This document shows positions 1 to 64,000 of a DNA stretch of 64,000 nucleotides, in pieces. The notes below the pieces were generated by a model that worked only from the letters and a program-made list of their open reading frames with translations, was not told the origin of the DNA and searched no databases. Positions within the stretch are counted from its first letter, which is position 1, and each line of letters opens with the position of its first letter. Position numbers and translations under genes: made by a program. The DNA comes from Oscillatoria sp. SIO1A7 (GTDB lineage: Bacteria; Cyanobacteriota; Cyanobacteriia; Cyanobacteriales; Laspinemataceae), in assembly GCA_010672965.1 (NCBI GenBank), contig JAAHFN010000022.1, forward strand, positions 62,001-126,000, written 5' to 3'.

Positions 1-149
1 TGAAAGAAAATAACAGCGATCTCTAGCCCTTGATGCGCAATTGTTTTTTTGTCAATATCTTGGTGCGCGAGCTAGTAGGCTTGCCATCCCTGCTAGCTCA
101 CCTGCTAAACCGGGACAGTTGCGATCGCCTACAGGCGGCGAGCCGACTC

Positions 150-247
150 CTGGAAACCCGACCCGATCGGGCTTGGGGCAGTCACCGGGGGAACCGGGGG
201 ACTGCCCTTACGGTATTTATGGAACAGCTACGCGCGTATTTTATATA
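150..247. repeat. Remnant of the ATATCAAATCCG-type inverted-repeat element
   Basis: The words TTTATGGAACAGCTACGCG and the preceding CCGGGGG / GGACTGCCC region match the right half of the full elements at 35968-36149 and 59000-59155. The left end is missing or degenerate here. The remaining bases 1-252 hold no gene I can support; the short open frames have no recognisable content. Confidence 0.55.
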
Positions 248-252
248 ACTTA

Positions 253-2265
253 TCAAGGGAACAAATAAGTATATCCCTGCAGACTGCGTTCGTAGTTTTG
301 AAGCAAATGTTGAGACTCATCAAGAGTAATTCGCTCTTGTTTTAAGGCTTGCTCGGTTTGTTGGCGAATACTTTCTACTAAATCCTCAGAGTCATATTGG
401 ACGTAGCCGAGAACTTCTGTCATTGTATCCCCTTTGACCACATGTTCGATTTCATAGCCATTAGGGCTGAGCTTAATGTGGACGGCGTTGGTGTCGCCAA
501 AAAGATTGTGAAGATTTCCCATAATTTCCTGGTAGGCTCCATTAAGGAACATCCCCAGATAGTAAGGTTTACCAGGCTCAAGCGGATGAAGTTCTAGAAC
601 TTTTTTGACATCTAAAAGGTCGATAAACCGATCTATTTTGCCGTCGCTATCACAGGTGAGATCTGCCAGAGTTCCGCGCTGGATTGGTTCTTCATTGAGG
701 CGATGGATCGGCATAATCGGAAATAGCTGACTTATGGCCCAGCTATCGGGAGCAGATTGGAAGACAGAAAGATTAACGTAGTAGATAGACGCCATAATTT
801 TGTCCAAGTCTTCCAGGTCGTCTGGAACGTATTCTTGTTGGCGAGTAATTGCTGCAATTTTGTTGCAGCAAGCCCAGAATAGCTGTTCCGCTTTAGCTCG
901 CTCGCGCAAGCTCAGATAGCCAAAGTTAAACAGGCTGATGGCTTCTTCTTTAAACTGAATTGCGTCGTGGTATGTTTCTTGATAGTTGTCGGTTTTTATA
1001 GATTCATAAGTATCGTATAAATTGCGGAGTATAAGATGTTGTTTTTCATTGCCTATTTCTGGTATTTCTGTAGAGACACCACTACTCGCGAGAATGTTAA
1101 AGATTAAGACGGATTGATGGGAAGCGATCGCCCTACCGCTTTCGCTAATAAGTGTCGGTACAGGTATATCCACTTCCTGGCAGGCTTCCTTCACCTCTGC
1201 TACAATATCATTGGCATAGTTTTGCATATTGTAGTTTTTAGAAGCGTGGAAATTTGTCTTAGATCCGTCGTAGTCCACTGCCAAACCACCCCCCACATCC
1301 AGATAGTTCATATTAGCTCCTAATTTAGCCAATTCTACATAAATCTGGCTTGCTTCTCTGATAGCATCTTTGATAACGCCGATAGAAGAAATCTGTGAGC
1401 CAATGTGGAAGTGGAGCAGTTGGAGAGATTCGAGCATATCGCTAGCAGCAAATAGATCTACTGCTTGGATAATTTCGGGAATGGTGAGGCCAAACTTAGC
1501 GCGATCGCCCGTTGAATTTCCCCACTGACCCATCCCCTTACTTTTCAGCTTAGCTCGCACGCCCAAAACCGGCTTAATTCCCAGTTCTTTGCTAACTTGG
1601 ATAGCCATATTTACTTCTTCTATCTGTTCGAGGACAATAATCGGCCTCTGTCCCAATTTGGCGGCCAGCATAGCTGTCTCGATGTATTCTTTATCTTTAT
1701 AGCCATTGCAAATAATCGGGGCACCGGGAGTTTTTAAGGTAGCCAAAGCAATCATCAATTCTGGCTTGGAACCAGCTTCCAAACCAAACTGATACGGTTG
1801 GCCAAAGCGCACTATATCTTCTATCAAGTGTCGCTGCTGGTTGCATTTAACTGGGAAGACTCCGCGATAGACGCCCCTGTAGCTATAGCGAGCAATAGCT
1901 TTGGCAAAGCAGGCATTCAATCTCTCGATTCTATCTTCCAAAATATCTGAGAAGCGAATCAGCAAGGGCAGTCCTAGATTTCGCTGGCGCAGAGCCTCTA
2001 CCAGTTCATACAAATCTAAGGAACCACCGCGATCGCCTTGAGGAGATACGGTAACGTGACCGGCAGCATTAATAGAAAAATATGGCTCTCCCCACCCCTT
2101 AATCCTATACAGTTCCTCGCTCTTCTCTATGCTCCATTTTTTTAAGCCATCTGCTCCCACCTCCTTGAGCCTTTCCTGCTCTGGGAAGTTGTTTTTAACT
2201 GTTGCACCTCCATTGTTTGATGGGGATCCTGCAGCGATATCCTCTGTTGTAGGCTCTAAATTCAT
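253..2265 (-). CDS. speA: Biosynthetic arginine decarboxylase
   Basis: This enzyme decarboxylates L-arginine to agmatine with PLP, the first step of polyamine synthesis in cyanobacteria, in the cytoplasm. The 670 residues fit the usual 630-700 of the SpeA family (group IV decarboxylase, alanine-racemase fold). The PLP lysine is in VFPVKCNQQ (K140). A glycine-rich GGGLAVDYDGS segment is the expected phosphate-binding loop, and the C-terminal barrel domain is complete. The first roughly 45 residues are a polar, low-complexity extension. The ATG at 2265 is preceded on its strand by AAGGAGG, about 11 bases away, which fixes the start. It is divergent from ndk with about 250 bases between them. 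No riboswitch or operator was seen. Confidence 0.96.
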   Translation of the reverse strand: MNLEPTTEDIAAGSPSNNGGATVKNNFPEQERLKEVGADGLKKWSIEKSEELYRIKGWGEPYFSINAAGHVTVSPQGDRGGSLDLYELVEALRQRNLGLPLLIRFSDILEDRIERLNACFAKAIARYSYRGVYRGVFPVKCNQQRHLIEDIVRFGQPYQFGLEAGSKPELMIALATLKTPGAPIICNGYKDKEYIETAMLAAKLGQRPIIVLEQIEEVNMAIQVSKELGIKPVLGVRAKLKSKGMGQWGNSTGDRAKFGLTIPEIIQAVDLFAASDMLESLQLLHFHIGSQISSIGVIKDAIREASQIYVELAKLGANMNYLDVGGGLAVDYDGSKTNFHASKNYNMQNYANDIVAEVKEACQEVDIPVPTLISESGRAIASHQSVLIFNILASSGVSTEIPEIGNEKQHLILRNLYDTYESIKTDNYQETYHDAIQFKEEAISLFNFGYLSLRERAKAEQLFWACCNKIAAITRQQEYVPDDLEDLDKIMASIYYVNLSVFQSAPDSWAISQLFPIMPIHRLNEEPIQRGTLADLTCDSDGKIDRFIDLLDVKKVLELHPLEPGKPYYLGMFLNGAYQEIMGNLHNLFGDTNAVHIKLSPNGYEIEHVVKGDTMTEVLGYVQYDSEDLVESIRQQTEQALKQERITLDESQHLLQNYERSLQGYTYLFP

Positions 2266-2317
2266 GGGATTCTTAACCTCCTTTTTGACGTTTTCAGCTC
2301 TGAGCTTTTAGAGCGCA

Positions 2318-2440
2318 AGGGCCAGCAGGGGGGGGGCAGGGGAGTGTGGGGAGTGTGGGGAGAGGGTATTTTCTGAGAGTCCCTCCCACACCTCGTAGGC
2401 GGCCTCGTAGGCGGCCTCCCACCCTTCCCCCGCCCTCTGT
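2318..2440. repeat. Low-complexity G/C array between speA and ndk
   Basis: A run of G is followed by GGGGAGTGTGG repeats and a doubled CTCGTAGGCGGC unit, then C-rich tract. The same word types recur at 48.7 and 51.7 kb. No coding content is supported. Confidence 0.6.
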
Positions 2441-2469
2441 CTCCTGCTCCGAAAGCCGACCGCTCGTAG

Positions 2470-2475
2470 TATAAT
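2470..2475 (+). promoter_or_regulatory. -10 box upstream of ndk
   Basis: TATAAT lies about 40 bases before the TTG start of ndk. No good -35 hexamer is visible at 16-18 bases upstream, so the promoter is only partly supported. Confidence 0.5.
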
Positions 2476-2513
2476 CCGTCTTTAGTGTCAAGAAACAATT
2501 GCAGGAGAGCGGT

Positions 2514-2966
2514 TTGGAACGGACATTTATCTTAATTAAGCCCGATGGCGTTCAACGGGGACTTGCCGGTCAGATAATCAGTCGCTTTGAGACCAAAGGT
2601 TTTACCTTGGTGGGTATGAAGTTTATGAACGTCACTAAAGAACTGGCTGAGAAACACTATGATGTTCACCGAGAAAAATCCTTTTTTGCAGGTCTAATCC
2701 AATTCATCACGTCCGGCCCTGTAGTGGCTATGGTTTGGGAAGGAGAAGGGATTGTGTCTTCTGCCCGCAAGCTGATTGGTGCGACCAATCCATTGAGCGC
2801 AGAACCAGGTACGATTCGAGGGGACTATGGAGTAACTGTGGGTCGCAATCTGATCCACGGTTCTGATGCTATTGAGACTGCCCGAACAGAAATTGGACTT
2901 TGGTTTGAAGAAGAAGAACTCGTTTCTTGGCAGCCTACTCTAACTACGTGGCTATACGAGGATTAA
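2514..2966 (+). CDS. ndk: Nucleoside diphosphate kinase, TTG start
   Basis: It transfers the gamma-phosphate from ATP to nucleoside diphosphates through a phosphohistidine. The nucleophile is H115 in [10 protein letters not shown], and the nucleotide-binding start [15 protein letters not shown] is typical. An in-frame TTG at 2499 would add five residues. I choose the TTG at 2514 because AGGAG at 2503-2507 sits six bases before it, and the resulting 150-residue protein begins exactly where the family begins. No ATG is available. It is followed by two AAACCCGG/CCGGGTTT hairpins that could end transcription. Confidence 0.95.
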
Positions 2967-3014
2967 AAAGTGGCTCCCATTGTCCCGAGGTAATTTAGAG
3001 ATATTCCAGAAAAG

Positions 3015-3102
3015 AAACCCGGTTTTTTGGAAAAACCGGGTTTGTACAGCAAGCCCTATTTATAAAAAAAAGAAACCCGGTTTTTCCAACAAACCGGGTT
3101 TC
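3015..3102. repeat. Two AAACCCGG...CCGGGTTT palindromes
   Basis: Stems at 3015-3043 and 3072-3102 each have T-rich or A-rich loops. The same palindrome recurs at 20162, 36270, 41754, 41842 and at the window end. It is a dispersed repeat that may also serve as a terminator for ndk. Bases 3103-3373 are AT-rich and hold nothing I recognise. Confidence 0.8.
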
Positions 3103-3373
3103 TGGCCTTTGGCAAAGCTATTATTAGCTCGACCGGTTTTCTGGTAGATCGCGATGAATAATTTAGGAATGCTATAGTTTATTTCTTGTGATACAGCTCT
3201 GGGTTGGTGGCAGTTTTTCTATTGTCTTCCGGGTGCCGGAAATGTATATATAAAAATACAGATTATTACCAAAAGCATAAGATCAAAGATTATCTTTAAT
3301 TCGGTGCTAATCTATTATATTAACAATACTGCGGCGCGGATATAAATAGTCTTGCCAGAAACAACAATAGATT

Positions 3374-4135
3374 TTAAGCTTCCTCTTCCCCATCGTCCGA
3401 TTCGCTGCTATAAGACTCTTGCTTTGAATTGTTAGAAGTCGGCTCGGTAGCTTCTACAGTTTCGGGCGTGCGTTCGGAGAATCCCCAGATAAATAATAGG
3501 GCAATAATGGAAATCATCAACCATTGGGGCGGCGCCATGTTGGGATTAATGACTCTGAGCAGCAAGCGCAAGCCAACTAAGGCCACCGTTATGTAGCCAG
3601 CATCTTCGAGATGAACGTATTCATCAAGCCAGCGGATGAATAAACCAGCCATAAACCTCAGAGCGACAATACCAATAGCACCACCGGTGATAATAATCCA
3701 GATTTGTTCGGAAATGGCTACTGCAGTAGTAACGCTGTCCAAAGAAAAAGCTAAGTCCGTCATTGCTATCGTAGGAATTACCTGTAATAGCGAGGTAAAT
3801 CTAGGGCTTTGCTCTGTTGTTTCCTCTTCGTTTTGTCTGGACGTATAGTATTGCCACACTAACCACAAGAGATAGAGGGCTCCTATAAGATCGAATTGCC
3901 AAAACTGAATGACCCAGGTGGCAGTTAAAATGAGGGCCATACGCAGCACAAAAGCCGCTAGCAAGCCAAAATTAAGGGCCTGACGCTGGAGCTTGGGATC
4001 TGCCAAACCTTGGGCAATTGATGCTAGGGCGATCGCATTGTCTGCTGACAGCACCGCCTCCAATCCCACCAAAATTACTAGCAGGAAAAAGGATTCAACC
4101 CCAAAATTGAGGGAAAAATCTAGACTTTCTATCAT
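3374..4135 (-). CDS. TerC-family integral membrane protein
   Basis: The 253 residues form about seven hydrophobic helices separated by short loops, with acidic residues inside membrane segments (EAVLSADNAIALAS near residue 27 and MTDLAFSLDSVTTA near 125). These are the paired TerC signatures thought to bind metal. In plants and cyanobacteria TerC relatives help insert thylakoid proteins; in other bacteria they export manganese or confer tellurite resistance. Which applies here cannot be decided from sequence. The C-terminal 40 residues are polar and acidic, probably disordered. The start at 4135 gives the expected N-terminus. It stands alone, convergent with nothing near. Confidence 0.88.
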   Translation of the reverse strand: MIESLDFSLNFGVESFFLLVILVGLEAVLSADNAIALASIAQGLADPKLQRQALNFGLLAAFVLRMALILTATWVIQFWQFDLIGALYLLWLVWQYYTSRQNEEETTEQSPRFTSLLQVIPTIAMTDLAFSLDSVTTAVAISEQIWIIITGGAIGIVALRFMAGLFIRWLDEYVHLEDAGYITVALVGLRLLLRVINPNMAPPQWLMISIIALLFIWGFSERTPETVEATEPTSNNSKQESYSSESDDGEEEA

Positions 4136-4542
4136 TAACTGTATTTCTCACCGGACAGCTTTCAATCTTTAGCGTGGGAGCAAATCGTCTTACGTCAGCT
4201 TAGGGATTTCCAAATAAATATTTCTCCCTGGCTTCCGGGAACGGACGGGGGACAGGAGCTGTCCTGGGTCGCAGACTGTACGATCGCCCGTCGTGCGGTA
4301 GGGGAAATTTATGTCTTGGAATTAAAATATGGTTGCAATCGGGATGGCTATCGCGGCCCATTTACTATAGAAAACTGAGCTACCTGCTTCAGACTTAAAA
4401 ATTGTTGCCCCCAAGACCCCACTTATCACTTGCCCCAAAATTGAACCAAATTCTAGCTGACGAGAAGTGCTACTACCTAATCAGCTTAACGCTTAACGGT
4501 AAAGTTATGGGGACTATCATCTAAGACTGTGCCCCATGCAAA

Positions 4543-4603
4543 GACAAAAGTCCCGACTCCAAACTACGTCGGACCGCCACGTTTTGGAGTCGGGACTTTT
4601 GTC
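4543..4603. terminator. Long perfect inverted repeat
   Basis: Two 21-base arms (4543-4563 and 4583-4603) are perfectly complementary around a 19-base loop. The arms begin GACAAAAGTCCCGACTCC. No T-run typical of an intrinsic terminator follows, although the right arm itself contains TTTT. It lies between genes transcribed away from each other, so a palindromic insertion or nuclease-processed repeat is equally likely. Confidence 0.5.
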
Positions 4604-4650
4604 CTTGCCCGCTCGCTCCATTCTAAAATAAGACTTAAATAAGACTTATA

Positions 4651-4686
4651 CCATTATTGGGGTTGCGATCGCAGCCCCAATAATGG
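4651..4686. repeat. Palindrome centred on a HIP1 octamer
   Basis: CCATTATTGGGG and CCCCAATAATGG flank TGCGATCGCA, giving a 36-base almost perfect palindrome upstream of psaM. It could be an operator or just a cruciform-forming repeat. Confidence 0.5.
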
Positions 4687-4824
4687 CCCCCTAGAATAAG
4701 GTTGGGGGAAGCAAACGGAATTGGGGGTAAAGGGATTTGATTTTTGCTCCTTACCCAACCCCGCTTCTGCCTTACCCTTTTCAAGGGAGATGTTGCAGAA
4801 ATATTCGGGGGCGCCAGTTTGCTA

Positions 4825-4830
4825 TATAAT
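4825..4830 (+). promoter_or_regulatory. -10 box upstream of psaM
   Basis: TATAAT sits about 80 bases before the psaM ATG. The -35 region is weak, as is common for light-regulated cyanobacterial promoters. Confidence 0.45.
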
Positions 4831-4911
4831 CGCCCCAGGAAGTTTAACGATCGCGAACCACGCGGACGACTTCCCTTTGTTTGACAAATTCATTATTAGG
4901 AGTCTTCAAAG

Positions 4912-5004
4912 ATGCTGACAGACGCCCAAGTGCTTACCGCTCTGATTATTGCTCTGATTCCCGGAATCCTTGCATTCCGACTGGCTACAGAATTGTATAA
5001 ATAG
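4912..5004 (+). CDS. psaM: Photosystem I reaction centre subunit XII
   Basis: This 30-residue protein, too short for usual ORF cut-offs, reads MLTDAQVLTALIIALIPG and ends FRLATELYK. It matches the one-helix PsaM subunit of cyanobacterial photosystem I, where it sits at the trimer side next to PsaB and PsaI and stabilises the complex in the thylakoid membrane. AGGAG at 4898-4902 lies nine bases before the ATG. A strong hairpin about 100 bases downstream would end the transcript, making a monocistronic gene. The length and ending match the family closely. Confidence 0.95.
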   Translation: MLTDAQVLTALIIALIPGILAFRLATELYK

Positions 5005-5111
5005 GGAAAGAGCCGATCTTATCGTTCTCATAAGCGCTATTAGCAATTAGTTATTAGCAATGAACTAAAAAATAGTTGCTGACTGCCCGATTGCAGCAAA
5101 GCTATTGAAAA

Positions 5112-5154
5112 AATAGCAAGGGGCTTTGAGGATTGCTCAGAGCCCCTTGCTATT
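5112..5154 (+). terminator. Hairpin after psaM
   Basis: AATAGCAAGGGGCT pairs with AGCCCCTTGCTATT around a short loop. The position after psaM suits a rho-independent terminator, although the T-run after the stem is poor. Confidence 0.65.
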
Positions 5155-5159
5155 AGCAG

Positions 5160-5760
5160 ATCGATTTCGGCAATATATAGCAGTAAGCTGTAAGCAGTCG
5201 GCTTATGGACTTGCAAGTTAATAATCAGTTCTTGGGCTATGCCCGTTCCTCGGTCCAGCTACGCCTACTAATCCGCTCGCGCCCGAACGGTGGTGCGCTT
5301 AGGGACTGGTACTAAATTTGCTGCGCAAGTCCCTTATGGACGAAGAGCTACGGCTGCGCCAACAGAACGATTTGGCAGATCTAGCCTTGGAAATGAAATT
5401 GTCCTAACATTTCAGCGTAGTACATACTATACTAAGGTTAGGACCATTACAAAATACAAAAGCTTATCCAACTCGTAGGACGGGCGGAGCGAGGGAGAAA
5501 TATTTATTTGGAAATCCGGGGCGCGATCGCCCTTGCCTCCGGCGATAGCTAATTGCTGAGCTATAATAGTGGCAATAGCAATTGCTGCGAGCAATTGCAA
5601 CCCTGATGCTTACGCTAAAGCAGGGAAAACGACTCTAGGCTTGGATTAAACCCAAGAAAAATTAAAGTCCTATTGCAATCTAGATTTTGCCAATAGGGTG
5701 CATTTGCTAAAGCCCTACGGAAAAAAATGGGTAGCAATTGAGCAAAGCAGGGAATTTCAA
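5160..5760. other. Gene-free stretch with repeat fragments
   Basis: It contains words shared with other intergenic regions: GGTACTAAATTTGCTGCGCAAG (also at 34926), an inverted copy of the GTAGGACGGGCG / CCAAATAAATAT repeat at 5476-5520, and AGCTGTAAGCAGTCGGC fragments. No coding frame has recognisable content. Confidence 0.6.
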
Positions 5761-5764
5761 TACC

Positions 5765-6166
5765 ATGAACGGAATTCAAGCACCAATCCCCCATAAGCAA
5801 AGCCATAAGCAAAGCCATAAGCAAAGGGAGCCAAGGCGTCGCCGCCAGACGGACCAATTTCGCAGGCGTCGTAGAAAACGCAATTTTTATGGAGCGATCG
5901 CCGCTGAAACTACCGCTAAGCTAGTCGCGAATCTGCTGCTATCGACGGTAGCAATTTCTGCTTTGGTACAACTGGTGCCCCATTATCGAGTTCAGCAAGA
6001 AAAGCTAGAGGAAATCCGTGCAGAGGTTGCCCAGACAGAAGCACGGGTAAATCGCTTACGTTCTGACTTTGGTCGTCACTTCGATCCAGAACAGACCAAA
6101 AAAATTATGCAGGAACATACCTATCGAATCGATCCCAACCAGAAGCGCATCATATTTGAGGAATAA
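5765..6166 (+). CDS. Conserved cyanobacterial one-helix coiled-coil protein
   Basis: The function is not known. The 133-residue protein has a basic N-terminal tail (RRRRQTDQFRRRRRKR, about residues 26-41), one hydrophobic helix (about 62-82) and a charged coiled coil after it (QQEKLEEIRAEVAQTEARVNRLR). This layout, cytoplasmic basic tail plus helix plus periplasmic coiled coil, resembles FtsL/DivIC-type septal proteins, but the likeness is structural only. I recall close relatives as cyanobacterial hypothetical proteins. The ATG at 5765 is preferred over an in-frame TTG at 5738. The HKQS unit is repeated near the start by a short tandem repeat (5791-5825). Confidence 0.75.
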   Translation: MNGIQAPIPHKQSHKQSHKQREPRRRRQTDQFRRRRRKRNFYGAIAAETTAKLVANLLLSTVAISALVQLVPHYRVQQEKLEEIRAEVAQTEARVNRLRSDFGRHFDPEQTKKIMQEHTYRIDPNQKRIIFEE

Positions 6167-6258
6167 AGCTTGAAAAATAACTGGGAATTATTACCAATAT
6201 TTATAAGGATATCTTTCCCTCCGAGTATTTTAATTGTAAAAATCAGTCGATTCGGGCT

Positions 6259-6522
6259 TTGAATCAAGTCCCGCGCAGGTTGTCAGGCGGCGGAGGGTGC
6301 AAAAAAATGCTTCGAATAGCTCTTGGGGCAGCCGATCGCCTGCAACCGATTCTGACAACCAGTATCGCGACCATTGTCGGCGTAGTTACCCTAGCGCTCA
6401 GCGACCCCCTTTGGTTTCCCTTGTGTATGGGGATTACTTTCGGATCGATCGCTTCAATGGCGATCGCTCTATTAGTCACCCCTTGTTTGTATTTGCTGCT
6501 AACTCCGCCAATCAAGTCTTAA
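6259..6522 (+). pseudogene. C-terminal remnant of an RND efflux pump
   Basis: The frame encodes RLQPILTTSIATIVGVVTLA and then a PLCMGITFGSIASMAIALLVTPCLYLLL segment typical of the last membrane helices of AcrB/CzcA-type RND transporters. A complete pump is about 1,000 residues; fewer than 80 recognisable residues remain, and the upstream sequence shows no continuation. It is a dead 3' fragment left by deletion. The start given is only the first possible codon. Confidence 0.8.
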
Positions 6523-6621
6523 AGATATAGCAATTACCTTTCAGCTTTCAGCCTTCAGCTTAGCTTACGCTGCCTAGCGCTATATTAAATCCGGGTTTCA
6601 AAGACAGTTTTTCTCAAAGCT

Positions 6622-6745
6622 TATTGCTGAGGGAGCATTTTAATGAAAGTACGCTGCCGCCATTCCGCCCGACCGGCGCGGCTATACAAACTCTCGCCCT
6701 CTTTGGGCAACAAGAGTGCAAAAGTGAAATGCTCCCTATTGCTGA
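6622..6745. mobile_element. Non-autonomous element with 9-bp target duplication (copy 1)
   Basis: A 106-base element (6631-6736) begins GGGAGCATTTTAA and ends with the inverted terminus TGAAATGCTCCC. It is flanked on both sides by the identical 9-mer TATTGCTGA (6622-6630 and 6737-6745). It is too short for a transposase. Copies 2 and 3 are at 18276 and 62697, each with its own 9-bp duplication. Confidence 0.85.
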
Positions 6746-6817
6746 AAACTTAAAGCTGAAAGCTGAAAGCAGAAGAGCGCAGCCTGCGCGCCGTGGAGCG
6801 CATAAACTGAAAGCTTA

Positions 6818-7558
6818 TTAAACATTAGCTATGCTTAGGAGTTGATTCATCCAAGTTTTTGCCAGAGAGCGCCAAGAACATTTGAGATCTAGGGGTAAGT
6901 CAATGGGCTGGTCTGCTGCGGCCATTGCGCGCCGGTAATCGGCGATCGCGCAATTCCAGTCCCCCGCCAGATGGTGGGTCCGCCCTCGCTGGGTGTAAAT
7001 ATATCCTTCCAGTTGACCCAAAATTAGAGCGCGATCGAAGTTCTCTATGGCCCAGTCGTACAATCCCAATTGTCGCAAGGTAATCCCTTGGTTGATTACG
7101 GCTCTAAAGTTCAGCGGGTTGAGGTCAATGGCTAGATCGTAATCTTCTAGGGCCTTGGTCAATTCTCCTTTGGCCGCATAGCAATTAGCTCGGTTATTAT
7201 AGGCAGCCGCTAGGGACGGATTTAATTCTATGGCTCGCTCGCAATCGGCGATCGCCTTGTCCGTTTCAGAATTTAAAAGATACATCAGCCCTCGATTGTT
7301 ATAGTCAATCGCAGCGATCGGGTTTTGTTCGATTAAGTAAGTGAGGATTGCGATCGCTCCTGGGTAATCGGCCTCTCGGGCTTTGGCCGCAGCTTGGTGG
7401 CGCAGAAGCGACGAAGGGATGTTTTGTGAGAGCCAGTATTGCGGATCTTGGCTAAGCGAGCCCTCCTCCAAGCTAAACTCTCTTAGCCCTAAAGGCCCAT
7501 TATTAGGATGGCTTTTGTCGGTTTGGTTGTTGCGATTGATAAAAGAGGAAGCACTCAT
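6818..7558 (-). CDS. Tetratricopeptide-repeat protein
   Basis: From about residue 50 the 246-residue protein carries four to five TPR units (for example AAIDYNNRGLMYLLNSETDKAI, then PSLAAAYNNRANCYAAKGEL), which form a superhelical protein-binding surface. The first 45 residues are polar. No signal peptide or membrane helix is visible, so it is probably cytoplasmic. TPR proteins of this size in cyanobacteria act in photosystem assembly, pilus biogenesis or signalling, and the sequence does not say which. It is not in an operon. Confidence 0.82.
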   Translation of the reverse strand: MSASSFINRNNQTDKSHPNNGPLGLREFSLEEGSLSQDPQYWLSQNIPSSLLRHQAAAKAREADYPGAIAILTYLIEQNPIAAIDYNNRGLMYLLNSETDKAIADCERAIELNPSLAAAYNNRANCYAAKGELTKALEDYDLAIDLNPLNFRAVINQGITLRQLGLYDWAIENFDRALILGQLEGYIYTQRGRTHHLAGDWNCAIADYRRAMAAADQPIDLPLDLKCSWRSLAKTWMNQLLSIANV

Positions 7559-7746
7559 CTGGATCCGATCCCCAAAGATACTACTAGAACTAACCTATAA
7601 ATTCCTATCCTTCAAAGGTGTTTCCGGTGTGTAGCTTTCGCGATCGCCCATTTTTTTTTCAAAAAATTTTTACAAAGGCCCAGAGTTAAGGTGTAGGGTG
7701 TGGGGCCGCCATCGGTGTGGGCGAGCAGGGGACTGAGTTGTAAATG

Positions 7747-8706
7747 TTAAGTGAATAACTCGGTTAAAAGCCATTCTGCTTGCCAATCTTTCGGGTGGAT
7801 TTTGCCGCATTCTTCTGGCAACCTAATCCCGTGGTAGGCATAATAGGTGTAACCGTCGGCAAACTGAAGCGCTGGGGAGCCGCCCGCATGGAGGCGGTAT
7901 TGGGAGTCTAAGGCGAGAATCCTGGGGCGATCGCAAATAAAACAAATTCTCTCGTATGGGAAAAGATAGCCGCAGTTTTCGACTATGGATTGAAATACAG
8001 ACCATCTATGGCGATCGTAGAAGCTGCATCCCAAAGCAGAAATATAAAAATCGAATAAGACTCCTTTGTATTTCGCCCAAACCGCCGGAACGATAGCGTG
8101 GTTCATTGTCTTATCAATTTTATAATCGCATTCAAAATCAAACCCGAGATTGAGAATTTGCCACCGCGCTATGCCCCAAGGTGTCGATTCTGGACAGCCT
8201 CCCCAATAGTTGTTTAGTAGCGGTCTGCCCAAATAACCCGCTATTTTGTCTCGCACGCGATCGCCCTTGCAGGAAACCAGTTCTGCATTCAGTTGCTTTC
8301 TCAGTTTCGCTATCAGTTCTTCTTGTAGCTTGCTTTCGAGCGGCGTACCGAGTTTTTTGCGTATATTTTTGCGGTTGATTTTGTTAGCTATTTTATTGCC
8401 TATTTTTTTGACTGCATTGTCTTCTCTCGCTGTTTGTTCATCCTCCAGCAAAATTTCGACTTGATTCCACAATTTATCCCCTGCTAGAATCCGCAGAATC
8501 ATTTTCCAAGCTATGGTTGGGCGATCGCAAAAAATAATCTCTGGCTCTGGCAGTCCTAGCAGAGCATAAGCAGATCTTACGGCATCGGCGGCTAAGGGGC
8601 GAGCGATCGGTTCCACAGACATAGCAAGGCGACGCCATTTTTACCGACAAACTGGAATTAGCGCTTCTTGTTTGGGAGTTAGCTTTTCAATTTTTGCCAA
8701 TGACAT
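7747..8706 (-). pseudogene. DUF6745-like protein, N-terminus cut by an in-frame TAA
   Basis: The open frame from ATG 8622 encodes 291 residues that begin in the middle of a familiar block (SVEPIARPLAADAVRSAYALLGLPEPEI). Upstream in the same frame lies a complete start: ATG at 8706 after a GGGAG site, then LTPKQEALIPVCR, a TAA at 8643-8641, and KWRRLA leading into the long frame. From memory, relatives read Y-R-E-K-W here, so the TAA replaces a single codon. The rest of the gene looks intact, including many basic residues around 110-135. The function is unknown; some relatives carry leucine-rich or internalin-like N-termini. Confidence 0.75.
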
Positions 8707-8741
8707 GGGGCAATTCTCCCTTTATCCGATTAATTGTTACC

Positions 8742-8768
8742 GTAGGACGGGCGTCCCGCCCGTCCCAA
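8742..8768. repeat. GTAGGACGGGCG palindromic repeat
   Basis: TAGGACGGGCGTCCCGCCCGT is a short palindrome that recurs at 28070-28264 (tandem), 30605, 35810, 46010 and 46255. Confidence 0.6.
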
Positions 8769-8810
8769 GAAAGAAATTAAATTAAAATCCTCCCGACGCG
8801 CAGCGAGGGA

Positions 8811-8910
8811 GTTTTTTTGGAACGCAAGGCGTCGGGAATGGTAGAGAAAAATGAAACGAGCCAGTTTTTTTTTGGAACGCAAGGCGTCGGGAATGGTGTA
8901 GAGAAAAGTG
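8811..8910. repeat. Direct repeat of about 45 bases
   Basis: Two copies (8811-8854 and 8863-8910) share TTTTGGAACGCAAGGCGTC and GGGAATGG followed by AGAGAAAA. No coding role. Confidence 0.7.
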
Positions 8911-8943
8911 AAAAGTAAAAAGAAGATTCCAATTTACCCTACA

Positions 8944-9061
8944 CCTAGTGGCGCGTCCAGCTTAAAATTGTGGCAAACTACCTCAATAGCCCCCCTTTTT
9001 AATTTATCGGGAGGTTTGGGGGGATCGAACCCACAATTTTAACCGTCGCCTTGCCACTAGG
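8944..9061. mobile_element. Small inverted-repeat element
   Basis: Imperfect terminal inverted repeats of about 30 bases (CCTAGTGGC...TTAAAATTGTGG and its complement) bound a 118-base segment with a C-run/G-run inner palindrome. It fits a MITE-like element; a target duplication is not clear. Confidence 0.6.
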
Positions 9062-9188
9062 GTGTTGATTTTAGGGGCAATTTCTGCGTTTTGATGACAA
9101 ACGGGGATCGTCACGGTGAGAACCCGAAATCTCCGTTACTGTAAGACTTTCCGGCTCCCGAAAGCGATCGTAAAATAGCCGGAAGTTT

Positions 9189-9248
9189 TCCCACACCCCA
9201 CACCCCACACCCCACACCCAGCCCTACACCCTACACCCCCTACACCCT
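9189..9248. repeat. CCCACAC heptamer array
   Basis: Tandem CCACACC and CTACACC heptamers, the short tandemly repeated sequences common in filamentous cyanobacteria, run up to the end of the adjacent gene. Confidence 0.85.
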
Positions 9249-9249
9249 T

Positions 9250-12240
9250 CTAAATAGGAGCTAACTTTGCCAACAGTTCAGCCCAGCGAACTCCTTCTAA
9301 ATTAGGCAGAACGACGTGAGCCGCTCCAACCCGATCGCTCGGCCCGAGACCCACGGCCTGCATCCCAGCCGCTAGAGCCGCCTCGACGCCAGAAGCCGCA
9401 TCCTCCACCACCAGGCATTCCTCGGGCGACAGGCCCAGCTCGTTGGCCGCATAGAGGAACAAGTCTGGGGCGGGCTTAGAGCGAGTAACGCTATGACCGT
9501 CGGCAATAACTTCTATTCGGTCGGCAATTTCCAAGCGTTCTATAACCACGCGGGCATTTTTGCTGGCCGAACCGATCGCGATTTTAATTCCAGTAGAGTG
9601 CAGTTCGTCGAGCAACTCCCCGGCTCCGCCCAGGAGGTGTTGGGCTCCCATCTGCCCAATTAATTCCAGATAGTAGCGATTCTTGCGCTCCATCATTTCC
9701 TGCATTTTCTCCTCGGAGACTATCGCGTCGCCCAGTAGTTTCAAAAGGGAATCCCGACGCGAGAGACCCCGCATCGCTTCGTTGGCCTGGCGATCGAAAG
9801 GAATTCTTTCTTCATCTGCAACGCGCTGCCATCCTAAATAGTGGAATTCTGCCGTATCCGTCAGCACCCCATCCAGGTCGAAAATAACGCCCCGGATTTT
9901 TGGTTTGGAAGTATTATCGGAATTCATCCTCGCTCCTTGTGACTGAAGATCAAAATCGTAGCTAGCTCCGCGCCATTGAATTTTAAACTTCAGTCGCGTC
10001 CACTTGGGGGGGAGGTGAGGATTCGCCACGGGTTGGACTGGAGCGTCGGGGGTTGGGCGCTCGAAGCGAACTCCACCGAAACCAAACAATACCGCCTGCC
10101 AAAGTGCGCCAGCGCTTGCAGCATGAATGCCATCGTTAGCATTGCCCCGCACGTCCTCTATATCTACCATTGCCGCTCGCATAAAATGTTCGTATGCTTC
10201 GGCGGGTTTATCTAGGTTGCAGGCCAAAGCGGCGTGTATTGCCGGTCCTAGGGAAGAGCCATAACTGTGGTCGGTGCGCGGCTCGTAGTAATTCCAATTC
10301 TTTTCCAGAACTTGGCGACTGTATTCTAGGGTATTTTTTGGTTTAGCTACATTAAAAGAGCTATCTCCATTAACGCTACCGCGCAGCACATATAGTAGCA
10401 TTAGCACGTCGGGCTGTTTGATAACTTGTCGCTTGCTCGTCCCTTCGACTCCTCCTAGGATAGAATACATAGAACGATCGCGCGGTTCGTAGTCTTTGAG
10501 ATTAATATCTTCCAAATCGAAGAATCCGTCAAACTGTTCTATCAGCCCACTGTTTGGGTCGTAGGGAATCCAGAGGCGGCGAACCATATCCGCCCAGCGA
10601 TCGCGTCGATCTGGAGTCAGGTCGAGTTTGCTTTCTAGCTCCGCCAATCGTTCTGGTGCTACTCGGCCAAGCCACTCTATAGTAGCCAGTGCTTTCTCCA
10701 GATGCCATTGAACCAAGCGATTGGTAAAAGCATTATTGTCAACCCGTTGGTGGTCTTCGTCCGGTCCAATTACATTGCGGATTTCATAGATCTCTCGCTT
10801 GCCGTCCCATTCGATGCGACTGCCCCAAAAAACCGCCGTATCGAGGATTATTTCCGCTCCGTAGCGTTGCATCCAATCGTCATCGCCAGTAGCTTGCCAA
10901 TATTGCCAGATTGCATAAGCCACGTCGCTGCTTATATGAAGTTGGCGATCGCCGAACCAAATCCGAGTCGGATCGCCATTAGACTCTTCAAGAAATAGCC
11001 AACGGGGAGTAACCTCATTTCCCGTATCGGCACTCTCCCAAGCCAAACGCGCTCCCGGGTAGCCATTGTCCCGAGCCTTGCGCCGACTACCAGATAAAGT
11101 ATGGTAGCGATAAGTTAACAGGTTGCGCGCTATCTTCGGTTGGGTGTAAAGGAACCCGGGCAAAATAAACAGTTCCGTATCCCAAAAAACATGACCCCGA
11201 TAGCCAAAGCCAGAGAGAGTTTTTGCCGGAATGCTACAGCGTTCGTCTTCGTGTGGAGCGCTCGCCAACAACTGGAATATGCTATAGCGTACTGCTAGCT
11301 GAGCTTTCAGATCTCCTTCAATCGAGATATCGCAATCTTGCCAAATATTCGCCCAAGCCGCTTCGTGATTCGATCGCAGAGTAGAGTAGCTGGGTTGCTG
11401 TTGCAGAGCCTCTCTTGCCGCTCGGGCTGGATCGCTATTTTCCCGGGAAGTGAAAACCGCGACTATTTTTTCCAGGCTAACCGTTTGCCCTGGACGAACC
11501 GAAAAGGTTGCGGCTAGGGTCGGGTGACCTTCGCAACCCTTAAATTGAATTTCGGGATCTTGGGCTCCGTTAACTGCAATAGAGCTGGCCATGCCCAAAT
11601 CTATACCGGAGCTTCTGGTACGCAGGTGCAACCAGACCCCCTGCGGCCGACCCCCTTTGTGCTTCATCTCCCCCTGGTTGACCCATTGCCAGTGCATCAC
11701 CCCCTGGTTTTCTGGGTAGCCATTAATGCTGGCTTGAATTTCAACAGAGCCCTGGAAATTTAAGGGCGTCAATTCTATACTGTGGGCTAGCCAATGTCGA
11801 TCTGCTAAGCTGGCAAAGCGCTGGAAGTGCAGGTCTATAGTGTGTCCTGCTGGAGAGCGCCAGCGCACAAGGCGATCGAGCAAGCCTTGGCGCAGGTCTA
11901 GCTGTCGCTGATAGCTGAGTATTTCCCCTTGGTCTAGGCGGAAGCGTTCCCGCAGAGTTTCCGTAGAAGATTCGGTATCGATCGCGATCGCCAGGGCGAG
12001 CCAGTCCGGACAGTTGGCCAACTCGGTATGTACTATAGGTACATCGTCATAGACACCATTGATCAGGGTAGCTGGCCAGTCACCGGGATAGCCTTCCTCA
12101 AAGCTACCCCGCGTCTCCAAGTAGCCATTGCCAATTGTGAAAACCGTTTCTTTCTGGTGCTGGGTAGTGGGGTCAAACTGAGTTTCCGTGAGGCTCCAAT
12201 CCGTATAGAGAAAGTGGGGAGAAGTTCCTTGTGCATCCAT
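9250..12240 (-). CDS. GH65 disaccharide phosphorylase fused to beta-phosphoglucomutase
   Basis: Residues 1-750 form a glycoside hydrolase family 65 protein: N-terminal beta-sandwich (about 1-270), then the (alpha/alpha)6 barrel with the acid/base glutamate in VIGPDEDHQRVDNNAFTN. GH65 enzymes split maltose, trehalose or kojibiose with phosphate, releasing beta-glucose 1-phosphate. Residues 772-996 are a HAD beta-phosphoglucomutase (nucleophile in FDLDGVLTDT, later GSASKNARVVIERL and VVEDAASGVEAA), which makes glucose 6-phosphate. The fusion would channel the product. Substrate cannot be read from the sequence. An internal AAGGAG with ATG at 9927 could also yield the mutase alone. Neighbours are sucrose genes on the same strand. 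Confidence 0.9.
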   Translation of the reverse strand: MDAQGTSPHFLYTDWSLTETQFDPTTQHQKETVFTIGNGYLETRGSFEEGYPGDWPATLINGVYDDVPIVHTELANCPDWLALAIAIDTESSTETLRERFRLDQGEILSYQRQLDLRQGLLDRLVRWRSPAGHTIDLHFQRFASLADRHWLAHSIELTPLNFQGSVEIQASINGYPENQGVMHWQWVNQGEMKHKGGRPQGVWLHLRTRSSGIDLGMASSIAVNGAQDPEIQFKGCEGHPTLAATFSVRPGQTVSLEKIVAVFTSRENSDPARAAREALQQQPSYSTLRSNHEAAWANIWQDCDISIEGDLKAQLAVRYSIFQLLASAPHEDERCSIPAKTLSGFGYRGHVFWDTELFILPGFLYTQPKIARNLLTYRYHTLSGSRRKARDNGYPGARLAWESADTGNEVTPRWLFLEESNGDPTRIWFGDRQLHISSDVAYAIWQYWQATGDDDWMQRYGAEIILDTAVFWGSRIEWDGKREIYEIRNVIGPDEDHQRVDNNAFTNRLVQWHLEKALATIEWLGRVAPERLAELESKLDLTPDRRDRWADMVRRLWIPYDPNSGLIEQFDGFFDLEDINLKDYEPRDRSMYSILGGVEGTSKRQVIKQPDVLMLLYVLRGSVNGDSSFNVAKPKNTLEYSRQVLEKNWNYYEPRTDHSYGSSLGPAIHAALACNLDKPAEAYEHFMRAAMVDIEDVRGNANDGIHAASAGALWQAVLFGFGGVRFERPTPDAPVQPVANPHLPPKWTRLKFKIQWRGASYDFDLQSQGARMNSDNTSKPKIRGVIFDLDGVLTDTAEFHYLGWQRVADEERIPFDRQANEAMRGLSRRDSLLKLLGDAIVSEEKMQEMMERKNRYYLELIGQMGAQHLLGGAGELLDELHSTGIKIAIGSASKNARVVIERLEIADRIEVIADGHSVTRSKPAPDLFLYAANELGLSPEECLVVEDAASGVEAALAAGMQAVGLGPSDRVGAAHVVLPNLEGVRWAELLAKLAPI

Positions 12241-12889
12241 TGCTGCTTGTTTGGTTCTGGAACAGTTAACGGTATTTTAATCATACCTGTTGCCAGATCC
12301 ACAATTTCTGGCTCGATAGCTCTTTGTTTATCGAGGCGGGAGGTTGCGAAACCGCGATCGTGGCCGCAGGTGTATTATTTATTCAATCTAGAGGGCTTAT
12401 AATTCAGGATAAAACATAAAATCGATCCTGAATTCTCTATCTTTCAATTATGATATCAATTTTTTCCAAGCTATAACCACAAGCCCATTAATGCTCTCCG
12501 ACGAGAGAGAACATATTAGCACAATGCCCTAGATATTTTTACTCAGGCACTCTCGCAAGCTAGACAGAACATGGATTATACAGGTAGGAATACCCAAAAT
12601 TTCTTGGCGGTATTCACATAATTTTGGATCTTTGCTAATCGCCAATGTCCAATTTGTAAATAGAGACTAAGCTAATTTATTTTCTGACAATAAAGCCAGG
12701 GACGATAAGATCTTCACATTTAATTTGCTAACTCTCTAGCTCTTTAATCTCCTTTTTAGCCTTAACTTATTAACCTTCAAAAGTTAATAATTAATTGTAA
12801 ATATAATTTGAAGTTTTGAGTGTTTCATGTGTTTCATTGTGAGTTTTAAGTTCTTAACTTGGCGTTTGCAATATAAAAGTTGCATATCG
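12241..12889. other. AT-rich gene-free stretch
   Basis: Upstream region of the GH65 fusion gene. I see no coding frame with recognisable content, no clear terminator and no known regulatory RNA. It contains the GAATTC-bounded imperfect repeat near 12400-12435 (TTCAGGATAAAA...ATCCTGAATTC). Confidence 0.5.
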
Positions 12890-13040
12890 TATAGCTTTTC
12901 TCAAATTGATGTAAGGTGTCTGGGGCGAAGCATCCCAATATGAGAATTCCCGTTATACAGCAGAGATGGTCTTGGGGATGCTGTCGCCCCTACGTTTCTA
13001 GGGTCCGATACTTTATTACACTTATTTGAGAAACGCTATA
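12890..13040. mobile_element. TATAGCG..TCTCAAAT element, copy A
   Basis: It is 151 bases with ends TATAGCTTTTCTCAAAT and ATTTGAGAAACGCTATA. The inner sequence has GGGCGAAGCATCCCAAT and GGGGATGCTGTCGCCCC, a second long inverted pair. It is the best-preserved of about a dozen copies in this window. The TA at each end suggests a TA-targeting IS630/Tc1-type parent, by inference. Confidence 0.85.
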
Positions 13041-13122
13041 TATAGTCAGAGCCAAGCTAACAACTCAAAACTCAAAACTCTCAAGCTAAGAGCTCTCAAG
13101 CTAAGAACTTCCTCCTAACCCT

Positions 13123-15582
13123 CTACTGGTACTGCAAATGTTGCTCCAGAAGCTTTTGGGCTCTAGGTTTGTAGATTAAATAGAATAAAGCTTCCAAATA
13201 GCGTAGCAGGGGTTCCCGATTGTCCTCGGCAGGATAGTTCCAGAAACTGTAGGTTTTGGCCAAAGATAACAAATGCTGAGTATGCAGCAGCCAATTATAC
13301 TTGTTGCGAACTCGTTCAATGCCGCGATCGGAAATTGTTTGCCAGCGGTCGGGATGGTCTGAACAATCAGCGAGAAATTGTCCAATTTTCTCTGCCGTTC
13401 CCTCCAAATCCGTTGGGTTAATGTGAAACCCACTATCGCCATCTTGGATAATTTCTGAAGGACCTCCAAATTTAGTGGCAAAAGTGGGCAAACCGGAAAT
13501 CATCGCTTCTAAAACCGTCAGTCCAAACGATTCATAGCGGGCAGGCTGGACAAAAATGCCCTGGAGTTCGGCGATCGCGCGGTAGGCGGCCCCGGTATCC
13601 GGCGTGGTCAGGCGCATTCCCAGCCATCGCACCTTACCATAGAGATCGTACCGAGCAATAATATCGTAGAGCTTTTCGATTTCGCCCTTTTCTTCTAAAT
13701 TGGCCGCTTCTTCGCCATGCACCGTACCCGTAACCAAAATAAGGTTGCACTGCTCTTGCAGCAAGGAACTGCGGCCAAAGCATTCTGCCAGACCGGATAG
13801 GTTCTTAACCGGGGTCAGAGGGGCGATGGAAAAGATGGGGCGCGCATTTGGATCGTCCAGCTTGCCAAATATGTGGTAGTCTTCCCGGGTCAAGAGCAGC
13901 TCCTTAATTCGCTCGGGAGTCCGGGCAGAAGTCATCTCAGAACTATCGGAGTTTTTAGGTTCTGGGGTCTCCTCCTTATTCTCGTTATAAGGAAAGAAAA
14001 TACTTTCATCTACTCCAGGGGGTACTACATTAAACTTGGGGTTAAACAGGTCTATACCATTGACCGCATGATAGAGCTGGGGCATGGTGAAAGACTTGTA
14101 AGACTCGTAGTGCCCCACCATATCGGAAGTACCGACGATTTCTTGATAGGTACTGGTGAGGATGCAATCTGCCCCGTTCATGGCAATTAAGTCGGCAGTG
14201 AATTGCAGCGAGAAGTGGTACTGGTCTTCCAGGTCTTGCCAGTAGAGGTTGCCGAACAAGTGCCTAGGCTTTTCCAGAGCATGAGCAATATTGACCCAAG
14301 GAGCCCCAAAGTGTCGGGCCATTAGGAAGGCAACCAAACTTCCATCGGAATAGTTGCCAACTATTAAGTCAGGAGAACCCTGAAATTCCTCCTTTAGCTC
14401 GGTCTCGGCATCCAGGGCAAAGGTTTCCAAGTATGGCCAAATCTCAGTTTTGGAAAGCCAGTTCTGAGTCACTTTCGGATTGAACTCCCGGAAGGGAACC
14501 CGCAAAATCCAGGCATTTTCAGTATCTCGGATTTTTTCCAGCCGTTCGTGGCAGCTAGTTCCTTCGCTATTGGGAATCAGGCGGGTGAGAACCACAACCT
14601 TTGGCATAACCCCTACAATATCCAGCCCCGATAGTCTGATATCCTCTTGCAGTTGTTTTTCCAGGCTCCTGGCTTCGTTGATAACGTAGGCGACTTGGCC
14701 GCTAGTATCGGGACGACCCAATACCCCAACTTGACCCAACCAACCGTGGACGGAGACGAGAACAACCCGAAAGATGAGAGGAACGTGGGAAATAAATGCT
14801 TCCAAGACAGCATGGTCGGGGGAGTCTATTAATCTATCTAGAAACCCGAGAACGTTACGCACACGACCGGCTGTATTACCCCAACCCGGTTCAAAGCCCA
14901 AACTCTGGAGCCTTTGGCGGAATTTTTCATAGGGCTCGTCAGCAGGTAATTCGCTAACAAACTTTAAAGCCTGCTTGAGTTGTTCGGAAAGTTCTGTAAC
15001 TGAGGCAATGCGATCGGAAAGCAGCAGTGACTTGTCTTTGTAGCGATTATGGCGCAGGAATTTAAGTAAAGCCTCCAACCACTTTTGAGGATCGTGAAAT
15101 AGCTTACTAGATAAGTAGCGATTGAGAAATTCTAAGCCATTGCCAATATTTCTGGGGTCGCGAATAGTTGGGGAAGATGCGTAAAAGGGGGCAACATCTA
15201 TCTCTAGTAGGCCGCCTTCTTCAGGAAAGTAGCGGTTGGCAATAGCGTCGCGCAAGTTCAGAATTTCCGTCACCGTCATTTCCTCTACGCTAGCGAGTTC
15301 GGCATCCAGCCGATAGACTTGACTCGATGCCACTCTAGAGCGCATTACCAACCAAACGCCTTCTTCCCAGATTATTTCATGGGTGTATCGAACCAGTTCT
15401 CCCAAATAGGAAGAATGGAAAAAATGCGCTGGTTTGTCGCTATAGTAGCAACAGTTCGCGAAAGCTTGCTGGATTTGATTGTGCAGGAAGTAGCTTTCTC
15501 CCGAGGCGCGCAAACTCTCTATCAAGAAGTGCAAATCAGCTCGCTCGTCACTGTTTAATACAGCTTTAATCAGTTTTAGCAT
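13123..15582 (-). CDS. susA: Sucrose synthase
   Basis: The protein reversibly makes sucrose from fructose and a nucleotide-glucose; in cyanobacteria it mostly works toward cleavage, feeding NDP-glucose to polysaccharide synthesis. The 819 residues match the family (about 800). The N-terminal regulatory region covers 1-250, and the GT-B catalytic core begins near 265. The core shows [21 protein letters not shown], the [14 protein letters not shown] segment, and the C-terminal E-x7-E motif in [10 protein letters not shown]. All expected parts are present. It lies on the same strand as a sucrose-phosphate-synthase-like gene 700 bases upstream and a GH65 phosphorylase gene downstream. Confidence 0.95.
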
Positions 15583-15871
15583 AACAAAAGTTTGCGATCG
15601 CTGTTTTTCGCGAGATAATATTTTAGTAGGGAGCGGCGATCTCTCCCACGGTTATAACTCCGACCCCCAAGCAATTGCATGGGTTATCGGAGCCTCCCGC
15701 TGCTGTCAGTTCGCAGTCATACCATTGTAGTCAGGAAAATTGTCGTCAGGAAAATTGTCCCAATAACCTTCCGCTTTAGAACATCTCGGTCGCCAAATAT
15801 TGGGGTGGCTATGCTGGCCCTAAGATGACTGCGGTCTAATTGTAGCGCAACTTGCCGCTCTTAGAAACTTA

Positions 15872-16110
15872 CCCAAAGTTGGACAAATCCAGCTCCGAAG
15901 CTGAACGTGGCCCTCATTTGGAGTTCTATTCCTGCTTCGACGCATCCGTCTTGCCTCGGCAGGACGAAAGTTTTATGCTCCACAGGCCGAGACGGTGATT
16001 TTTACCGCCTTCGCGCTTATTAATCGCTGCGTTCCAATCGCGGTCTTTGAAGAATCCGCAGTTGGGACAGACAAATGTCCTGTCCCGCAATTTCAATTCT
16101 TTATGGATAT
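15872..16110 (-). pseudogene. C-terminal remnant of an IS200/IS605-type TnpB
   Basis: Reading on the minus strand from about 16110, the frame gives KLRDRTFVCPNCGFFKDRDWNAAIN: half of the TnpB zinc ribbon and the conserved DRDxNAA end of the RuvC domain. A tail KTDASKQE then meets a TAG and needs a frame change to continue. Only about 80 of roughly 400 residues remain. No TnpA or guide-RNA end is visible. It is a dead transposon fragment. Confidence 0.8.
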
Positions 16111-16149
16111 GACCCTACTGGATTGGCAAATCTAAAATTGTGCATAACT

Positions 16150-16224
16150 GTAGGGAGCGGCCCGGGAACGAAACCCAACCATATCAATCGGTGTGTTGGG
16201 TTTCGTTCCCGGGCCGCTCCCTAC
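16150..16224. repeat. Perfect 30-bp hairpin
   Basis: Arms 16150-16179 and 16195-16224 are perfectly complementary around a 15-base loop. The arms start GTAGGGAGCGGCCCGGG. The outer flanks also mirror each other (AAAATTG and CAATTTT). The word AGGGAGCGGCCCGG recurs inside the element at 18276. Bases 15583-15871 hold nothing I can name. Confidence 0.8.
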
Positions 16225-16283
16225 AATTTTAAGCCTGACAGACCACTACACCGCACGCCCTAAACGCCCTAAACCCTACTAAT

Positions 16284-17735
16284 CTAAGATGCTTGACCCA
16301 AACTTACTCCTGCATCAGATAGAGCTTCCCCAAAATAAGACGAGGGGGAAGCAGGTGACGGTAAAGGCGAGAGCAGTGCGCCCATAAGCGACTCAGCTAA
16401 CAAGCGGCGGTAGAGGTCGCTCAGCTCGGCTGCTGCGCTTGTCCAGGTAAAATGATGTTGCACTTGTGCGGGTGCCTGTTTGCTTGCCTTTTTGGCCCAC
16501 AAGTCATTGCTCAAGATGCGGTCGATCGCCCCTGCAAAAGCAACATCGTCTTGGGGCTCAACCAGCAAACCCGTTTCTTCAGGCACCACTGTGAACTTCA
16601 AGCCACCCACATTGGATGCCACCACGGGAGTGCCGCAAGCCATAGCTTCGATCGCTACTAAACCGAAGGGCTCGTAGTGGCTGGGAACTACGCAAACGTC
16701 AGCAGCAGCGTAGTAAAGTGGCAATCGGTCGTGACCTATCAGTCCGGCAAACAAAGTCTGTTCTGTAAGAGAAAGTTTTTGAACCAGAAGCTGAATTCTA
16801 TTTCGTTCCTGGCATGCTAACGGGTCCGAATCGCTGCCGCCAGCAATTATGAGGCGAAGGTTGCCCTCGGCTCGGACTTTAGACTGGGCGCAGGCGCGAA
16901 CGAGGGTGTCAATTCCTTTGCTGGGGTCGAAGCGTCCCACATATAGAACAATCCGCTCGGTCTGACTCAGACCTAGTTTGGCTCGCGCTTCCGCCTTCGG
17001 ATGCTGGCGGAAGTTATCGATATCCGTTCCGCAGGGAACCATCCTGATGCGACCGGCTGCCGAAACCAGCGATCGCAAGGTTTCCTCTTCCCCCGGACTG
17101 GTCGCTACCACGCAGTTAGCTCGCTCCAAAATCTCTCGCTCCGCTGTCAGTCGAGTCTCGGCAATTGGCGGGCGATCGGCAATCTGGCGATATTTCAGCT
17201 CCCCAATCGAATGATAAGTGTGAACGAGCTGGATATTGCTCTCTTGCTTAAGACGCAACCCTACTAAACTGGAGAGCCAATAGTTGCTATGAACCAAAGG
17301 ATAATTGGTTCCGGCTTTAACCTGAAATTTCTTAAAAGCCTCTACAAATTGAGGAATATATTGCAGCAGTTCTTCTCGGGATAGCTGGCATTCTGGGCCT
17401 GCTGCCAGATGAATCGTTCTACAGTAGGGGGAGTGCTGTACGATTTTCTCTTGGTCTGGATGACTCTTGCGGGCGAACATATCTACCTGCCAGCCTAATT
17501 TCGCTAAAGCCTCACCCACTTTACGCACATAGATATTTTGCCCGCCAGCTTCTCCGGGACCCGCCTCTGCTGCGGGATCGCCATTATAAGCAATTAAAGC
17601 AATAGGCTGTCTGTTGGGAATAGCCACTCTTGCAGAAGTGAAGGGAGGTTTCGAGGTATTATCTTGAAGCAAGGCACGAGCTGAAGTTGTTGCCTGTTCT
17701 GAGATTATATCTACGGTTTGTTGGTCTGTTAACAT
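16284..17735 (-). CDS. GT4 glycosyltransferase, sucrose-phosphate-synthase-like
   Basis: The 483-residue protein has the GT-B fold. The N-terminal domain opens with ALIAYNGDPAAEAGPGEAGG and QNIYVRKVGEALAKLGWQVD, the acceptor-side block of sucrose-phosphate synthases and sucrose synthases. The C-terminal domain has VLYVGRFDPSKGIDTLV and the E-x7-E motif in YEPFGLVAIEAMACGTPVVA. Sucrose-phosphate synthase joins NDP-glucose to fructose 6-phosphate. There is no phosphatase domain, as in short cyanobacterial enzymes. The first 45 and last 35 residues are extra and polar. Its place beside susA supports a sucrose role, but another retaining glycosyltransferase is possible. Confidence 0.82.
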   Translation of the reverse strand: MLTDQQTVDIISEQATTSARALLQDNTSKPPFTSARVAIPNRQPIALIAYNGDPAAEAGPGEAGGQNIYVRKVGEALAKLGWQVDMFARKSHPDQEKIVQHSPYCRTIHLAAGPECQLSREELLQYIPQFVEAFKKFQVKAGTNYPLVHSNYWLSSLVGLRLKQESNIQLVHTYHSIGELKYRQIADRPPIAETRLTAEREILERANCVVATSPGEEETLRSLVSAAGRIRMVPCGTDIDNFRQHPKAEARAKLGLSQTERIVLYVGRFDPSKGIDTLVRACAQSKVRAEGNLRLIIAGGSDSDPLACQERNRIQLLVQKLSLTEQTLFAGLIGHDRLPLYYAAADVCVVPSHYEPFGLVAIEAMACGTPVVASNVGGLKFTVVPEETGLLVEPQDDVAFAGAIDRILSNDLWAKKASKQAPAQVQHHFTWTSAAAELSDLYRRLLAESLMGALLSPLPSPASPSSYFGEALSDAGVSLGQAS

Positions 17736-17958
17736 CCTTTTCCCTCCTAACTTTGTTATGTATTATAGGACTGAACTAGCTTTACTTTATGTATCAGATT
17801 ACACAATTTGCCAAATCGTATTACCTCCTAAAGGTAAAAGCGGTAAAAAATGCTAATTGATGGGCAGGGATGGGGAAGGACTAAGCAATATTCTGCCCCT
17901 ATCTCTCCGTATCTCTCCCCTTTCCTAAATGCGACCCCCTAAACAAGGCAAGCATAAA

Positions 17959-18078
17959 TAGGACTTACGCATAGACTCTAGAGATAGGGGCGATTCTCGC
18001 ATTGGGAGACGCTCTTGCGCGAACGCTCTTGTGATTGCCCCTACAAATACTAAATATGGACAGTTTGCGTAAGTCCTA
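17959..18078. mobile_element. TAGGACTTACGCA inverted-repeat element
   Basis: A 13-base perfect terminal inverted repeat (TAGGACTTACGCA / TGCGTAAGTCCTA) bounds 120 bases containing AGGGGCGATTCTCGCATTGGGAG and GATTGCCCCTAC. A fragment of the same family lies at 21959-21998. Ends of this type are widespread in cyanobacteria. Confidence 0.8.
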
Positions 18079-18246
18079 ATAAACCAAGCAGGCAGAACGG
18101 TATCGTCTCAATTTTGACAATATACAAGACGCACTGTTCGTAACCCAGCGCTGGTTCTTGGGCGGCAACAAAACCTGTAATCGCTGCGATTATCCTACAG
18201 GCGATCGCGAACGTCGGCGTTACAAACCAAAACTGAGATGCTCCCC

Positions 18247-18389
18247 AAGCAGAACTAGGTGGAGCTTATTGCATCGGGAGCATTTCAATTTTGTAATGAT
18301 ATCTTGTTGATGATTTAGGGAGCGGCCCGGACCCAAACTACTGCTTGCAAAAGTGAAATGCTCCCTATTGCATCCACCTAGTTCTGCTT
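18247..18389. mobile_element. 9-bp-duplicating element (copy 2) inside a hairpin loop
   Basis: The element at 18276-18365 (90 bases, termini GGGAGCATTTCA and TGAAATGCTCCC) is flanked by the 9-mer TATTGCATC at 18267-18275 and 18366-18374. Outside it, AAGCAGAACTAGGTGGA (18247-18263) and its exact complement (18373-18389) form a 17-bp stem whose short loop was the insertion target. Confidence 0.87.
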
Positions 18390-18394
18390 ACTTA

Positions 18395-19471
18395 TTATAC
18401 TGCGATCGCGCTTTTGCTCTTGAGATAACCGTTTTTCGCAAACCGCTCGGCCAGGATTTGCTGGTACAACGCTTCATAGCCATCGGTCATGCGTTTGGCG
18501 CTGAAGTTGTTCTCGACATATTCCCGACAATCAAAGCGGCTCAATTGGGCAGCAGGCTCTATTGCTGCAATACATTCTTCTACATTTTTGCACAAAAAGC
18601 CGGTTTTGCCCGGGACGATAATCTCTGGGGTAGAACCCATTTCCATTGCGATTACCGGGGTTCCCGATACCATCGACTCGATCGTAACTAACCCAAAAGG
18701 TTCCCGCCATTGAATCGGGAATAATGTCGCAACGGCATTTCCCATCAGCTCGTTCTTCTGAACGTGATTTGCCTCCCCTACATATTCAATTAGCTTGCCG
18801 TCAATATGGGGTTTTATTTCGCTATTGTAATAGTCTATTTCTGCCTCAGTAATCTTACCCGCTATCTTTAATTTAATTCCCGTCCGCTTGGCAATTTCTA
18901 TAGCAAGGTGAGCCCCTTTATCTGGATAAAGTCGTCCCAAAAATGCTAGGTAAGGAGGGTCTTGTGGTTTCGGGTAAAATTTGAAAGCATCGGTATCGAT
19001 GCCATTATAAATAGTCGCTACATAATTGAGTCCCAGTCGGGGTTCCCGTTGGGCGTCGGAGATACTGACATAGCGCTGGCGGCGGCCGTGAAAGAACAAC
19101 TCCTCGTTATCTTTGTCAAATATTCCGTGAAGGGTATGAACCGTAGGCGTCTTAACGAGGTTTGCGTAGGACACAGCTGCTGGTGCCATGTGAGAATGTA
19201 TGACATCAAACCGATCGGCTTGCTCGTACACCCGACTCAGTTGAAGCATTTCATAAAAATTGTATTTTTTTACCGCGCTATCTAGACTCAGAGCCTCGGG
19301 CACCACTGATTCTAGTGTCGCGCTAGTTATAGAATCTCCCGATGCAAATAGGGTTACTTCGTGACCGCGCCGAACCAGTTCCTCTGTCAGCAAACTGACC
19401 ACCAATTCGATGCCGCCGTAAGCCTTTGGGGGCACGGTCTCCCACATGGGGCACACCTGAGCAATCCGCAT
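18395..19471 (-). CDS. GT4 family glycosyltransferase
   Basis: This is a 358-residue GT-B glycosyltransferase. The N-terminus MRIAQVCPMWETVPPKAYGG IELVVSLL is the usual first beta strand and glycine loop. The C-terminal half has LAFLGRLYPDKGAHLAIEIA and the E-x7-E motif in REPFGLVTIESMVSGTPVIA. Donor is probably an NDP-sugar; acceptor unknown. Relatives act in exopolysaccharide or glycolipid synthesis, or as glycogen-synthase-like enzymes. It ends six bases from the mobile element upstream of the sucrose genes and is read in the same direction as them. Confidence 0.85.
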   Translation of the reverse strand: MRIAQVCPMWETVPPKAYGGIELVVSLLTEELVRRGHEVTLFASGDSITSATLESVVPEALSLDSAVKKYNFYEMLQLSRVYEQADRFDVIHSHMAPAAVSYANLVKTPTVHTLHGIFDKDNEELFFHGRRQRYVSISDAQREPRLGLNYVATIYNGIDTDAFKFYPKPQDPPYLAFLGRLYPDKGAHLAIEIAKRTGIKLKIAGKITEAEIDYYNSEIKPHIDGKLIEYVGEANHVQKNELMGNAVATLFPIQWREPFGLVTIESMVSGTPVIAMEMGSTPEIIVPGKTGFLCKNVEECIAAIEPAAQLSRFDCREYVENNFSAKRMTDGYEALYQQILAERFAKNGYLKSKSAIAV

Positions 19472-20300
19472 GCACTACCTCCTGAATTTCAAATTAATTT
19501 GATTAGAACAGCGTAGTTTTATCTAGCTGTTGGAATTTTTTGTATCTAAAGTTATCTATTTATAAATAATCATAAAGAAAACTTGACTTTTTTGACAAGG
19601 CCGGATATTATCCCAGTTTTGGTTCGGTAATCCACACCTAACAGTTAATAAATTGTAGTTTAATACATAACATTTTATGTTCATCCATGTATTGATAACT
19701 TAAAATTATCAAAATTATAAATTTTCCTAATCTTTTACCCGAGCAATACGAGCCCAGAGTAGAAGCACCTCCCGTAAAACAGGCGTCCGAAAGGTTCCTA
19801 CCCGATCTAGGGACTTTTCGGACGCCTGTTTTACGCAAGACTTGACTTTTTTAGGGCGAAGATAACCTGTCTGGCAACTGCTATATATAGCACTACCTAT
19901 TAAAGTTAGGACAATTAAAAAACGACCAAAGCTATAATCGGCAAGACTCGTGCTGAAAGCTGACTGCAGAAGAGCTACGCCTGCGCGCCGTGGAGCGCAT
20001 AAGCCGTTCGCGCAGCGTATCCACAGGAGAATCGGCTTACTGCTATAGCACTACGCGAATTGTTTAGTACGGTTACAAAATACCAAAAGCTATATAATTA
20101 GCAAAGCTTTGACCCTCAAGCTGAAAGCTGAAAGCTGACTGCTTACTGCTATATACATAAAAAAACCCGGTTTTTCAAGCGACCGGGTTTCCGAGCCAAA
20201 ATTCAGTTAGCTCCAAAATCAGTTAGCTCCAAAATCGGCTTCGGCCAAAATTTCGCAAGCAAGGCGAGTGGCAAAAACAATCCATCTCCAGGAACACAGT
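19472..20300. other. Gene-free stretch with hairpins
   Basis: It contains a 19-bp inverted repeat at 19773-19835 (arms GTAAAACAGGCGTCCGAAA and complement), repeats of the CAGCTTTCAGC/CTGAAAGCTGA type near 19950 and 20120, and an AAACCCGG/CCGGGTTT palindrome at 20162-20190 just after the HtrA gene. No coding frame is convincing. Confidence 0.65.
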
Positions 20301-21515
20301 TTAACGCTTGGCCTCTTGCAGTCCCCCAGGATGCACCGATAGCTCTTTTGTTTCTTCGCCTCGCAGTATCTTCAGCCGTAAAGGTTGACCGATTTTAGTT
20401 TTTTGTACCACATCCTGTAGCTGGTCGGCGCTAGAAATTTTCCTACCGTCAATTTCTGCAATAACATCTCCGCGACGCAAACCATCCACAGCCGCCGGAC
20501 TTTTGGGAAGCACTTCCACGACCAAAACCCCATTGATTTCGGGGACTACCAGGAGAGAGTTCGGGTCGTCGTTAAACTGTTTGGCTAGCTCGGGGGTCAG
20601 AGTTATCATCCGAATACCTATATAAGGATGAGGAATTTTTTCGCCTCGAACTAACTTGTTCTTAATTTCCTTAGCCTTATCGATAGGAATGGCAAATCCA
20701 ATTCCTTCGGCTCCAGGGCGAACGGCTGTATTAATGCCGATGACCTCGCCCTTATTGTTTAACAAAGGTCCGCCAGAGTTACCGGGGTTAATTGCCGCAT
20801 CGGTCTGAATAAAATCTAGGCGCTTGTCGGGGATGCCCACTTGAGCGCTGGAACGATTGAGAGTGCTGACAATGCCCAAAGTGACCGTATTGTTTAGCCC
20901 TAGAGGGTTGCCCACTGCGATCGCCCAGTCTCCTACTTGCACTTCCTCAGATTTTCCCAGGGCCGCCACCGGCAAGTCTTCTCCTCCTTCAATCTTCACC
21001 ACCGCTAAGTCTGAAGGTTCGTCGATACCTCGCACTTCACCATCAAAGGTGCGTCCGTCTCTGAGGGTTACCGTCACCTTATCAGCACCGCTAACCACAT
21101 GCGCGTTGGTGAGAATAATGCCCCTGCTATCCACAATAAAGCCGGAACCTTGACCTTGCTGGCGACGCCCCCGAGGGCGCTTAGGAAACATATCGTCTCC
21201 AAAAAAGCGCCGGAAGAAAGGATCTTCAAAGAAGGGGGCAGGGATATTAGTAGCAACAGTGCGCTCGGTATCCAGCCGAACCACTGCCGGTCCAACTTTA
21301 TTAACCGCCGCAGCGACAAAGTTTCGCGAGCTTTGTGGTGGCTCGGGTATCGGTGTGTTCGCAGTCTCGGTAGCCGGATTGCTAGCAGTAGCTTCAGGAA
21401 GAGTAAGTGAGGGAAATACCCGCAAAGCAGTCAAACAGAAACCAACCCCCAAAACCGCCAAGCTATGGGTGACGATTTGGCCTAGAGGTTGGGGCCGTTG
21501 CTCGTAAGATGACAT
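20301..21515 (-). CDS. HtrA/Deg-type serine protease with PDZ domain
   Basis: This is a periplasmic or thylakoid-lumen protein quality-control protease of the HhoA/HhoB/HtrA group. The N-terminus has one hydrophobic segment (about 12-30) acting as signal anchor, then a linker. The trypsin-like domain carries the triad: His in LTNAHVVSGAD, Asp in PSDLAVVKIEG and Ser in INPGNSGGPLLN. One PDZ domain follows from about residue 300 (GVLVVEVLPKSPAAVDGLRRGDVIAEI). The 404 residues match cyanobacterial members. Which of the three paralogues it is cannot be decided. It stands alone. Confidence 0.94.
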   Translation of the reverse strand: MSSYEQRPQPLGQIVTHSLAVLGVGFCLTALRVFPSLTLPEATASNPATETANTPIPEPPQSSRNFVAAAVNKVGPAVVRLDTERTVATNIPAPFFEDPFFRRFFGDDMFPKRPRGRRQQGQGSGFIVDSRGIILTNAHVVSGADKVTVTLRDGRTFDGEVRGIDEPSDLAVVKIEGGEDLPVAALGKSEEVQVGDWAIAVGNPLGLNNTVTLGIVSTLNRSSAQVGIPDKRLDFIQTDAAINPGNSGGPLLNNKGEVIGINTAVRPGAEGIGFAIPIDKAKEIKNKLVRGEKIPHPYIGIRMITLTPELAKQFNDDPNSLLVVPEINGVLVVEVLPKSPAAVDGLRRGDVIAEIDGRKISSADQLQDVVQKTKIGQPLRLKILRGEETKELSVHPGGLQEAKR

Positions 21516-21620
21516 GGTAACTGTTCCAGTTAGCTAGAGTCTTATTAGCATCTTTAATATCTTTATAAGCTGATTATAGCATTTGGCTTTATGTTCCAGG
21601 GGCGCGAGTCTAGCTAATAT

Positions 21621-21672
21621 TTTGCTTGCGACTGCTTGCGACTGCTTGCGACTGCTTGCGACTGCTTGCGAC
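21621..21672. repeat. Five tandem 10-mers
   Basis: The unit ACTGCTTGCG is repeated exactly four times (21631-21670), preceded by a degenerate fifth copy. It lies in the 5' flank of the HtrA gene. Confidence 0.9.
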
Positions 21673-21704
21673 CTGCCAAAATTGTTGCTATAGTTACAAA
21701 CAAC

Positions 21705-21732
21705 ACTAAGGGGCCTAATTAGACCCCTTAGT
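21705..21732. terminator. Palindrome ACTAAGGGG/CCCCTTAGT
   Basis: A 28-base near-perfect palindrome in the gap between the HtrA and GT2 genes, downstream of GT2. It may end GT2 transcription, although no T-run follows on the minus strand. The rest of the gap (to 22004) holds a CACCCCTAGCCC inverted pair and a TGCGTAAGTCCTA fragment. Confidence 0.45.
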
Positions 21733-22004
21733 TACCATATCGATACCCATATCAAGACGGTGAGTTCTGGGAAAGAAAGTGCCACTCGCCCGAAAGCGAC
21801 GAGGAAATTAAACTTCCCCTCCTAGGAGGGGCTAGGGGTGGGTTCCGCAAGTTGTACCAACCCACCCCTAGCCCGCAGGGTATCGGGTATCTTTATTATC
21901 AGAAATCACCTTACGCTTTCTCGTTACTTCGATCGCTATTTGTAGCGAAGGATTCTTGCAAGTCCTACAACCAGCGTCTGCCCTTGCGTAAGTCCTAGAT
22001 ATTC

Positions 22005-23192
22005 TTAGGCACTAACGCGATCGGATGTTGTCTTAGTCCACTTGACATTAGCTTTCGGGTTGACAAACCAGGCGTACCAAGCCACGCTCCAAATTAGTTC
22101 GACGATTGTATAAGCAATTGGGTGAAAAATCGTAACTAATAAAAGGCGAATATCTTTTACTCCCGCTAGTTTTAGAGCGCTGACGTAATTCGTCAGAGCC
22201 CAAAACAACATGGTGAGATAGTAGTAGAGCAGCAAGTCAAACCGTAAAGTCAGGCAGCTACCAATCAGGAACAGAGGCAATGCAGTGTAACCGATGACAT
22301 GAGTGAAGAATTTTATGGGGACGACGACCAAACCGTACATATTTGGCAAAAACAGTGATTCGTGGTATCCCCGCACGATCGCTTGCGCTACTGCTTGCGA
22401 ACCTCGAAAATGTTGTACCCACAAATCTCGGAAGCTGCCAACTACCCCAGCCCGAGCGGTAATTTCAGGAACGTATTTAACTGAATAGCCATTTTTTCTC
22501 AGAGCCACGGCCATGTAGAGGTCGTCGGCCATAATCTTGGTGTCGAAATCTTGGGTGGATTCTAGGAGTTGCTTTCTCCTGAAAACTCCCGGGCTTAAGC
22601 TAATCCAAGGGGTGGAATCAATTAAGGAGAAAAATTGGAGCTGCACCGAAACATATAACTCCCGCAATCCCGTCATCATTTTGAAAAATGAATTGTCATA
22701 AATGGGAATTCGGGTTCCAAAGACGCAACCGCATTTTTCATCCGCTAGGTAGGGTAATGCATTCTTAATGCATTCCTTTCCTACTAAGATGTCTGCATCG
22801 CAAATAAAAACAATTTCATGGCTCGCTCGCTCGATGCCTTCGTGGAGGGCTCCTATTTTAGAATTGGCATTGGGATTGAAATATTCTATTTTGATATCGT
22901 CCCGCTCCGCCGCTATCTTTTTAATGATTTCTCCCGTGCGATCGTCCGAGTTGTCGGCAATTACAATCTCTTTTTTCGAGTTGGGATAGTCTGTATCGAT
23001 CCAATTTGAGATAGCTCTCTCAACGATTAGCTCCTCATTTCGCATCGCCATTACAATGCTAATATCGGGGCTAAAATTTTCATCAGTTTCTAGTCTTTGG
23101 GGAAACAAGGCTAATAAACTACTTATTCCTTCTTTGAAGAAATAGACGGCGGTCACTATTGCAAATAGGCTCCACATCACGATCGCAATCAT
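22005..23192 (-). CDS. Membrane-bound family 2 glycosyltransferase
   Basis: A 395-residue GT-A enzyme of the cellulose/hyaluronan-synthase type. It has an N-terminal helix (about 2-24), a catalytic domain (about 40-270: DISIVMAMRNEELIVERAI, then the metal-binding ICDADILV) and three to four C-terminal helices (about 290-385). The usual acid-rich ED motif reads ADDLYMAVAL, and the QxxRW motif reads QHFRGSQA, so the R is kept but W is not. The substrate is unknown, perhaps a ceramide- or polysaccharide-type acceptor. Relatives make extracellular polymers or glycolipids. Confidence 0.85.
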   Translation of the reverse strand: MIAIVMWSLFAIVTAVYFFKEGISSLLALFPQRLETDENFSPDISIVMAMRNEELIVERAISNWIDTDYPNSKKEIVIADNSDDRTGEIIKKIAAERDDIKIEYFNPNANSKIGALHEGIERASHEIVFICDADILVGKECIKNALPYLADEKCGCVFGTRIPIYDNSFFKMMTGLRELYVSVQLQFFSLIDSTPWISLSPGVFRRKQLLESTQDFDTKIMADDLYMAVALRKNGYSVKYVPEITARAGVVGSFRDLWVQHFRGSQAVAQAIVRGYHESLFLPNMYGLVVVPIKFFTHVIGYTALPLFLIGSCLTLRFDLLLYYYLTMLFWALTNYVSALKLAGVKDIRLLLVTIFHPIAYTIVELIWSVAWYAWFVNPKANVKWTKTTSDRVSA

Positions 23193-23883
23193 AACTGGCT
23201 TTTACCAACTCTAATAGCAACTATTCTACGGTACGGATCGGTTAATTCAGTATAGCTTTATACAACTTAATAAACTTTATTTAAAATTAATAATTGGGGT
23301 TTTTGACAGTATTCGGTACATGGGAGACTTGGGTGCAGATTCTTCATGTAGTATATATAAATATATAAATAACTATATATAGCGCATTATCGAAAATTTA
23401 CGTTGCTTCTGAAATATTTAGAAAAAAAATACAATAAGCGCGATCGCGCTTCATATAAATTTGTGCTAGTATAGCCAATCAGGGTTGCAAAAAAACTTTT
23501 TCTCGGAGCCCGAAAGCGGGAGGGGGTTCGATGTAGCCGCGCCAATCGAGCGTTAGCGGCGGTGGCAAACCGTTACCCTATAAAACAGATTTGCTATTAG
23601 CCCGATCGCGCCCGATAGAGATAATAGCAAATCAGTTAATTGCCTTCGTTATCTTATGGCAGAGCGATCGCGCCATATCTGCAAGAGCTGCAAGAGTCAT
23701 CCCTACTTTTTTGTAATTCGCATTCTGAGCATTTATACTTATCGCTTTTTTGGGATGCTCCCGCTGGTATCGCGATCGCAACCTTATTCTCTAGCGTTTC
23801 GTCTTTACTCCGATACCAAGCACCGTGGTTTTTCCTTTCTCTACATTCCACACCTCACAGCCTCATCTTTTCCCAATGCGAAC
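23193..23883. other. AT-rich gene-free stretch
   Basis: It contains an ATATATAAATATATAAATA tract near 23340-23385 and a GCCCGAAAGCGGG hairpin near 23508. An open frame precedes the CHAT gene in the same phase from 23656, but its residues look random and no signal sequence is formed, so I do not count it as coding. Confidence 0.55.
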
Positions 23884-26800
23884 ATGCCCAATGCCCAATT
23901 CCCAATGCCCAATTCCGCTCTTACCAATCTCTTAGCATTACTTACCTTAGTTGGAGCGATCGCATCAACGCCGGCTCTTGCCCAATCCATCGTTCCCGAA
24001 GCGATCGCTCCCGGCAGTGGCACGGGCACCGTAGTGACCCCGAATCTAACGCCCAATGGCAACCAACTAGATATCTCTGGCGGTAGATTGTCTGACGATG
24101 GGATTAATCTCTTTCACGGTTTTACAGAATTTGGCCTCGATGCCGGCGAGATTGCTAACTTCCAATCGAATCCTGCTATAAGAAATATTTTGGCGCGGAT
24201 TAGCGGAGGAAATGCTTCTTATATTAATGGCTTAATCCAGGTCAGCGGGAGCAATGCTAATTTATTCTTGCTGAATCCTGCCGGAATTGTCTTTGGCTCG
24301 GAAGCCCGCCTGAATGTTCCCGGTTCATTTGCGGCGACGACGGCGACGGGAATCGGCTTTGGCAATAACTGGTTTGAGGCAGTTGGCGAGAATCAATATG
24401 CCGCCCTGGTGGGAGAGCCGACTGCATTTGATTTTTCCCTAGCCAATCCGGGGGCAATTGTTAATTTGGGGAATTTGGCCGTTGGGGAAGGCAACAATTT
24501 AACTCTGCTGGGCGGCATGGTTCTGAGCGATCGCAGCCTCAGCGCCCCCGGAGGCAATATTACGATTGCTGCTATCTCCGGGGAAAGAAGAATTCGCATC
24601 AGCCAACCGGGACATCTGCTGAGCTTGGATGTTGAAACTTCTAGTTCGGATGCAAGAGATACAAGTATAGATAGGAATTCTGATGCGATCGATTTAGATG
24701 TGACAAATCCCGCCTCTATAAGGGAAACAAGAGAAACTATCTCCCCGCTATCTTTACCGGAATTGCTGACCGGCGGTAATGGCGGCAATGCGACGGGAGT
24801 ACAAATTAATAATGATGGCACCGTGGAGCTGACAGGTTCTGGGGTGCGAGTGAGTTCTGGGGATGTGGTAATTTCTGGCTCTGTAGATACTTCTTCTCTC
24901 GCCGGCGCTGCGGGTAACATTTCTCTGGCGGCGAGAAACAATATTATCGCCGGCGATCTGAAGGCAGTTAGTGCCTCGGGTACTAGCTTTGGTATTGGCG
25001 GCAATATTGATGTCAATGCTAGGAGTAATATTTTGGCTGGTAATATGGTGGGACGAGAGATTGTTGTCAAGAGTCTTGGCGAGATTCTCCTGGGCAGAGG
25101 CTTTGGGAACGATACGAGCGCAACTTCCCTAGAAACTATTGGCGGAGGCATTACTTTGCATGGCGCGTCAGATATTACTGTTGGAAATGTTACGGCTAAT
25201 GGCGGTGAAATAGAAATCCTCAGCAGCGGAGGTGCAATTGATACTACTGCTGGCGCGCTACAGACAAATGGCGATTCTATTTTTCTCCATGCTGCCGGTT
25301 CTATTAATACGGGAGCGATCGCAGCCAATGGTGGCGAAATCGAAATACTCAACGAAAGTAATAGCCCCCCAAGGCTGCCAGTGTTGCCCGCCATTATCAA
25401 TGCCTTGATGCTTGTTCTGCCCACAGTTACTCCACCAATTGAGGAAAGTTCGACGGAACCAGCGCCAACTTTTCCGCCTCCCGAGCCGCTGGAGCCAGTC
25501 CCAGTATTAGGTTCCGAAGTGCTGGCCGATATTACTCCCAACCAGGAAGCCGATTCGGTTGCGAAAGTCGGGCAAGGAGGAGTCGCTTTTAACAAAGAAT
25601 GCTGGATGGAGGTTCAGCAAGGAAGTATTCTGGGAGACTATCGCAAGGCGATTGGATGCTTCCAAGAAAATCTAGCAGTTGCCCAAAAAGCGAATAATCG
25701 CGAGTGGCAAGCAAAGATATTGAATAATTTGGGAGTTGCTTATTTTCAGGTTGGAGATTATGCCAAAGCCCTAGCCTCTCACCAAGAACAGTTGGCGATC
25801 GCCGAGCAACAGCAGGATTCTTTGGCCGAGGGTCAAGCGCTCGTTGCCCTAGCAACAGTTTACAGCGGTCTCGGCAACCAGGAACGAGCCATAGAATATT
25901 ACGATCGCAGTTTGGAAATTGTCGATAGAGTGCGGGAACCCGAGTGGCGGGGAACGGCGCTGAGAAATCTGGGAATTGCCTATATTGCCCTAGAAGACTA
26001 CGAGCAAGCGATTGAGTATCAGAAGCAAAGTTTGTATCTGGCGCAGATTGCTCGGGATAAACGCGGCGAGGGACAAGCTTTGGGTAATTTGGGCATTGCT
26101 TATTTTTCTCAAGGGGACTACCGGCGGGCTATCCAGCATCACAATCTGCATTTAGAGACAATGCGGGAATTGGGCGATCGGCGCGGGGAGGGAGAGGCAT
26201 TGGGCAATTTGGGCTTGGCTTATTTTGCTCTCAAAGACTACGAAGAAGCGATCGCCTATCACCAGCAGCATTTAGCCATTGCTCGCGACATGGGCGATCG
26301 CGTTGCTCTGGCTCATGCTTTCAATAATTTAGGATTAGCTCTCTACAAACAAGACCAGTTTGCCGATGCGATCGCCCGTTTCCGCGAGGGCATCCAGATT
26401 TTAGAATCGATTCGAGCTGGATTGGGAGACGACGACTTAAACAAAGTCTCCCTCTTTGACACCCAGACTTTTATTTATCAGAATCTCCAAGAAGTCCTCG
26501 TTGCCGACAACAAAACTGAATCTGCTCTGGAAATTGCCGAGCGGGGACGAGCCAGAGCTTTTGTGGAACTGCTGGCAAGCGATCGGCGCTTGCGTCAAGG
26601 GGCGTCGGTCGATATAGCGGCATCTGTCGAACCCCCCGATATCGAGAAAATCAAACAAATCGCCGCCGCTCAAAATGCCACCTTGGTTCAATATTCGATA
26701 ATTAAGCAACCTTTCGACCGAGATGGCAAGCGGCAAATCTTAGAATCGGAAATCTATATTTGGGTCGTTCAGCCGACCGGGCAAGTAACCTTTCGCTCCG

Positions 26801-28017
26801 TCGATATCTTCGATATAGACCCGCTCTGGCAGCAACAAGAAAATTACATCGAACTAGCGGTTTCCCAAGCCCGTTGCTTTGACCCCTTGTGCCGCCACAG
26901 GCTCCGACGACAAAGCCGCCCTCAGCCTAAAGCCAAAGATTTGAGCTATACAAACGAAAGTAGTCAAAGCGAACTCGTTAGCAAATTTGATGCCACTCGT
27001 CCCTACACCCGACATCCGACACCCTACACCCCAAAACCTACACCCCAAAACCTACACCCCACACCCCTCACACCCCACACCCTTCCCCATGCCCAATTCC
27101 CAATTCCCAACCGAGTCTTGTTTCCAGGATTGCAGCAATTCTATAATCTGTTAATAGAACCGATCGCCGGCCTTTTGCCTGCCGATCCGAATCAGCGCGT
27201 TATTTTTATTCCTCAAGAAGAACTGTTTATGGTTCCCTTCCCGGCGCTCCAAGACGCCGACGGCCGATATCTAATCGAAAAACACGCGATCGTCACGGCT
27301 CCTTCTATTCAGGTATTAGAGTTAACCCGTCGGCAGGGGCAACGTCTCGGAAACCAATGGCAGGAAGATAGGAGCGCTTCTTCTATCTTGCTAGTGGGCA
27401 ATCCTACCATGCCCGAAGTGCCATTTGAAGGTAGCGAAAAGCCAGTTTATTTAGCATCTTTGCCCGGTGCGGAACGAGAAGCAACTGAAATTGCCGCAGT
27501 CCTCGGGGAAAGATATGGAAATATTCCTGCCGTATTGACTGGAGACCGAGCCACCGAAGCCTACATCGTCGAGCAACTGCCTGAAGCGCGCCTAGTGCAT
27601 CTAGCTACTCACGGGTTGCTCGACGATCTCCAAGGCCAAGGGCTTCCGGGTGCAGTTGCTTTAGCCCCTTCTCCAGGATACGATGGCTTGCTGACTTCTG
27701 GAGAAATTGCAGAACTAAAGCTTAATGCCGAGCTAGTAGTTCTCAGTGCCTGCGATACCGGACGGGGGCGGATAACTGGCGATGGTGTTATTGGTTTATC
27801 TCGTTCTTTTCTTTCTGCAGGAGTCAAGAGCGCGATAGTTTCTCTCTGGGCAGTGCCGGACGCGCCTACTGCTTTTTTGATGAGCGAGTTTTATCGTCAG
27901 TGGCAGATTGTCCCGGACAAAGCCAAGGCACTGCGACTGGCTGCGATCGCAACTATGCAGCATTATCCCAATCCGAGAGATTGGGCAGCTTTTACCCTCA
28001 TCGGCGAAGCAGAATAG
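23884..28017 (+). CDS. Secreted FHA-N-terminal / TPR / CHAT protein
   Basis: A modular protein of about 1,377 residues. It starts with a signal peptide (NLLALLTLVGAIASTPALAQ). The haemagglutination-activity (TpsA-type secretion) domain follows (about 25-150, with NLFLLNPAGIVFG), then beta-helix-like repeats to about 500, a Pro/Glu-rich linker, seven TPR units (about 570-850) and a C-terminal CHAT domain (caspase-like). The CHAT His is in VHLATHGLLDD and the Cys in VVLSACDTGRG, so the protease looks active. Export would need a TpsB partner not present here. ATG 23884 lies in a GCCCAAT heptamer repeat; ATG 23905 is an alternative. A 40-residue Pro/Thr-rich stretch at 27000-27115 is an in-frame heptamer insertion. 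Confidence 0.88.
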   Translation: MPNAQFPMPNSALTNLLALLTLVGAIASTPALAQSIVPEAIAPGSGTGTVVTPNLTPNGNQLDISGGRLSDDGINLFHGFTEFGLDAGEIANFQSNPAIRNILARISGGNASYINGLIQVSGSNANLFLLNPAGIVFGSEARLNVPGSFAATTATGIGFGNNWFEAVGENQYAALVGEPTAFDFSLANPGAIVNLGNLAVGEGNNLTLLGGMVLSDRSLSAPGGNITIAAISGERRIRISQPGHLLSLDVETSSSDARDTSIDRNSDAIDLDVTNPASIRETRETISPLSLPELLTGGNGGNATGVQINNDGTVELTGSGVRVSSGDVVISGSVDTSSLAGAAGNISLAARNNIIAGDLKAVSASGTSFGIGGNIDVNARSNILAGNMVGREIVVKSLGEILLGRGFGNDTSATSLETIGGGITLHGASDITVGNVTANGGEIEILSSGGAIDTTAGALQTNGDSIFLHAAGSINTGAIAANGGEIEILNESNSPPRLPVLPAIINALMLVLPTVTPPIEESSTEPAPTFPPPEPLEPVPVLGSEVLADITPNQEADSVAKVGQGGVAFNKECWMEVQQGSILGDYRKAIGCFQENLAVAQKANNREWQAKILNNLGVAYFQVGDYAKALASHQEQLAIAEQQQDSLAEGQALVALATVYSGLGNQERAIEYYDRSLEIVDRVREPEWRGTALRNLGIAYIALEDYEQAIEYQKQSLYLAQIARDKRGEGQALGNLGIAYFSQGDYRRAIQHHNLHLETMRELGDRRGEGEALGNLGLAYFALKDYEEAIAYHQQHLAIARDMGDRVALAHAFNNLGLALYKQDQFADAIARFREGIQILESIRAGLGDDDLNKVSLFDTQTFIYQNLQEVLVADNKTESALEIAERGRARAFVELLASDRRLRQGASVDIAASVEPPDIEKIKQIAAAQNATLVQYSIIKQPFDRDGKRQILESEIYIWVVQPTGQVTFRSVDIFDIDPLWQQQENYIELAVSQARCFDPLCRHRLRRQSRPQPKAKDLSYTNESSQSELVSKFDATRPYTRHPTPYTPKPTPQNLHPTPLTPHTLPHAQFPIPNRVLFPGLQQFYNLLIEPIAGLLPADPNQRVIFIPQEELFMVPFPALQDADGRYLIEKHAIVTAPSIQVLELTRRQGQRLGNQWQEDRSASSILLVGNPTMPEVPFEGSEKPVYLASLPGAEREATEIAAVLGERYGNIPAVLTGDRATEAYIVEQLPEARLVHLATHGLLDDLQGQGLPGAVALAPSPGYDGLLTSGEIAELKLNAELVVLSACDTGRGRITGDGVIGLSRSFLSAGVKSAIVSLWAVPDAPTAFLMSEFYRQWQIVPDKAKALRLAAIATMQHYPNPRDWAAFTLIGEAE

Positions 28018-28068
28018 GTTTTTTTTATATCAGTAATATCAAATCCAGTTAATAGCCATAAAAAAGGT

Positions 28069-28264
28069 TTTCCCGTAGAACGGGCGTCTCGCCGGTTCCA
28101 AAACAAAGGTAGGCGCTCCGCCCGTCCTACGAATTGGGTAATTTATTTCAAATCCGGTTATCGCCCTAAAAAAGCTTTCCCATAGGACGGGCGTCTCGCC
28201 GGTTCCAAAACAAAGTTAGGCAGGGACAAGCGCTCCGCCCGTCCTACGAATTGGGTAATTTATT
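28069..28264. repeat. Tandem pair of the GTAGGACGGGCG repeat
   Basis: Two units of about 105 bases (28069-28175 and 28177-28264) share CGGGCGTCTCGCCGGTTCCA and GCCCGTCCTACGAATTGGG. The second carries an extra CAGGGACAAG. Related single copies lie at 35769-35880 and 45985-46090. Confidence 0.85.
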
Positions 28265-28278
28265 TGTTGGAATTTCCT

Positions 28279-28376
28279 AAGTGTAATTTACAAGCGTAAG
28301 GGCGACAGCATCCGCGAGACTATCTAGGCTCTCCGAACGACAACCTCCGTAGGGATGCTTCGCCCTCAAATTAATA
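28279..28376. mobile_element. TATAGCG-type element remnant
   Basis: AGGGCGACAGCATCC and GGGATGCTTCGCCCT, the inner inverted pair of the 150-bp family, are preserved, in the reverse orientation. The termini are lost. Confidence 0.7.
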
Positions 28377-28578
28377 CTTTTAATTCCCCAGCAATACCTC
28401 CGGGTAAATACCATAAGGTAAGTCTCCAGTCCATATCCCGCCAAAACAGAAAGACGCGCTGCCCGTTGCCTAGGAGCATACCAGTCTTGCAATTTTAAGC
28501 AAAAGGCGCGACTTTAGCTGACTGCTGACTGCTGACTACTAATAGCTTACTGCTATTTTATTTTTTTTTAAGAAAAGT

Positions 28579-28606
28579 TTGACAATCTAAAAACTGATGC
28601 TATACT
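28579..28606 (+). promoter_or_regulatory. Sigma70-type promoter
   Basis: TTGACA (28579-28584), a 16-base spacer and TATACT (28601-28606) lie 66 bases before the ATG of the small split gene. It is a consensus-grade vegetative promoter. Confidence 0.75.
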
Positions 28607-28671
28607 GAGAGAGAGCAAAGAAAAAGAGGGCATTTAGCCCCCCGATCGACTACAAAAAGGAATATCAAATT

Positions 28672-28899
28672 ATGGCTAATTCTAGCTGGTCGTTAGACTA
28701 CCTAACCGTCAATACCGACAGCAACATCGAGGCTCGTGGCAGCCTCACCCGAGAGCAAATTCTGGTGCTGGGCTGGTTCATCTTTTAATCGAAGGACCGC
28801 AGCTATAGCAAGATGGCGCGGGACTGCAGCCTTACAATGGACCAGTGCGAGACAGCGGTGGAAGAGTTGATGGAGCTAAATATAATTAGCTTCCGCTAA
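28672..28899 (+). pseudogene. Small gene of 75 codons split by one in-frame TAA
   Basis: The frame reads MANSSWSLDYLTVNTDSNI and on to LTREQILVLGWFIF, then TAA (28786-28788), then SKDRSYSKMARDCSLTMDQC and a helical end ELMELNIISFR. Base composition and amino-acid character do not change across the stop. AAGGA lies ten bases before the ATG, a strong promoter is upstream and a GC-rich terminator follows, so the unit looks like a real, well-expressed gene. The sequence suggests a small helical, possibly winged-helix-like protein. I do not recognise it. Either the TAA is a recent nonsense change or it is read through. Confidence 0.65.
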
Positions 28900-28921
28900 A
28901 CGAGCAGAGCGATTAGCACCA

Positions 28922-28952
28922 ACCCGGGCTCCTCTCGGAGTCCGGTTTTTTG
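28922..28952 (+). terminator. Rho-independent terminator
   Basis: CCGGGCTCC TCTC GGAGTCCGG is followed directly by TTTTTT, 25 bases after the stop of the small gene. One G-T wobble is in the stem. Confidence 0.85.
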
Positions 28953-28966
28953 CTTAAATCCTATTA

Positions 28967-29111
28967 TATAGCAATTCTCAAATTGATGTGAGGCTTCTGG
29001 GGCCCGCGCATCCCAGTACCGAAATTACCGTTTGGAGCTAAGAGATAGTCTTGGGGATGCTGTCGCCCCTACGCCCCGATCTTTCATTACACTTATTTGA
29101 GAAACGCTATA
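28967..29111. mobile_element. TATAGCG-type element, copy B
   Basis: It is 145 bases from TATAGCAATTCTCAAAT to ATTTGAGAAACGCTATA, with the inner GCATCCCA / GGGGATGCTGTCGCCCC pair. Confidence 0.82.
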
Positions 29112-29223
29112 GCGCTACGCGAAAGTCAAAAGTCTCAAGGTAATAAGTCAAAAGTAATCTCTGAGTAAGGAACGAGCGTTTATAAATGTCTTAACTCATT
29201 TGCGTAGTGCTATATAACCGCAA

Positions 29224-29511
29224 TATAGCGGTTCTCAAATTGATGTCATATTTCTCGGGCGAAGCGGGCCCGCGCATCCCATTACGGAAATTTCCGTTAT
29301 ACAGCCGAGATGGTTGCTCTTGTTGCTGTCGCCCCTACGTTTTTTCTTCGTTACACTAATTTGAGAAACGCTATAGCGGTTCTCAAATTGATGTAAGGTT
29401 TCTGGGCGAAGCATCCCAATACCGAAATTTCCGTTATACAGCAAAAATGATCAAGGGGGATGCTGTCGCCCCTACCCTATCGTTTATTACACTAATTTGA
29501 GAAACGCTATA
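29224..29511. mobile_element. Two TATAGCG-type elements head to tail (copies C and D)
   Basis: Copy C (29224-29375) and copy D (29372-29511) share a single TATA at the junction, so one inserted exactly at the terminal TA of the other or arose by duplication. Both have near-perfect ends TATAGCGGTTCTCAAAT and ATTTGAGAAACGCTATA. Between copies B and C (29112-29223) nothing is recognisable. Confidence 0.85.
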
Positions 29512-29678
29512 GGATTGATTTTTGACAGGACTGACGCAAAAGATAGTGTGGGGAGAGAGGGGAGAGGGGGGAGAATTTTCACTTCTAGTCCTTCCCACCC
29601 TTGCCCAATGCCCAATACCCAATTCCCAATTCCCTATTCCCCAATGTATAGACGTATATAATTAAGGAGAAAAAACTA

Positions 29679-30266
29679 ATGACAGCAGCTAAAACGAGAC
29701 TATTGGCGGCGATCGCGGGCAAAAATCGCGGCTTGCTAGCAAAAGAAATTGACAGACAAGTGATTCGCGATGCTATAGATCGTCTCGAAGATGAAAACCC
29801 CACGGCAAGACCTACGGAAGCTACCGAACTGCTGGGGGGTGATTGGCGATTGCTATATACGACGGCGATGGAATGGTGGAATGTAGAAATACCGCCTTTA
29901 GTAAAGCTGGGACAAGTGTATCAATGCATCCGATTCCAAACTGGCAAATTTTACAACATTGCCGAAATTTCTGGCTTGCCCTATTTGGATGGTATTTTCA
30001 GCGTATCTGCCCAGTTCGAGCCCCTGTCCGAACGCCGTATTAGCGTAGCATTTCAGCGCAGTATAGTAGGTCTGCAAAATCTCATTGATTATCAATCTCC
30101 AGTAGAGTTTGTCGATCGCCTGGAAGCAGGACAAAAGTTTAATGCGATCGATCTGCCAGCCGATGCCCGCGACCAAAATAACTGGCTGGATACGACTTAT
30201 CTCGATGAAGATTTGCGAATTGGGCGGGGCAACCGGGGCAATTTGTATATATTGACCAAAGTTTAA
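29679..30266 (+). CDS. Plastid-lipid-associated (fibrillin) family protein
   Basis: The 195-residue protein belongs to the PAP/fibrillin family, peripheral proteins of thylakoids and plastoglobules that bind lipids or quinones in a lipocalin-like barrel. Visible family marks are the helical N-terminus (TRLLAAIAGKNRGL), the block LLGGDWRLLYTTAMEW, and the C-terminal WLDTTYLDEDLRIGRGNRGN and LYIL ending, which is the strongest signature. Length matches cyanobacterial members. An AAGGAGAAA site precedes the ATG by about seven bases. It follows a CCCAATTCCC heptamer array (29585-29640) and is monocistronic. The precise ligand is unknown. Confidence 0.92.
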   Translation: MTAAKTRLLAAIAGKNRGLLAKEIDRQVIRDAIDRLEDENPTARPTEATELLGGDWRLLYTTAMEWWNVEIPPLVKLGQVYQCIRFQTGKFYNIAEISGLPYLDGIFSVSAQFEPLSERRISVAFQRSIVGLQNLIDYQSPVEFVDRLEAGQKFNAIDLPADARDQNNWLDTTYLDEDLRIGRGNRGNLYILTKV

Positions 30267-30280
30267 TTTCGGGAATTGGG

Positions 30281-30320
30281 AAGAGCGGAAGAGCGGAAGA
30301 GCGGAAGAGCGGAAGAGCGG
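30281..30320. repeat. Five tandem 8-mers AAGAGCGG
   Basis: Exact tandem repetition of AAGAGCGG just after the fibrillin stop codon, running into GGGCATTGGGC heptamers. Confidence 0.85.
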
Positions 30321-30402
30321 AATTGGGCATTGGGCAAAAAAGCTCTCAGCTATTGCTGCCGCGTTGGGCTATCGCTTGGGCAGCAAGAGCTGCTTTTAGC
30401 TC

Positions 30403-30543
30403 TATAGCGGTTCTCAAATTGATACGATCTTCCACCGGCGTTGCATCCCAATACTATAACTCTCCTTCTACAGCCCAGAGAGTCGCTCTTGTTGCTGTCG
30501 CCCCTACACCTTCACTTAATACAGTTATTTGAGAACCGCTATA
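30403..30543. mobile_element. TATAGCG-type element, copy E
   Basis: It is 141 bases with ends TATAGCGGTTCTCAAATTG and TTATTTGAGAACCGCTATA. The ends are perfect complements over 17 bases; the interior has diverged more than in other copies. Confidence 0.82.
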
Positions 30544-30635
30544 GCTGACTGCTGAGAGCCGATCGCTGACCGCTATCGCTTGGGAAGAGCGGAATTGGTA
30601 GAGGACAGGCGGGATGCCTGTCCTACGGGAGGAAG

Positions 30636-31241
30636 CTAACTGGGGACTTTCATGCCGCGCAGAACTGCAGGCCGCTGTGCTACTGTTTCTACCCAGCGTT
30701 TTAAATTGGGGCGATCGTCTAGAGTTAAACCTTGGAACTTATAAATCGCCACCCAAGGATAGGTTGCGATATCGGCAATCGAGTAGGAACCACAGATAAA
30801 TTCGCGGTCTGCAAGCTGCCGGTCTAAGACATCATAAAGCCGCAATGTTTCTTTTGTATAGCGATCGATAGCGTAGGGAACTTCTTCGGATGCAAAGCGT
30901 TTAAAATAGGTTAACTGACCAAACATCGGTCCGACACTAGCCATTTGGAACATGAGCCACTCGATAACTTCAAATCGCTCTTTTTGGTCGCTAGGAATAA
31001 GTTGTCCAGTTTTTTCAGCCAGATATATAAGTATGGCACCGGACTCAAACACTGTGATATCGGTTTCTCGGTCGATAATTGCGGGAATTTTGCTATTGGG
31101 ATTAATTGCCACAAACTCTGGAGTAAATTGCTCTCCTTTTCTGATGTCTATCTTATGGGCGTTGTAAGGAAGGCCCAGTTCTTCCAAGAGGATGGAAACT
31201 TTGCGTCCGTTAGGAGTAGCGAAGGTATAGAGGTCAATCAT
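30636..31241 (-). CDS. Glutathione S-transferase
   Basis: It is a 201-residue soluble GST. The N-terminal thioredoxin fold (1-80) starts [20 protein letters not shown], and the glutathione-contacting NPNSKIPAI (cis-proline) and [10 protein letters not shown] segments are clear. The all-helical C-terminal domain (90-200) has the N-capping [10 protein letters not shown] motif. The start sequence resembles the YfcG/Ure2p-like Nu class, where Thr/Asn near residue 9-11 activates glutathione, with peroxidase or disulphide reductase activity. The substrate is not predictable. It is monocistronic, convergent with the fibrillin gene. Confidence 0.92.
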
Positions 31242-31700
31242 AATAGTGTAGTTTTAGCCGATTGTAGCAGGGCATCGAGTTTTAAGTTTTAAGTTTTAAG
31301 TTTTAAGTTTTTAATTTTAAGTTTTAAGTTATCAATTTTATATATGCAACTTCAGATGTCGAGCATTTTAAGTTTTGTAATTATGAGTTGCGGTTCGATT
31401 ATGTGCAACTGAGAAGTTTACCTGTAACTTTTGGCCCCATTGTTCCAACTGAAAACTCAAAATCTAAAACTTAAACCTTTAAAAGGTCCCATAAACCATG
31501 CCCTAAATTCAAGTATCGTGTTACCATTTGTTTGGTGGCAGATTGCATGGCTAATAGCAGCCAGGTTAATTTGGCTAACCGCTTTTCAAGCTATTTTAGG
31601 GAGGATGGGGAATTCCCGAGCTAGTTAATCGGCCTCCGGCAACTCCCCGCACTGCCCAATTCTCCAGTTTTCTGGTGCATGCTACGGTAAGGAGCGATCG
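31242..31700. other. Gene-free stretch with TTTAAG arrays
   Basis: Tandem AAGTTTTAAGTTTT repeats (31279-31330) lie in the 5' flank of the GST gene. An AAAACTCAAAATC partner is at 31450-31465. No coding frame is convincing. Confidence 0.65.
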
Positions 31701-33497
31701 ATGAAACTAGATGAAGTTGTCCGTAAACTAGAACAAAATGCCAATATCGCAAGAATAAAAAAGCTGATTTATTTTACTTGCTATGGCACTTGGGAAAGCG
31801 ATACGCAGATTATAGATAGTTTAAGTACGCGGGAGTTAGTCGAGAGTTTATTAAGTTTAAATCTCAGCATACCAGAGCTTAGAATAGTCCTTAATAATAT
31901 CGTCCAGAAGCTGAATAAATCTCATGAATACTCTAAGGTGGCGGATGGGATTATAAGCGAAGTAGTGAAGCTATATCCCGATGAGGAGGATAGCACGCAC
32001 CCGATGTTAATGTACGATCCAATGGAGGATGCGACTAAGCCAGACAGTTCGGTAGAAGAAGTAGAGCAATTGTTTGCTGGCGAATCTAGAGGAGCCGATC
32101 GCAAGGTAGTGCCAGAGAAGGATGAGTGGTTTGATGCAAGACTGAAACTGATGCAAAAAACCACGCCACTCAGGGCAAAAATACTGATTTTTTCGACTCT
32201 TTACCATGAATTTTCTTTTGGCGAGCGAGACTGGTCGCTGCTGAAAAAGAAAGGACTATCCGACCTCCTCCACAAGCTGTCTCATGCCTGCCCAAATCTT
32301 GAAGAGTTGGAAAAAAAGCTGGCAATCCCTGCTAAAAAACTGCCAGGGTCTAGCGAGTATCTTCAGGCAGCTAAGGCGATCGCCAAATATATGAGTCCTT
32401 ATTATGAGAATGAGGAGGAAAGCCAAGTAGAAGAAAAACCAGAGGAAGAAGTTAGGGAGGCTAGGGCAGAACCGGTGCCAGCAGCTAACAAGCGATACGA
32501 TCTGGCGATGGGCAATGACACTCAGAGTTCGCAGATTTCTCCAGTCTATCCTCGGGATGGAAATAATAACGAAAACAGCAAGTCTTGGGGGAACAACGAA
32601 AACAGCAAGTCTTGGAGCATTCCTACTGTTCCAGTTCGGCAATTAGCAAACAAGGACTCTAGCGAACTAGACTCTAGGTCGAGGGCTCCAGTAGCAGAAG
32701 AATCGACCTATTTAGATGGAGCCAGTACAACAAATAGTAATAGGCTTTCGAGTTCCGGATCGGCTCGAAGGCTTAAAATTACAGATGTCCTCAAGCAAAA
32801 ACGGGAACTAGAAGCAGATATCCAAGCTTTGGTCGGTCAAAGTGTCGATCCGGTTATGACGATAATTGAAAATACTTTGACAGATTTGGAAAAGGTGCTA
32901 GACGATCGCCTGCAAGGGGAGGAGATACGCGATCGCGTATCTCGAAAATACCAAGCTCTCAAAGATTGGGTGGCGATCGCTGGGGGTGCTTTGGCTAAAT
33001 ATATGGAAGTCTTGAAGCAAATGGAGCAGTCGGATATCGAGGACCTCGGTAGGGAAGCAAAAGCCGAGGCTCCGCCACCGGAGCCTAAGACCAATGGAGA
33101 CTCAAGCCCAGATTCCCAGGCAGATTCCCAGGCAGATTCCCAGGCAGATTCCCAGCAAGTAAAACAAGCCGATACTACTCCTATTGTGGATGCAGAGCGC
33201 CAGCAGAAGATAATGGAGCTGGCAAAGCAAGGACATCCAAAAGCGATCGCCGCTTTGCTCAATCAATCCCTAAAAAGTCGCGGCATGACTGCGATCGCCC
33301 TCCTCAAGGAAGAATTTCTCCATATTATCCTGGAATCCGACCAAGAACCCAATCGCCAGAAAACCGCCAAGTTCGCGAGCAAAACTTTGCGCGAGTTGAA
33401 CCTCACCTCTATTACAGCGGCCAAAGTTCACTGGCGCAAACCGGGCAAAAAATCCCCAGACTGGAGCCAAGAACTGGAGATAAGTCCGATAGAATAA
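31701..33497 (+). CDS. Cyanobacterial multidomain hypothetical protein with duplicated N-terminal domain
   Basis: The function is not known. Two related helical domains of about 80 residues sit at about 15-92 (RIKKLIYFTCYGTWESDTQI) and about 150-235 (RAKILIFSTLYHEFSFGERD), the second about one third identical by eye. A polar linker (240-350) contains a doubled N-N-E-N-S-K-S-W unit. A coiled-coil domain (365-450) follows, then a DSQA tandem repeat, and last a domain of about 95 residues (AKQGHPKAIAALLNQSLKSR) that I recall at the C-terminus of many cyanobacterial proteins. The ATG at 31701 follows GGAGCGATCG. Signalling or scaffold roles are possible but unproven. Confidence 0.72.
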   Translation: MKLDEVVRKLEQNANIARIKKLIYFTCYGTWESDTQIIDSLSTRELVESLLSLNLSIPELRIVLNNIVQKLNKSHEYSKVADGIISEVVKLYPDEEDSTHPMLMYDPMEDATKPDSSVEEVEQLFAGESRGADRKVVPEKDEWFDARLKLMQKTTPLRAKILIFSTLYHEFSFGERDWSLLKKKGLSDLLHKLSHACPNLEELEKKLAIPAKKLPGSSEYLQAAKAIAKYMSPYYENEEESQVEEKPEEEVREARAEPVPAANKRYDLAMGNDTQSSQISPVYPRDGNNNENSKSWGNNENSKSWSIPTVPVRQLANKDSSELDSRSRAPVAEESTYLDGASTTNSNRLSSSGSARRLKITDVLKQKRELEADIQALVGQSVDPVMTIIENTLTDLEKVLDDRLQGEEIRDRVSRKYQALKDWVAIAGGALAKYMEVLKQMEQSDIEDLGREAKAEAPPPEPKTNGDSSPDSQADSQADSQADSQQVKQADTTPIVDAERQQKIMELAKQGHPKAIAALLNQSLKSRGMTAIALLKEEFLHIILESDQEPNRQKTAKFASKTLRELNLTSITAAKVHWRKPGKKSPDWSQELEISPIE

Positions 33498-33547
33498 GAA
33501 GACAATTAGCTCTCTTGCAGAAGAGCGATCGGCCCTCATTTTAAGCT

Positions 33548-33640
33548 GACCGCTGTAGGGTGTAGGGTGTGGCGGTGGCGGTAGGGTGTAGGGTGTAGGG
33601 TGTAGGGTGTAGGGTAGGGTGTGGCGGTGAGGTGCTCTTG
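33548..33640. repeat. GTAGGGT / GTGGCGGT array
   Basis: Tandem GGGTGTA heptamers with GGCGGT interruptions follow the stop codon of the 598-residue protein. A CACCCTGGGTGTAGGGTG inverted pair continues to 33860. No gene in 33498-33927. Confidence 0.8.
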
Positions 33641-33927
33641 TGTAGGGAAACTTCATACTATTTCCCGACCGCTTTCGGAAGCTGGAAAGTCCTACGGGAA
33701 CTCTGGATTCGGGTTTAAATTGGGAACGATCCCGGTTGTCAAAAAAAACGGTGACAACCCCTCATCACCAACACCCTGGGTGTAGGGTGTTGATTTTGAA
33801 CGGGAAAATTACTGCTATTTTCCCCACACCCGACACCCGACACCCTAAACCCTAGGGTTAAGCTCAAAGACCGAGCGATCGCGCTCCTGCTGAAAGCTTG
33901 AAAGCTGACCGCCGATAGCAATAAATC

Positions 33928-34923
33928 ATGGATGCTAGCGAAATTCTGAAAAGGTATGAGGCAGGAGAAACGCAATTTAAAGGAGTTTCCCTGCGCAACG
34001 TTAATCTCATGGGTGCGGATTTGATTGATGTCAACCTCAAAGAAGCCGACCTTCAAGCGGCGAATTTAATGATGGCTTATCTGAGTCGGGTTAAATTCGG
34101 TCGCTCTAACCTGGCTAATGCAAAACTCTGTGGCGCGAATCTGAATCAAGCCGACCTCAGCGGTGCCAATCTCAGAGATGCAGACCTTCATGGTGCCACT
34201 CTGCAAGGAGCAAATCTTGCTAAGGCCAATTTGGCTTTGGCCAATTTGCTCGATGCCAATCTCATCGATACAGATATGCGCAATATTAATCTCAGCGGTG
34301 CCTGCCTCCGAGGAGCTTGTATGCGCGGTGCCAATTTGCGCTATGAAAGGCGAAATTACGAGCCAGTTAACTTGCGCGGTGCCGACTTGCGCGGTGCAGA
34401 TTTGCGAGGAGTGAACCTCAGCGGTGCGGATTTGACCCGAGCGAATTTAGCAGGAGCAAATATGAAGGAAGCTAACCTACGCGCTGCCAATCTGACTCAG
34501 GCTAAGATAAGCGATGCCAAGCTGGAAGATGCCTCGCTGATAGAAGCAAATTTGACGGAAGCTAATTTCGTAGGGGCTTTTCTCAAGAATGCGAGGCTGG
34601 AACGAGCAAATCTGAGCGATGCAGATTTGACGGCTGTTGATATGTGCGGTGCTTTGTTGGTTGATGCTAAGCTGGCTAAAGCGAATTTGCATCGAGCCGA
34701 TCTAAATAATGCCAACCTAATGAGGGCGAACGTGACTCGCTCCAATCTGAGCGAAGCAAATCTTGAAGGTGCCAATCTGATGTATGTTTACTTTACCAGA
34801 ACAGACCTTCAAGGTGCGAATCTCAGCAATGCCAATTTGACTAATGCCGAAATGAGTACGGCTAATCTATTGGATGCGAATTTGCAAGGAGCGACTATGC
34901 CCGATGGAGAGGTTCAAAGCTGA
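33928..34923 (+). CDS. Pentapeptide-repeat protein
   Basis: The 331 residues are almost wholly A(D/N)LxX repeats (for example ANLNQADLSGANLRDADLHG), which fold as a right-handed quadrilateral beta-helix. A short N-terminal cap (MDASEILKRYEAGETQFKGV) precedes them. One interruption (ANLRYERRNYEPVNLRGADL, about residue 137) bulges from the helix. There is no signal peptide or membrane helix, so it is cytoplasmic. Pentapeptide proteins can mimic DNA (gyrase protection) or assist assembly; cyanobacteria have dozens and nothing here points to a specific role. Confidence 0.93.
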   Translation: MDASEILKRYEAGETQFKGVSLRNVNLMGADLIDVNLKEADLQAANLMMAYLSRVKFGRSNLANAKLCGANLNQADLSGANLRDADLHGATLQGANLAKANLALANLLDANLIDTDMRNINLSGACLRGACMRGANLRYERRNYEPVNLRGADLRGADLRGVNLSGADLTRANLAGANMKEANLRAANLTQAKISDAKLEDASLIEANLTEANFVGAFLKNARLERANLSDADLTAVDMCGALLVDAKLAKANLHRADLNNANLMRANVTRSNLSEANLEGANLMYVYFTRTDLQGANLSNANLTNAEMSTANLLDANLQGATMPDGEVQS

Positions 34924-35092
34924 CTGGTACTAAATTTGCTGCGCAAGTCTCTTACTGCTATGATTAACAGCCGAGTTTGTGGCCCGCAGCAAATCTATGG
35001 CCTGGGGTCGGGTAAGGGACTCTACCTCGACCTTGGCCAGTGGCTATATATAAGTGCAGAAAGTGGAGAAATTTCAGAAAATGCCTCGAAGG

Positions 35093-35121
35093 TTGAAATT
35101 CTAGCAAAATTCTGCTACTAT
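35093..35121 (+). promoter_or_regulatory. Promoter of RNA locus 1
   Basis: TTGAAA (35093-35098), a 17-base spacer and TACTAT (35116-35121). The spacer TTCTAGCAAAATTCTGC resembles the one at locus 2 (63490-63506). Confidence 0.7.
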
Positions 35122-35127
35122 AGCCTT

Positions 35128-35405
35128 ATAGCCTAAAAGAGGGCAAAAAAAAGGGCCACGCCATAATAACGCGACCCTTATCTCAACTAACAAGTCAACT
35201 GTAAGGAAGGAGGTGTTTTCACTCAAAAAATTTCTCTCTGAAAAACCCACGCTGTTAGGGGTAAGCCTTGGACACTGGGCAAATTGGCCATTGGCTTACT
35301 CCAGTAGCAGCGCCAGGTTGGAAGCCCAGCCCAAAATACCGCTGATAGTCGGCAAAGCGGCAGCGGGTTGGCTTCCTATGGGAGAAATTCACTCTAGTTT
35401 TCACC
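35128..35405 (+). ncRNA. Candidate structured RNA, copy 1 (unknown family)
   Basis: It shares ordered blocks with 63519-63811: GGGCCACG, ATAAC.GCGACCC, AAGGAGGT (35207-35214), a 10-bp closing stem (35229-35238 with 35380-35389, one G-U), GGGGTAAGCCTTGGAC, and GGGAGAAATTC.CTC. Inside the closing stem, 35250-35254 pairs with 35361-35365, AACC at 35244 pairs with GGTT at 35366, and 35258-35267 pairs with 35293-35302 (10 bp, one G-U). A 67-codon frame through copy 1 is not kept in copy 2, so protein coding is unlikely. No known RNA class is recognised. Confidence 0.6.
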
Positions 35406-35449
35406 ACTGGCCTTAATAAGGAGGCAGAAGGGCTTAGGAGCAGAGGAGC

Positions 35450-35640
35450 AGAGTAGGGGCAACGTTCAACCCTTCGCTTACTTCGCTTACTGCGCTCTCT
35501 GCGCTCCCTGCGCTCCCTGCGTGGCACTCGCAGGGGCTCGCTTGCACGCGCTCGCTCGCAGGGGCTCGCTTGCACGCGCTCGCACGCGAATGCGCGTCGC
35601 GATCGGAGCGCGACGCGCCAATTCGGCTATTTGCACGCCC
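35450..35640. repeat. GCGCTCCCTGC and CGCTCGCACGCG low-complexity arrays
   Basis: Short tandem and overlapping repeats (TGCGCTCCC twice, CTCGCTTGCACGCG twice). They lie just after RNA locus 1. No coding role. Confidence 0.7.
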
Positions 35641-35768
35641 GGTGGAAACTAGGGGGTAGCACCTCCAAGCTTTTTGTAGATTCTACAACGACTGGCTTTT
35701 GGATGCGCTCCCATGCCGATGGAGGGCTAAGGACCCTGTGCGAAATTAAAAAGTCAAAAGTCAAAAGT

Positions 35769-35880
35769 AATATCAAATCCGGTTAATCGCCCTAAAAAAG
35801 GTTTTCCCGTAGAACGGGCGTCTCGCCCGTTTCAAAACAAGGGCGGGCGGGGATTCTTCAGTTGCCCTTCCTACAGGAAG
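35769..35880. repeat. GTAGGACGGGCG-type repeat, single copy
   Basis: It begins ATATCAAATCCGGTTAATCG and contains CCCGTAGAACGGGCGTCTCG, matching the tandem units at 28069-28264. Confidence 0.7.
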
Positions 35881-35967
35881 TTACAAATTTTGTGGGTAAT
35901 TAACCCGATTCGATCTAAAAATTACAAAGGAGCTTTGAGGCAAAAGAATTTTTACTTTTTACTTTTT

Positions 35968-36149
35968 ATATCAAATCCGGTTAAACAGTTACAGTTTGTA
36001 GGGTTTCCCCGTGCCCGCCCCAGACCAACTGGGGTCGTTCGCGTTGGCTCCGCCTGCGCGCCGAAGGGCGCATAGCGTCTCCGCCCCTGAGAATCGCTCT
36101 TGGGATTGACCCGGAGCTGATTTATGGAACAGCTACGCGGATTTGATAT
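35968..36149. mobile_element. ATATCAAATCCG inverted-repeat element, copy 1
   Basis: It runs from ATATCAAATCCG to CGGATTTGATAT, 182 bases, with inner ACAGTTTGTAGGG, TTCCCCGTGCCCGCCCC and GGGATTGACCC words. Other full copies are at 59000 and 63831, and partial ones at 150 and 63219. Confidence 0.82.
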
Positions 36150-36269
36150 TACTTTTTAATTGCAGTAAGCCTAAACTTTGAACGGAAAAAAACTAATTTT
36201 TTTTTAGGTTCTAACTTATCAGAGCCCCCAAACGCCCGTAATTTAAAAATCATGGCCGATAGCGAGATC

Positions 36270-36304
36270 TAGAAACCCGGGGTTTTGGAAAAGCCGGGTT
36301 TCTA
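36270..36304. repeat. AAACCCGG...CCGGGTTT palindrome
   Basis: TAGAAACCCGGGGTTTTGG pairs with AAAAGCCGGGTTTCTA, about 40 bases before the Uma2-family start. It belongs to the dispersed palindrome family. Confidence 0.8.
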
Positions 36305-36344
36305 ATCTAGAATAAAAAGATAGGCGATCGCGAGGTCTAGACAT

Positions 36345-37235
36345 ATGACTCAGACTGCTCAGACTGTTATGCCCTTGTCGGAAGTTGCTCCAGACAGAGC
36401 GACGGAAAAATTCACGTTCCAAGAGTACCTTTTTTACGAAGGAAAGCCGGGAGAGCCGGACGTTCGCTATGAATTAGTGAGGGGCCAATTAGTACCAATG
36501 CCAGCACAAAGCCATCTACATACAAATATAGCCAAATTTTTGGCCTATAAATTGCAGCGCCACTTTGCTGCCGAAAATCTGGACTTAGTTGCAAATCCCC
36601 TAGGGACGGGAGTCAGAACCGAAGAAGCTTCCTCTCGAATTCCCGATTTGGTAGTTTGCAGCCAAAGCGTTTGGGAAGAAGTGATTCCTCGGGCCGGAGC
36701 GGGGGTGCTGGATTTTCCCGAAAAACCAAATCTAGTTATAGAAATAGTCAGTACCAATCGCCGGGACGACTATGTAACTAAAAGGAACGAGTATGAAAAT
36801 GCCGAGATTCCCGAGTATTGGATTGTAGATCCGAAAAAAAATCGAGTCCGTATCTACAGTCTGACGGGGGAAGAGGGATATAGCTTCGTTGACTTTACCA
36901 AGGGAGCGCAAATTGTCTCCAGTCAGTTTCCCAATCTGGTTTTGTCAGTAGAGGAAATGCTATCTCCACCAATTTTAGAGCTGTTAATTAAGGAGGAACT
37001 AGCCCAATCCCAGGAATTCCAGCAACGCGCCGAAGCGGAACATCAGCGCGCCGAAGCAGAACATCAGCGCGCCGAAGCAGAACATCAGCGCGCCGAAGCA
37101 GAACATCAGCGCGCCGAGGAGCAACAGCGACAGGCTGAAGCAGAACGGCAACGCGCCGAGGAGCAACAGCAGCGCGCCGAAAAATTAGCCCAGCGCTTGC
37201 TAGAAATGGGAGTTAACCCGGAGGAAATCGATTGA
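36345..37235 (+). CDS. Uma2-family (DUF820) putative endonuclease
   Basis: The 296-residue protein has the PD-(D/E)xK-type Uma2 domain (about 20-215): YELVRGQLVPMPAQSHLHTN, RIPDLVVC (catalytic Asp), and NLVIEIVST with a later K and EYWIVDPKKNRVRIY. Cyanobacteria carry many such genes; the natural role is unknown, perhaps mobile-element related. The C-terminal 80 residues are a charged coiled coil made of RAEAEHQ heptads, encoded by nearly identical 21-bp DNA repeats (37030-37115). ATG at 36345 gives an N-terminus consistent with the family. It is monocistronic. Confidence 0.9.
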   Translation: MTQTAQTVMPLSEVAPDRATEKFTFQEYLFYEGKPGEPDVRYELVRGQLVPMPAQSHLHTNIAKFLAYKLQRHFAAENLDLVANPLGTGVRTEEASSRIPDLVVCSQSVWEEVIPRAGAGVLDFPEKPNLVIEIVSTNRRDDYVTKRNEYENAEIPEYWIVDPKKNRVRIYSLTGEEGYSFVDFTKGAQIVSSQFPNLVLSVEEMLSPPILELLIKEELAQSQEFQQRAEAEHQRAEAEHQRAEAEHQRAEAEHQRAEEQQRQAEAERQRAEEQQQRAEKLAQRLLEMGVNPEEID

Positions 37236-37261
37236 CTGTAGATTAAGCTCTATCAAAGAGA

Positions 37262-37411
37262 TATAGTGGTTCTCAAATAAGTGTAATAAACGATCTGACC
37301 CTAGAAACGTAGGGGCGACAGCATCCCCGCTTTGGACTCTGCTGTATAACGGGGATTCTCATATTGGGATGCTTCGCCCTAGGCACCTCACATCAATTTG
37401 AGAATGCTATA
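37262..37411. mobile_element. TATAGCG-type element, copy F (reverse)
   Basis: TATAGTGGTTCTCAAAT to CAATTTGAGAATGCTATA, 150 bases, with inner GGGGCGACAGCATCCCC and GGGATGCTTCGCCCT. It starts 27 bases after the Uma2-family stop. Confidence 0.83.
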
Positions 37412-37524
37412 AACGCAGCCGCGATCGCAACGGGTGGAGCGGGAAGATATGCAAGGATTAGGCGCTAGTTGGCGATCGCTCTTTCTTTTACTAGGAAAAA
37501 AGCGATCGGTGGGCTGCATGGGTT

Positions 37525-37606
37525 TCTAGGGCGAAGCATTCCAATGCAAAGATTTATTTAATAATAGCAAAACTTGTCTCGGGAATGCTGTCGCCCCTAC
37601 GCCCTC
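37525..37606. mobile_element. TATAGCG-type element remnant (copy G)
   Basis: It retains TTTCTAGGGCGAAGCATTCC and GGAATGCTGTCGCCCCTACG without the termini. Both inner arms carry the same GCATTCC/GGAATGC variant as the remnant at 40898, so base pairing is conserved. Confidence 0.75.
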
Positions 37607-37661
37607 AATTGACAATCGATACCGAGCGTTGAATGTCAAATATAAAAAACATACCCCGAGG

Positions 37662-37816
37662 TATAGCGTTTCTCAAATAAGTGTAATATAATGAGCGATT
37701 AACGTAGGGGCGACAGCATCCCGAGCGACAATCTAGGCGCCCCGAACGGTAACCCCCGTAATGGGATGCTTCGCCCAAGACTTCCTCAGATCGCAATCAA
37801 TTTGAGAAATGCTATA
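37662..37816. mobile_element. TATAGCG-type element, copy H (reverse)
   Basis: TATAGCGTTTCTCAAAT to CAATTTGAGAAATGCTATA, 155 bases. Inner arms are GGGGCGACAGCATCCC and GGGATGCTTCGCCC. Confidence 0.83.
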
Positions 37817-37870
37817 ATACCATTTCTGTATAAAAACGCAACAAATCCCCCGTTCGGGCGCTCGCGGAGT

Positions 37871-38000
37871 CGAAGCCTCTCAAATAAGTGCAATAATAGG
37901 TGAAACGTAGGGGCGACAGCATCCCTGCAATTATCTCGGCTATAGAACGGGAACCTCCATAATGGGATGCTTAGCCCTCATCAATTTGAGAACCGCTTAG
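37871..38000. mobile_element. TATAGCG-type element, copy I (reverse, worn left end)
   Basis: The inner pair and the right end CAATTTGAGAACCGCTTA are present. The left end has changed to CGAAGCCTCTCAAAT. It ends about 145 bases before the NB-ARC gene. Confidence 0.75.
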
Positions 38001-38144
38001 GCACTTGCTTATTAATAACGTACCGATTCTTGGGCTTACAGACTCCCCTCGGAACCCGATTTTTTGCAGCTTTTTTCCGGAAAGCTCTAGCCGGCAACTG
38101 TAGCTACTCGCCAATTCTAGAAAATTATTCTCTAACTGTAGCTG

Positions 38145-38543
38145 ATGATAGACCCGATATCCCTGACGGTAGAAACACTGGCCGGTCTAGTTTTAACTAA
38201 GACCCTGGAAAAGGGCGGCCCAACCCTGGGAAAAAAGGCTCTGGAGCAAGGGGGCAAGTTGATAAAGCTGCTCCGACGCAAGTCTCCGGAGACTGCCAGT
38301 GCCATTGAAAAAGTGGCAGAGCAACCGGAGCTAGCAGAGCAACTGCCCGAGGAATATGGCCAAGCCGTTTTGGTCGCCAAGGTCGAGGACGCGGCCCAGG
38401 TAGACAGCGAGATTGCAGAGGCAGTTCGCGCTTTGAGCGAGGCAGTGCAAGCTCAACCGGCTACTATCCAAAATTCTGGGCAAACAAAGATTGTGAATCA
38501 GGCCAGCACAATCAATATTAAAGAGCAAAAGGTTAGTATTTGA
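38145..38543 (+). CDS. N-terminal effector/adaptor part of a split STAND protein
   Basis: The 132 residues open MIDPISLTVETLAGLVLTKT and continue with a helical GKKALEQGGKLIKLLRRKSP and EKVAEQPELAEQLPEEYG block. I recall this N-terminal module on cyanobacterial NB-ARC/TPR proteins, including the linker IVNQASTINI. It ends in TGA at 38541-38543, but the same frame runs on as LQPSEREPTKSIAPQSNIRY into FVGREQELKRL of the NB-ARC domain. So this is the first part of one gene split by a single stop, or a gene with stop read-through. A separately working small protein is the alternative. Confidence 0.75.
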   Translation: MIDPISLTVETLAGLVLTKTLEKGGPTLGKKALEQGGKLIKLLRRKSPETASAIEKVAEQPELAEQLPEEYGQAVLVAKVEDAAQVDSEIAEAVRALSEAVQAQPATIQNSGQTKIVNQASTINIKEQKVSI

Positions 38544-38639
38544 CTGCAGCCGTCGGAACGGGAGCCGACAAAGTCAATTGCCCCACAATCTAATATTCGT
38601 TATTGGGGCACCGCCCATTTTGTCGGGCGGGAGCAAGAG

Positions 38640-40871
38640 TTGAAACGCCTGCAAGAATTGCTGAAGCTTGGGCAGCGGGCGGCGATCGCAGCGGTAGAGG
38701 GGATGGGCGGCGCGGGCAAAACCGAACTGGCAATCCAATATGCAACGCGCCACAAAAAAGATTACCCCGGCGGGATTTGTTGGTTCGGCGTCAGAGAGAC
38801 GAATCCCGCCCCTCAAATATTGGCCTTTGCCCAAAGCAAATTAAATCTGGAAGTGCCCCAAAAGCTGGCGGGCAGGCGACTCGAACTGGACGAACAAGTG
38901 TCCTGGTGCTGGGAAAACTGGCGACCTTCCGAGGGTTTGGTGCTGGTAGTCCTAGACGACCTCACGGATTTGGCCGACTGTCTGCCCTTTCTGCCCAAAC
39001 CCGAACAGACGCGCTTCCGAGTTTTGATAACCAGCCGCCTGCGCAACCTCGACCCGGGTTTTATCCAAGAAATTCCCCTCGATGTTCTCTCCGAGGATGC
39101 AGCCCTGAAACTGCTGAAAGCTCTGGTGGGGCAGGAGCGAGTGGAGCCAGAAATCGAGAAAGCTAAAGAGTTATGTAAGTGGCTGGGCTATTTGCCCTTG
39201 GCCTTGCAGTTGGTGGGGAGCTATTTGACGAAAAAACCCCATTGGTCTTTGGCGAAAATGCTCGAACGGCTCCAAGCCCAAAAGCTCGACAGCGAAGCCC
39301 TCGACCTAACGGAGGCACAGAAGCGGCGAAGTCTGAGTACCGCAGAACGCGGGGTGAGAGCGGCTTTTCAATTAAGCTGGCTTGAGCTGGAGCCCGCGAC
39401 CCAGGAAGTAGCTCGGCTGTCGAGCTTGTTGGCAGGAGACATTTTTCTCTGGGAATGGATCGAGTCGGCGGCAGAAAAGCTAGATTGGCCAGATTCTATA
39501 GATGTAGATTCGGTAACGGAAGATGCTATTGACCAACTCTACGAGCGTCATTTACTACAGCGAGTGCAGGCAGCCGAACCAGCTTTTAAATTTCATCCCT
39601 TAATCCGGCAGTTTCTGCAAGAAAAATTACCAGAATCAGCCCAAGCCAACAACTTCAAAAAGGCTGTGGCAGCAACTATGGCCGCAGTTGCCCGGGAAAT
39701 TCCCCAAGACTCTACTCGGCAGCAAATCGAATCCTTGCGAATTGCCATACCTCATTTAGAAGAAGTAGCTCAAAACCTAACTGATGCGATCGGCGACAAC
39801 GACTTAATCGCGCCTTTTGCGGGATTGGGTCGCTTCTACGAAGGTCAGGGGTTGTACGGCTTAGCCGTACCTTGGCGTCAGCAATGTTTATCGACAGCGC
39901 GAGACCGCTTGGGAGATGACCATCTCGACGTGGCAGCCAGCCTACATAATCTGGCATTTATCTACAAATATCAAGGACGCTACGCGGAAGCGGAAACTCT
40001 GTATCTGCAAGCTTTGAAATTGATAAAAAGCCTCCTGGGTTCCGACCATCCCAATGTGGCAATTAGCCTCAACAATCTGGCATTACTCTACGAATCTCAA
40101 GGACGCTACGAGGAAGCAGAAACCTTGGAAATGCAAGCTTTGGGTTTGAGAAAAAAACTGCTGGGTTCCGACCATCCCGATGTGGCAACTAGCCTCAACA
40201 ATCTGGCAGCACTCTACGAAGCTCAAGGACGCTATGCCGAAGCAGAATCCCTGTATCTGCAAGCTTTGAAGTTGAGAAAAAAAATCCTGGGTTCCGACCA
40301 TCCCGACGTGGCAACTAGCCTCAACAATCTGGCAGTATTCTACGAAGCTCTAGGACGCTATGCCGAAGCAGAATCCCTGTATCTGCAAGCTTTAGATTTG
40401 ACAAAAAAACTGCTGGGTTCCGACCATCCCGACGTGGCAACTAGCCTCAACAATCTGGCAGCACTCTACGAAGCTCTAGGACGCTATGCCGAAGCAGAAT
40501 CCCTGTATCTGCAAGCTTTAGATTTGACAAAAAAACTGCTGTTTTCAGACCATCCCGATGTGGCAATTAGCCTCAACAACCTGGCATTTCTCTACTCATT
40601 TCAAGGACGCTATGCGGAAGCGGAAAGTCTGTATCTGCAAGCTTTGGACTTGAGCGCGAGGGTTTTAGGAGAAGACCATCCTAAGACGGTGACTATCCAA
40701 GAAAATTTGGCCTATTTCCGGAATAATTTTAAGGCTAGCAATTCTTGGCCGATAAAATTGACAAAAATACTTCGCCCAGTAATATTGATACCTTTGGCTC
40801 TGCTCAGGATATTGTTGCTTTTGCCCTGGAGGTTGGCGAAAAAATTGCGGGCTTTGGTGCGGCGTCGGTAG
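38640..40871 (+). CDS. STAND NTPase (NB-ARC) with TPR repeats and hydrophobic tail, 3' part of split gene
   Basis: NB-ARC marks are Walker A (EGMGGAGKTE), Walker B (LVVLDDL), sensor (RVLITSR) and the GLPL-like LGYLPLALQLVGSYL; a winged-helix region follows to about 330. Residues about 425-680 are six 42-residue TPR_12 units (DHPDVATSLNNLAALYEAQG type), encoded by nearly identical 126-bp DNA repeats. The last 35 residues are hydrophobic then basic (ILIPLALLRILLLLPWRLAK), a possible membrane anchor. The listed TTG is formal: the true domain start FVGREQEL lies before it, in frame with 38145. Relatives act as NLR-like sensors in signalling or defence. Confidence 0.85.
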   Translation: MKRLQELLKLGQRAAIAAVEGMGGAGKTELAIQYATRHKKDYPGGICWFGVRETNPAPQILAFAQSKLNLEVPQKLAGRRLELDEQVSWCWENWRPSEGLVLVVLDDLTDLADCLPFLPKPEQTRFRVLITSRLRNLDPGFIQEIPLDVLSEDAALKLLKALVGQERVEPEIEKAKELCKWLGYLPLALQLVGSYLTKKPHWSLAKMLERLQAQKLDSEALDLTEAQKRRSLSTAERGVRAAFQLSWLELEPATQEVARLSSLLAGDIFLWEWIESAAEKLDWPDSIDVDSVTEDAIDQLYERHLLQRVQAAEPAFKFHPLIRQFLQEKLPESAQANNFKKAVAATMAAVAREIPQDSTRQQIESLRIAIPHLEEVAQNLTDAIGDNDLIAPFAGLGRFYEGQGLYGLAVPWRQQCLSTARDRLGDDHLDVAASLHNLAFIYKYQGRYAEAETLYLQALKLIKSLLGSDHPNVAISLNNLALLYESQGRYEEAETLEMQALGLRKKLLGSDHPDVATSLNNLAALYEAQGRYAEAESLYLQALKLRKKILGSDHPDVATSLNNLAVFYEALGRYAEAESLYLQALDLTKKLLGSDHPDVATSLNNLAALYEALGRYAEAESLYLQALDLTKKLLFSDHPDVAISLNNLAFLYSFQGRYAEAESLYLQALDLSARVLGEDHPKTVTIQENLAYFRNNFKASNSWPIKLTKILRPVILIPLALLRILLLLPWRLAKKLRALVRRR

Positions 40872-40897
40872 GCAGGCGGTATGTTGCCTTGCCGCCA

Positions 40898-40990
40898 GCC
40901 CAGGGCGAAGCATTCCAATACAATAGATTTTTTCTATTAGCAAAGATTGTCTAGGGAATGCTGTCGCCCCTACATTTTGATAGCGTTTCT
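40898..40990. mobile_element. TATAGCG-type element remnant (copy J)
   Basis: CAGGGCGAAGCATTCCAATA and GGAATGCTGTCGCCCCTAC followed by ATAGCGTTTCT; the left end is lost. Confidence 0.75.
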
Positions 40991-41069
40991 TTGCCCTGGG
41001 CTTCGACGGGCTATGCCCGAACGGTAATGCAGCCGATATAAGGGGTTGGAGCGGGAAGTTATGCAAGGA

Positions 41070-41306
41070 TTAGGCGCTACTTGGCTTGGCAAGTTCCTGG
41101 TTAATGGCGGCGATTTCTGCCTGGATATTTGGGTCTTGAGCCATTTCCTTAATTTGTTCTTCCATATATGAGGCATCGGCCAGTCGGTCTCCTGCATGAG
41201 TCCGCTCTCGCACTTGTCGAGAAATCCGCTCTAGCAGCCACTGCTGTTCTTCCAAGGACAGTTCTCGGATAGAACGCTCGATTTCTAGGACGTTCTGGGA
41301 TATCAT
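41070..41306 (-). CDS. Short antitoxin-like protein
   Basis: The 78 residues form two parts: a helical N-terminus (LEIERSIRELSLEEQQWLLE RISRQVRER) and an acidic C-terminus ending in EIAAINQELAKPSSA. Similar small proteins precede toxin genes in cyanobacteria and are annotated as antitoxins, but no toxin follows here. The 3' end of this gene (GGAGCGGGAAGTTATGCAAG / GATTAGGCGCTA, 41046-41084) also occurs near 37437-37475 as a duplicated fragment. Function unproven. Confidence 0.6.
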   Translation of the reverse strand: MISQNVLEIERSIRELSLEEQQWLLERISRQVRERTHAGDRLADASYMEEQIKEMAQDPNIQAEIAAINQELAKPSSA

Positions 41307-41359
41307 TTTCTGCGTTCTGCTGACTCGATAAATTGTGAATAATTATAGGCGATCGCCCC

Positions 41360-41647
41360 TTAAACCGCAAGCTTGCAGACCTGGGAGCCTGCTAACAACA
41401 ATCGTATCCTGCCCATTTCCCGCAAGGTCTTAAGATCTTCCTCAAATTCCTCGACATCATAATGAATGCAAATTCCGCGCTGGGCAATTTCTCTCTGAAA
41501 GTCGAGCAAATTCATTTCAGCTAGACGACGAGCTTTACCAATGCTAATTTTGTCTTGTTGAAATAGCATAATCGCTATTTCTAGTTTGAGTTCTGCTTCG
41601 GACATTTCTGCTGATTTAAGGATGTCGTCAGGGATAACAACAGTCAT
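41360..41647 (-). CDS. UPF0175-family protein
   Basis: The 95-residue protein starts MTVVIPDDILKSAEMSEAEL and has the family core ALKLEIAI-type helix, ISIGKARRLAEMNLLDFQRE and IHYDVEEFEEDLKTL. UPF0175 proteins are antitoxin-like, small helix-turn-helix relatives often paired with a PIN-type DUF3368 toxin. The usual end is near LREMGRI; here about 14 extra residues (RLLLAGSQVCKLAV) follow and no DUF3368 gene is next, so the toxin partner seems lost by deletion. The neighbour at 41070 is also antitoxin-like. Confidence 0.8.
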   Translation of the reverse strand: MTVVIPDDILKSAEMSEAELKLEIAIMLFQQDKISIGKARRLAEMNLLDFQREIAQRGICIHYDVEEFEEDLKTLREMGRIRLLLAGSQVCKLAV

Positions 41648-41748
41648 GTTTTCTGTAATCTCCTATTTTGTAATTTTTCTTTTGCCTAAGAGCAAGTCAG
41701 CAAAAGCCCAAATGCTTATTTGGAAAGGTGCTAGGTGGGTGCTACATA

Positions 41749-41875
41749 CAGAGAAACCCGGTTTTTTGGAAAAAACGGGTTTTTGGCCCCGCGTGAACCC
41801 CGGCGCGATCGCCCATAATTCAAACTCAAAACTACATACAGAGAAACCCGGTTTTTCCAAAAAACCGGGTTTCTG
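41749..41875. repeat. Two AAACCCGG palindromes with a shared 20-mer
   Basis: Both copies (41754-41782 and 41842-41873) are preceded by CTACATACAGAGAAACCCGG, so the duplicated unit is larger than the palindrome. They are in the 5' flank of lpdA. Confidence 0.85.
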
Positions 41876-41959
41876 GCCCAACAAAACTCTCCCATTCCCT
41901 TGCCCGATCGCCCCACAGCGGTTAAAAATAAAAAGATTAACCGACAGCAGAACAAGAAA

Positions 41960-43393
41960 GTGAGTCCAGAATTCGATTACGACTTAGTAATTATAGGCGC
42001 TGGAGTAGGCGGACATGGAGCCGCCTTGCATGCCGTTGAATGCGGGCTGAAAACCGCCATTATCGAAGCCGCCGACATGGGAGGGACCTGTGTTAATCGC
42101 GGCTGCATTCCCTCCAAAGCATTGCTAGCGGCTTCCGGTCGGGTGCGGGAATTCAACGATGCCGCGCACCTCCAATCTATGGGTATCCAAATCGGAGGAG
42201 TCAGCTTCGATCGCGCCGGTATCGCCGACCACGCCCAGAACCTCGTCTCCAAAATTAGGGAAGACATGAGCAAAAGCCTCAAACGGCTCGGGGTGGATTT
42301 AATTCAAGGCTGGGGCAAAATCGCCGCCTCCCAAAAAGTCTCCGTAACTGTCAGCGGCGAAGAAAAAACCCTATCCGCTCGGGATATTCTGCTAGCTCCG
42401 GGTTCCGTTCCTTTTGTGCCCCCCGGTATAGAAATAGATGGCAAAACAGTTTTCACCAGCGACGATGCCATCAAACTAGAGTCTTTGCCGCCTTGGGTGG
42501 CGATTATTGGCAGCGGCTATATTGGTTTGGAATTTGCCGATGTTTACACGGCCCTGGGCTGCGAAATCACGATGATAGAAGCCCTCGACCAGCTCATGCC
42601 TACCTTTGACCCGGATATCGCCAAGCTTGCCCAAAGAATTTTGATTAATCCTCGGGATCTGGAAACTAGAGTAGGACAGCTAGCCAAGAAAGTAACCCCC
42701 GGTTCTCCAGTGGTGGTGGAATTGGCAGATACCAAAACCAAAGAAGTAGTGGAAGTCCTGGAGGTAGATGCCTGTTTGGTAGCGACCGGACGCATCCCCG
42801 CTACTAAAGATCTGGGCTTGGACTCGGTGGCAGTGGAAACAGACCGTCGCGGTTTTATTCCGGTGGACGACTATCTGGCGGTCTTGTCCGGCGGCGAACC
42901 GGTTCCTAATTTATGGGCGATAGGCGATGCTACGGGCAAGATGATGCTAGCCCATGCTGCCTCGGCTCAAGGGGTGGCGGTGGTGGAAACGATCGCCGGA
43001 CGACCCAGAAAGGTTGACTATCGCAGCATCCCGGCGGCAGCTTTCACCCATCCCGAGATTGGCTTTGTCGGCTTGACGGAACCCCAAGCTAAGGAGTTGG
43101 CAAAAGCAGAAGGCTTTGAAGTGGCGACGGCCAGAACTTATTTTAAAGGCAATTCCAAGGCCCTGGCGGAAGCAGAAACCGATGGCTTAGCTAAGGTTAT
43201 CTATCGCAAAGATACTGGAGAATTGTTGGGAGTTCATATTATAGGACTTCATGCTTCGGATTTGGTTCAGGAAGCGGCCAATGCTATAGGCGATCGCCAA
43301 TCTGTCAATGACTTAGCTTTCAACGTCCATACCCACCCGACCCTTTCCGAAGTTCTCGACGAAGCCTTTAAGCGAGCAGCAAGTTTCGTCTAG
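41960..43393 (+). CDS. lpdA: Dihydrolipoyl dehydrogenase (E3)
   Basis: It reoxidises dihydrolipoamide in pyruvate dehydrogenase and the glycine cleavage system, with FAD and NAD. The FAD-binding start [20 protein letters not shown], the redox disulphide in [13 protein letters not shown], the NAD-binding [14 protein letters not shown], the second FAD site [17 protein letters not shown] and the C-terminal [14 protein letters not shown] with the catalytic His-Glu pair are all present. The GTG at 41960 gives the normal N-terminus (478 codons with stop); an earlier TTG at 41900 would add 20 unlike residues. trpC follows after a 200-base repeat region, so an operon is uncertain. Confidence 0.95.
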
Positions 43394-43593
43394 GGCATTG
43401 GGCATTGGGCATTGGGCATTGGGGACAAGTTTGTAGGGTGCGCATTGCGCACATTACCAGCTAGCGAGTTTGCTAGCGAGGTGCGCATTGCGCACCGCAT
43501 TGCGCACCCTACTCTTTCAGTTTCACTTGTCCCCTTGTCCCCTTGTCCCCTTGTCCCAATGCCCAATGCCCAATGCCCAATGCCCAATGCCCT
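43394..43593. repeat. Inverted heptamer arrays around a GCGCATTGCGCAC core
   Basis: GGGCATT repeated four times at the left and AATGCCC repeated five times at the right could pair over about 30 bases. Between them are GTAGGGTGCGCATTGCGCAC and its inverted partner, and CCCCTTGT repeated three times. A large cruciform is possible between lpdA and trpC. Confidence 0.85.
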
Positions 43594-43606
43594 AATTTAC
43601 TGAATT

Positions 43607-44497
43607 GTGCTAAAAATCCGTCGCCGTCCTCCCAATCCACCTGTAGATGTAGAAAGTCTGCGCTATCAGGTCTCCGTACCTAATGCCGAGCCGCGCCATA
43701 TCCTTGAAGAAATTGTTTGGCACAAAGAAACTGAAGTGGCCAACATGCGAGAAAAGGTGCCCCTAGTCGATTTGCAGCGCCAAGTCAGTCAAGCTACACC
43801 GCAGCGCAATTTTCTGGAGGCTCTGCGAAAAGCTGCCAAGAAACCGGCTGTAATTGCTGAAGTCAAGAAGGCTTCTCCGAGCAAAGGAATTATTCGGGAG
43901 GATTTTGACCCGGAAGCGATCGCCCGAGCCTATGAGGAAGGGGGAGCGACCTGCATCTCCGTACTGACCGATGCCAAGTTTTTTCAAGGTAGCTTTGAAA
44001 ACCTCGCCCTTGTCCGAGAAGCAGTTGACATTCCTTTATTATGCAAAGAGTTTATTATTTACCCCTACCAAATTTATAAGGCGAGGCTTGCAGGAGCAGA
44101 TGCGGTTCTTTTGATTGCTGCGATTCTTTCCGACCCAGACCTCCAGTATTTTGTCAAAATTGCCAAAGTTCTGGGAATGACAGCCTTGGTTGAAGTTCAT
44201 AGCTTGGAAGAACTGGATCGAGTATTGGCGATCGAAGGCGTGAGCCTACTCGGCATTAACAATCGCAACCTGGAAGATTTCTCCGTTGACCTAGATACGA
44301 CCTGCAACCTTCTGGAAAAAAGGGAGCAACAACTGCGTCAAAAAGATATTTTGGTGGTGAGCGAGTCGGGATTGCATATACCGGCAGACTTGAGCAAAGT
44401 GGCTCTTGCCGGAGCCGGTGCAGTTTTGATTGGCGAGTCTTTGGTCAAGCAGGCAGACCCAAAAGCAGCATTAAAGAAGCTCGTCGAAGATTCTTAG
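43607..44497 (+). CDS. trpC: Indole-3-glycerol phosphate synthase, GTG start
   Basis: It closes the indole ring in tryptophan synthesis (CdRP to indole-3-glycerol phosphate). The (beta/alpha)8 barrel is complete: catalytic Lys in [13 protein letters not shown], the second Lys in [20 protein letters not shown], Glu in [22 protein letters not shown], and [11 protein letters not shown] with the phosphate loop [11 protein letters not shown]. The 296 residues include a roughly 35-residue N-terminal extension common in cyanobacteria. Start is GTG at 43607; no Shine-Dalgarno is evident. Tandem heptamer arrays flank both sides. Confidence 0.96.
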
Positions 44498-44507
44498 CAA
44501 TCCCTTG

Positions 44508-44766
44508 CTATGGTTTGGGGTGTCGGGTGTCGGGTGTCGGGTGTCGGGTGGGGAGTGTGCGAGTAGTGTGGGAGTGGGGAGTGTGGGGAGTGTGGGGAGT
44601 GTGCGAGTAGTGTGGGAGTGGGGAGTGTGGGGAGACCCGAAAGTCCCCAAGTCCCCAAGTCCCCAAGTCCCATCTCCCCCCTTGCCCCTGACACCCGACA
44701 CCCGACACCCGACACCCGACACCCGACACCCGACACCCGACACCCGACACCCGACACCCGACACCC
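44508..44766. repeat. Inverted GTGTCGG / CACCCGA heptamer arrays
   Basis: GGTGTCG repeated four times (44518-44548) faces CACCCGA repeated about ten times (44692-44766), with GGGGAGTGTGG and CCCCAAGT arrays between. Open frames through it are repeat artefacts. Confidence 0.9.
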
Positions 44767-44813
44767 AGAGGTAATATCGTATGAAGAGCAAATCTATGAA
44801 TTAGGAAAGAGCA

Positions 44814-45974
44814 ATGGAAGATAAGCTGATGCTGATGATTCCTGGCCCAACACCAGTGCCAGAACAGGCATTACTAGATATGGCCAAACACCCCATTGGC
44901 CATCGCAGTAAGGATTTTGAGGCGATCCTGGAAGAGGTTACCCAAAATCTAAAATGGCTGCACCAGACAAAAGGCGACGTGCTAATGCTTGCTGCGTCTG
45001 GAACTGGGGCGATGGAAGCAGGCATTATTAATTTCCTGAGTCCGGGCGATCGCGTTCTAGTAGGTTCTAACGGAAAATTTGGCGATCGCTGGGCAGAAGT
45101 CGCGATCGCATTCGGCCTCAATGTAGAACAAATTACCGTCGAATGGGGCAAACCCTTAGACCCAGAGCAATTTCGCGAAAAACTAGCAGCGGATACCGGC
45201 AAAGAAATTAAAGCCGTTATTCTCACCCACAACGAAACCTCTACTGGCATCATCAACGATCTGGAAACTATTAACAAGCATGTCAAGGCTCACGGCGAAG
45301 CTTTGATTATAGTTGATGCAGTAACTAGCATGGGTGCCACCAATGTACCCATAGACGAGTGGGGTTTGGATGTAGTGGCCTCTGGTTCCCAAAAAGGCTA
45401 TATGATTCCCCCCGGATTGGGCTTTGTCAGCGTGAGCGCCAAAGCTTGGGAAGCCTACAAAACCGCTAAATTGCCCCGTTACTATTTTGATTTGGGCAAA
45501 TATAGCAAAGCAGCGGCCAAAAATAGCACTCCCTTCACCCCCCCTATAAATTTGATTATAGCCTTGCAGAGAACTCTGAAGATGATGCAGGCGGAGGGTC
45601 TCGATCCTATATATAAGCGACACCAACGCCTGATGAACGCTACCCGAGCCGGAGTCAAAGCATTGGGATTGCCCTTGTTTGCCCCGGATAGTTGTGCCTC
45701 TCCGGCAATTACTGCAGTGGCGCCGGTGCAAGTGGAGGCAGAAAAAGTGCGCTCTATCATGAAAAAGCGGTTTGATATCGCTCTAGCTGGAGGGCAAAAC
45801 CACCTGAAGGGCAAGATATTCCGAATTGGTCATTTGGGATTTGTCAGCGATCGCGACGTTCTCACGGCAATTAGTGCTTTAGAAGCCGCACTCATAGAGT
45901 TGGGCGTCGATAGTTATACTCCCGGTGCAGGCATAGCTGCTGCCGTTGCTGCAATTAATAGCAAATCCGATTAA
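44814..45974 (+). CDS. Alanine-glyoxylate / serine-pyruvate-type aminotransferase
   Basis: A 386-residue PLP enzyme of fold type I, class V. The start MLMIPGPTPVPEQALLDMAK, AASGTGAMEAG, the VDAVTSMGATNVP aspartate and the PLP lysine in SGSQKGYMIPPGLGF are clear. Cyanobacterial members are also labelled 'soluble hydrogenase 42 kDa subunit', a historical name; transamination of glyoxylate in photorespiration is more likely. The ATG at 44814 follows AGGAAAGAG, about ten bases upstream. It is monocistronic between two repeat-filled gaps. Confidence 0.93.
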   Translation: MEDKLMLMIPGPTPVPEQALLDMAKHPIGHRSKDFEAILEEVTQNLKWLHQTKGDVLMLAASGTGAMEAGIINFLSPGDRVLVGSNGKFGDRWAEVAIAFGLNVEQITVEWGKPLDPEQFREKLAADTGKEIKAVILTHNETSTGIINDLETINKHVKAHGEALIIVDAVTSMGATNVPIDEWGLDVVASGSQKGYMIPPGLGFVSVSAKAWEAYKTAKLPRYYFDLGKYSKAAAKNSTPFTPPINLIIALQRTLKMMQAEGLDPIYKRHQRLMNATRAGVKALGLPLFAPDSCASPAITAVAPVQVEAEKVRSIMKKRFDIALAGGQNHLKGKIFRIGHLGFVSDRDVLTAISALEAALIELGVDSYTPGAGIAAAVAAINSKSD

Positions 45975-46545
45975 GGGACTTCCAAATAAATATCTCTCCC
46001 TCCCTTCCCCGTAGGACGGGCTTCCGAGAAGTCCTTCACCGGACAGGCGGGACACCCGTCCTACGAATTGGGTAGTTTATCTGTTTTTAGGGGCATTCAA
46101 TTCAAAATCCAAAATTCAAAATCAATTACTGCTGCAAGCGTCTGATATTTCTCATAACCTGCTGTTGCTTGCCTGGTCTTGCGTTGCGCTAAAAATAATT
46201 GCGCTAATATCAAATCCGGTAAAATACCCACAAAAAAAATTTTAAATCTCGCGTAGGACGGGCGTCCCGCCTGTCCGATATTTGCAAATCCTCGATCGCT
46301 TCTTCCTTGTTACCTTAGTGCAGCGCGGCAGAAATAATCCACCGGAGTCCACCGGCACTTTGACTTTTGACTTTTGACTTTTGACTGGCATTTTCTCTTG
46401 GGTAAAGTTTTGAGTTTTAAGTTTTAAATTTTAAGCTTTAGGATAGTATATGTCGAGTCTGCAATTGCAAACTATCTAGCCAAGAACTCAAAACTCAAAA
46501 CTCAAAACTCAAAACTTGTATAGTTCTCCCAGTCGAACTTATGAC
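45975..46545. repeat. Repeat-filled gap
   Basis: A copy of the CCAAATAAATAT / GTAGGACGGGC repeat occupies 45976-46090, a GCGTAGGACGGGCGTCCCGC palindrome 46248-46275, GACTTTT repeats 46365-46385, and the facing pair AAGTTTTGAGTTTTAAG (46395-46435) / AACTCAAAACTC (46482-46515), which can form a hairpin. No gene is supported. Confidence 0.8.
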
Positions 46546-47031
46546 TTAGGACATATATTCGGCCATATAGTCAAAGTAGGGAGCGGCGGTTTCGGCCTCT
46601 TCGTCGCTGAGCAATCCGAGAGCAGCGTCTTTGAGGCAACGAATGGACTCGATCATTCCAGCCATAGGCACGCCTAAAGCGTTATACATTTCCCGAGCGC
46701 CCAGCAGACCGATTTCTTCTATGTCGGCGGTGTCTCCAGCGAGAACCCCATAGGTCACTAACCGCAAGTACCAGCCAAAATCACGCAGGCATTGGGTCCG
46801 TTGCTTCTGGCCGTAGGCATTGCCGCCAGGGGCGATGAAGTCGGGACGCTTGCGCCAGAGGCTTTTGCTAGCTTGTTCGACAATTTTTTTCTCATTTTCG
46901 GCCAGGGTCGTAGCAATCTGCATCCGCTGTTCGCCGGTTCGCATAAAACTGCTGATGCTTTTTAGTTCGCCACTGGTGGGATAACGAAGCTCGTCATCCG
47001 CTTTGAGAATCAACTGACTTATTGCGCTCAT
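46546..47031 (-). CDS. apcD: Allophycocyanin alpha-B subunit
   Basis: This is a terminal energy emitter of the phycobilisome core, feeding photosystem I and used in state transitions. The 161 residues begin [20 protein letters not shown]; the phycocyanobilin cysteine is C81 in [21 protein letters not shown] and the C-terminal [12 protein letters not shown] match ApcD rather than ApcA (which has NAYGEEM and a different end). As usual for apcD it lies outside the apcABC cluster, alone, and divergent from rlmD with about 150 bases between them. Confidence 0.95.
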
Positions 47032-47180
47032 TTTTTTATTTATAAGGTGTCGCCAATATAATCTGTAGTTTACCGATTCTGGGGAACGGACACCAAGAAT
47101 TAGTTTTTAATCTAGTTGGTAACGTGCAATAGTCAAATAAAATAGACTGCAAATAAAAGAGACTGCAAATAAAAGAGACA

Positions 47181-48602
47181 ATGAGCGAACAATGGCAACA
47201 AGGGAATTTGGTTGAAGTGGCGATCGCAGACTTAAGCGACAGCGGAGATGGGGTGGGTCGTTTTGGGGAGCGGGTAGTATTCGTACCCAACACGGTGCCC
47301 GGAGACAAAATTTTAGCAAGACTGATAAGAGTTAAACCCAAATACGCCCTAGGAAAGGTCCAAGAAATCCTAGAACCCGGATCCAGTCGCATTCGCCCTA
47401 ACTGCATTGTTGCCGACAAATGTGGTGGCTGTCAGTGGCAGCATATCGCCTACGACCTTCAGTTACAAGCCAAAAAAAACCTAATAGTCCAAGCCTTAGA
47501 AAGGATAGGCAATATCGACGAGCCCCCAGTCAAACCAGTTTTGCCCGCAAGAGTACCCCTTGGCTACCGCAACAAAGCCACCTATCCCCTAGGTCTTTCT
47601 AATTCCGGCCAGGTGCAAGCTGGATACTACCAAAAAGGCAGCCACCAACTTATTAACCTCAATCGCTGTCCGGTACAAGACGATCGCCTCAATCCCCTAC
47701 TCCAAGAAATCAAACAGGATATTCAAAAACGAGGTTGGTCTATATATAACGAGCTACTCCACTCTGGGGAGGTGCGTCACCTTTCCCTGCGAATCGGTCG
47801 CCGTACTGGCGAAATGTTGCTTACCTTGGTCGTTAGGTCGGGGCCAATGAGTCCGCTGCCCGCTAACCTGGAGTTAAACAAATTGCCTTTATCTGGAATA
47901 GAAGAACAGGCTCGGCAGTGGCTCGATCGCTATCCTCAATTGGTGGGGGTTTGCCTGAATGTCAACCCAGCTCGCACGAATGCCATTTTTGGTGCCAAAA
48001 CATTTTGTATTGCTGGGCGGCCTTATTTGCAGGAGCTTTTTGCCGGATTGGAATTTCGCCTGAGACCCGATACCTTTTTCCAAGTCAATACAGAAACTGC
48101 TGAGACCTTGCTCGAAGTTATTCTCGATCGCTTAGATTTACAAGGAAATGAGACCTCAATCGATGCCTACTGTGGCATAGGTACATTTACCCTGCCGTTA
48201 GCCAAACGGGTACGACAAGCCATTGGCTTTGAGGTTCAATTAGCCGCAGTCGAGCAAGCAAGAGAAAATGCTTCCCTCTTGGGTTTGACGAATGTCAGAT
48301 TCGAGCAGGGAAAAGCAGAGACATTGCTGCTGCAATTGCCGCAATTGGCAAAAATCGCTCAGCCGGATATTGTCCTGCTCGACCCACCCAGAAAAGGGTG
48401 CGCGATCTCTTGTCTGGATGCCCTGCTAAAAATTCGACCCCGCCACATTGTTTATATAAGTTGCCAACCGGCTACCCTTGCTCGGGATCTCAAAATCCTC
48501 TCTCAGGGGGGCTACCGAATCGATTGCGTGCAACCAGCCGATTTTTTCCCCCAAACCCCCCACGTCGAATCTGTTGCGTTTCTAGTTTTTGAGGAAAATT
48601 GA
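47181..48602 (+). CDS. rlmD: 23S rRNA uracil-C5 methyltransferase (RlmD/RumA family)
   Basis: It methylates uridine (U1939 in E. coli numbering) in 23S rRNA using SAM. The N-terminal TRAM domain (about 1-65) binds RNA. Iron-sulphur cysteines are visible in NCIVADKCGGCQWQH and a later C in NRCPVQDD. The SAM site is IDAYCGIGTFTLPLA, the base-contacting DPPRKGC and the catalytic Cys in YISCQPATLARDL. Length (473) is typical. TrmFO-like or TrmA activity on tRNA is excluded by the TRAM and cluster pattern, though RlmC/RlmCD specificity cannot be ruled out. Confidence 0.92.
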   Translation: MSEQWQQGNLVEVAIADLSDSGDGVGRFGERVVFVPNTVPGDKILARLIRVKPKYALGKVQEILEPGSSRIRPNCIVADKCGGCQWQHIAYDLQLQAKKNLIVQALERIGNIDEPPVKPVLPARVPLGYRNKATYPLGLSNSGQVQAGYYQKGSHQLINLNRCPVQDDRLNPLLQEIKQDIQKRGWSIYNELLHSGEVRHLSLRIGRRTGEMLLTLVVRSGPMSPLPANLELNKLPLSGIEEQARQWLDRYPQLVGVCLNVNPARTNAIFGAKTFCIAGRPYLQELFAGLEFRLRPDTFFQVNTETAETLLEVILDRLDLQGNETSIDAYCGIGTFTLPLAKRVRQAIGFEVQLAAVEQARENASLLGLTNVRFEQGKAETLLLQLPQLAKIAQPDIVLLDPPRKGCAISCLDALLKIRPRHIVYISCQPATLARDLKILSQGGYRIDCVQPADFFPQTPHVESVAFLVFEEN

Positions 48603-48605
48603 TAA

Positions 48606-48850
48606 TTTTGGGCATGGGCATTGGGCATTGGGCATTGGGCATTGGGCATTGGGCATTGGGAGTGTGGGAGGGGTGGGAGGGGTGGGAAGGGTGGGAAGAA
48701 CCAGAGAAAATTCTCCCCACACTCCCCACACTACCCACACTCCCCACACTTCCCACACTCCGTAGGCGGCTCCCCACACTTCCCACACTTCCCACACTCC
48801 GTAGGCGGCTCCCCACACTTCCCACACTCCCCACAGTCCCCACACTCCCT
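48606..48850. repeat. GGGCATT and CCCACACT arrays
   Basis: GGGCATT repeated about six times is followed by GGGAGGGGT units and then CCCCACACT units containing a duplicated TCCGTAGGCGGCT. Frames through the region are artefacts of repetition. Confidence 0.88.
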
Positions 48851-48960
48851 CGGTCCCCTACCTCGAAGCCTGTAGAACTCTCCAGACCGGCTAAGGAGAG
48901 TTATCTACACTGCAGTTGGGCTAATTCTTTGGCACAATAAAAAAAGAAGCTAAGGGCAAA

Positions 48961-49305
48961 ATGATGAAATTTTCTGTCGAGTCGCTGTATAACTGGTATC
49001 GGAAAACCCTGCGCCATCCTCAGTATGGTTGGTTGGTTGTACTGGGAACGTTGCTTTATTTCTTGAGCCCGATTGACATCTCCCCTGACTTTTTGCCAAT
49101 TGCCGGACAAATTGATGACGTTGCTCTGATTACTCTGCTATTTGCCGAACTGTCGCAGATGCTGGTAGAACGCCTTAAAGCCCGCCAGGGGGAGGGGCAG
49201 GCGAAAGCGCCCAATAGCACTGGCGAGGAATCGAACAAGAGCAATTCTCCTGGGGATACGCGAAGCAAAAGCACCGTTGATGTGGAGGCCGCTTCCGTGG
49301 AATAA
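48961..49305 (+). CDS. YkvA-family (DUF1232) membrane protein
   Basis: The 114-residue protein carries a DUF1232 core: helix WLVVLGTLLYFLSPIDISPD followed by FLPIAGQIDDVALITLLFAE, two membrane-associated helices with the family's SPIDxxPDF motif. The N-terminus (VESLYNWYRKTLRHPQYG) is amphipathic and the C-terminal 40 residues polar. The biological role is unknown. An adjacent second ATG (48964) is an equal start. A terminator hairpin follows. Confidence 0.88.
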   Translation: MMKFSVESLYNWYRKTLRHPQYGWLVVLGTLLYFLSPIDISPDFLPIAGQIDDVALITLLFAELSQMLVERLKARQGEGQAKAPNSTGEESNKSNSPGDTRSKSTVDVEAASVE

Positions 49306-49335
49306 CCCCGACAAGAGAACTTATCCCCCAGCCAG

Positions 49336-49370
49336 AAAAAAACCCGTTTTCGCCCGAAAACGGGTTTTTT
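49336..49370 (+). terminator. Rho-independent terminator
   Basis: AAACCCGTTTTC and GAAAACGGGTTTTTT pair around GCCC, ending in a T-run, about 30 bases after the YkvA-family stop. Confidence 0.88.
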
Positions 49371-49732
49371 ACCGATCGCCTTACCCCAGAAGGCGCGGCC
49401 AGATTCAATTTTGACCCCCGATGGGTCTGCGATCGCATTCATTCGCCAAGTCGATCGCCAAATCGGCGGTCGTTCGCTCAATTTGGCTTGGGGTTGCGCT
49501 CGGATACGATTATCTACAAGAGTGTATTTGTCGGGGGCACCAGGGGCATAGACCCTTTGGCAACGACAGTGCTAAAAAAAATACATATATATTGACAAAA
49601 CTTGGATGCTCGCTAAAAGCTCCCGGTGGCAATCTAGGGAGAGACTTGGGGCACCGACTTACGGGGCGACGAAGCGCAAAAATGCTTGGGTGGTATAACT
49701 GGAGAAAGGAAAAGTCCCCTTTTGATGAGACT
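49371..49732. other. Leader region of lpxD
   Basis: An open frame continues upstream of lpxD, but its residues do not resemble the family. No promoter stands out. The stretch holds several GCGATCGC-like sites and nothing else. Confidence 0.5.
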
Positions 49733-50776
49733 ATGAAATTTGATAAATTGGTGGAACTCCTCGGCGATGCTGCCGATCGCAATAGCCTGAAATCTGGCGG
49801 CGTCAATCCAGAAATTACTGGGGTGGCTGCGGTCGATAGGGCAACCCCTACTACTCTTAGTTATATAGAAGGAGCAAAGTTTGCCGCTGAGATGGTTAAT
49901 ACTCGGGCAAGTGCTTTGATTTTGCCAGCGGATGAGGCGCTAGTCAAGCAAGCTAGCGATCGCTCGATTGCCTGGATTTCCACGTCGGAGCCGCGATTAT
50001 TATTTGCCCGGGCAATTAGCCTGTTCTATCAAGCCTATAGACCGAAACCTGCCTGGGATGCCACTGCGGCAATCCACCCAGAAGCGGAAATTGGGGAGGA
50101 TGTCTATATTGGTGCTAATTCAGTCATCTGTGCAGGGGCGAAGATTGGTCGAGGAGTCTGTATTTATGCAAATGTTGTTATCTATCCAGAGGTGGAAATT
50201 GGCGATCGCTCGGTATTGCATGCTAACTGTACCGTCCACGAGCGGACTCGGATCGGGGCAGACTGCACTATCCATAGTGGCGCGGCGATAGGTTCTGAGG
50301 GTTTTGGCTTTGTTCCCTCAGCAGGGGGTTGGGTAAAAATGGAACAATCTGGCTTGACGATACTTGAAGATAGCGTCGAAGTGGGTTGCAATAGTACCAT
50401 AGACAGGCCAGCAGTTGGGGAAACGCGGATTGGTCGGGGCACAAAAATTGATAATTTGGTACAAATTGGCCACGGCTGCCAAATTGGTCAAAACTGTGCT
50501 ATAGCTGCTCAAGTCGGTCTGGCTGGTGGAGTGGAGCTAGGAGACAATGTTATCCTTGCCGGACAAGTGGGCATTGCCAACCAGGTCAAAGTTGGGAACT
50601 CTGCGATCGCTACTGCTAAATCGGGAATTCACCACGATGTTCCCTCCGGTGCTATTGTCTCTGGATATCCAGCCATTACCAACAAACTTTGGCTCAAGAC
50701 AGTAGCCATCTACAATCGCCTTCCAGAGATTTATAAGTCTCTCAAGGAACTACGGCGACAGGTCAGCTCTCTTTGA
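49733..50776 (+). CDS. lpxD: UDP-3-O-acylglucosamine N-acyltransferase
   Basis: It adds the N-linked acyl chain in lipid A synthesis. The 347 residues from the ATG at 49733 comprise the LpxD-specific uridine-binding N-terminal domain (MKFDKLVELLGDAADRNSLK) and a left-handed beta-helix of hexapeptide repeats from about 105 (IHPEAEIGEDVYIGANSVIC). The catalytic-histidine region is DNLVQIGHGCQIGQNCAIA, and the C-terminal helices (IYNRLPEIYKSLKELRRQ) form the trimer cap. An upstream in-frame stretch from 49421 would give 451 residues with no family likeness, so the later start is chosen. No other lpx genes are adjacent. Confidence 0.93.
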   Translation: MKFDKLVELLGDAADRNSLKSGGVNPEITGVAAVDRATPTTLSYIEGAKFAAEMVNTRASALILPADEALVKQASDRSIAWISTSEPRLLFARAISLFYQAYRPKPAWDATAAIHPEAEIGEDVYIGANSVICAGAKIGRGVCIYANVVIYPEVEIGDRSVLHANCTVHERTRIGADCTIHSGAAIGSEGFGFVPSAGGWVKMEQSGLTILEDSVEVGCNSTIDRPAVGETRIGRGTKIDNLVQIGHGCQIGQNCAIAAQVGLAGGVELGDNVILAGQVGIANQVKVGNSAIATAKSGIHHDVPSGAIVSGYPAITNKLWLKTVAIYNRLPEIYKSLKELRRQVSSL

Positions 50777-51134
50777 AATTATTGCTAAATTGCAATAAAA
50801 ATACTGGTAATAAATCGCGGGAATCTACTCTGGTTACAGATATGCCCTGTTGTCCTCTCCTAAAATTCCCTATCCCGAGAGGGAATCTGCAAGGGTGCAG
50901 TTGGCGTTCCCTTGGAAAGCGCAAACCTTGTAATCAAGAGCGTCTTTGTAAAATTTGTAACCCTTTCATGCCCCGGAAACGCTGGCTTCCCGTTAAGCGA
51001 TCTGACTAAATTCTGCCTAAAATTCAAAAAAGTTGTCACAAATCAAGAATTTCAGTATATATTTGAAATAAGAGCTAAAATTCACAGTAGGCTCTGTTTA
51101 CTTACTAAGATATGGAAGGACATTGTCGAAGACG
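50777..51134. other. Leader region of the cyAbrB gene
   Basis: Gene-free. A TTCCCTATCCCGAGAGGGAA palindrome is at 50868-50887. An AT-rich segment (51040-51080, TCAGTATATATTTGAAATA) could hold the promoter. No known riboswitch pattern. Confidence 0.5.
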
Positions 51135-51557
51135 ATGACTGAGACTGCAACAGCACCACTAACGGGTAAGGCGCTTCTTCAAAAAGTAAAAGAACTCTCT
51201 CACTTATCCCGCCGAGAAAGAGCGAAGCGCTGCGGATACAGCGAAACTTCCAGTTCAGGGCAAACCCGCGTCAACCTCACGGATTTTTATGATGCCTTGC
51301 TGGCAGCTAAGGGTATTGACTTGGATCCAGATGCGGCCAAAGATGGTCGTGGGCGAGAACCCACTTTCCGGGTAAGCGTCCACCAAAACGGCCAAATTGT
51401 GATCGGTTCGACCTATACTAAGTCAATGAACTTGAAGCCTGGGGACGAGTTTGCAATCAAGCTCGGCTACAAGCACATTCACCTCAAGCAACTGGACGAA
51501 GGACAAACAACAGAGGATAACGCCAAAAATGGTGCGAGTGCCGACGAAGAAGAATAA
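51135..51557 (+). CDS. cyAbrB-type transcriptional regulator
   Basis: Cyanobacterial AbrB-like DNA-binding proteins balance carbon and nitrogen metabolism and are specific to cyanobacteria. The first part (LTGKALLQKVKELSHLSRRERAKRCGY, then QTRVNLTDFYDALLAAKGID) and the C-terminal swapped-hairpin AbrB domain (TFRVSVHQNGQIVIGSTYTK, LKPGDEFAIKLGYKHIHLKQ) are complete. It looks closer to cyAbrB2 than cyAbrB1, by memory only. ATG at 51135 is chosen over TTG at 51123, whose GGAAGGA site would be too close. Acidic C-terminus (ADEEE). It is monocistronic. Confidence 0.92.
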   Translation: MTETATAPLTGKALLQKVKELSHLSRRERAKRCGYSETSSSGQTRVNLTDFYDALLAAKGIDLDPDAAKDGRGREPTFRVSVHQNGQIVIGSTYTKSMNLKPGDEFAIKLGYKHIHLKQLDEGQTTEDNAKNGASADEEE

Positions 51558-51648
51558 TTTCCTCATCTGCTAACAATAGCGGCAAATAATAGCGGCAAAT
51601 AATATTGGCCCGTTTCTAGGATAACTTCTAAAAACGGGCCGTTATTAG

Positions 51649-51900
51649 TTTTGGGAGCAGGGGAGTGTGGAGACTGTGGGGACTGTGGGGAGGGTGGGGA
51701 CTGTGGGGAGTGTGGGGGCAGGGGGAGCAGAGGAGCAGAGGGAGCAAGGGAGCAGAGGAGCAGAGCTTACCTCGGGGTATGTTTTTTAGATTTGATGTTT
51801 TATAGGCGAATCGACGGCGTAGGGGCGACAGCAATAAGCGAGATAACTTATTGTTATAAGAGAAAACCTTTGTACTGGAATGCTTCGCCCCAGAAAGCTA
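51649..51900. repeat. GACTGTGGGGA array and TATAGCG-type element remnant
   Basis: 51649-51720 is a G-rich array of GGGGACTGTGG units followed by GAGCAGAGG units. 51817-51900 keeps the inner pair GTAGGGGCGACAGCAATAAG and GGAATGCTTCGCCCC of the 150-bp element. A further AGCAGAGGGAGCA array fills 51965-52025. Confidence 0.8.
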
Positions 51901-52063
51901 CGAAACCCACCGACAACATCAAAAAAGAGGATTATAAAAAACATACCCGCAGATTGCCTTGAAAGGGGGAGCAGGGAGTAGAGGGAGCAGAGGGAGCAAG
52001 GGGGCACAGGGAGCACAGGGAGCAACTCAAAGCTCTCAAGCTAAGAGCTCTCAAGCTAAGAAC

Positions 52064-53605
52064 TCAAAACTCTTGGGATCGGGGGTCAGATTCGGGTAGG
52101 TCGGCTCTGACGCTTGCGTTGACAGCAGAATTGAGGATGGCCAGGTTTTCGGCTAGCTCGGCTTGACGTTCGAGATCTTCTGAAGAAGATAAGAGGTTGT
52201 TAAGAGTATCGATTAGTTCGCGGATATTGTTGAGGAAATTGGGATCGCCGGTCAGTCTATCTAAATCTGAGGTAATTTTCTCGACATTCTCGAAGGTGAG
52301 GCGGGCAGAATCGAGGGTTTGTTGCAGCAGGAGGAGATTGGTAGGGTTGGACAAATCCCGCAAGTTGGCAGAAGCTTCGGTAGCATCTACTGAGAGTTGG
52401 GCGATATTTTCGCTGGCGACTTCCAGGTTGGAGAGGAGTTCTATCAGTCCTGCGTCATTTACTTGTCCTTGGATACGAGCGATCGCAGGGGACAGACCCC
52501 CCACAGCAGTCCGCAATTCCTGGCTCGTTTGGTTCAAATTATCGAGAGTCCCCACCAAGGTAGAACGATTGGCGGTAACCAAACTGTTGACATTAGCCAC
52601 CAGGCTATTGATTTCCGATGAAGTCGCGCTGGCATCAGCAATCAGGCCGCTGATTTCCGATGAAGTCGCGTTAGCATTAGCAATCAGGCCGCTGATTTCC
52701 GACGAGGTCGCGCTGGCATTAGCAATCAGGCCGCTGATTTCCGACGAGGTCGCATTAGCATTGGCTATTAGTTCGTTGACTTGCGATGAGGTCGCGTTGG
52801 CATTGGCTATTAGTTCGTTAATTTGCGATGCAGTTCCTCGCAGTTGATTGGCAGTGGTGCCGAACTCATCGATCGCGGTATTAATGCGCTGGGCTGTAGG
52901 GCCAAATTGACTGGCAGTAACGCTGATGCGAGTTGCTGCAGCGGCTAAAGTATTGGCAGAATCCAGGGCTTTTGTTGTTATGGGACCTAGGTCTCTTTGT
53001 ACTAATTGGGTTAAAACATTCAGTTCTCTAGAGAGTTCGGCAATCTCTGCGGTAGCAGCGGTACTATTTTTAATCAAAGTATTGAGTTGGCCGACAAAAG
53101 CAGGATCTGCAAAAGTTTTGCTAAACCGGAGAGTAGAGCGCAGTAGTTCGTCAAAGGTGACGCCAAGTTGCCCTTTGAGCCGATCGCGATCGCAAACAAT
53201 CAGGTCTGAGTTGCAGTCTGTATCCACAGGACTCGTAGCATTGGCTACAGCAGACAATGGTTTTAGAGGGATGATGTCAATCGAGGTTTCGCCGATAAAA
53301 CCAGATTGATTTACTTCAACATATACGTCTCGCGGGATAATCAAGTCTTGGGCAACAATCAACATTTCTACATCTACACCATTCGACCCGGGTTTTACCG
53401 CGATTACTTTGCCGACGGTAACCCCTCTATACCTTACTGGGGCAGAGTCTTGTAGCTTGGCAATATTCTCAAACTCCGCCACTATGGTATAGTTTTTGCT
53501 GCCGAAGTTGAGCCCGCGCAACCAGCTTGCCAGGAAGATAAATAGACCCACACCAAATAGCATTAGAAGGCCCACAGAGCCTTCCCTAAGCTTTCGCGAT
53601 CGCAT
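52064..53605 (-). CDS. MCE/MlaD-family lipid-transport protein
   Basis: A 513-residue, membrane-anchored subunit of a lipid ABC transporter, related to chloroplast TGD2 and bacterial MlaD. One helix lies at about 12-32 (GLLMLFGVGLFIFLASWLRG). The MCE domain (about 38-115) carries VRYRGVTVGKVIAVKP and GETSIDIIPL. A long helical needle follows; at about 260-345 it has six near-identical 14-residue units (SSEISGLIANANAT type), encoded by 42-bp DNA repeats. The homologues form hexamers that carry lipids across the periplasm. The ATPase gene lies 480 bases upstream on the same strand, so the two are probably co-transcribed; the permease is elsewhere. Confidence 0.9.
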   Translation of the reverse strand: MRSRKLREGSVGLLMLFGVGLFIFLASWLRGLNFGSKNYTIVAEFENIAKLQDSAPVRYRGVTVGKVIAVKPGSNGVDVEMLIVAQDLIIPRDVYVEVNQSGFIGETSIDIIPLKPLSAVANATSPVDTDCNSDLIVCDRDRLKGQLGVTFDELLRSTLRFSKTFADPAFVGQLNTLIKNSTAATAEIAELSRELNVLTQLVQRDLGPITTKALDSANTLAAAATRISVTASQFGPTAQRINTAIDEFGTTANQLRGTASQINELIANANATSSQVNELIANANATSSEISGLIANASATSSEISGLIANANATSSEISGLIADASATSSEINSLVANVNSLVTANRSTLVGTLDNLNQTSQELRTAVGGLSPAIARIQGQVNDAGLIELLSNLEVASENIAQLSVDATEASANLRDLSNPTNLLLLQQTLDSARLTFENVEKITSDLDRLTGDPNFLNNIRELIDTLNNLLSSSEDLERQAELAENLAILNSAVNASVRADLPESDPRSQEF

Positions 53606-54086
<481 letters not shown>

Positions 54087-54869
54087 TTAAGCAATAACCT
54101 GAATTGGACCTTTAACGCTGCCGCTGAAGAATTGTCGGACTAATGGGTTATCGCAATTATCAATGCCATCGATACTGCCTTCCCATTGAACTTTGCCTTG
54201 ATAGAGGAAAATAACGCGATCGCAGGTGCGGCGGATAGTGCTGTCTTGGTGAGTAACCATAACATAAGTGCTACAACCTCCCTTGGCTGCTTGCAACTGC
54301 CGGATTAAATCTTCTATCACCGTCGAGGCAATTGGATCTAGACCTGCTGTAGGTTCGTCGTATAGCAAAACTTCTGGATTGGCTCTAGGGTCTTCTGGGT
54401 TAGACATAATTGCACGGGCAAAACTAACCCGCTTGCGCATACCGCCAGATAGCTCCGCAGGGTAGCGATCGCCAATTCCTGGCAATCCCACCATCTCCAA
54501 CTTCTCGTTGACCAATTCTTTAATCTTGTTACGACGCAGTTTGGAATGCTGATACAGAAGAAACCCCACATTTTCATTAACAGTCAGCGAATCAAACAAA
54601 GCGGCATTCTGAAATACCATGCCAATTCCCATAGGATCCGCCAGATCGTCAACCCATCTTTCCCGAAGTTGTCCTTGGATATAAACTTCTCCCGCATCGG
54701 GTTCCAACAAGCCGGCAATTATGCGCAGAATCGTTGACTTTCCCGTTCCCGATGGGCCAATAATTCCCAACGCCTCATGTAGATTAATAGTTAGATCGAC
54801 ACCATCCAAGATTTTATTCGAGCCAAAAGTCTTAGAAATTCCCTTAAGTTCGATTGAAGGCTCCGACAT
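54087..54869 (-). CDS. MlaF/TGD3-type ABC transporter ATPase
   Basis: The 260-residue cytoplasmic ATPase has Walker A GPSGTGKST, the Q-loop in GMVFQNAALFDSLTVNENVG, the signature LSGGMRKRVSFARAI, Walker B EVLLYDEPTAGLDPIAS and the switch His in MVTHQDSTIRRTCDRV. These sequences match the lipid-transport (MCE-associated) ATPases. It should power the MCE protein encoded downstream on the same strand, moving lipids (perhaps thylakoid or outer-membrane lipids) through an unlinked permease. The C-terminus QFFSGSVKGPIQVI is short but complete. Confidence 0.93.
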   Translation of the reverse strand: MSEPSIELKGISKTFGSNKILDGVDLTINLHEALGIIGPSGTGKSTILRIIAGLLEPDAGEVYIQGQLRERWVDDLADPMGIGMVFQNAALFDSLTVNENVGFLLYQHSKLRRNKIKELVNEKLEMVGLPGIGDRYPAELSGGMRKRVSFARAIMSNPEDPRANPEVLLYDEPTAGLDPIASTVIEDLIRQLQAAKGGCSTYVMVTHQDSTIRRTCDRVIFLYQGKVQWEGSIDGIDNCDNPLVRQFFSGSVKGPIQVIA

Positions 54870-55249
54870 AAGCTGCTTTGTTTTTTATCCCGACCGGAAA
54901 CTGACCGTTTAGTATAGTTGTCCAAAAACGCAAGCCACAACCATTGGTCGCCCCCACCCAGATTTAGGATATGGGAAAAGGGTGGAACAGATGGAGGCGA
55001 GATGGGAGGAGATAATATTATTGACTTTTAGAGATTTCCAAATATCATATCCTCCCTCCAGGTTGCCGAACGGACTTTCCCGAAAAGTCTGCGACCCCGG
55101 ACGGGCGGGATATCTATGCTACAAACTGGGTAATTTATTTTTTGGAATTCCCTTAATTCCTCCCAACCCCGCCATCCTCCGCCTCTCTCTCCCCATCCTC
55201 CCCATCTCCCCAGTCGCCCCTACCACTAGAAATTTTCTGGTGTAAAGTT
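54870..55249. repeat. Gap with a CCAAATA / GGACGGGCGG repeat
   Basis: 55026-55150 is a diverged copy of the repeat at 45976 (GATTTCCAAATATCATATCC, CCGGACGGGCGGGATA, GGGTAATTTATTTTTTGGAA). The remainder is TCCTCCCCATC low complexity. No gene. Confidence 0.65.
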
Positions 55250-55282
55250 TTGTGTGAAAGGAGAAATAAAACCGAATCAGCT

Positions 55283-56674
55283 ATGTCAAACGGTTTATTA
55301 AAACAAGCCCTGCGGGCAATCCAAGTAGAGACCAGCTCCTTAGCTGCCCTGGGACGCAGAACCCCAAATCGCTTCCAATCGTGGTTCAAATGGCTGTCTC
55401 CGGGATTGTTCGTCAAACGTTGGTTGCTTTTGAGCCTGGGCGGCGTACTGCTGAGCCTCCTGGGTTTGGCGATTTGGATAAGGCTGACCCCTATTTTTAG
55501 AGTCATCCAGTTAGTTGAAGCATTTCTGGGGAAGATTGCTGCCATAATTCCCCATTACATCAGCGGGCCCCTAGTGTTTTTGGTGGGAATGCTTTTGCTA
55601 GTCTGGGGTCAAAGTCGAACAGTGGGCTCTATTAGCGAAGTGCTTAGACTTGGTGGGGATGAAGAAGAATTGGTTGACGTGCTTTTGAACCACCGCCGCT
55701 TAAATCGAGGACCAAAAATAGTGGCCGTTGGTGGGGGCACGGGTCTTTCCACTCTGCTTAGGGGACTTAAGACTTACAGCGCTAATATTAGCGCTATTGT
55801 TACCGTGGCTGACGATGGCGGCTCTTCGGGACGCCTACGGCGCGAAAATGGGATTCTCCCTCCAGGGGATATTCGCAACTGTTTGACGGCTCTGGCAGCA
55901 GAAGAAAAATTATTAACAGAATTGTTTGGATATCGCTTCCGGGCTGGGAATGGTTTGACAGGCCATAGTTTTGGTAATCTCTTCCTGACAGCAATGACCG
56001 ATATTGCTGGGGATTTGGAACGGGCGATCGCCGCTAGTTCCAAAGTTCTGGCCGTGCGGGGACAAGTCCTGCCAGCTACCCTCAGCGACGTTCACCTCTG
56101 GGCCGAGCTAGCCGACGGCCGTCGCATTGAGGGCGAGTCCAGTATCTCCGAAGCGAAAGGGACTATTGTGAAAATTGGCTGCACTCCCGCCAATCCACCC
56201 GCTTTGCCCAAAGTTTTGCAGGTTATTCGCGAAGCAGATTTGATTATCTTTGGGCCGGGAAGCCTCTATACTAGCGTTATTCCCAATCTCTTGGTGCGAG
56301 AAATTACCGAGGCGATCGCCAGTCGCTCGGTTCCCAAAATCTATATCTGCAATATAATGACTCAGCCCGGGGAAACCCAAGGCTATTCGGTTTCCGACCA
56401 TATCAAAGCCATTGATGCGGCTTGCGGACGCCCCCTATTCGATGCCGTTCTCGTCCAGCGAGAAGTTCCCTCGGCCAGCGCCCTAATTCGCTATGCCCAA
56501 GAAAATTCCCATCCCGTTTATCTCGATCGCGAAGCAGTTCGGGAATTAGGCCGTCAAATCGTCCCGGCCAATGTAATGGACCAAGACCCAGACGAAGGTT
56601 ATGTCCGCCATAACTCCCAAGCTTTAGCACGGGCATTGTTACGCTGGTACAGCCGCACTCAAGTCACAAGCTGA
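55283..56674 (+). CDS. YvcK/CofD-like gluconeogenesis factor with membrane anchor
   Basis: It is a UPF0052 (YvcK) protein, bound to nucleotide-sugar and needed in other bacteria for growth on gluconeogenic carbon and for cell shape. Two hydrophobic helices (about 43-65 and 78-100) precede the core. The core starts [20 protein letters not shown] and has [39 protein letters not shown] and [18 protein letters not shown], all typical. The ATG at 55283 gives a 463-residue protein; a TTG at 55250 adds 11 residues and has AGGAG within it. The membrane anchor is common in cyanobacteria. Confidence 0.9.
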
Positions 56675-56682
56675 CCAAAAAA

Positions 56683-56790
56683 GTTTTAAGTTTTAAGTTT
56701 TAAGTTTTGAGTTGCATTTAGCCAACTTGTAATATGACTGTATTATTGCAAATATATAACTCAAAACTCAAAACTCAAAACTTAAAATTA
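56683..56790. repeat. Facing TTTTAAG / AAAACTC arrays
   Basis: AAGTTTTAAGTTTTAAG (56683-56715) faces ACTCAAAACTCAAAACTC (56758-56785). Together they can form a hairpin in the gap between yvcK and tsaE. CCCAATGC heptamers follow. Confidence 0.8.
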
Positions 56791-56867
56791 CCATGCCCAA
56801 TGCGAATATGCCCAATGCCCAATGCCCTATATAATAATTTAGTCAAATAAAATAAATTGCAATAGCT

Positions 56868-57347
56868 ATGACTAAGATGCCGCTTGCAAATGCACAAGAC
56901 ACTTATGACTTGGGCATAGCCCTCGGAAAGACTCTTGACCCTGGTAGCAGTCTGTTGTTAGAGGGAGACTTGGGTGCGGGCAAAACTACTTTGGTTCAGG
57001 GACTGGCCTTCGGTATGGGCATTAAAGAACCTGTTGTTAGTCCGACATTCAATTTAATCGCCGAGTACCCAAAAGGTCGAATGCCTCTTTATCATATAGA
57101 CTTGTATCGCTTGCAACCTAAAGACATAAAGGATTTGAATCTAGAGTCATACTGGGAAGGTATCGAAGTCGAAAAAGGAATAGTTGCAATTGAATGGCCA
57201 GATAGACTGACCCATCTTCCCGAGGTCTATCTGCGGGTTCGTCTGTATAATGTCGATGAAGGAAGAGAAGCAGATATTACCCCAAGCGATGCCTTTGATT
57301 GGCTGGGATTTCTAAGGTATCACTATATGCTAGTTTATCATTCGTAA
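56868..57347 (+). CDS. tsaE: tRNA threonylcarbamoyladenosine biosynthesis ATPase
   Basis: It drives the TsaB-TsaD-TsaE complex that makes the t6A modification at tRNA position 37. Walker A is EGDLGAGKTTLVQG, followed by SPTFNLIAEYP, the HIDLYRLQ motif (catalytic region) and AIEWPDRL. The 159 residues match the family. The start ATG at 56868 has no strong ribosome-binding site. The other t6A genes are not nearby, as is usual in cyanobacteria. Confidence 0.94.
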   Translation: MTKMPLANAQDTYDLGIALGKTLDPGSSLLLEGDLGAGKTTLVQGLAFGMGIKEPVVSPTFNLIAEYPKGRMPLYHIDLYRLQPKDIKDLNLESYWEGIEVEKGIVAIEWPDRLTHLPEVYLRVRLYNVDEGREADITPSDAFDWLGFLRYHYMLVYHS

Positions 57348-57446
57348 TAATAAGCAATTGTTACTCTTAAATATAGCATTGGATTGGTAAGTTGACGGGC
57401 GAGGAAGCGATCGCCTCCTTTACTAGCTCTGAAAATGCGATCGCTC

Positions 57447-57575
57447 CTATTCATCGTTAGCCTCGTCATTAGCTCCCAGTAGAGATTGCATATTGGCAGG
57501 GGAAATAATTTCAATACAAGTGATTAGCGCGTTACCTGCCGCATCCCGAATTTCCACAGTTGCTAAGCGATCGCA
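57447..57575 (-). pseudogene. Fragment of a DUF4058-type protein
   Basis: On the minus strand the frame reads DRLATVEIRDAAGNALITCI then EIISPANMQSLLGAND and stops at 57447. It resembles the DUF4058 motif (V-E-I-R-D ... V-T-V-I-E-x-L-S-P), about 40 residues of a usually 250-residue protein. No start or upstream domain remains. Confidence 0.55.
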
Positions 57576-57839
57576 ATATAATAGAAAATGCAGAAACCTC
57601 TATCGCATTTTTCCGCATTTTCTACAGAGTCGTCATTATAAGCGATTCCCGGCCTAGGGTCAATGACCTAAATCTTCCAGATACAAGAAGGGGGTCACCG
57701 GGCTGTCGGGATAGCGATCGCACGGGACTAGACAAAAATGGTTCATTGTGGTAAATATACTAGGGGGCATCTTAAATTTTTTGTATAACGAGCGTTACTG
57801 TCCTATCCTTGACGTTAAGAGAAAGTTAGGTCAGGATGA

Positions 57840-58229
57840 TTGAGTTTATCTCTCATACTCGTTAATGTCTTCGAGCAATTAGAACATCAGGCGCGATCGC
57901 AATTTTTTGGGGTTATGAATAACAGCAATTTCCTAGCAAGCTACAAATTAGTATCGCCAGCAGGCGAAGAAATCCCCGTAATGCTGGTTTCGCAACCAAA
58001 GACTTTCCGGTATAGAGTTATTTCTGAAGCAGAATACGAAGAAGACCAAGCCATATCCATGTATGAATGGCATCCCTCGGAGGGAGTGACCTATAGAGGT
58101 TTTCCCCTCCCCGGCTTGGAGATATTGTCCTTGGAAGAACGAGTCTCGTCCCGGACGCCAAGTTGGGCGAGGCTTCTGGCAATGTTTTTGTCCCGTTTGA
58201 GATCTCCTTTATTGCGAAGTTCTCTTTAA
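57840..58229 (+). CDS. Unrecognised protein, possibly broken
   Basis: No family is recognised. From about residue 26 (MNNSNFLASYKLVSPAGEEI) the sequence is well-formed globular protein (PVMLVSQPKTFRYRVISEAEYEEDQ, then YRGFPLPGLEILSLEE). The last 30 residues (SSRTPSWARLLAMFLSRLRS) look like out-of-frame reading: the other frame at the same place gives VFVPFEISFIAKFSLIMELSPLY, part of an Rpn-like end. A more natural start is the ATG at about 57915. A frameshift or fusion junction near 58150 is likely. Confidence 0.5.
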   Translation: MSLSLILVNVFEQLEHQARSQFFGVMNNSNFLASYKLVSPAGEEIPVMLVSQPKTFRYRVISEAEYEEDQAISMYEWHPSEGVTYRGFPLPGLEILSLEERVSSRTPSWARLLAMFLSRLRSPLLRSSL

Positions 58230-58405
58230 TTATGGAACTATCACCTCTATATACAGAAAAGCTAGAAAGTGCTACTCAGCAAGTCATTCAGCAAGGTATC
58301 CAGCAAGGCATTCAGCAAGGCATTCTGCAAGGCATTCCGCAAGGGCAACGCCTGATGCTTGAGAGTATGATACAAGTCAAGTTTGGGCAGGAGGATCGCA
58401 TTTAA
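58163..58405 (+). pseudogene. C-terminal fragment of an Rpn-like (PD-(D/E)xK) protein
   Basis: The frame has MELSPLYTEKLESATQQVIQ followed by four to five QGI/QGIQ units, encoded by 12-bp DNA repeats (58275-58340), then QRLMLESMIQVKFGQEDRI. This is the ending of Rpn/DUF2887-type transposase-like nucleases common in cyanobacteria. The nuclease domain is missing. The frame overlaps the previous gene's 3' end. Confidence 0.6.
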
Positions 58406-58648
58406 GAAAATCTTTAACTTGCTCCCAGGGCACCTTGCCCAAAGCGAAAGCGGCGAAAGCTCCAAGGGCAATCAATGTAGCGGAGCCAAATATGCGATCG
58501 CTTTCAGACAAATTTGCTTGATGCTGGTGGACTGAGGTCCGATCGCTCTCTCGGTTTCGGGTCTTTTACTGCAAAACCCAAGGCCGCCACATTATGCCTG
58601 GGATTGACAATGTAGCGACCAAGGCCTGCGTTCTATATATATGAGTCT

Positions 58649-58744
58649 TTAACCCCCAGCAGCAAAAGTGCCCATAATTAGGGCGGATAGCAAAATGCCG
58701 GGGAAAAGAAGCGTTATCAACAGAAACAGATCGTGTCCGGTCAT
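58649..58744 (-). CDS. Single-helix peptide of 31 residues
   Basis: MTGHDLFLLITLLFPGILLS and on to ALIMGTFAAGG is one continuous hydrophobic helix with a short polar N-terminus. AGGAG lies seven bases before the ATG on the minus strand, and the stop is TAA. The size and layout are like cyanobacterial photosystem, cytochrome b6f or NDH accessory peptides, but I cannot match it to PsbX, PsbY, PetL, PetM, PetN, PsaI or NdhP. It could be undescribed or a chance frame; the good ribosome site and composition favour a real gene. Confidence 0.5.
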   Translation of the reverse strand: MTGHDLFLLITLLFPGILLSALIMGTFAAGG

Positions 58745-58999
58745 GTCATTTCTCCTGGTATGGGTTTTGGCTGTCGAGCAGCGTGTTTTTCATTCTATCG
58801 CGATCGCATTTTGTGAGAAATCTGGCGATCGCATCAGAGTTACCCGGTTTGGTTTTCTTGGAGAGTTATAGCGTAAGATACGGGCTTACCGCTATAACTC
58901 CCAATCTGGGACGTGCAAGTAGCACCAAAAATATATATATAGAGTTATATCTGACGATTTGCGCGATTTGCGTCAGTCTTAAAAATATTTTTATATATA

Positions 59000-59155
59000 A
59001 TATCAAATCCGTTTAAACAGTCACAGTTTGTAGGGGTTCCCCGTGCCCGCCCCGGGATAGCCTCATACAATCGGGGCGATAGCTTCGCTGACCTGACGGT
59101 GCGCTCTTGGGATTGCCCCTACGGGATTTATGGAACAGCTACGCGGATTTGATAT
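59000..59155. mobile_element. ATATCAAATCCG inverted-repeat element, copy 2
   Basis: It runs from ATATCAAATCCG to CGGATTTGATAT, 156 bases, with ACAGTTTGTAGGG, TTCCCCGTGCCCGCCCC and GGAACAGCTACGCGG shared with copy 1 at 35968. Confidence 0.85.
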
Positions 59156-59252
59156 AACAATTTGCCCAAACCGGACATGGTTTCCACTTGGCCCATCTGA
59201 TTTCTTTCCAAACACGGCAGCTCGCGATCGGGCAAACTTCGTTAAAACCCCG

Positions 59253-60974
59253 TTAAAACCCACAGATAGACGCCGGCTGCACTGGGCAAGTTTTATTGGA
59301 GATCGGGTTATGTCGTAAATCTAGCGTATTTAATTGACTCAGAGAAGCCAGAGGACTCGCATCGGCAACTAGATTGTCAATCAAAGAAAGTTTGCTGAGA
59401 TTTTGCAAGCCGGCAAGAGCCGCAACATCCGAGATGCGATTATTGCCGAGCCCGAGAGAGACGAGATTCTGGCAGGAAGACAAGGGACTCAGGTCGGAAA
59501 TTCGATTGTTAAAAAGCTGGACTTGCCTCAGCAGTGACAAATACGACAGGGGGCTAATATCGGCAATTTGATTGTTATTAAGCGCTACAGATTCTAGATT
59601 CTTCAGAGATTGCAACCGAGCTATATCGGCAATTTGATTATTGCCCAAATTCAGTTTGGCGAGGCCGGCTAATCCTTCCAGGGATTGGAGATTGATAATA
59701 GAATTATAATCCAGAGCCAGATCGGTCAAATTAGTCAGGGACTTCAACGGCGTAATGTCCGCTATTTGATTGTGGCTTAAGCTCAGATGGCTGAGCTGAG
59801 TAAGTCCCGCCAAGGGGTCGAGCTTGACGACCTTATTATAAGGAACAGAAAGATTAGTTAAATTAGCGAGATTGGCTAGGGGGCGAAGATCGGTAATTTG
59901 GTTAAAGCCGAGATTCAGATAGGTCAGCTTCTCCAGATTGGCCAAGGCACCGATATCGGCAATCTGATTATTACTAAGAACCAGGTCTGCCAGATCGGTC
60001 AGAGATGATAGGGCATTAATGTTGGAAATTTGATTTTGCCAGAGCTGGAGTTGGACGAGATTGGTTAGAGATGATAGGCCGTTGATGTCGGAAATTTGAT
60101 TTTGATTCAGATCTAGAGTCTCTAGCTGGGTCAAAGAAGATAAAGCGTCAATATCCGCAATCTGATTGTTACTCAGGAACAGCTCGGTTAGTTGGGTGGA
60201 GGAAGACAAGGCGCTAAGATCGGAGATTTGATTGAAACGCAGGTCTAGGCGAATCAAGTTAGCGAGGGATGATAGAGCAGCAATATCTGCTATTTTCTGG
60301 TTTTTAGCTAAGTTGAGATTTGCAAGCTGGGTCAGAGAGGACAAAGCGCCGATATCGGATATTTGATTTGAGGAGAGATCGAGATGGACGAGATTGGTTA
60401 GGGAGGATAGGAAACTAATATCCCTAATTTGATTGGCGGACAAGTTCAGGCGAGTTAGCTCTGTCAGAGTCGATAAAGAACTAATATCCCTAATTTGATT
60501 GGCGGACAAGTTCAGGCGAGTTAGCTCCGTCAGAGTTGATAAGGAACTAAGATCGGAGATTTGATTAAAACTGAGATCTAGTTTGGCGAGGTGAGTCAGA
60601 CTTTGCAGGGGGCGAAGGTCGGCAATTTTTGCAGAGCTGAGATTGAGTTCTTTAAGATTGCTTAGTTGTTTGGGAGCTAGATCGCATTCTTTTGCTCCCG
60701 TCCCGATCGCTCCCGATCGCCTTACTCCCGATCGCTCCAAAATCATATTTACTGTATGTCTGGCCTCGGGGGCGAGGTCGCCTTGTTCTCCCAAGCACCA
60801 GCGGACAAATTGGGATAAATCCGGTTTTGGCTCTTGAGGATTGGCGATGCGATCGCTCTGTTGACTACAACCCTGCAAGCCCACAAGCACCAGCAACACT
60901 ATATATATAGTAAAGCTTGAAAGCTTTTGGCTAGAATCGAACCTGTTTCTAAAAAACTGTGCTAACATTCTCAA
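59253..60974 (-). CDS. Leucine-rich-repeat lipoprotein (internalin-like)
   Basis: The 573-residue protein has a lipoprotein signal (IVLLVLVGLQGC, lipobox cysteine near residue 35). A short Pro/Asp-rich segment follows, then about 20 units of 22 residues of the form LxxLxxLxxLDLSxNQISDI, the SDS22/internalin type of LRR, to near the C-terminus. It would sit at the outer face of a membrane and bind protein or polysaccharide. Two adjacent units near residue 155 are identical at the DNA level (60415-60540). Partner unknown. Confidence 0.9.
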   Translation of the reverse strand: MRMLAQFFRNRFDSSQKLSSFTIYIVLLVLVGLQGCSQQSDRIANPQEPKPDLSQFVRWCLGEQGDLAPEARHTVNMILERSGVRRSGAIGTGAKECDLAPKQLSNLKELNLSSAKIADLRPLQSLTHLAKLDLSFNQISDLSSLSTLTELTRLNLSANQIRDISSLSTLTELTRLNLSANQIRDISFLSSLTNLVHLDLSSNQISDIGALSSLTQLANLNLAKNQKIADIAALSSLANLIRLDLRFNQISDLSALSSSTQLTELFLSNNQIADIDALSSLTQLETLDLNQNQISDINGLSSLTNLVQLQLWQNQISNINALSSLTDLADLVLSNNQIADIGALANLEKLTYLNLGFNQITDLRPLANLANLTNLSVPYNKVVKLDPLAGLTQLSHLSLSHNQIADITPLKSLTNLTDLALDYNSIINLQSLEGLAGLAKLNLGNNQIADIARLQSLKNLESVALNNNQIADISPLSYLSLLRQVQLFNNRISDLSPLSSCQNLVSLGLGNNRISDVAALAGLQNLSKLSLIDNLVADASPLASLSQLNTLDLRHNPISNKTCPVQPASICGF

Positions 60975-61013
60975 AGTAAAAAATTGGGACTCCTTGCCGA
61001 GGAAAAGCCAACC

Positions 61014-61322
61014 ATGACAATCGAGGCAATTTTCACTGTCGCCAACGTATTCGTTTTGCCATTTTGGACCTTGATAATTTTCTTGCCCAACTGGGGCGTA
61101 ACTCGCAAGGTAATGGAATCTTATCTTCCTTTCGCGTTATTAGCTTGTCTTTATCTATACTTATTGACCGGCGAAATAAATGCCGAAACTGCCCAGGCCC
61201 TTGCAAACCCGAAGCTCGCAGACATTGCCCGCTTCTTTGCCTAAGAAGGCGCTGCAGCCACGGGTTGGGTGCATTTTTTGGTTATGGATTTATTCGTTGG
61301 CAGATGGATCTATTGGGAATGA
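61014..61322 (+). pseudogene. ABA4-like (DUF4281) membrane protein, doubly broken
   Basis: The frame gives MTIEAIFTVANVFVLPFWTL, LNAETAQALANPKLADIARF-like sequence, a TAA at 61242-61244, then EGAAATGWVHFLVMDLFVGR WIYWE and TGA at 61320. Relatives are about 150 residues with further helices after the W-I-Y-W-E block, so the C-terminal third is also lost. In plants ABA4 is needed for neoxanthin formation; in cyanobacteria its role is unclear. The GAGGAAAAGCC site precedes the ATG. Confidence 0.75.
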
Positions 61323-61398
61323 CCAATACAATAACAGGTCCAGTATAGTGGCCTGTGCTGTCAGTAGGTCGGACCAACTTTATAACTTGAAATATACT

Positions 61399-62094
61399 AT
61401 GCAATTAGTAACTCATTGCGATGTAGCTACTGGGGGCTCATATAGCGACATCTCGAACGCAACTAACAAGGCATTAAAAGTGATAATGTCTTCGGTATCA
61501 CTTTGCGCTGACTCAAAGATAAACTTATGGAATAATGCTTCAGTTGTTAACTCTGAGATTATATTGGGCGATCGCTGTTTGCTGGATATTGGGTATGGTA
61601 CTATACTTAGGGGCGTTAAGATTGCTTTGTAAAACCCAAACACAACACTTAAAATTGGGCAAAAATCTGTCTTAAATCACGGCGCTAGAATTCATTGCGA
61701 AAACAGCATTGTGATAGGCGATCGTAATTTGATTGCCCCAGTAACTTTCATAACTGATTCTCAGATGCACCATTTAGACCCAGAGCTACGCACTCGGGAA
61801 ATTGAAAATTATTCTGAGTATTCTTTTAAAATTTCAAGACTTAGAACCGTTCCGGTAGTTATTGGCGACAAGTGCTGGTTTGGGATTTATTCTCAAATTC
61901 AAATAGCTAAGCAAGGAATTGACCGAATAGTAATTGCCGACGGGACTGTAGTGGGTGGTGGTGCCGTGGTTAAAGACCCGGTATTGGAGCCCTACAAGAA
62001 GATAGCAGGCTTTCCAGCCAAAATCATTGGGAATGCACCTCCTAATTTTACGAAAGAGGAGCTATTAAAAATGAATCTTGCATACTGGGGCTAA
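61399..62094 (+). pseudogene. Hexapeptide-repeat acetyltransferase split by one in-frame TAA
   Basis: Before the TAA at 61630-61632: SEIILGDRCLLDIGYGTILR. After it, in the same frame: NPNTTLKIGQKSVLNHGARI, VIGDRNLIAPVTFITDSQMH, and VVIGDKCWFGIYSQIQIAKQ, all left-handed beta-helix coils of an O-acetyltransferase (maltose/virginiamycin acetyltransferase type), ending with AGFPAKIIGN. The hexapeptide register continues through the stop, so one codon was changed. Such enzymes acetylate sugars of surface polysaccharides. The 5' end may also be truncated; no ribosome site is visible at ATG 61399. Confidence 0.75.
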
Positions 62095-62105
62095 GAGGCT
62101 GATAA

Positions 62106-62363
62106 TCAATTTAAATAAAGCTCTAGATCGGTCGGGGCACCGTTAACCTCTAATTGCAGACCGCCTACATCTAAATCAAATGTCTGATTGGCGGGCATAT
62201 AAAATTCTATGCTCAAACCATGCAAATTAGAAGAAAGCGAATTGGGAATTTGATGCAATATTGAGAACTGTGCCCATGAAGTGTTGAAAGATACCCGCCC
62301 TATCTCAGTCCAAGGATGCCCTCCACCTGAAATAATGACACCCAGAAAAAAACCGGTTGTGTC
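62106..62363 (-). pseudogene. C-terminal fragment of an unrecognised protein
   Basis: On the minus strand a frame with no start codon reads HPWTEIGRVSFNTSWAQFSI, LSSNLHGLSIEFYMPANQTF and DLDVGGLQLEVNGAPTDLEL YLN, then stops. Its composition is that of a beta-rich domain, perhaps a carbohydrate-binding module. A TAA precedes it in frame at 62366-62364 and nothing convincing lies above. It is a 3' remnant. Confidence 0.5.
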
Positions 62364-62687
62364 TTATTTTCTCTTTGCGCCGCTATCCAACTTACTCTCG
62401 CTCGTTTTCCCGATTTTAATGCGTAAAACCTTTTCCCTATTTCACAGTCTTAAGCTGCTTTGGTATTGCAATAACATCTTCCAAACTCGATTAAAAAGCG
62501 AGCCTCCTTTGCGGAAAAGCTTCGCTTACGCCTCAATTACTAGAAAAGACAGATATTACGATCGCCCGCGCTTATTCCCAAACAAAATAGCGATCGCTTT
62601 CTGGGAAAAAAGTCTATCGCTCTCTGGTGGGAAAAAGGCGATAGCCCGTGACTTCGTAAATTACCAATTATCGGCTAGGTCTCCTTC

Positions 62688-62832
62688 AGGGAATCAGGGA
62701 GCATTTCAATTTCGTATCTAGCCGCCTAACGCCTATAGGCGTAAGCCCCGCCTCCCAGGCGGCTGGCCCGGCTACACAAACAAAGCCCTCCGGGCTGTCC
62801 CGTTACAAAAGTGAAATGCTCCCAGGGAATCA
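62688..62832. mobile_element. Non-autonomous element with 9-bp target duplication (copy 3)
   Basis: The element at 62697-62823 (127 bases; GGGAGCATTTCAATTTCG to AAAAGTGAAATGCTCCC) is flanked by AGGGAATCA at 62688-62696 and 62824-62832. The inner part has nested palindromes (GCCTATAGGC, GCCCTCCGGGC) unlike copies 1 and 2. Confidence 0.87.
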
Positions 62833-62890
62833 CATCGTATTTTTCTCCTTTAACCTTAAATACTCTAGTAATCTCTTAATTTTTAATGTT

Positions 62891-63151
62891 TCAATTTTTA
62901 TAAACATTTTTTCGATGCTTACAATGAAGCAATAACACCAACAATTTTTTATCATTGATTTCGTAGCGCACGCGATAATCACCAATGCGGAGCCGATATT
63001 CATTGTCACAGCCTTTTAACTTTACAGTTCCGGGAGGCCGAGGGTCTTCACCCAATGGCGTTATTTTTTCAATAATTCGCTCTTGGATATCTTCGGGCAG
63101 ACTATCTAGTTGCTTTTGCAACGGTTTCGGAACTATTACGGTATAAGTTAT
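62891..63151 (-). pseudogene. RelE/ParE-type toxin with lost start codon
   Basis: The protein TYTVIVPKPLQKQLDSLPED IQERIIEKI, with LGEDPRPPGTVKLKG and YRLRIGDYRVRYEINDKKLL, is a full RelE/ParE-superfamily mRNA interferase or gyrase toxin of about 86 residues. The expected ATG is ATA (63151-63149). An in-frame ATG at 63238 would add 29 residues that look non-native. The preceding antitoxin is truncated, so the module is probably silent. Confidence 0.8.
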
Positions 63152-63218
63152 GGAGTTTTGTTCTTCCGAGAAGCAATATATCGATCTAGGGTTTGATAGT
63201 CTCCTGCTTGGTAGGCAG
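63148..63218 (-). pseudogene. C-terminus of the cognate antitoxin
   Basis: In the overlapping frame the sequence reads TAYQAGDYQTLDRYIASRKNKTP and stops at TAA (63150-63148). It is the usual antitoxin ending upstream of RelE-type toxins. Immediately above it is ATATCAAATCCG, the terminus of the dispersed element, which marks the breakpoint where the rest of the gene was lost. Confidence 0.7.
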
Positions 63219-63483
63219 TACGGATTTGATATTAACAACAGCTAAAACAACGCGGAAAGTAGCCTAAATTATCAACTACAGTGGATCCTAGCTGTATGAA
63301 TTAGTCAAAAGCTATATTTTATAAGGGGCCAAATACTCGGAGACCAAGGCCAATATTTTTAGTAAAGCGCAAATCTGTTGGCCGGGGATCCAGCTATCGC
63401 GACTGAAGCTGTAATATTAGGCTATAGGACAATGCAGAAACTGCGCGAAGTGCAGAAGGCGCAAAAAATTTTTCTATTTAATG

Positions 63484-63512
63484 TTGACATTCGAGAAAAA
63501 CGATGCTAAGAT
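63484..63512 (+). promoter_or_regulatory. Promoter of RNA locus 2
   Basis: TTGACA (63484-63489), 17-base spacer, TAAGAT (63507-63512). Same spacing as at 35093-35121, and the spacer also ends in TGC. Confidence 0.75.
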
Positions 63513-63518
63513 GGATTT

Positions 63519-63811
63519 ATAGCTCCCGAAGCTTTGGGGTGCATAAATAGGGGCCACGGCTAATAACCGCGACCCATTAGAACTGGAAACATCTGTCAAA
63601 ACTAGCAAGGAGGTATTCTCAGTCAAACAATTTCTCCCTTAAAAAACCGGCCTGCGGCGGGGTAAGCCTTGGACTCTCCGGCAAGTCGGCCGTTGGCACG
63701 CCCCCAATCGCAGCGTCCGGCCGGGAAGATATCCCACCCAATAGCCCGCCGATTTCGCACCCTGTCGCGAGCAGCGGGTGGGTTTTCCTTGGGAGAAATT
63801 CGCTCTTGTTT
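63519..63811 (+). ncRNA. Candidate structured RNA, copy 2 (unknown family)
   Basis: The shared blocks match copy 1 in order. The 10-bp closing stem is perfect here (63629-63638 with 63791-63800), and the distance from AAGGAGGT (63607-63614) to the stem is 15 bases at both loci. The inner hairpin arms (63659-63668 and 63695-63704) keep 8 of 10 pairs. No frame is open through the region: the frame corresponding to copy 1 meets TAA after CCT at 63640. The RNA end is a guess from GAGAAATTCGCTCTTGTTTTT at 63793-63813. Confidence 0.6.
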
Positions 63812-63830
63812 TTAGTGCAATACAGGACTT

Positions 63831-63982
63831 ATATCAAATCCGCTTCCGCTGTTCCATGAATACCCCCATAAATACCTTTGGGGCAATTCCCAAGCGAGCG
63901 ATACGACCCCGGCCGCCCAAGACCAACCGGGGCGCTTCCGGGGGACCCCTAGAAACTGTGGCTGTTTAACCGGATTTGATAT
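63831..63982. mobile_element. ATATCAAATCCG inverted-repeat element, copy 3
   Basis: It runs from ATATCAAATCCG to CGGATTTGATAT, 152 bases, in reverse orientation to copies 1 and 2. The window ends in GAAACCGGGTTT, half of the AAACCCGG palindrome. Confidence 0.83.
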
Positions 63983-64000
63983 AACTCAGAAACCGGGTTT

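Follow-up and report, generated by a model that had tools for sequence, protein, structure and literature searches.

A multicopy family of predicted structured RNA genes, probably spread as a non-autonomous unit, in the genome of Oscillatoria sp. SIO1A7

We found that two similar stretches of the window (the whole 64,000-nucleotide stretch of Oscillatoria sp. SIO1A7 DNA analyzed here) are members of a family of predicted RNA genes, previously undescribed, which combine a complex fold with a promoter of their own; a covariance-model search of the contigs identified at least 118 homologous copies in the 9.1-Mb genome. Comparison of these copies suggests that they are probably structured noncoding RNA genes, dispersed through the genome as a non-autonomous unit (mobile or duplicating), with selection maintaining their fold. 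Each copy would consist of its predicted promoter, two hairpins (P1 and P2), a tether rich in A, and a domain with P3, P4, and P5/P6; in longer copies, a second domain, in which P7 surrounds a hypervariable hairpin, would follow the first, and helix P0 would close both. Among the systems compared, the family would in its way of working come closest to a large structured RNA that a non-autonomous repeat carries.

The two stretches, 28 kb apart and each with a sigma70-type promoter, an AAGGAGGT motif, and a 10-bp closing stem, are both present as the preliminary description reported (Table 1); it saw these two copies only and missed the size of the family and the further extent of copy 1. Either copy used as a query against the genome (9.08 Mb in 182 contigs) gave 41 matches, and the first look yielded 125–130 candidates. 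From 24 copies we built a covariance model that represents the core with 243 positions and 57 pairs. It gave 128 matches in the same genome, about 118 of them strong and nearly all full length; these strong copies were fetched and aligned. Their likeness is far above chance, with model scores of up to 237 bits, and pairwise identity between cores has a median of 72% (range 54–100%). The true copy number is probably higher than 118, because several copies lie at contig ends. In a tandem array (L160, C96:28493-33696), at least four complete RNA genes follow each other head-to-tail with a unit of about 481 nt.

The core behaves as a structured RNA in that compensatory changes at paired columns exceed both shuffled and slid controls. 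In the model-fitted alignment of 104 copies, which leans to the fitted structure (most copies were not used in model building, and the slid controls use the same alignment), 89.4% of cells pair, as compared to 42–58% when partners are slid by 1–3 columns. Two-sided changes occur at 31 of the 57 pairs (17.6 ± 2.2 in shuffles) and in 150 cells, against 46 ± 6 in shuffles and at most 67 in slid controls; not one of 500 shuffles reached any of the five measures. RNAalifold gave closely similar arms when three subgroups were folded separately and a poor structure on the whole-family alignment, signal from subfamilies overwhelmed a G-test with APC, and tree-counted events on the sequence alignment were only modestly enriched (9/66 versus 1507/40120); we therefore relied on the model-based count and on partner-swap tests. 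The unconstrained MFE structure of copy 1 (35130-35667) yields P2, P0, P3, P4, P5/P6, and P7, with a z of −4.6 that no shuffle equaled, and the stability of copy 2 alone is not unusual (z −1.15). The nested pairs described earlier inside the domain correspond to arms present in both copies. The distance from AAGGAGGT to the closing stem, said to be exactly 15 bases in both, is indeed equal in the two copies, but it is 14 nt and is not constant across the family. With a negative Rfam search of the window and strong covariation over 104 copies, the proposal of a new structured RNA is supported.

A sigma70-type promoter with an extended −10 element stands at a fixed distance before P2 in 107 of the 118 copies (17-bp spacing in 102), as compared to 22 matches among 341 stretches in a control scan; in the two window copies the promoter reads TTGAAA-17-TACTAT and TTGACA-17-TAAGAT. 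Further upstream, the motif AAATCT[AG][TC][TG]GG occurs in 20 of 118 upstream regions and CAAATCTGT in 22 of 118, each against 0 of 113 in the control. We found no reading frame conserved among the copies: core lengths are spread evenly modulo 3 (41/41/36), and the ORFs over the core differ from copy to copy. Neither a preserved frame nor an Rfam match, the two outcomes that the preliminary description had named as telling against an RNA of this kind, was seen. A role of the A-rich linker as a guide was not supported, since its 33 matches elsewhere were no clear excess over 20 in the control.

Table 1. Positions of predicted features of the two RNA copies in the window
Copy	Feature	Position	Strand	Basis or remark
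1	Conserved block upstream of promoter (AAATCTATGG type)	34979..35007	+	Alignments and motif count
1	Sigma70-type promoter	35093..35121	+	TTGAAA-17-TACTAT, extended −10 TG; arrangement common to 107/118 copies
1	−35 element TTGAAA	35093-35098	+	Followed by 17 bp and extended −10 TGCTACTAT (TACTAT 35116-35121)
1	Hairpin P1	35130..35144	+	Hairpin; sequence variable among copies
1	Hairpin P2 (GGGCCACG..CGCGACCC)	35153..35177	+	Most conserved block; alignment, covariance model
1	A-rich variable linker	35178..35206	+	A content 46%; length 20-31 nt (81 copies)
1	AAGGAGGT	35207-35214	+	
1	Long-range helix P0, 5' strand (AAGGAGGTG)	35207..35215	+	Beats 20,000 swaps; present in unconstrained MFE
1	Closing stem P3, 5' strand	35229..35238	+	Two-sided changes at 7/10 pairs
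1	Arm P4 (10-bp hairpin and basal stems)	35245..35318	+	Helices 3-7 of covariation count
1	Arm P5/P6	35320..35377	+	Helices 8-10 of covariation count
1	Closing stem P3, 3' strand	35380..35389	+	Covariation count
1	Helix P7 (35390-35410 with 35638-35655), closing hypervariable hairpin region	35390..35655	+	Swap test
1	Module II: CACCTCC 35660-35666 (P0 3' strand), U run, TAGATTCTACAACGAC	35657..35696	+	Present in 65/118 copies
1	Module III (conserved block that includes T9)	36173..36224	+	Present in 35/118 copies; possible 3' end of unit
2	Conserved upstream block CAAATCTGTTGGCC	63370..63391	+	Motif count
2	Promoter	63484..63512	+	−35 TTGACA 63484-63489, 17 bp, −10 TAAGAT 63507-63512
2	RNA core	63521..63801	+	Covariance-model match, 203 bits
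2	Hairpin P1	63521-63542	+	
2	Hairpin P2	63551-63575	+	
2	AAGGAGGT	63607-63614	+	
2	Closing stem P3	63629-63638 with 63791-63800	+	

The absence of the family outside its own genome is a statement about the genomes sampled. There was no DNA match in 38 related genomes, and the covariance model gave nothing convincing in 13 other genomes of the same family (150 candidates scored per genome) or in shallow samples that covered 391 genomes from the order and 386 from the phylum, with five candidates scored in each genome. The phage, plasmid, and viral collections searched held no match. A motif for the P2 hairpin, which matches 39 of the 118 own copies, was also sought in about 85,000 species genomes and gave five scattered hits, all in non-cyanobacteria, which we took as chance. 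One model hit of 27 bits before dnaK in another cyanobacterium is not a homolog (no Rfam match, and the key motif is not conserved in sister species), and two further hits elsewhere (22–28 bits) were likewise rejected on inspection. We found no description of the family in the open PMC literature, which is weak evidence, as most subscription papers lie outside that set.

The copies are intergenic and occur in all four orientations of flanking genes, slightly overrepresented between convergent genes (32 of 94), and no ORF is common to them at a constant flanking position. In most pairs the upstream likeness fades gradually, and the ends of most copies are not sharp. Two copies, L147 and L150, have clear boundaries, share 98.7% identity across about 1 kb, and lie in unrelated flanks. 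L147 occupies the place of the short loop seen in intact members of a palindrome family (AAATGCTCCC-loop-GGGAGCATTT): six of these (L190–L195) have loops of 4–21 nt, and a further one holds the whole RNA unit of L147 in its loop. This is the one clear case, as insertion into palindromes in general shows no excess over the control. We infer from these few cases that mobility is likely, because recent pairs are discrete units with unrelated flanks; no mobilizing enzyme was identified in the analysis.

Selection on individual copies was evaluated in 32 independent recent pairs, in which divergence was 5.4% and 11.5% at paired and unpaired sites, respectively, 7.9% in the promoter, and 15.5% in the outer part of the upstream flank. 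Paired positions thus diverge half as fast as unpaired ones, and individual copies appear constrained, since both paired sites and the promoter diverge less than unpaired sites and the flank. Part of the low divergence could stem from gene conversion, because the few changes at paired sites show no bias toward keeping the pair (36% do so, with 36.5% expected). In the model that we propose, the unit of upstream block, promoter, and RNA (about 0.5–1.3 kb) would spread within the lineage with the help of an enzyme acting in trans, and the RNA would be a folded scaffold, in an RNA–protein particle or an RNA assembly, needed by the element or its host; such a role is suggested by the purifying selection under which the fold and the promoter stay in individual copies. 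A bolder reading, somewhat less likely than not, is that the whole unit (an elaborately folded RNA gene, its promoter, and its hypervariable helical insert) multiplies through the genome and stays functional in more than 100 copies, that the RNA takes part in its own spread or persistence, and that it belongs to a class of large bacterial RNAs not known before. Few bacterial RNA classes of such size and intricacy are known, and these usually occur in one or a few copies per genome. Here, a single genome offers more than 100 natural variants for solving a structure that is kept through compensatory change, and the family poses the question of a selfish RNA-bearing element versus a host RNA whose gene dosage is very high.

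The second of these, a family of host RNA genes with a cellular job (e.g., a dosage-dependent or regulatory RNA) whose copies arose by ordinary duplication and recombination, is rather unlikely. Purifying selection on fold and promoter in single copies, with the promoter intact in 107 of 118, would suit it, as would the array of complete genes at C96 and the failure to find sharp ends and target-site duplications; even L147 and L150, with their clear boundaries, show no duplication. However, absence from the 13 same-family genomes searched argues that the RNA is not an essential ancestral one, and the copies are dispersed with unrelated flanks, one of them in a palindrome loop.

Like MITEs and other non-autonomous bacterial repeats, the family has a high copy number, an intergenic location, no ORF, restriction to a lineage, and recent copies at unrelated sites, and the genome is rich in repeats. 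It is nevertheless improbable that the family is a MITE-like DNA repeat without RNA function, in which the fold would represent DNA hairpins for transposition and the promoter would be incidental. The distance from promoter to fold is fixed in 107 of 118 copies, and the fold is a covarying multi-arm domain and not a set of terminal inverted repeats, which were not found, nor were precise ends with duplication. In addition, G–U wobbles occupy 473 cells on the RNA strand against 216 mirror-image A–C cells, an asymmetry that is moderate and comes from cells that are not independent.

Known RNA-bearing elements were compared as well. No Rfam family matched at its gathering score in the whole window or six further loci, and permissive E-values gave sub-threshold noise only; the test took in group I/II introns, 6S RNA, RNase P, tmRNA, OLE, ROOL, and GOLLD. 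GOLLD, ROOL, and OLE usually occur in a single or few copies per genome, and HEARO copies can occur without an ORF. The former three are, like the present family, long and elaborate noncoding RNAs, and their function is poorly understood (PMC12286853); the family differs from them in lacking an Rfam match, in its at least 118 copies in one genome, and in its restriction to one sampled lineage. HEARO (RF02033), the omegaRNA of IscB/IsrB, is likewise an element-borne structured RNA of about 300 nt, with a 343-nt example from the cyanobacterium Limnospira maxima (PMC12286853). In contrast to HEARO, the family has its own internal promoter, no nuclease gene was detected near its copies, and it shows no match in sequence or structure, including to the RF02033 covariance model. 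A remnant of such an element (HEARO/IscB omegaRNA, TnpB omegaRNA, or a group I/II intron) would also appear as a multicopy structured RNA in an element-like unit, but this origin is very improbable given the lack of an Rfam match and of an ORF common to the copies; that no match to RF02033 or PF14239 (RRXRR, IscB/IsrB) was seen in the whole genome adds weakly, as control genomes were also without matches.

The RNA appears to be longer than first proposed: copy 1 is predicted to run to at least 35667 and perhaps to 36224, so that the transcript of about 270 nt from 35128 suggested earlier is probably too short for it. In 65 of 118 copies, module II (about ACCTCCTTGC-TTTTT-CTAGATTCTACAACGACTTGC) follows the closing stem at a distance of 21–573 nt; about half of the copies are without it, most are without module III, and neither was found within 1.6–2 kb downstream of copy 2. 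Between the core and module II, the P7 strands pair with their own partners at a dG of −16.8, better than all 20,000 swaps (mean −13.5), while the region that they enclose is almost free to vary in sequence and tends to form hairpins (median z −2.2, below −3 in 16 of 50 copies). The strands of P0 (5' AGGAGG with 3' CCUCC) reach −18.9 kcal/mol with their own partners, again better than all 20,000 swaps (mean −17.8), and a shifted control gave no signal. Pairs flanking the invariant GGAGG follow the partner (340 versus 324 ± 4, reached by 0 of 2000 shuffles), and in one copy (L178) both strands have changed in a compensatory way, GCAGGGAGGU/ACCUCCCUGC (GCAGGGAGGT with ACCTCCCTGC). A second long-range pairing, of UUUUCACUC with GAGUGGAAA in module III, is complementary in the consensus and is not claimed, as swaps gave P 0.81.

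These comparisons point to AAGGAGGT as a structural strand of the predicted helix P0 and not a ribosome trap; P0 was invisible to the preliminary description because its partner in copy 1 lies about 450 nt further downstream. The reading given there, of a ribosome-titrating or anti-ribosome RNA acting through AAGGAGGT, is scarcely credible: the motif is strongly conserved after an A-rich linker, has no start codon at a useful distance, and is kept in copies without module II (which may reflect recent loss of the module), but 65 of 118 copies pair it with a downstream ACCUCCUUGC, its flanking positions track that partner, and L178 has compensated there, so that its conservation is explained by the helix and a decoy is not needed.

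The genome contains many other short dispersed repeats (e.g., TATATCAAATCCGGTTAA and CAGGACTTACGCAA), often beside or inside variable parts of the RNA units, as at 63850-63985 of the window and related loci. Repeats of the HIP1 type (GCGATCGC) are abundant, and the window also contains a PAP/fibrillin gene. Near copy 1 are genes for a pentapeptide-repeat protein (33928-34923), a Uma2-family putative endonuclease (36345-37235), and an NB-ARC/TPR protein (38640-40871), and a ParE-like toxin gene (62891-63238, minus strand) lies just upstream of copy 2.
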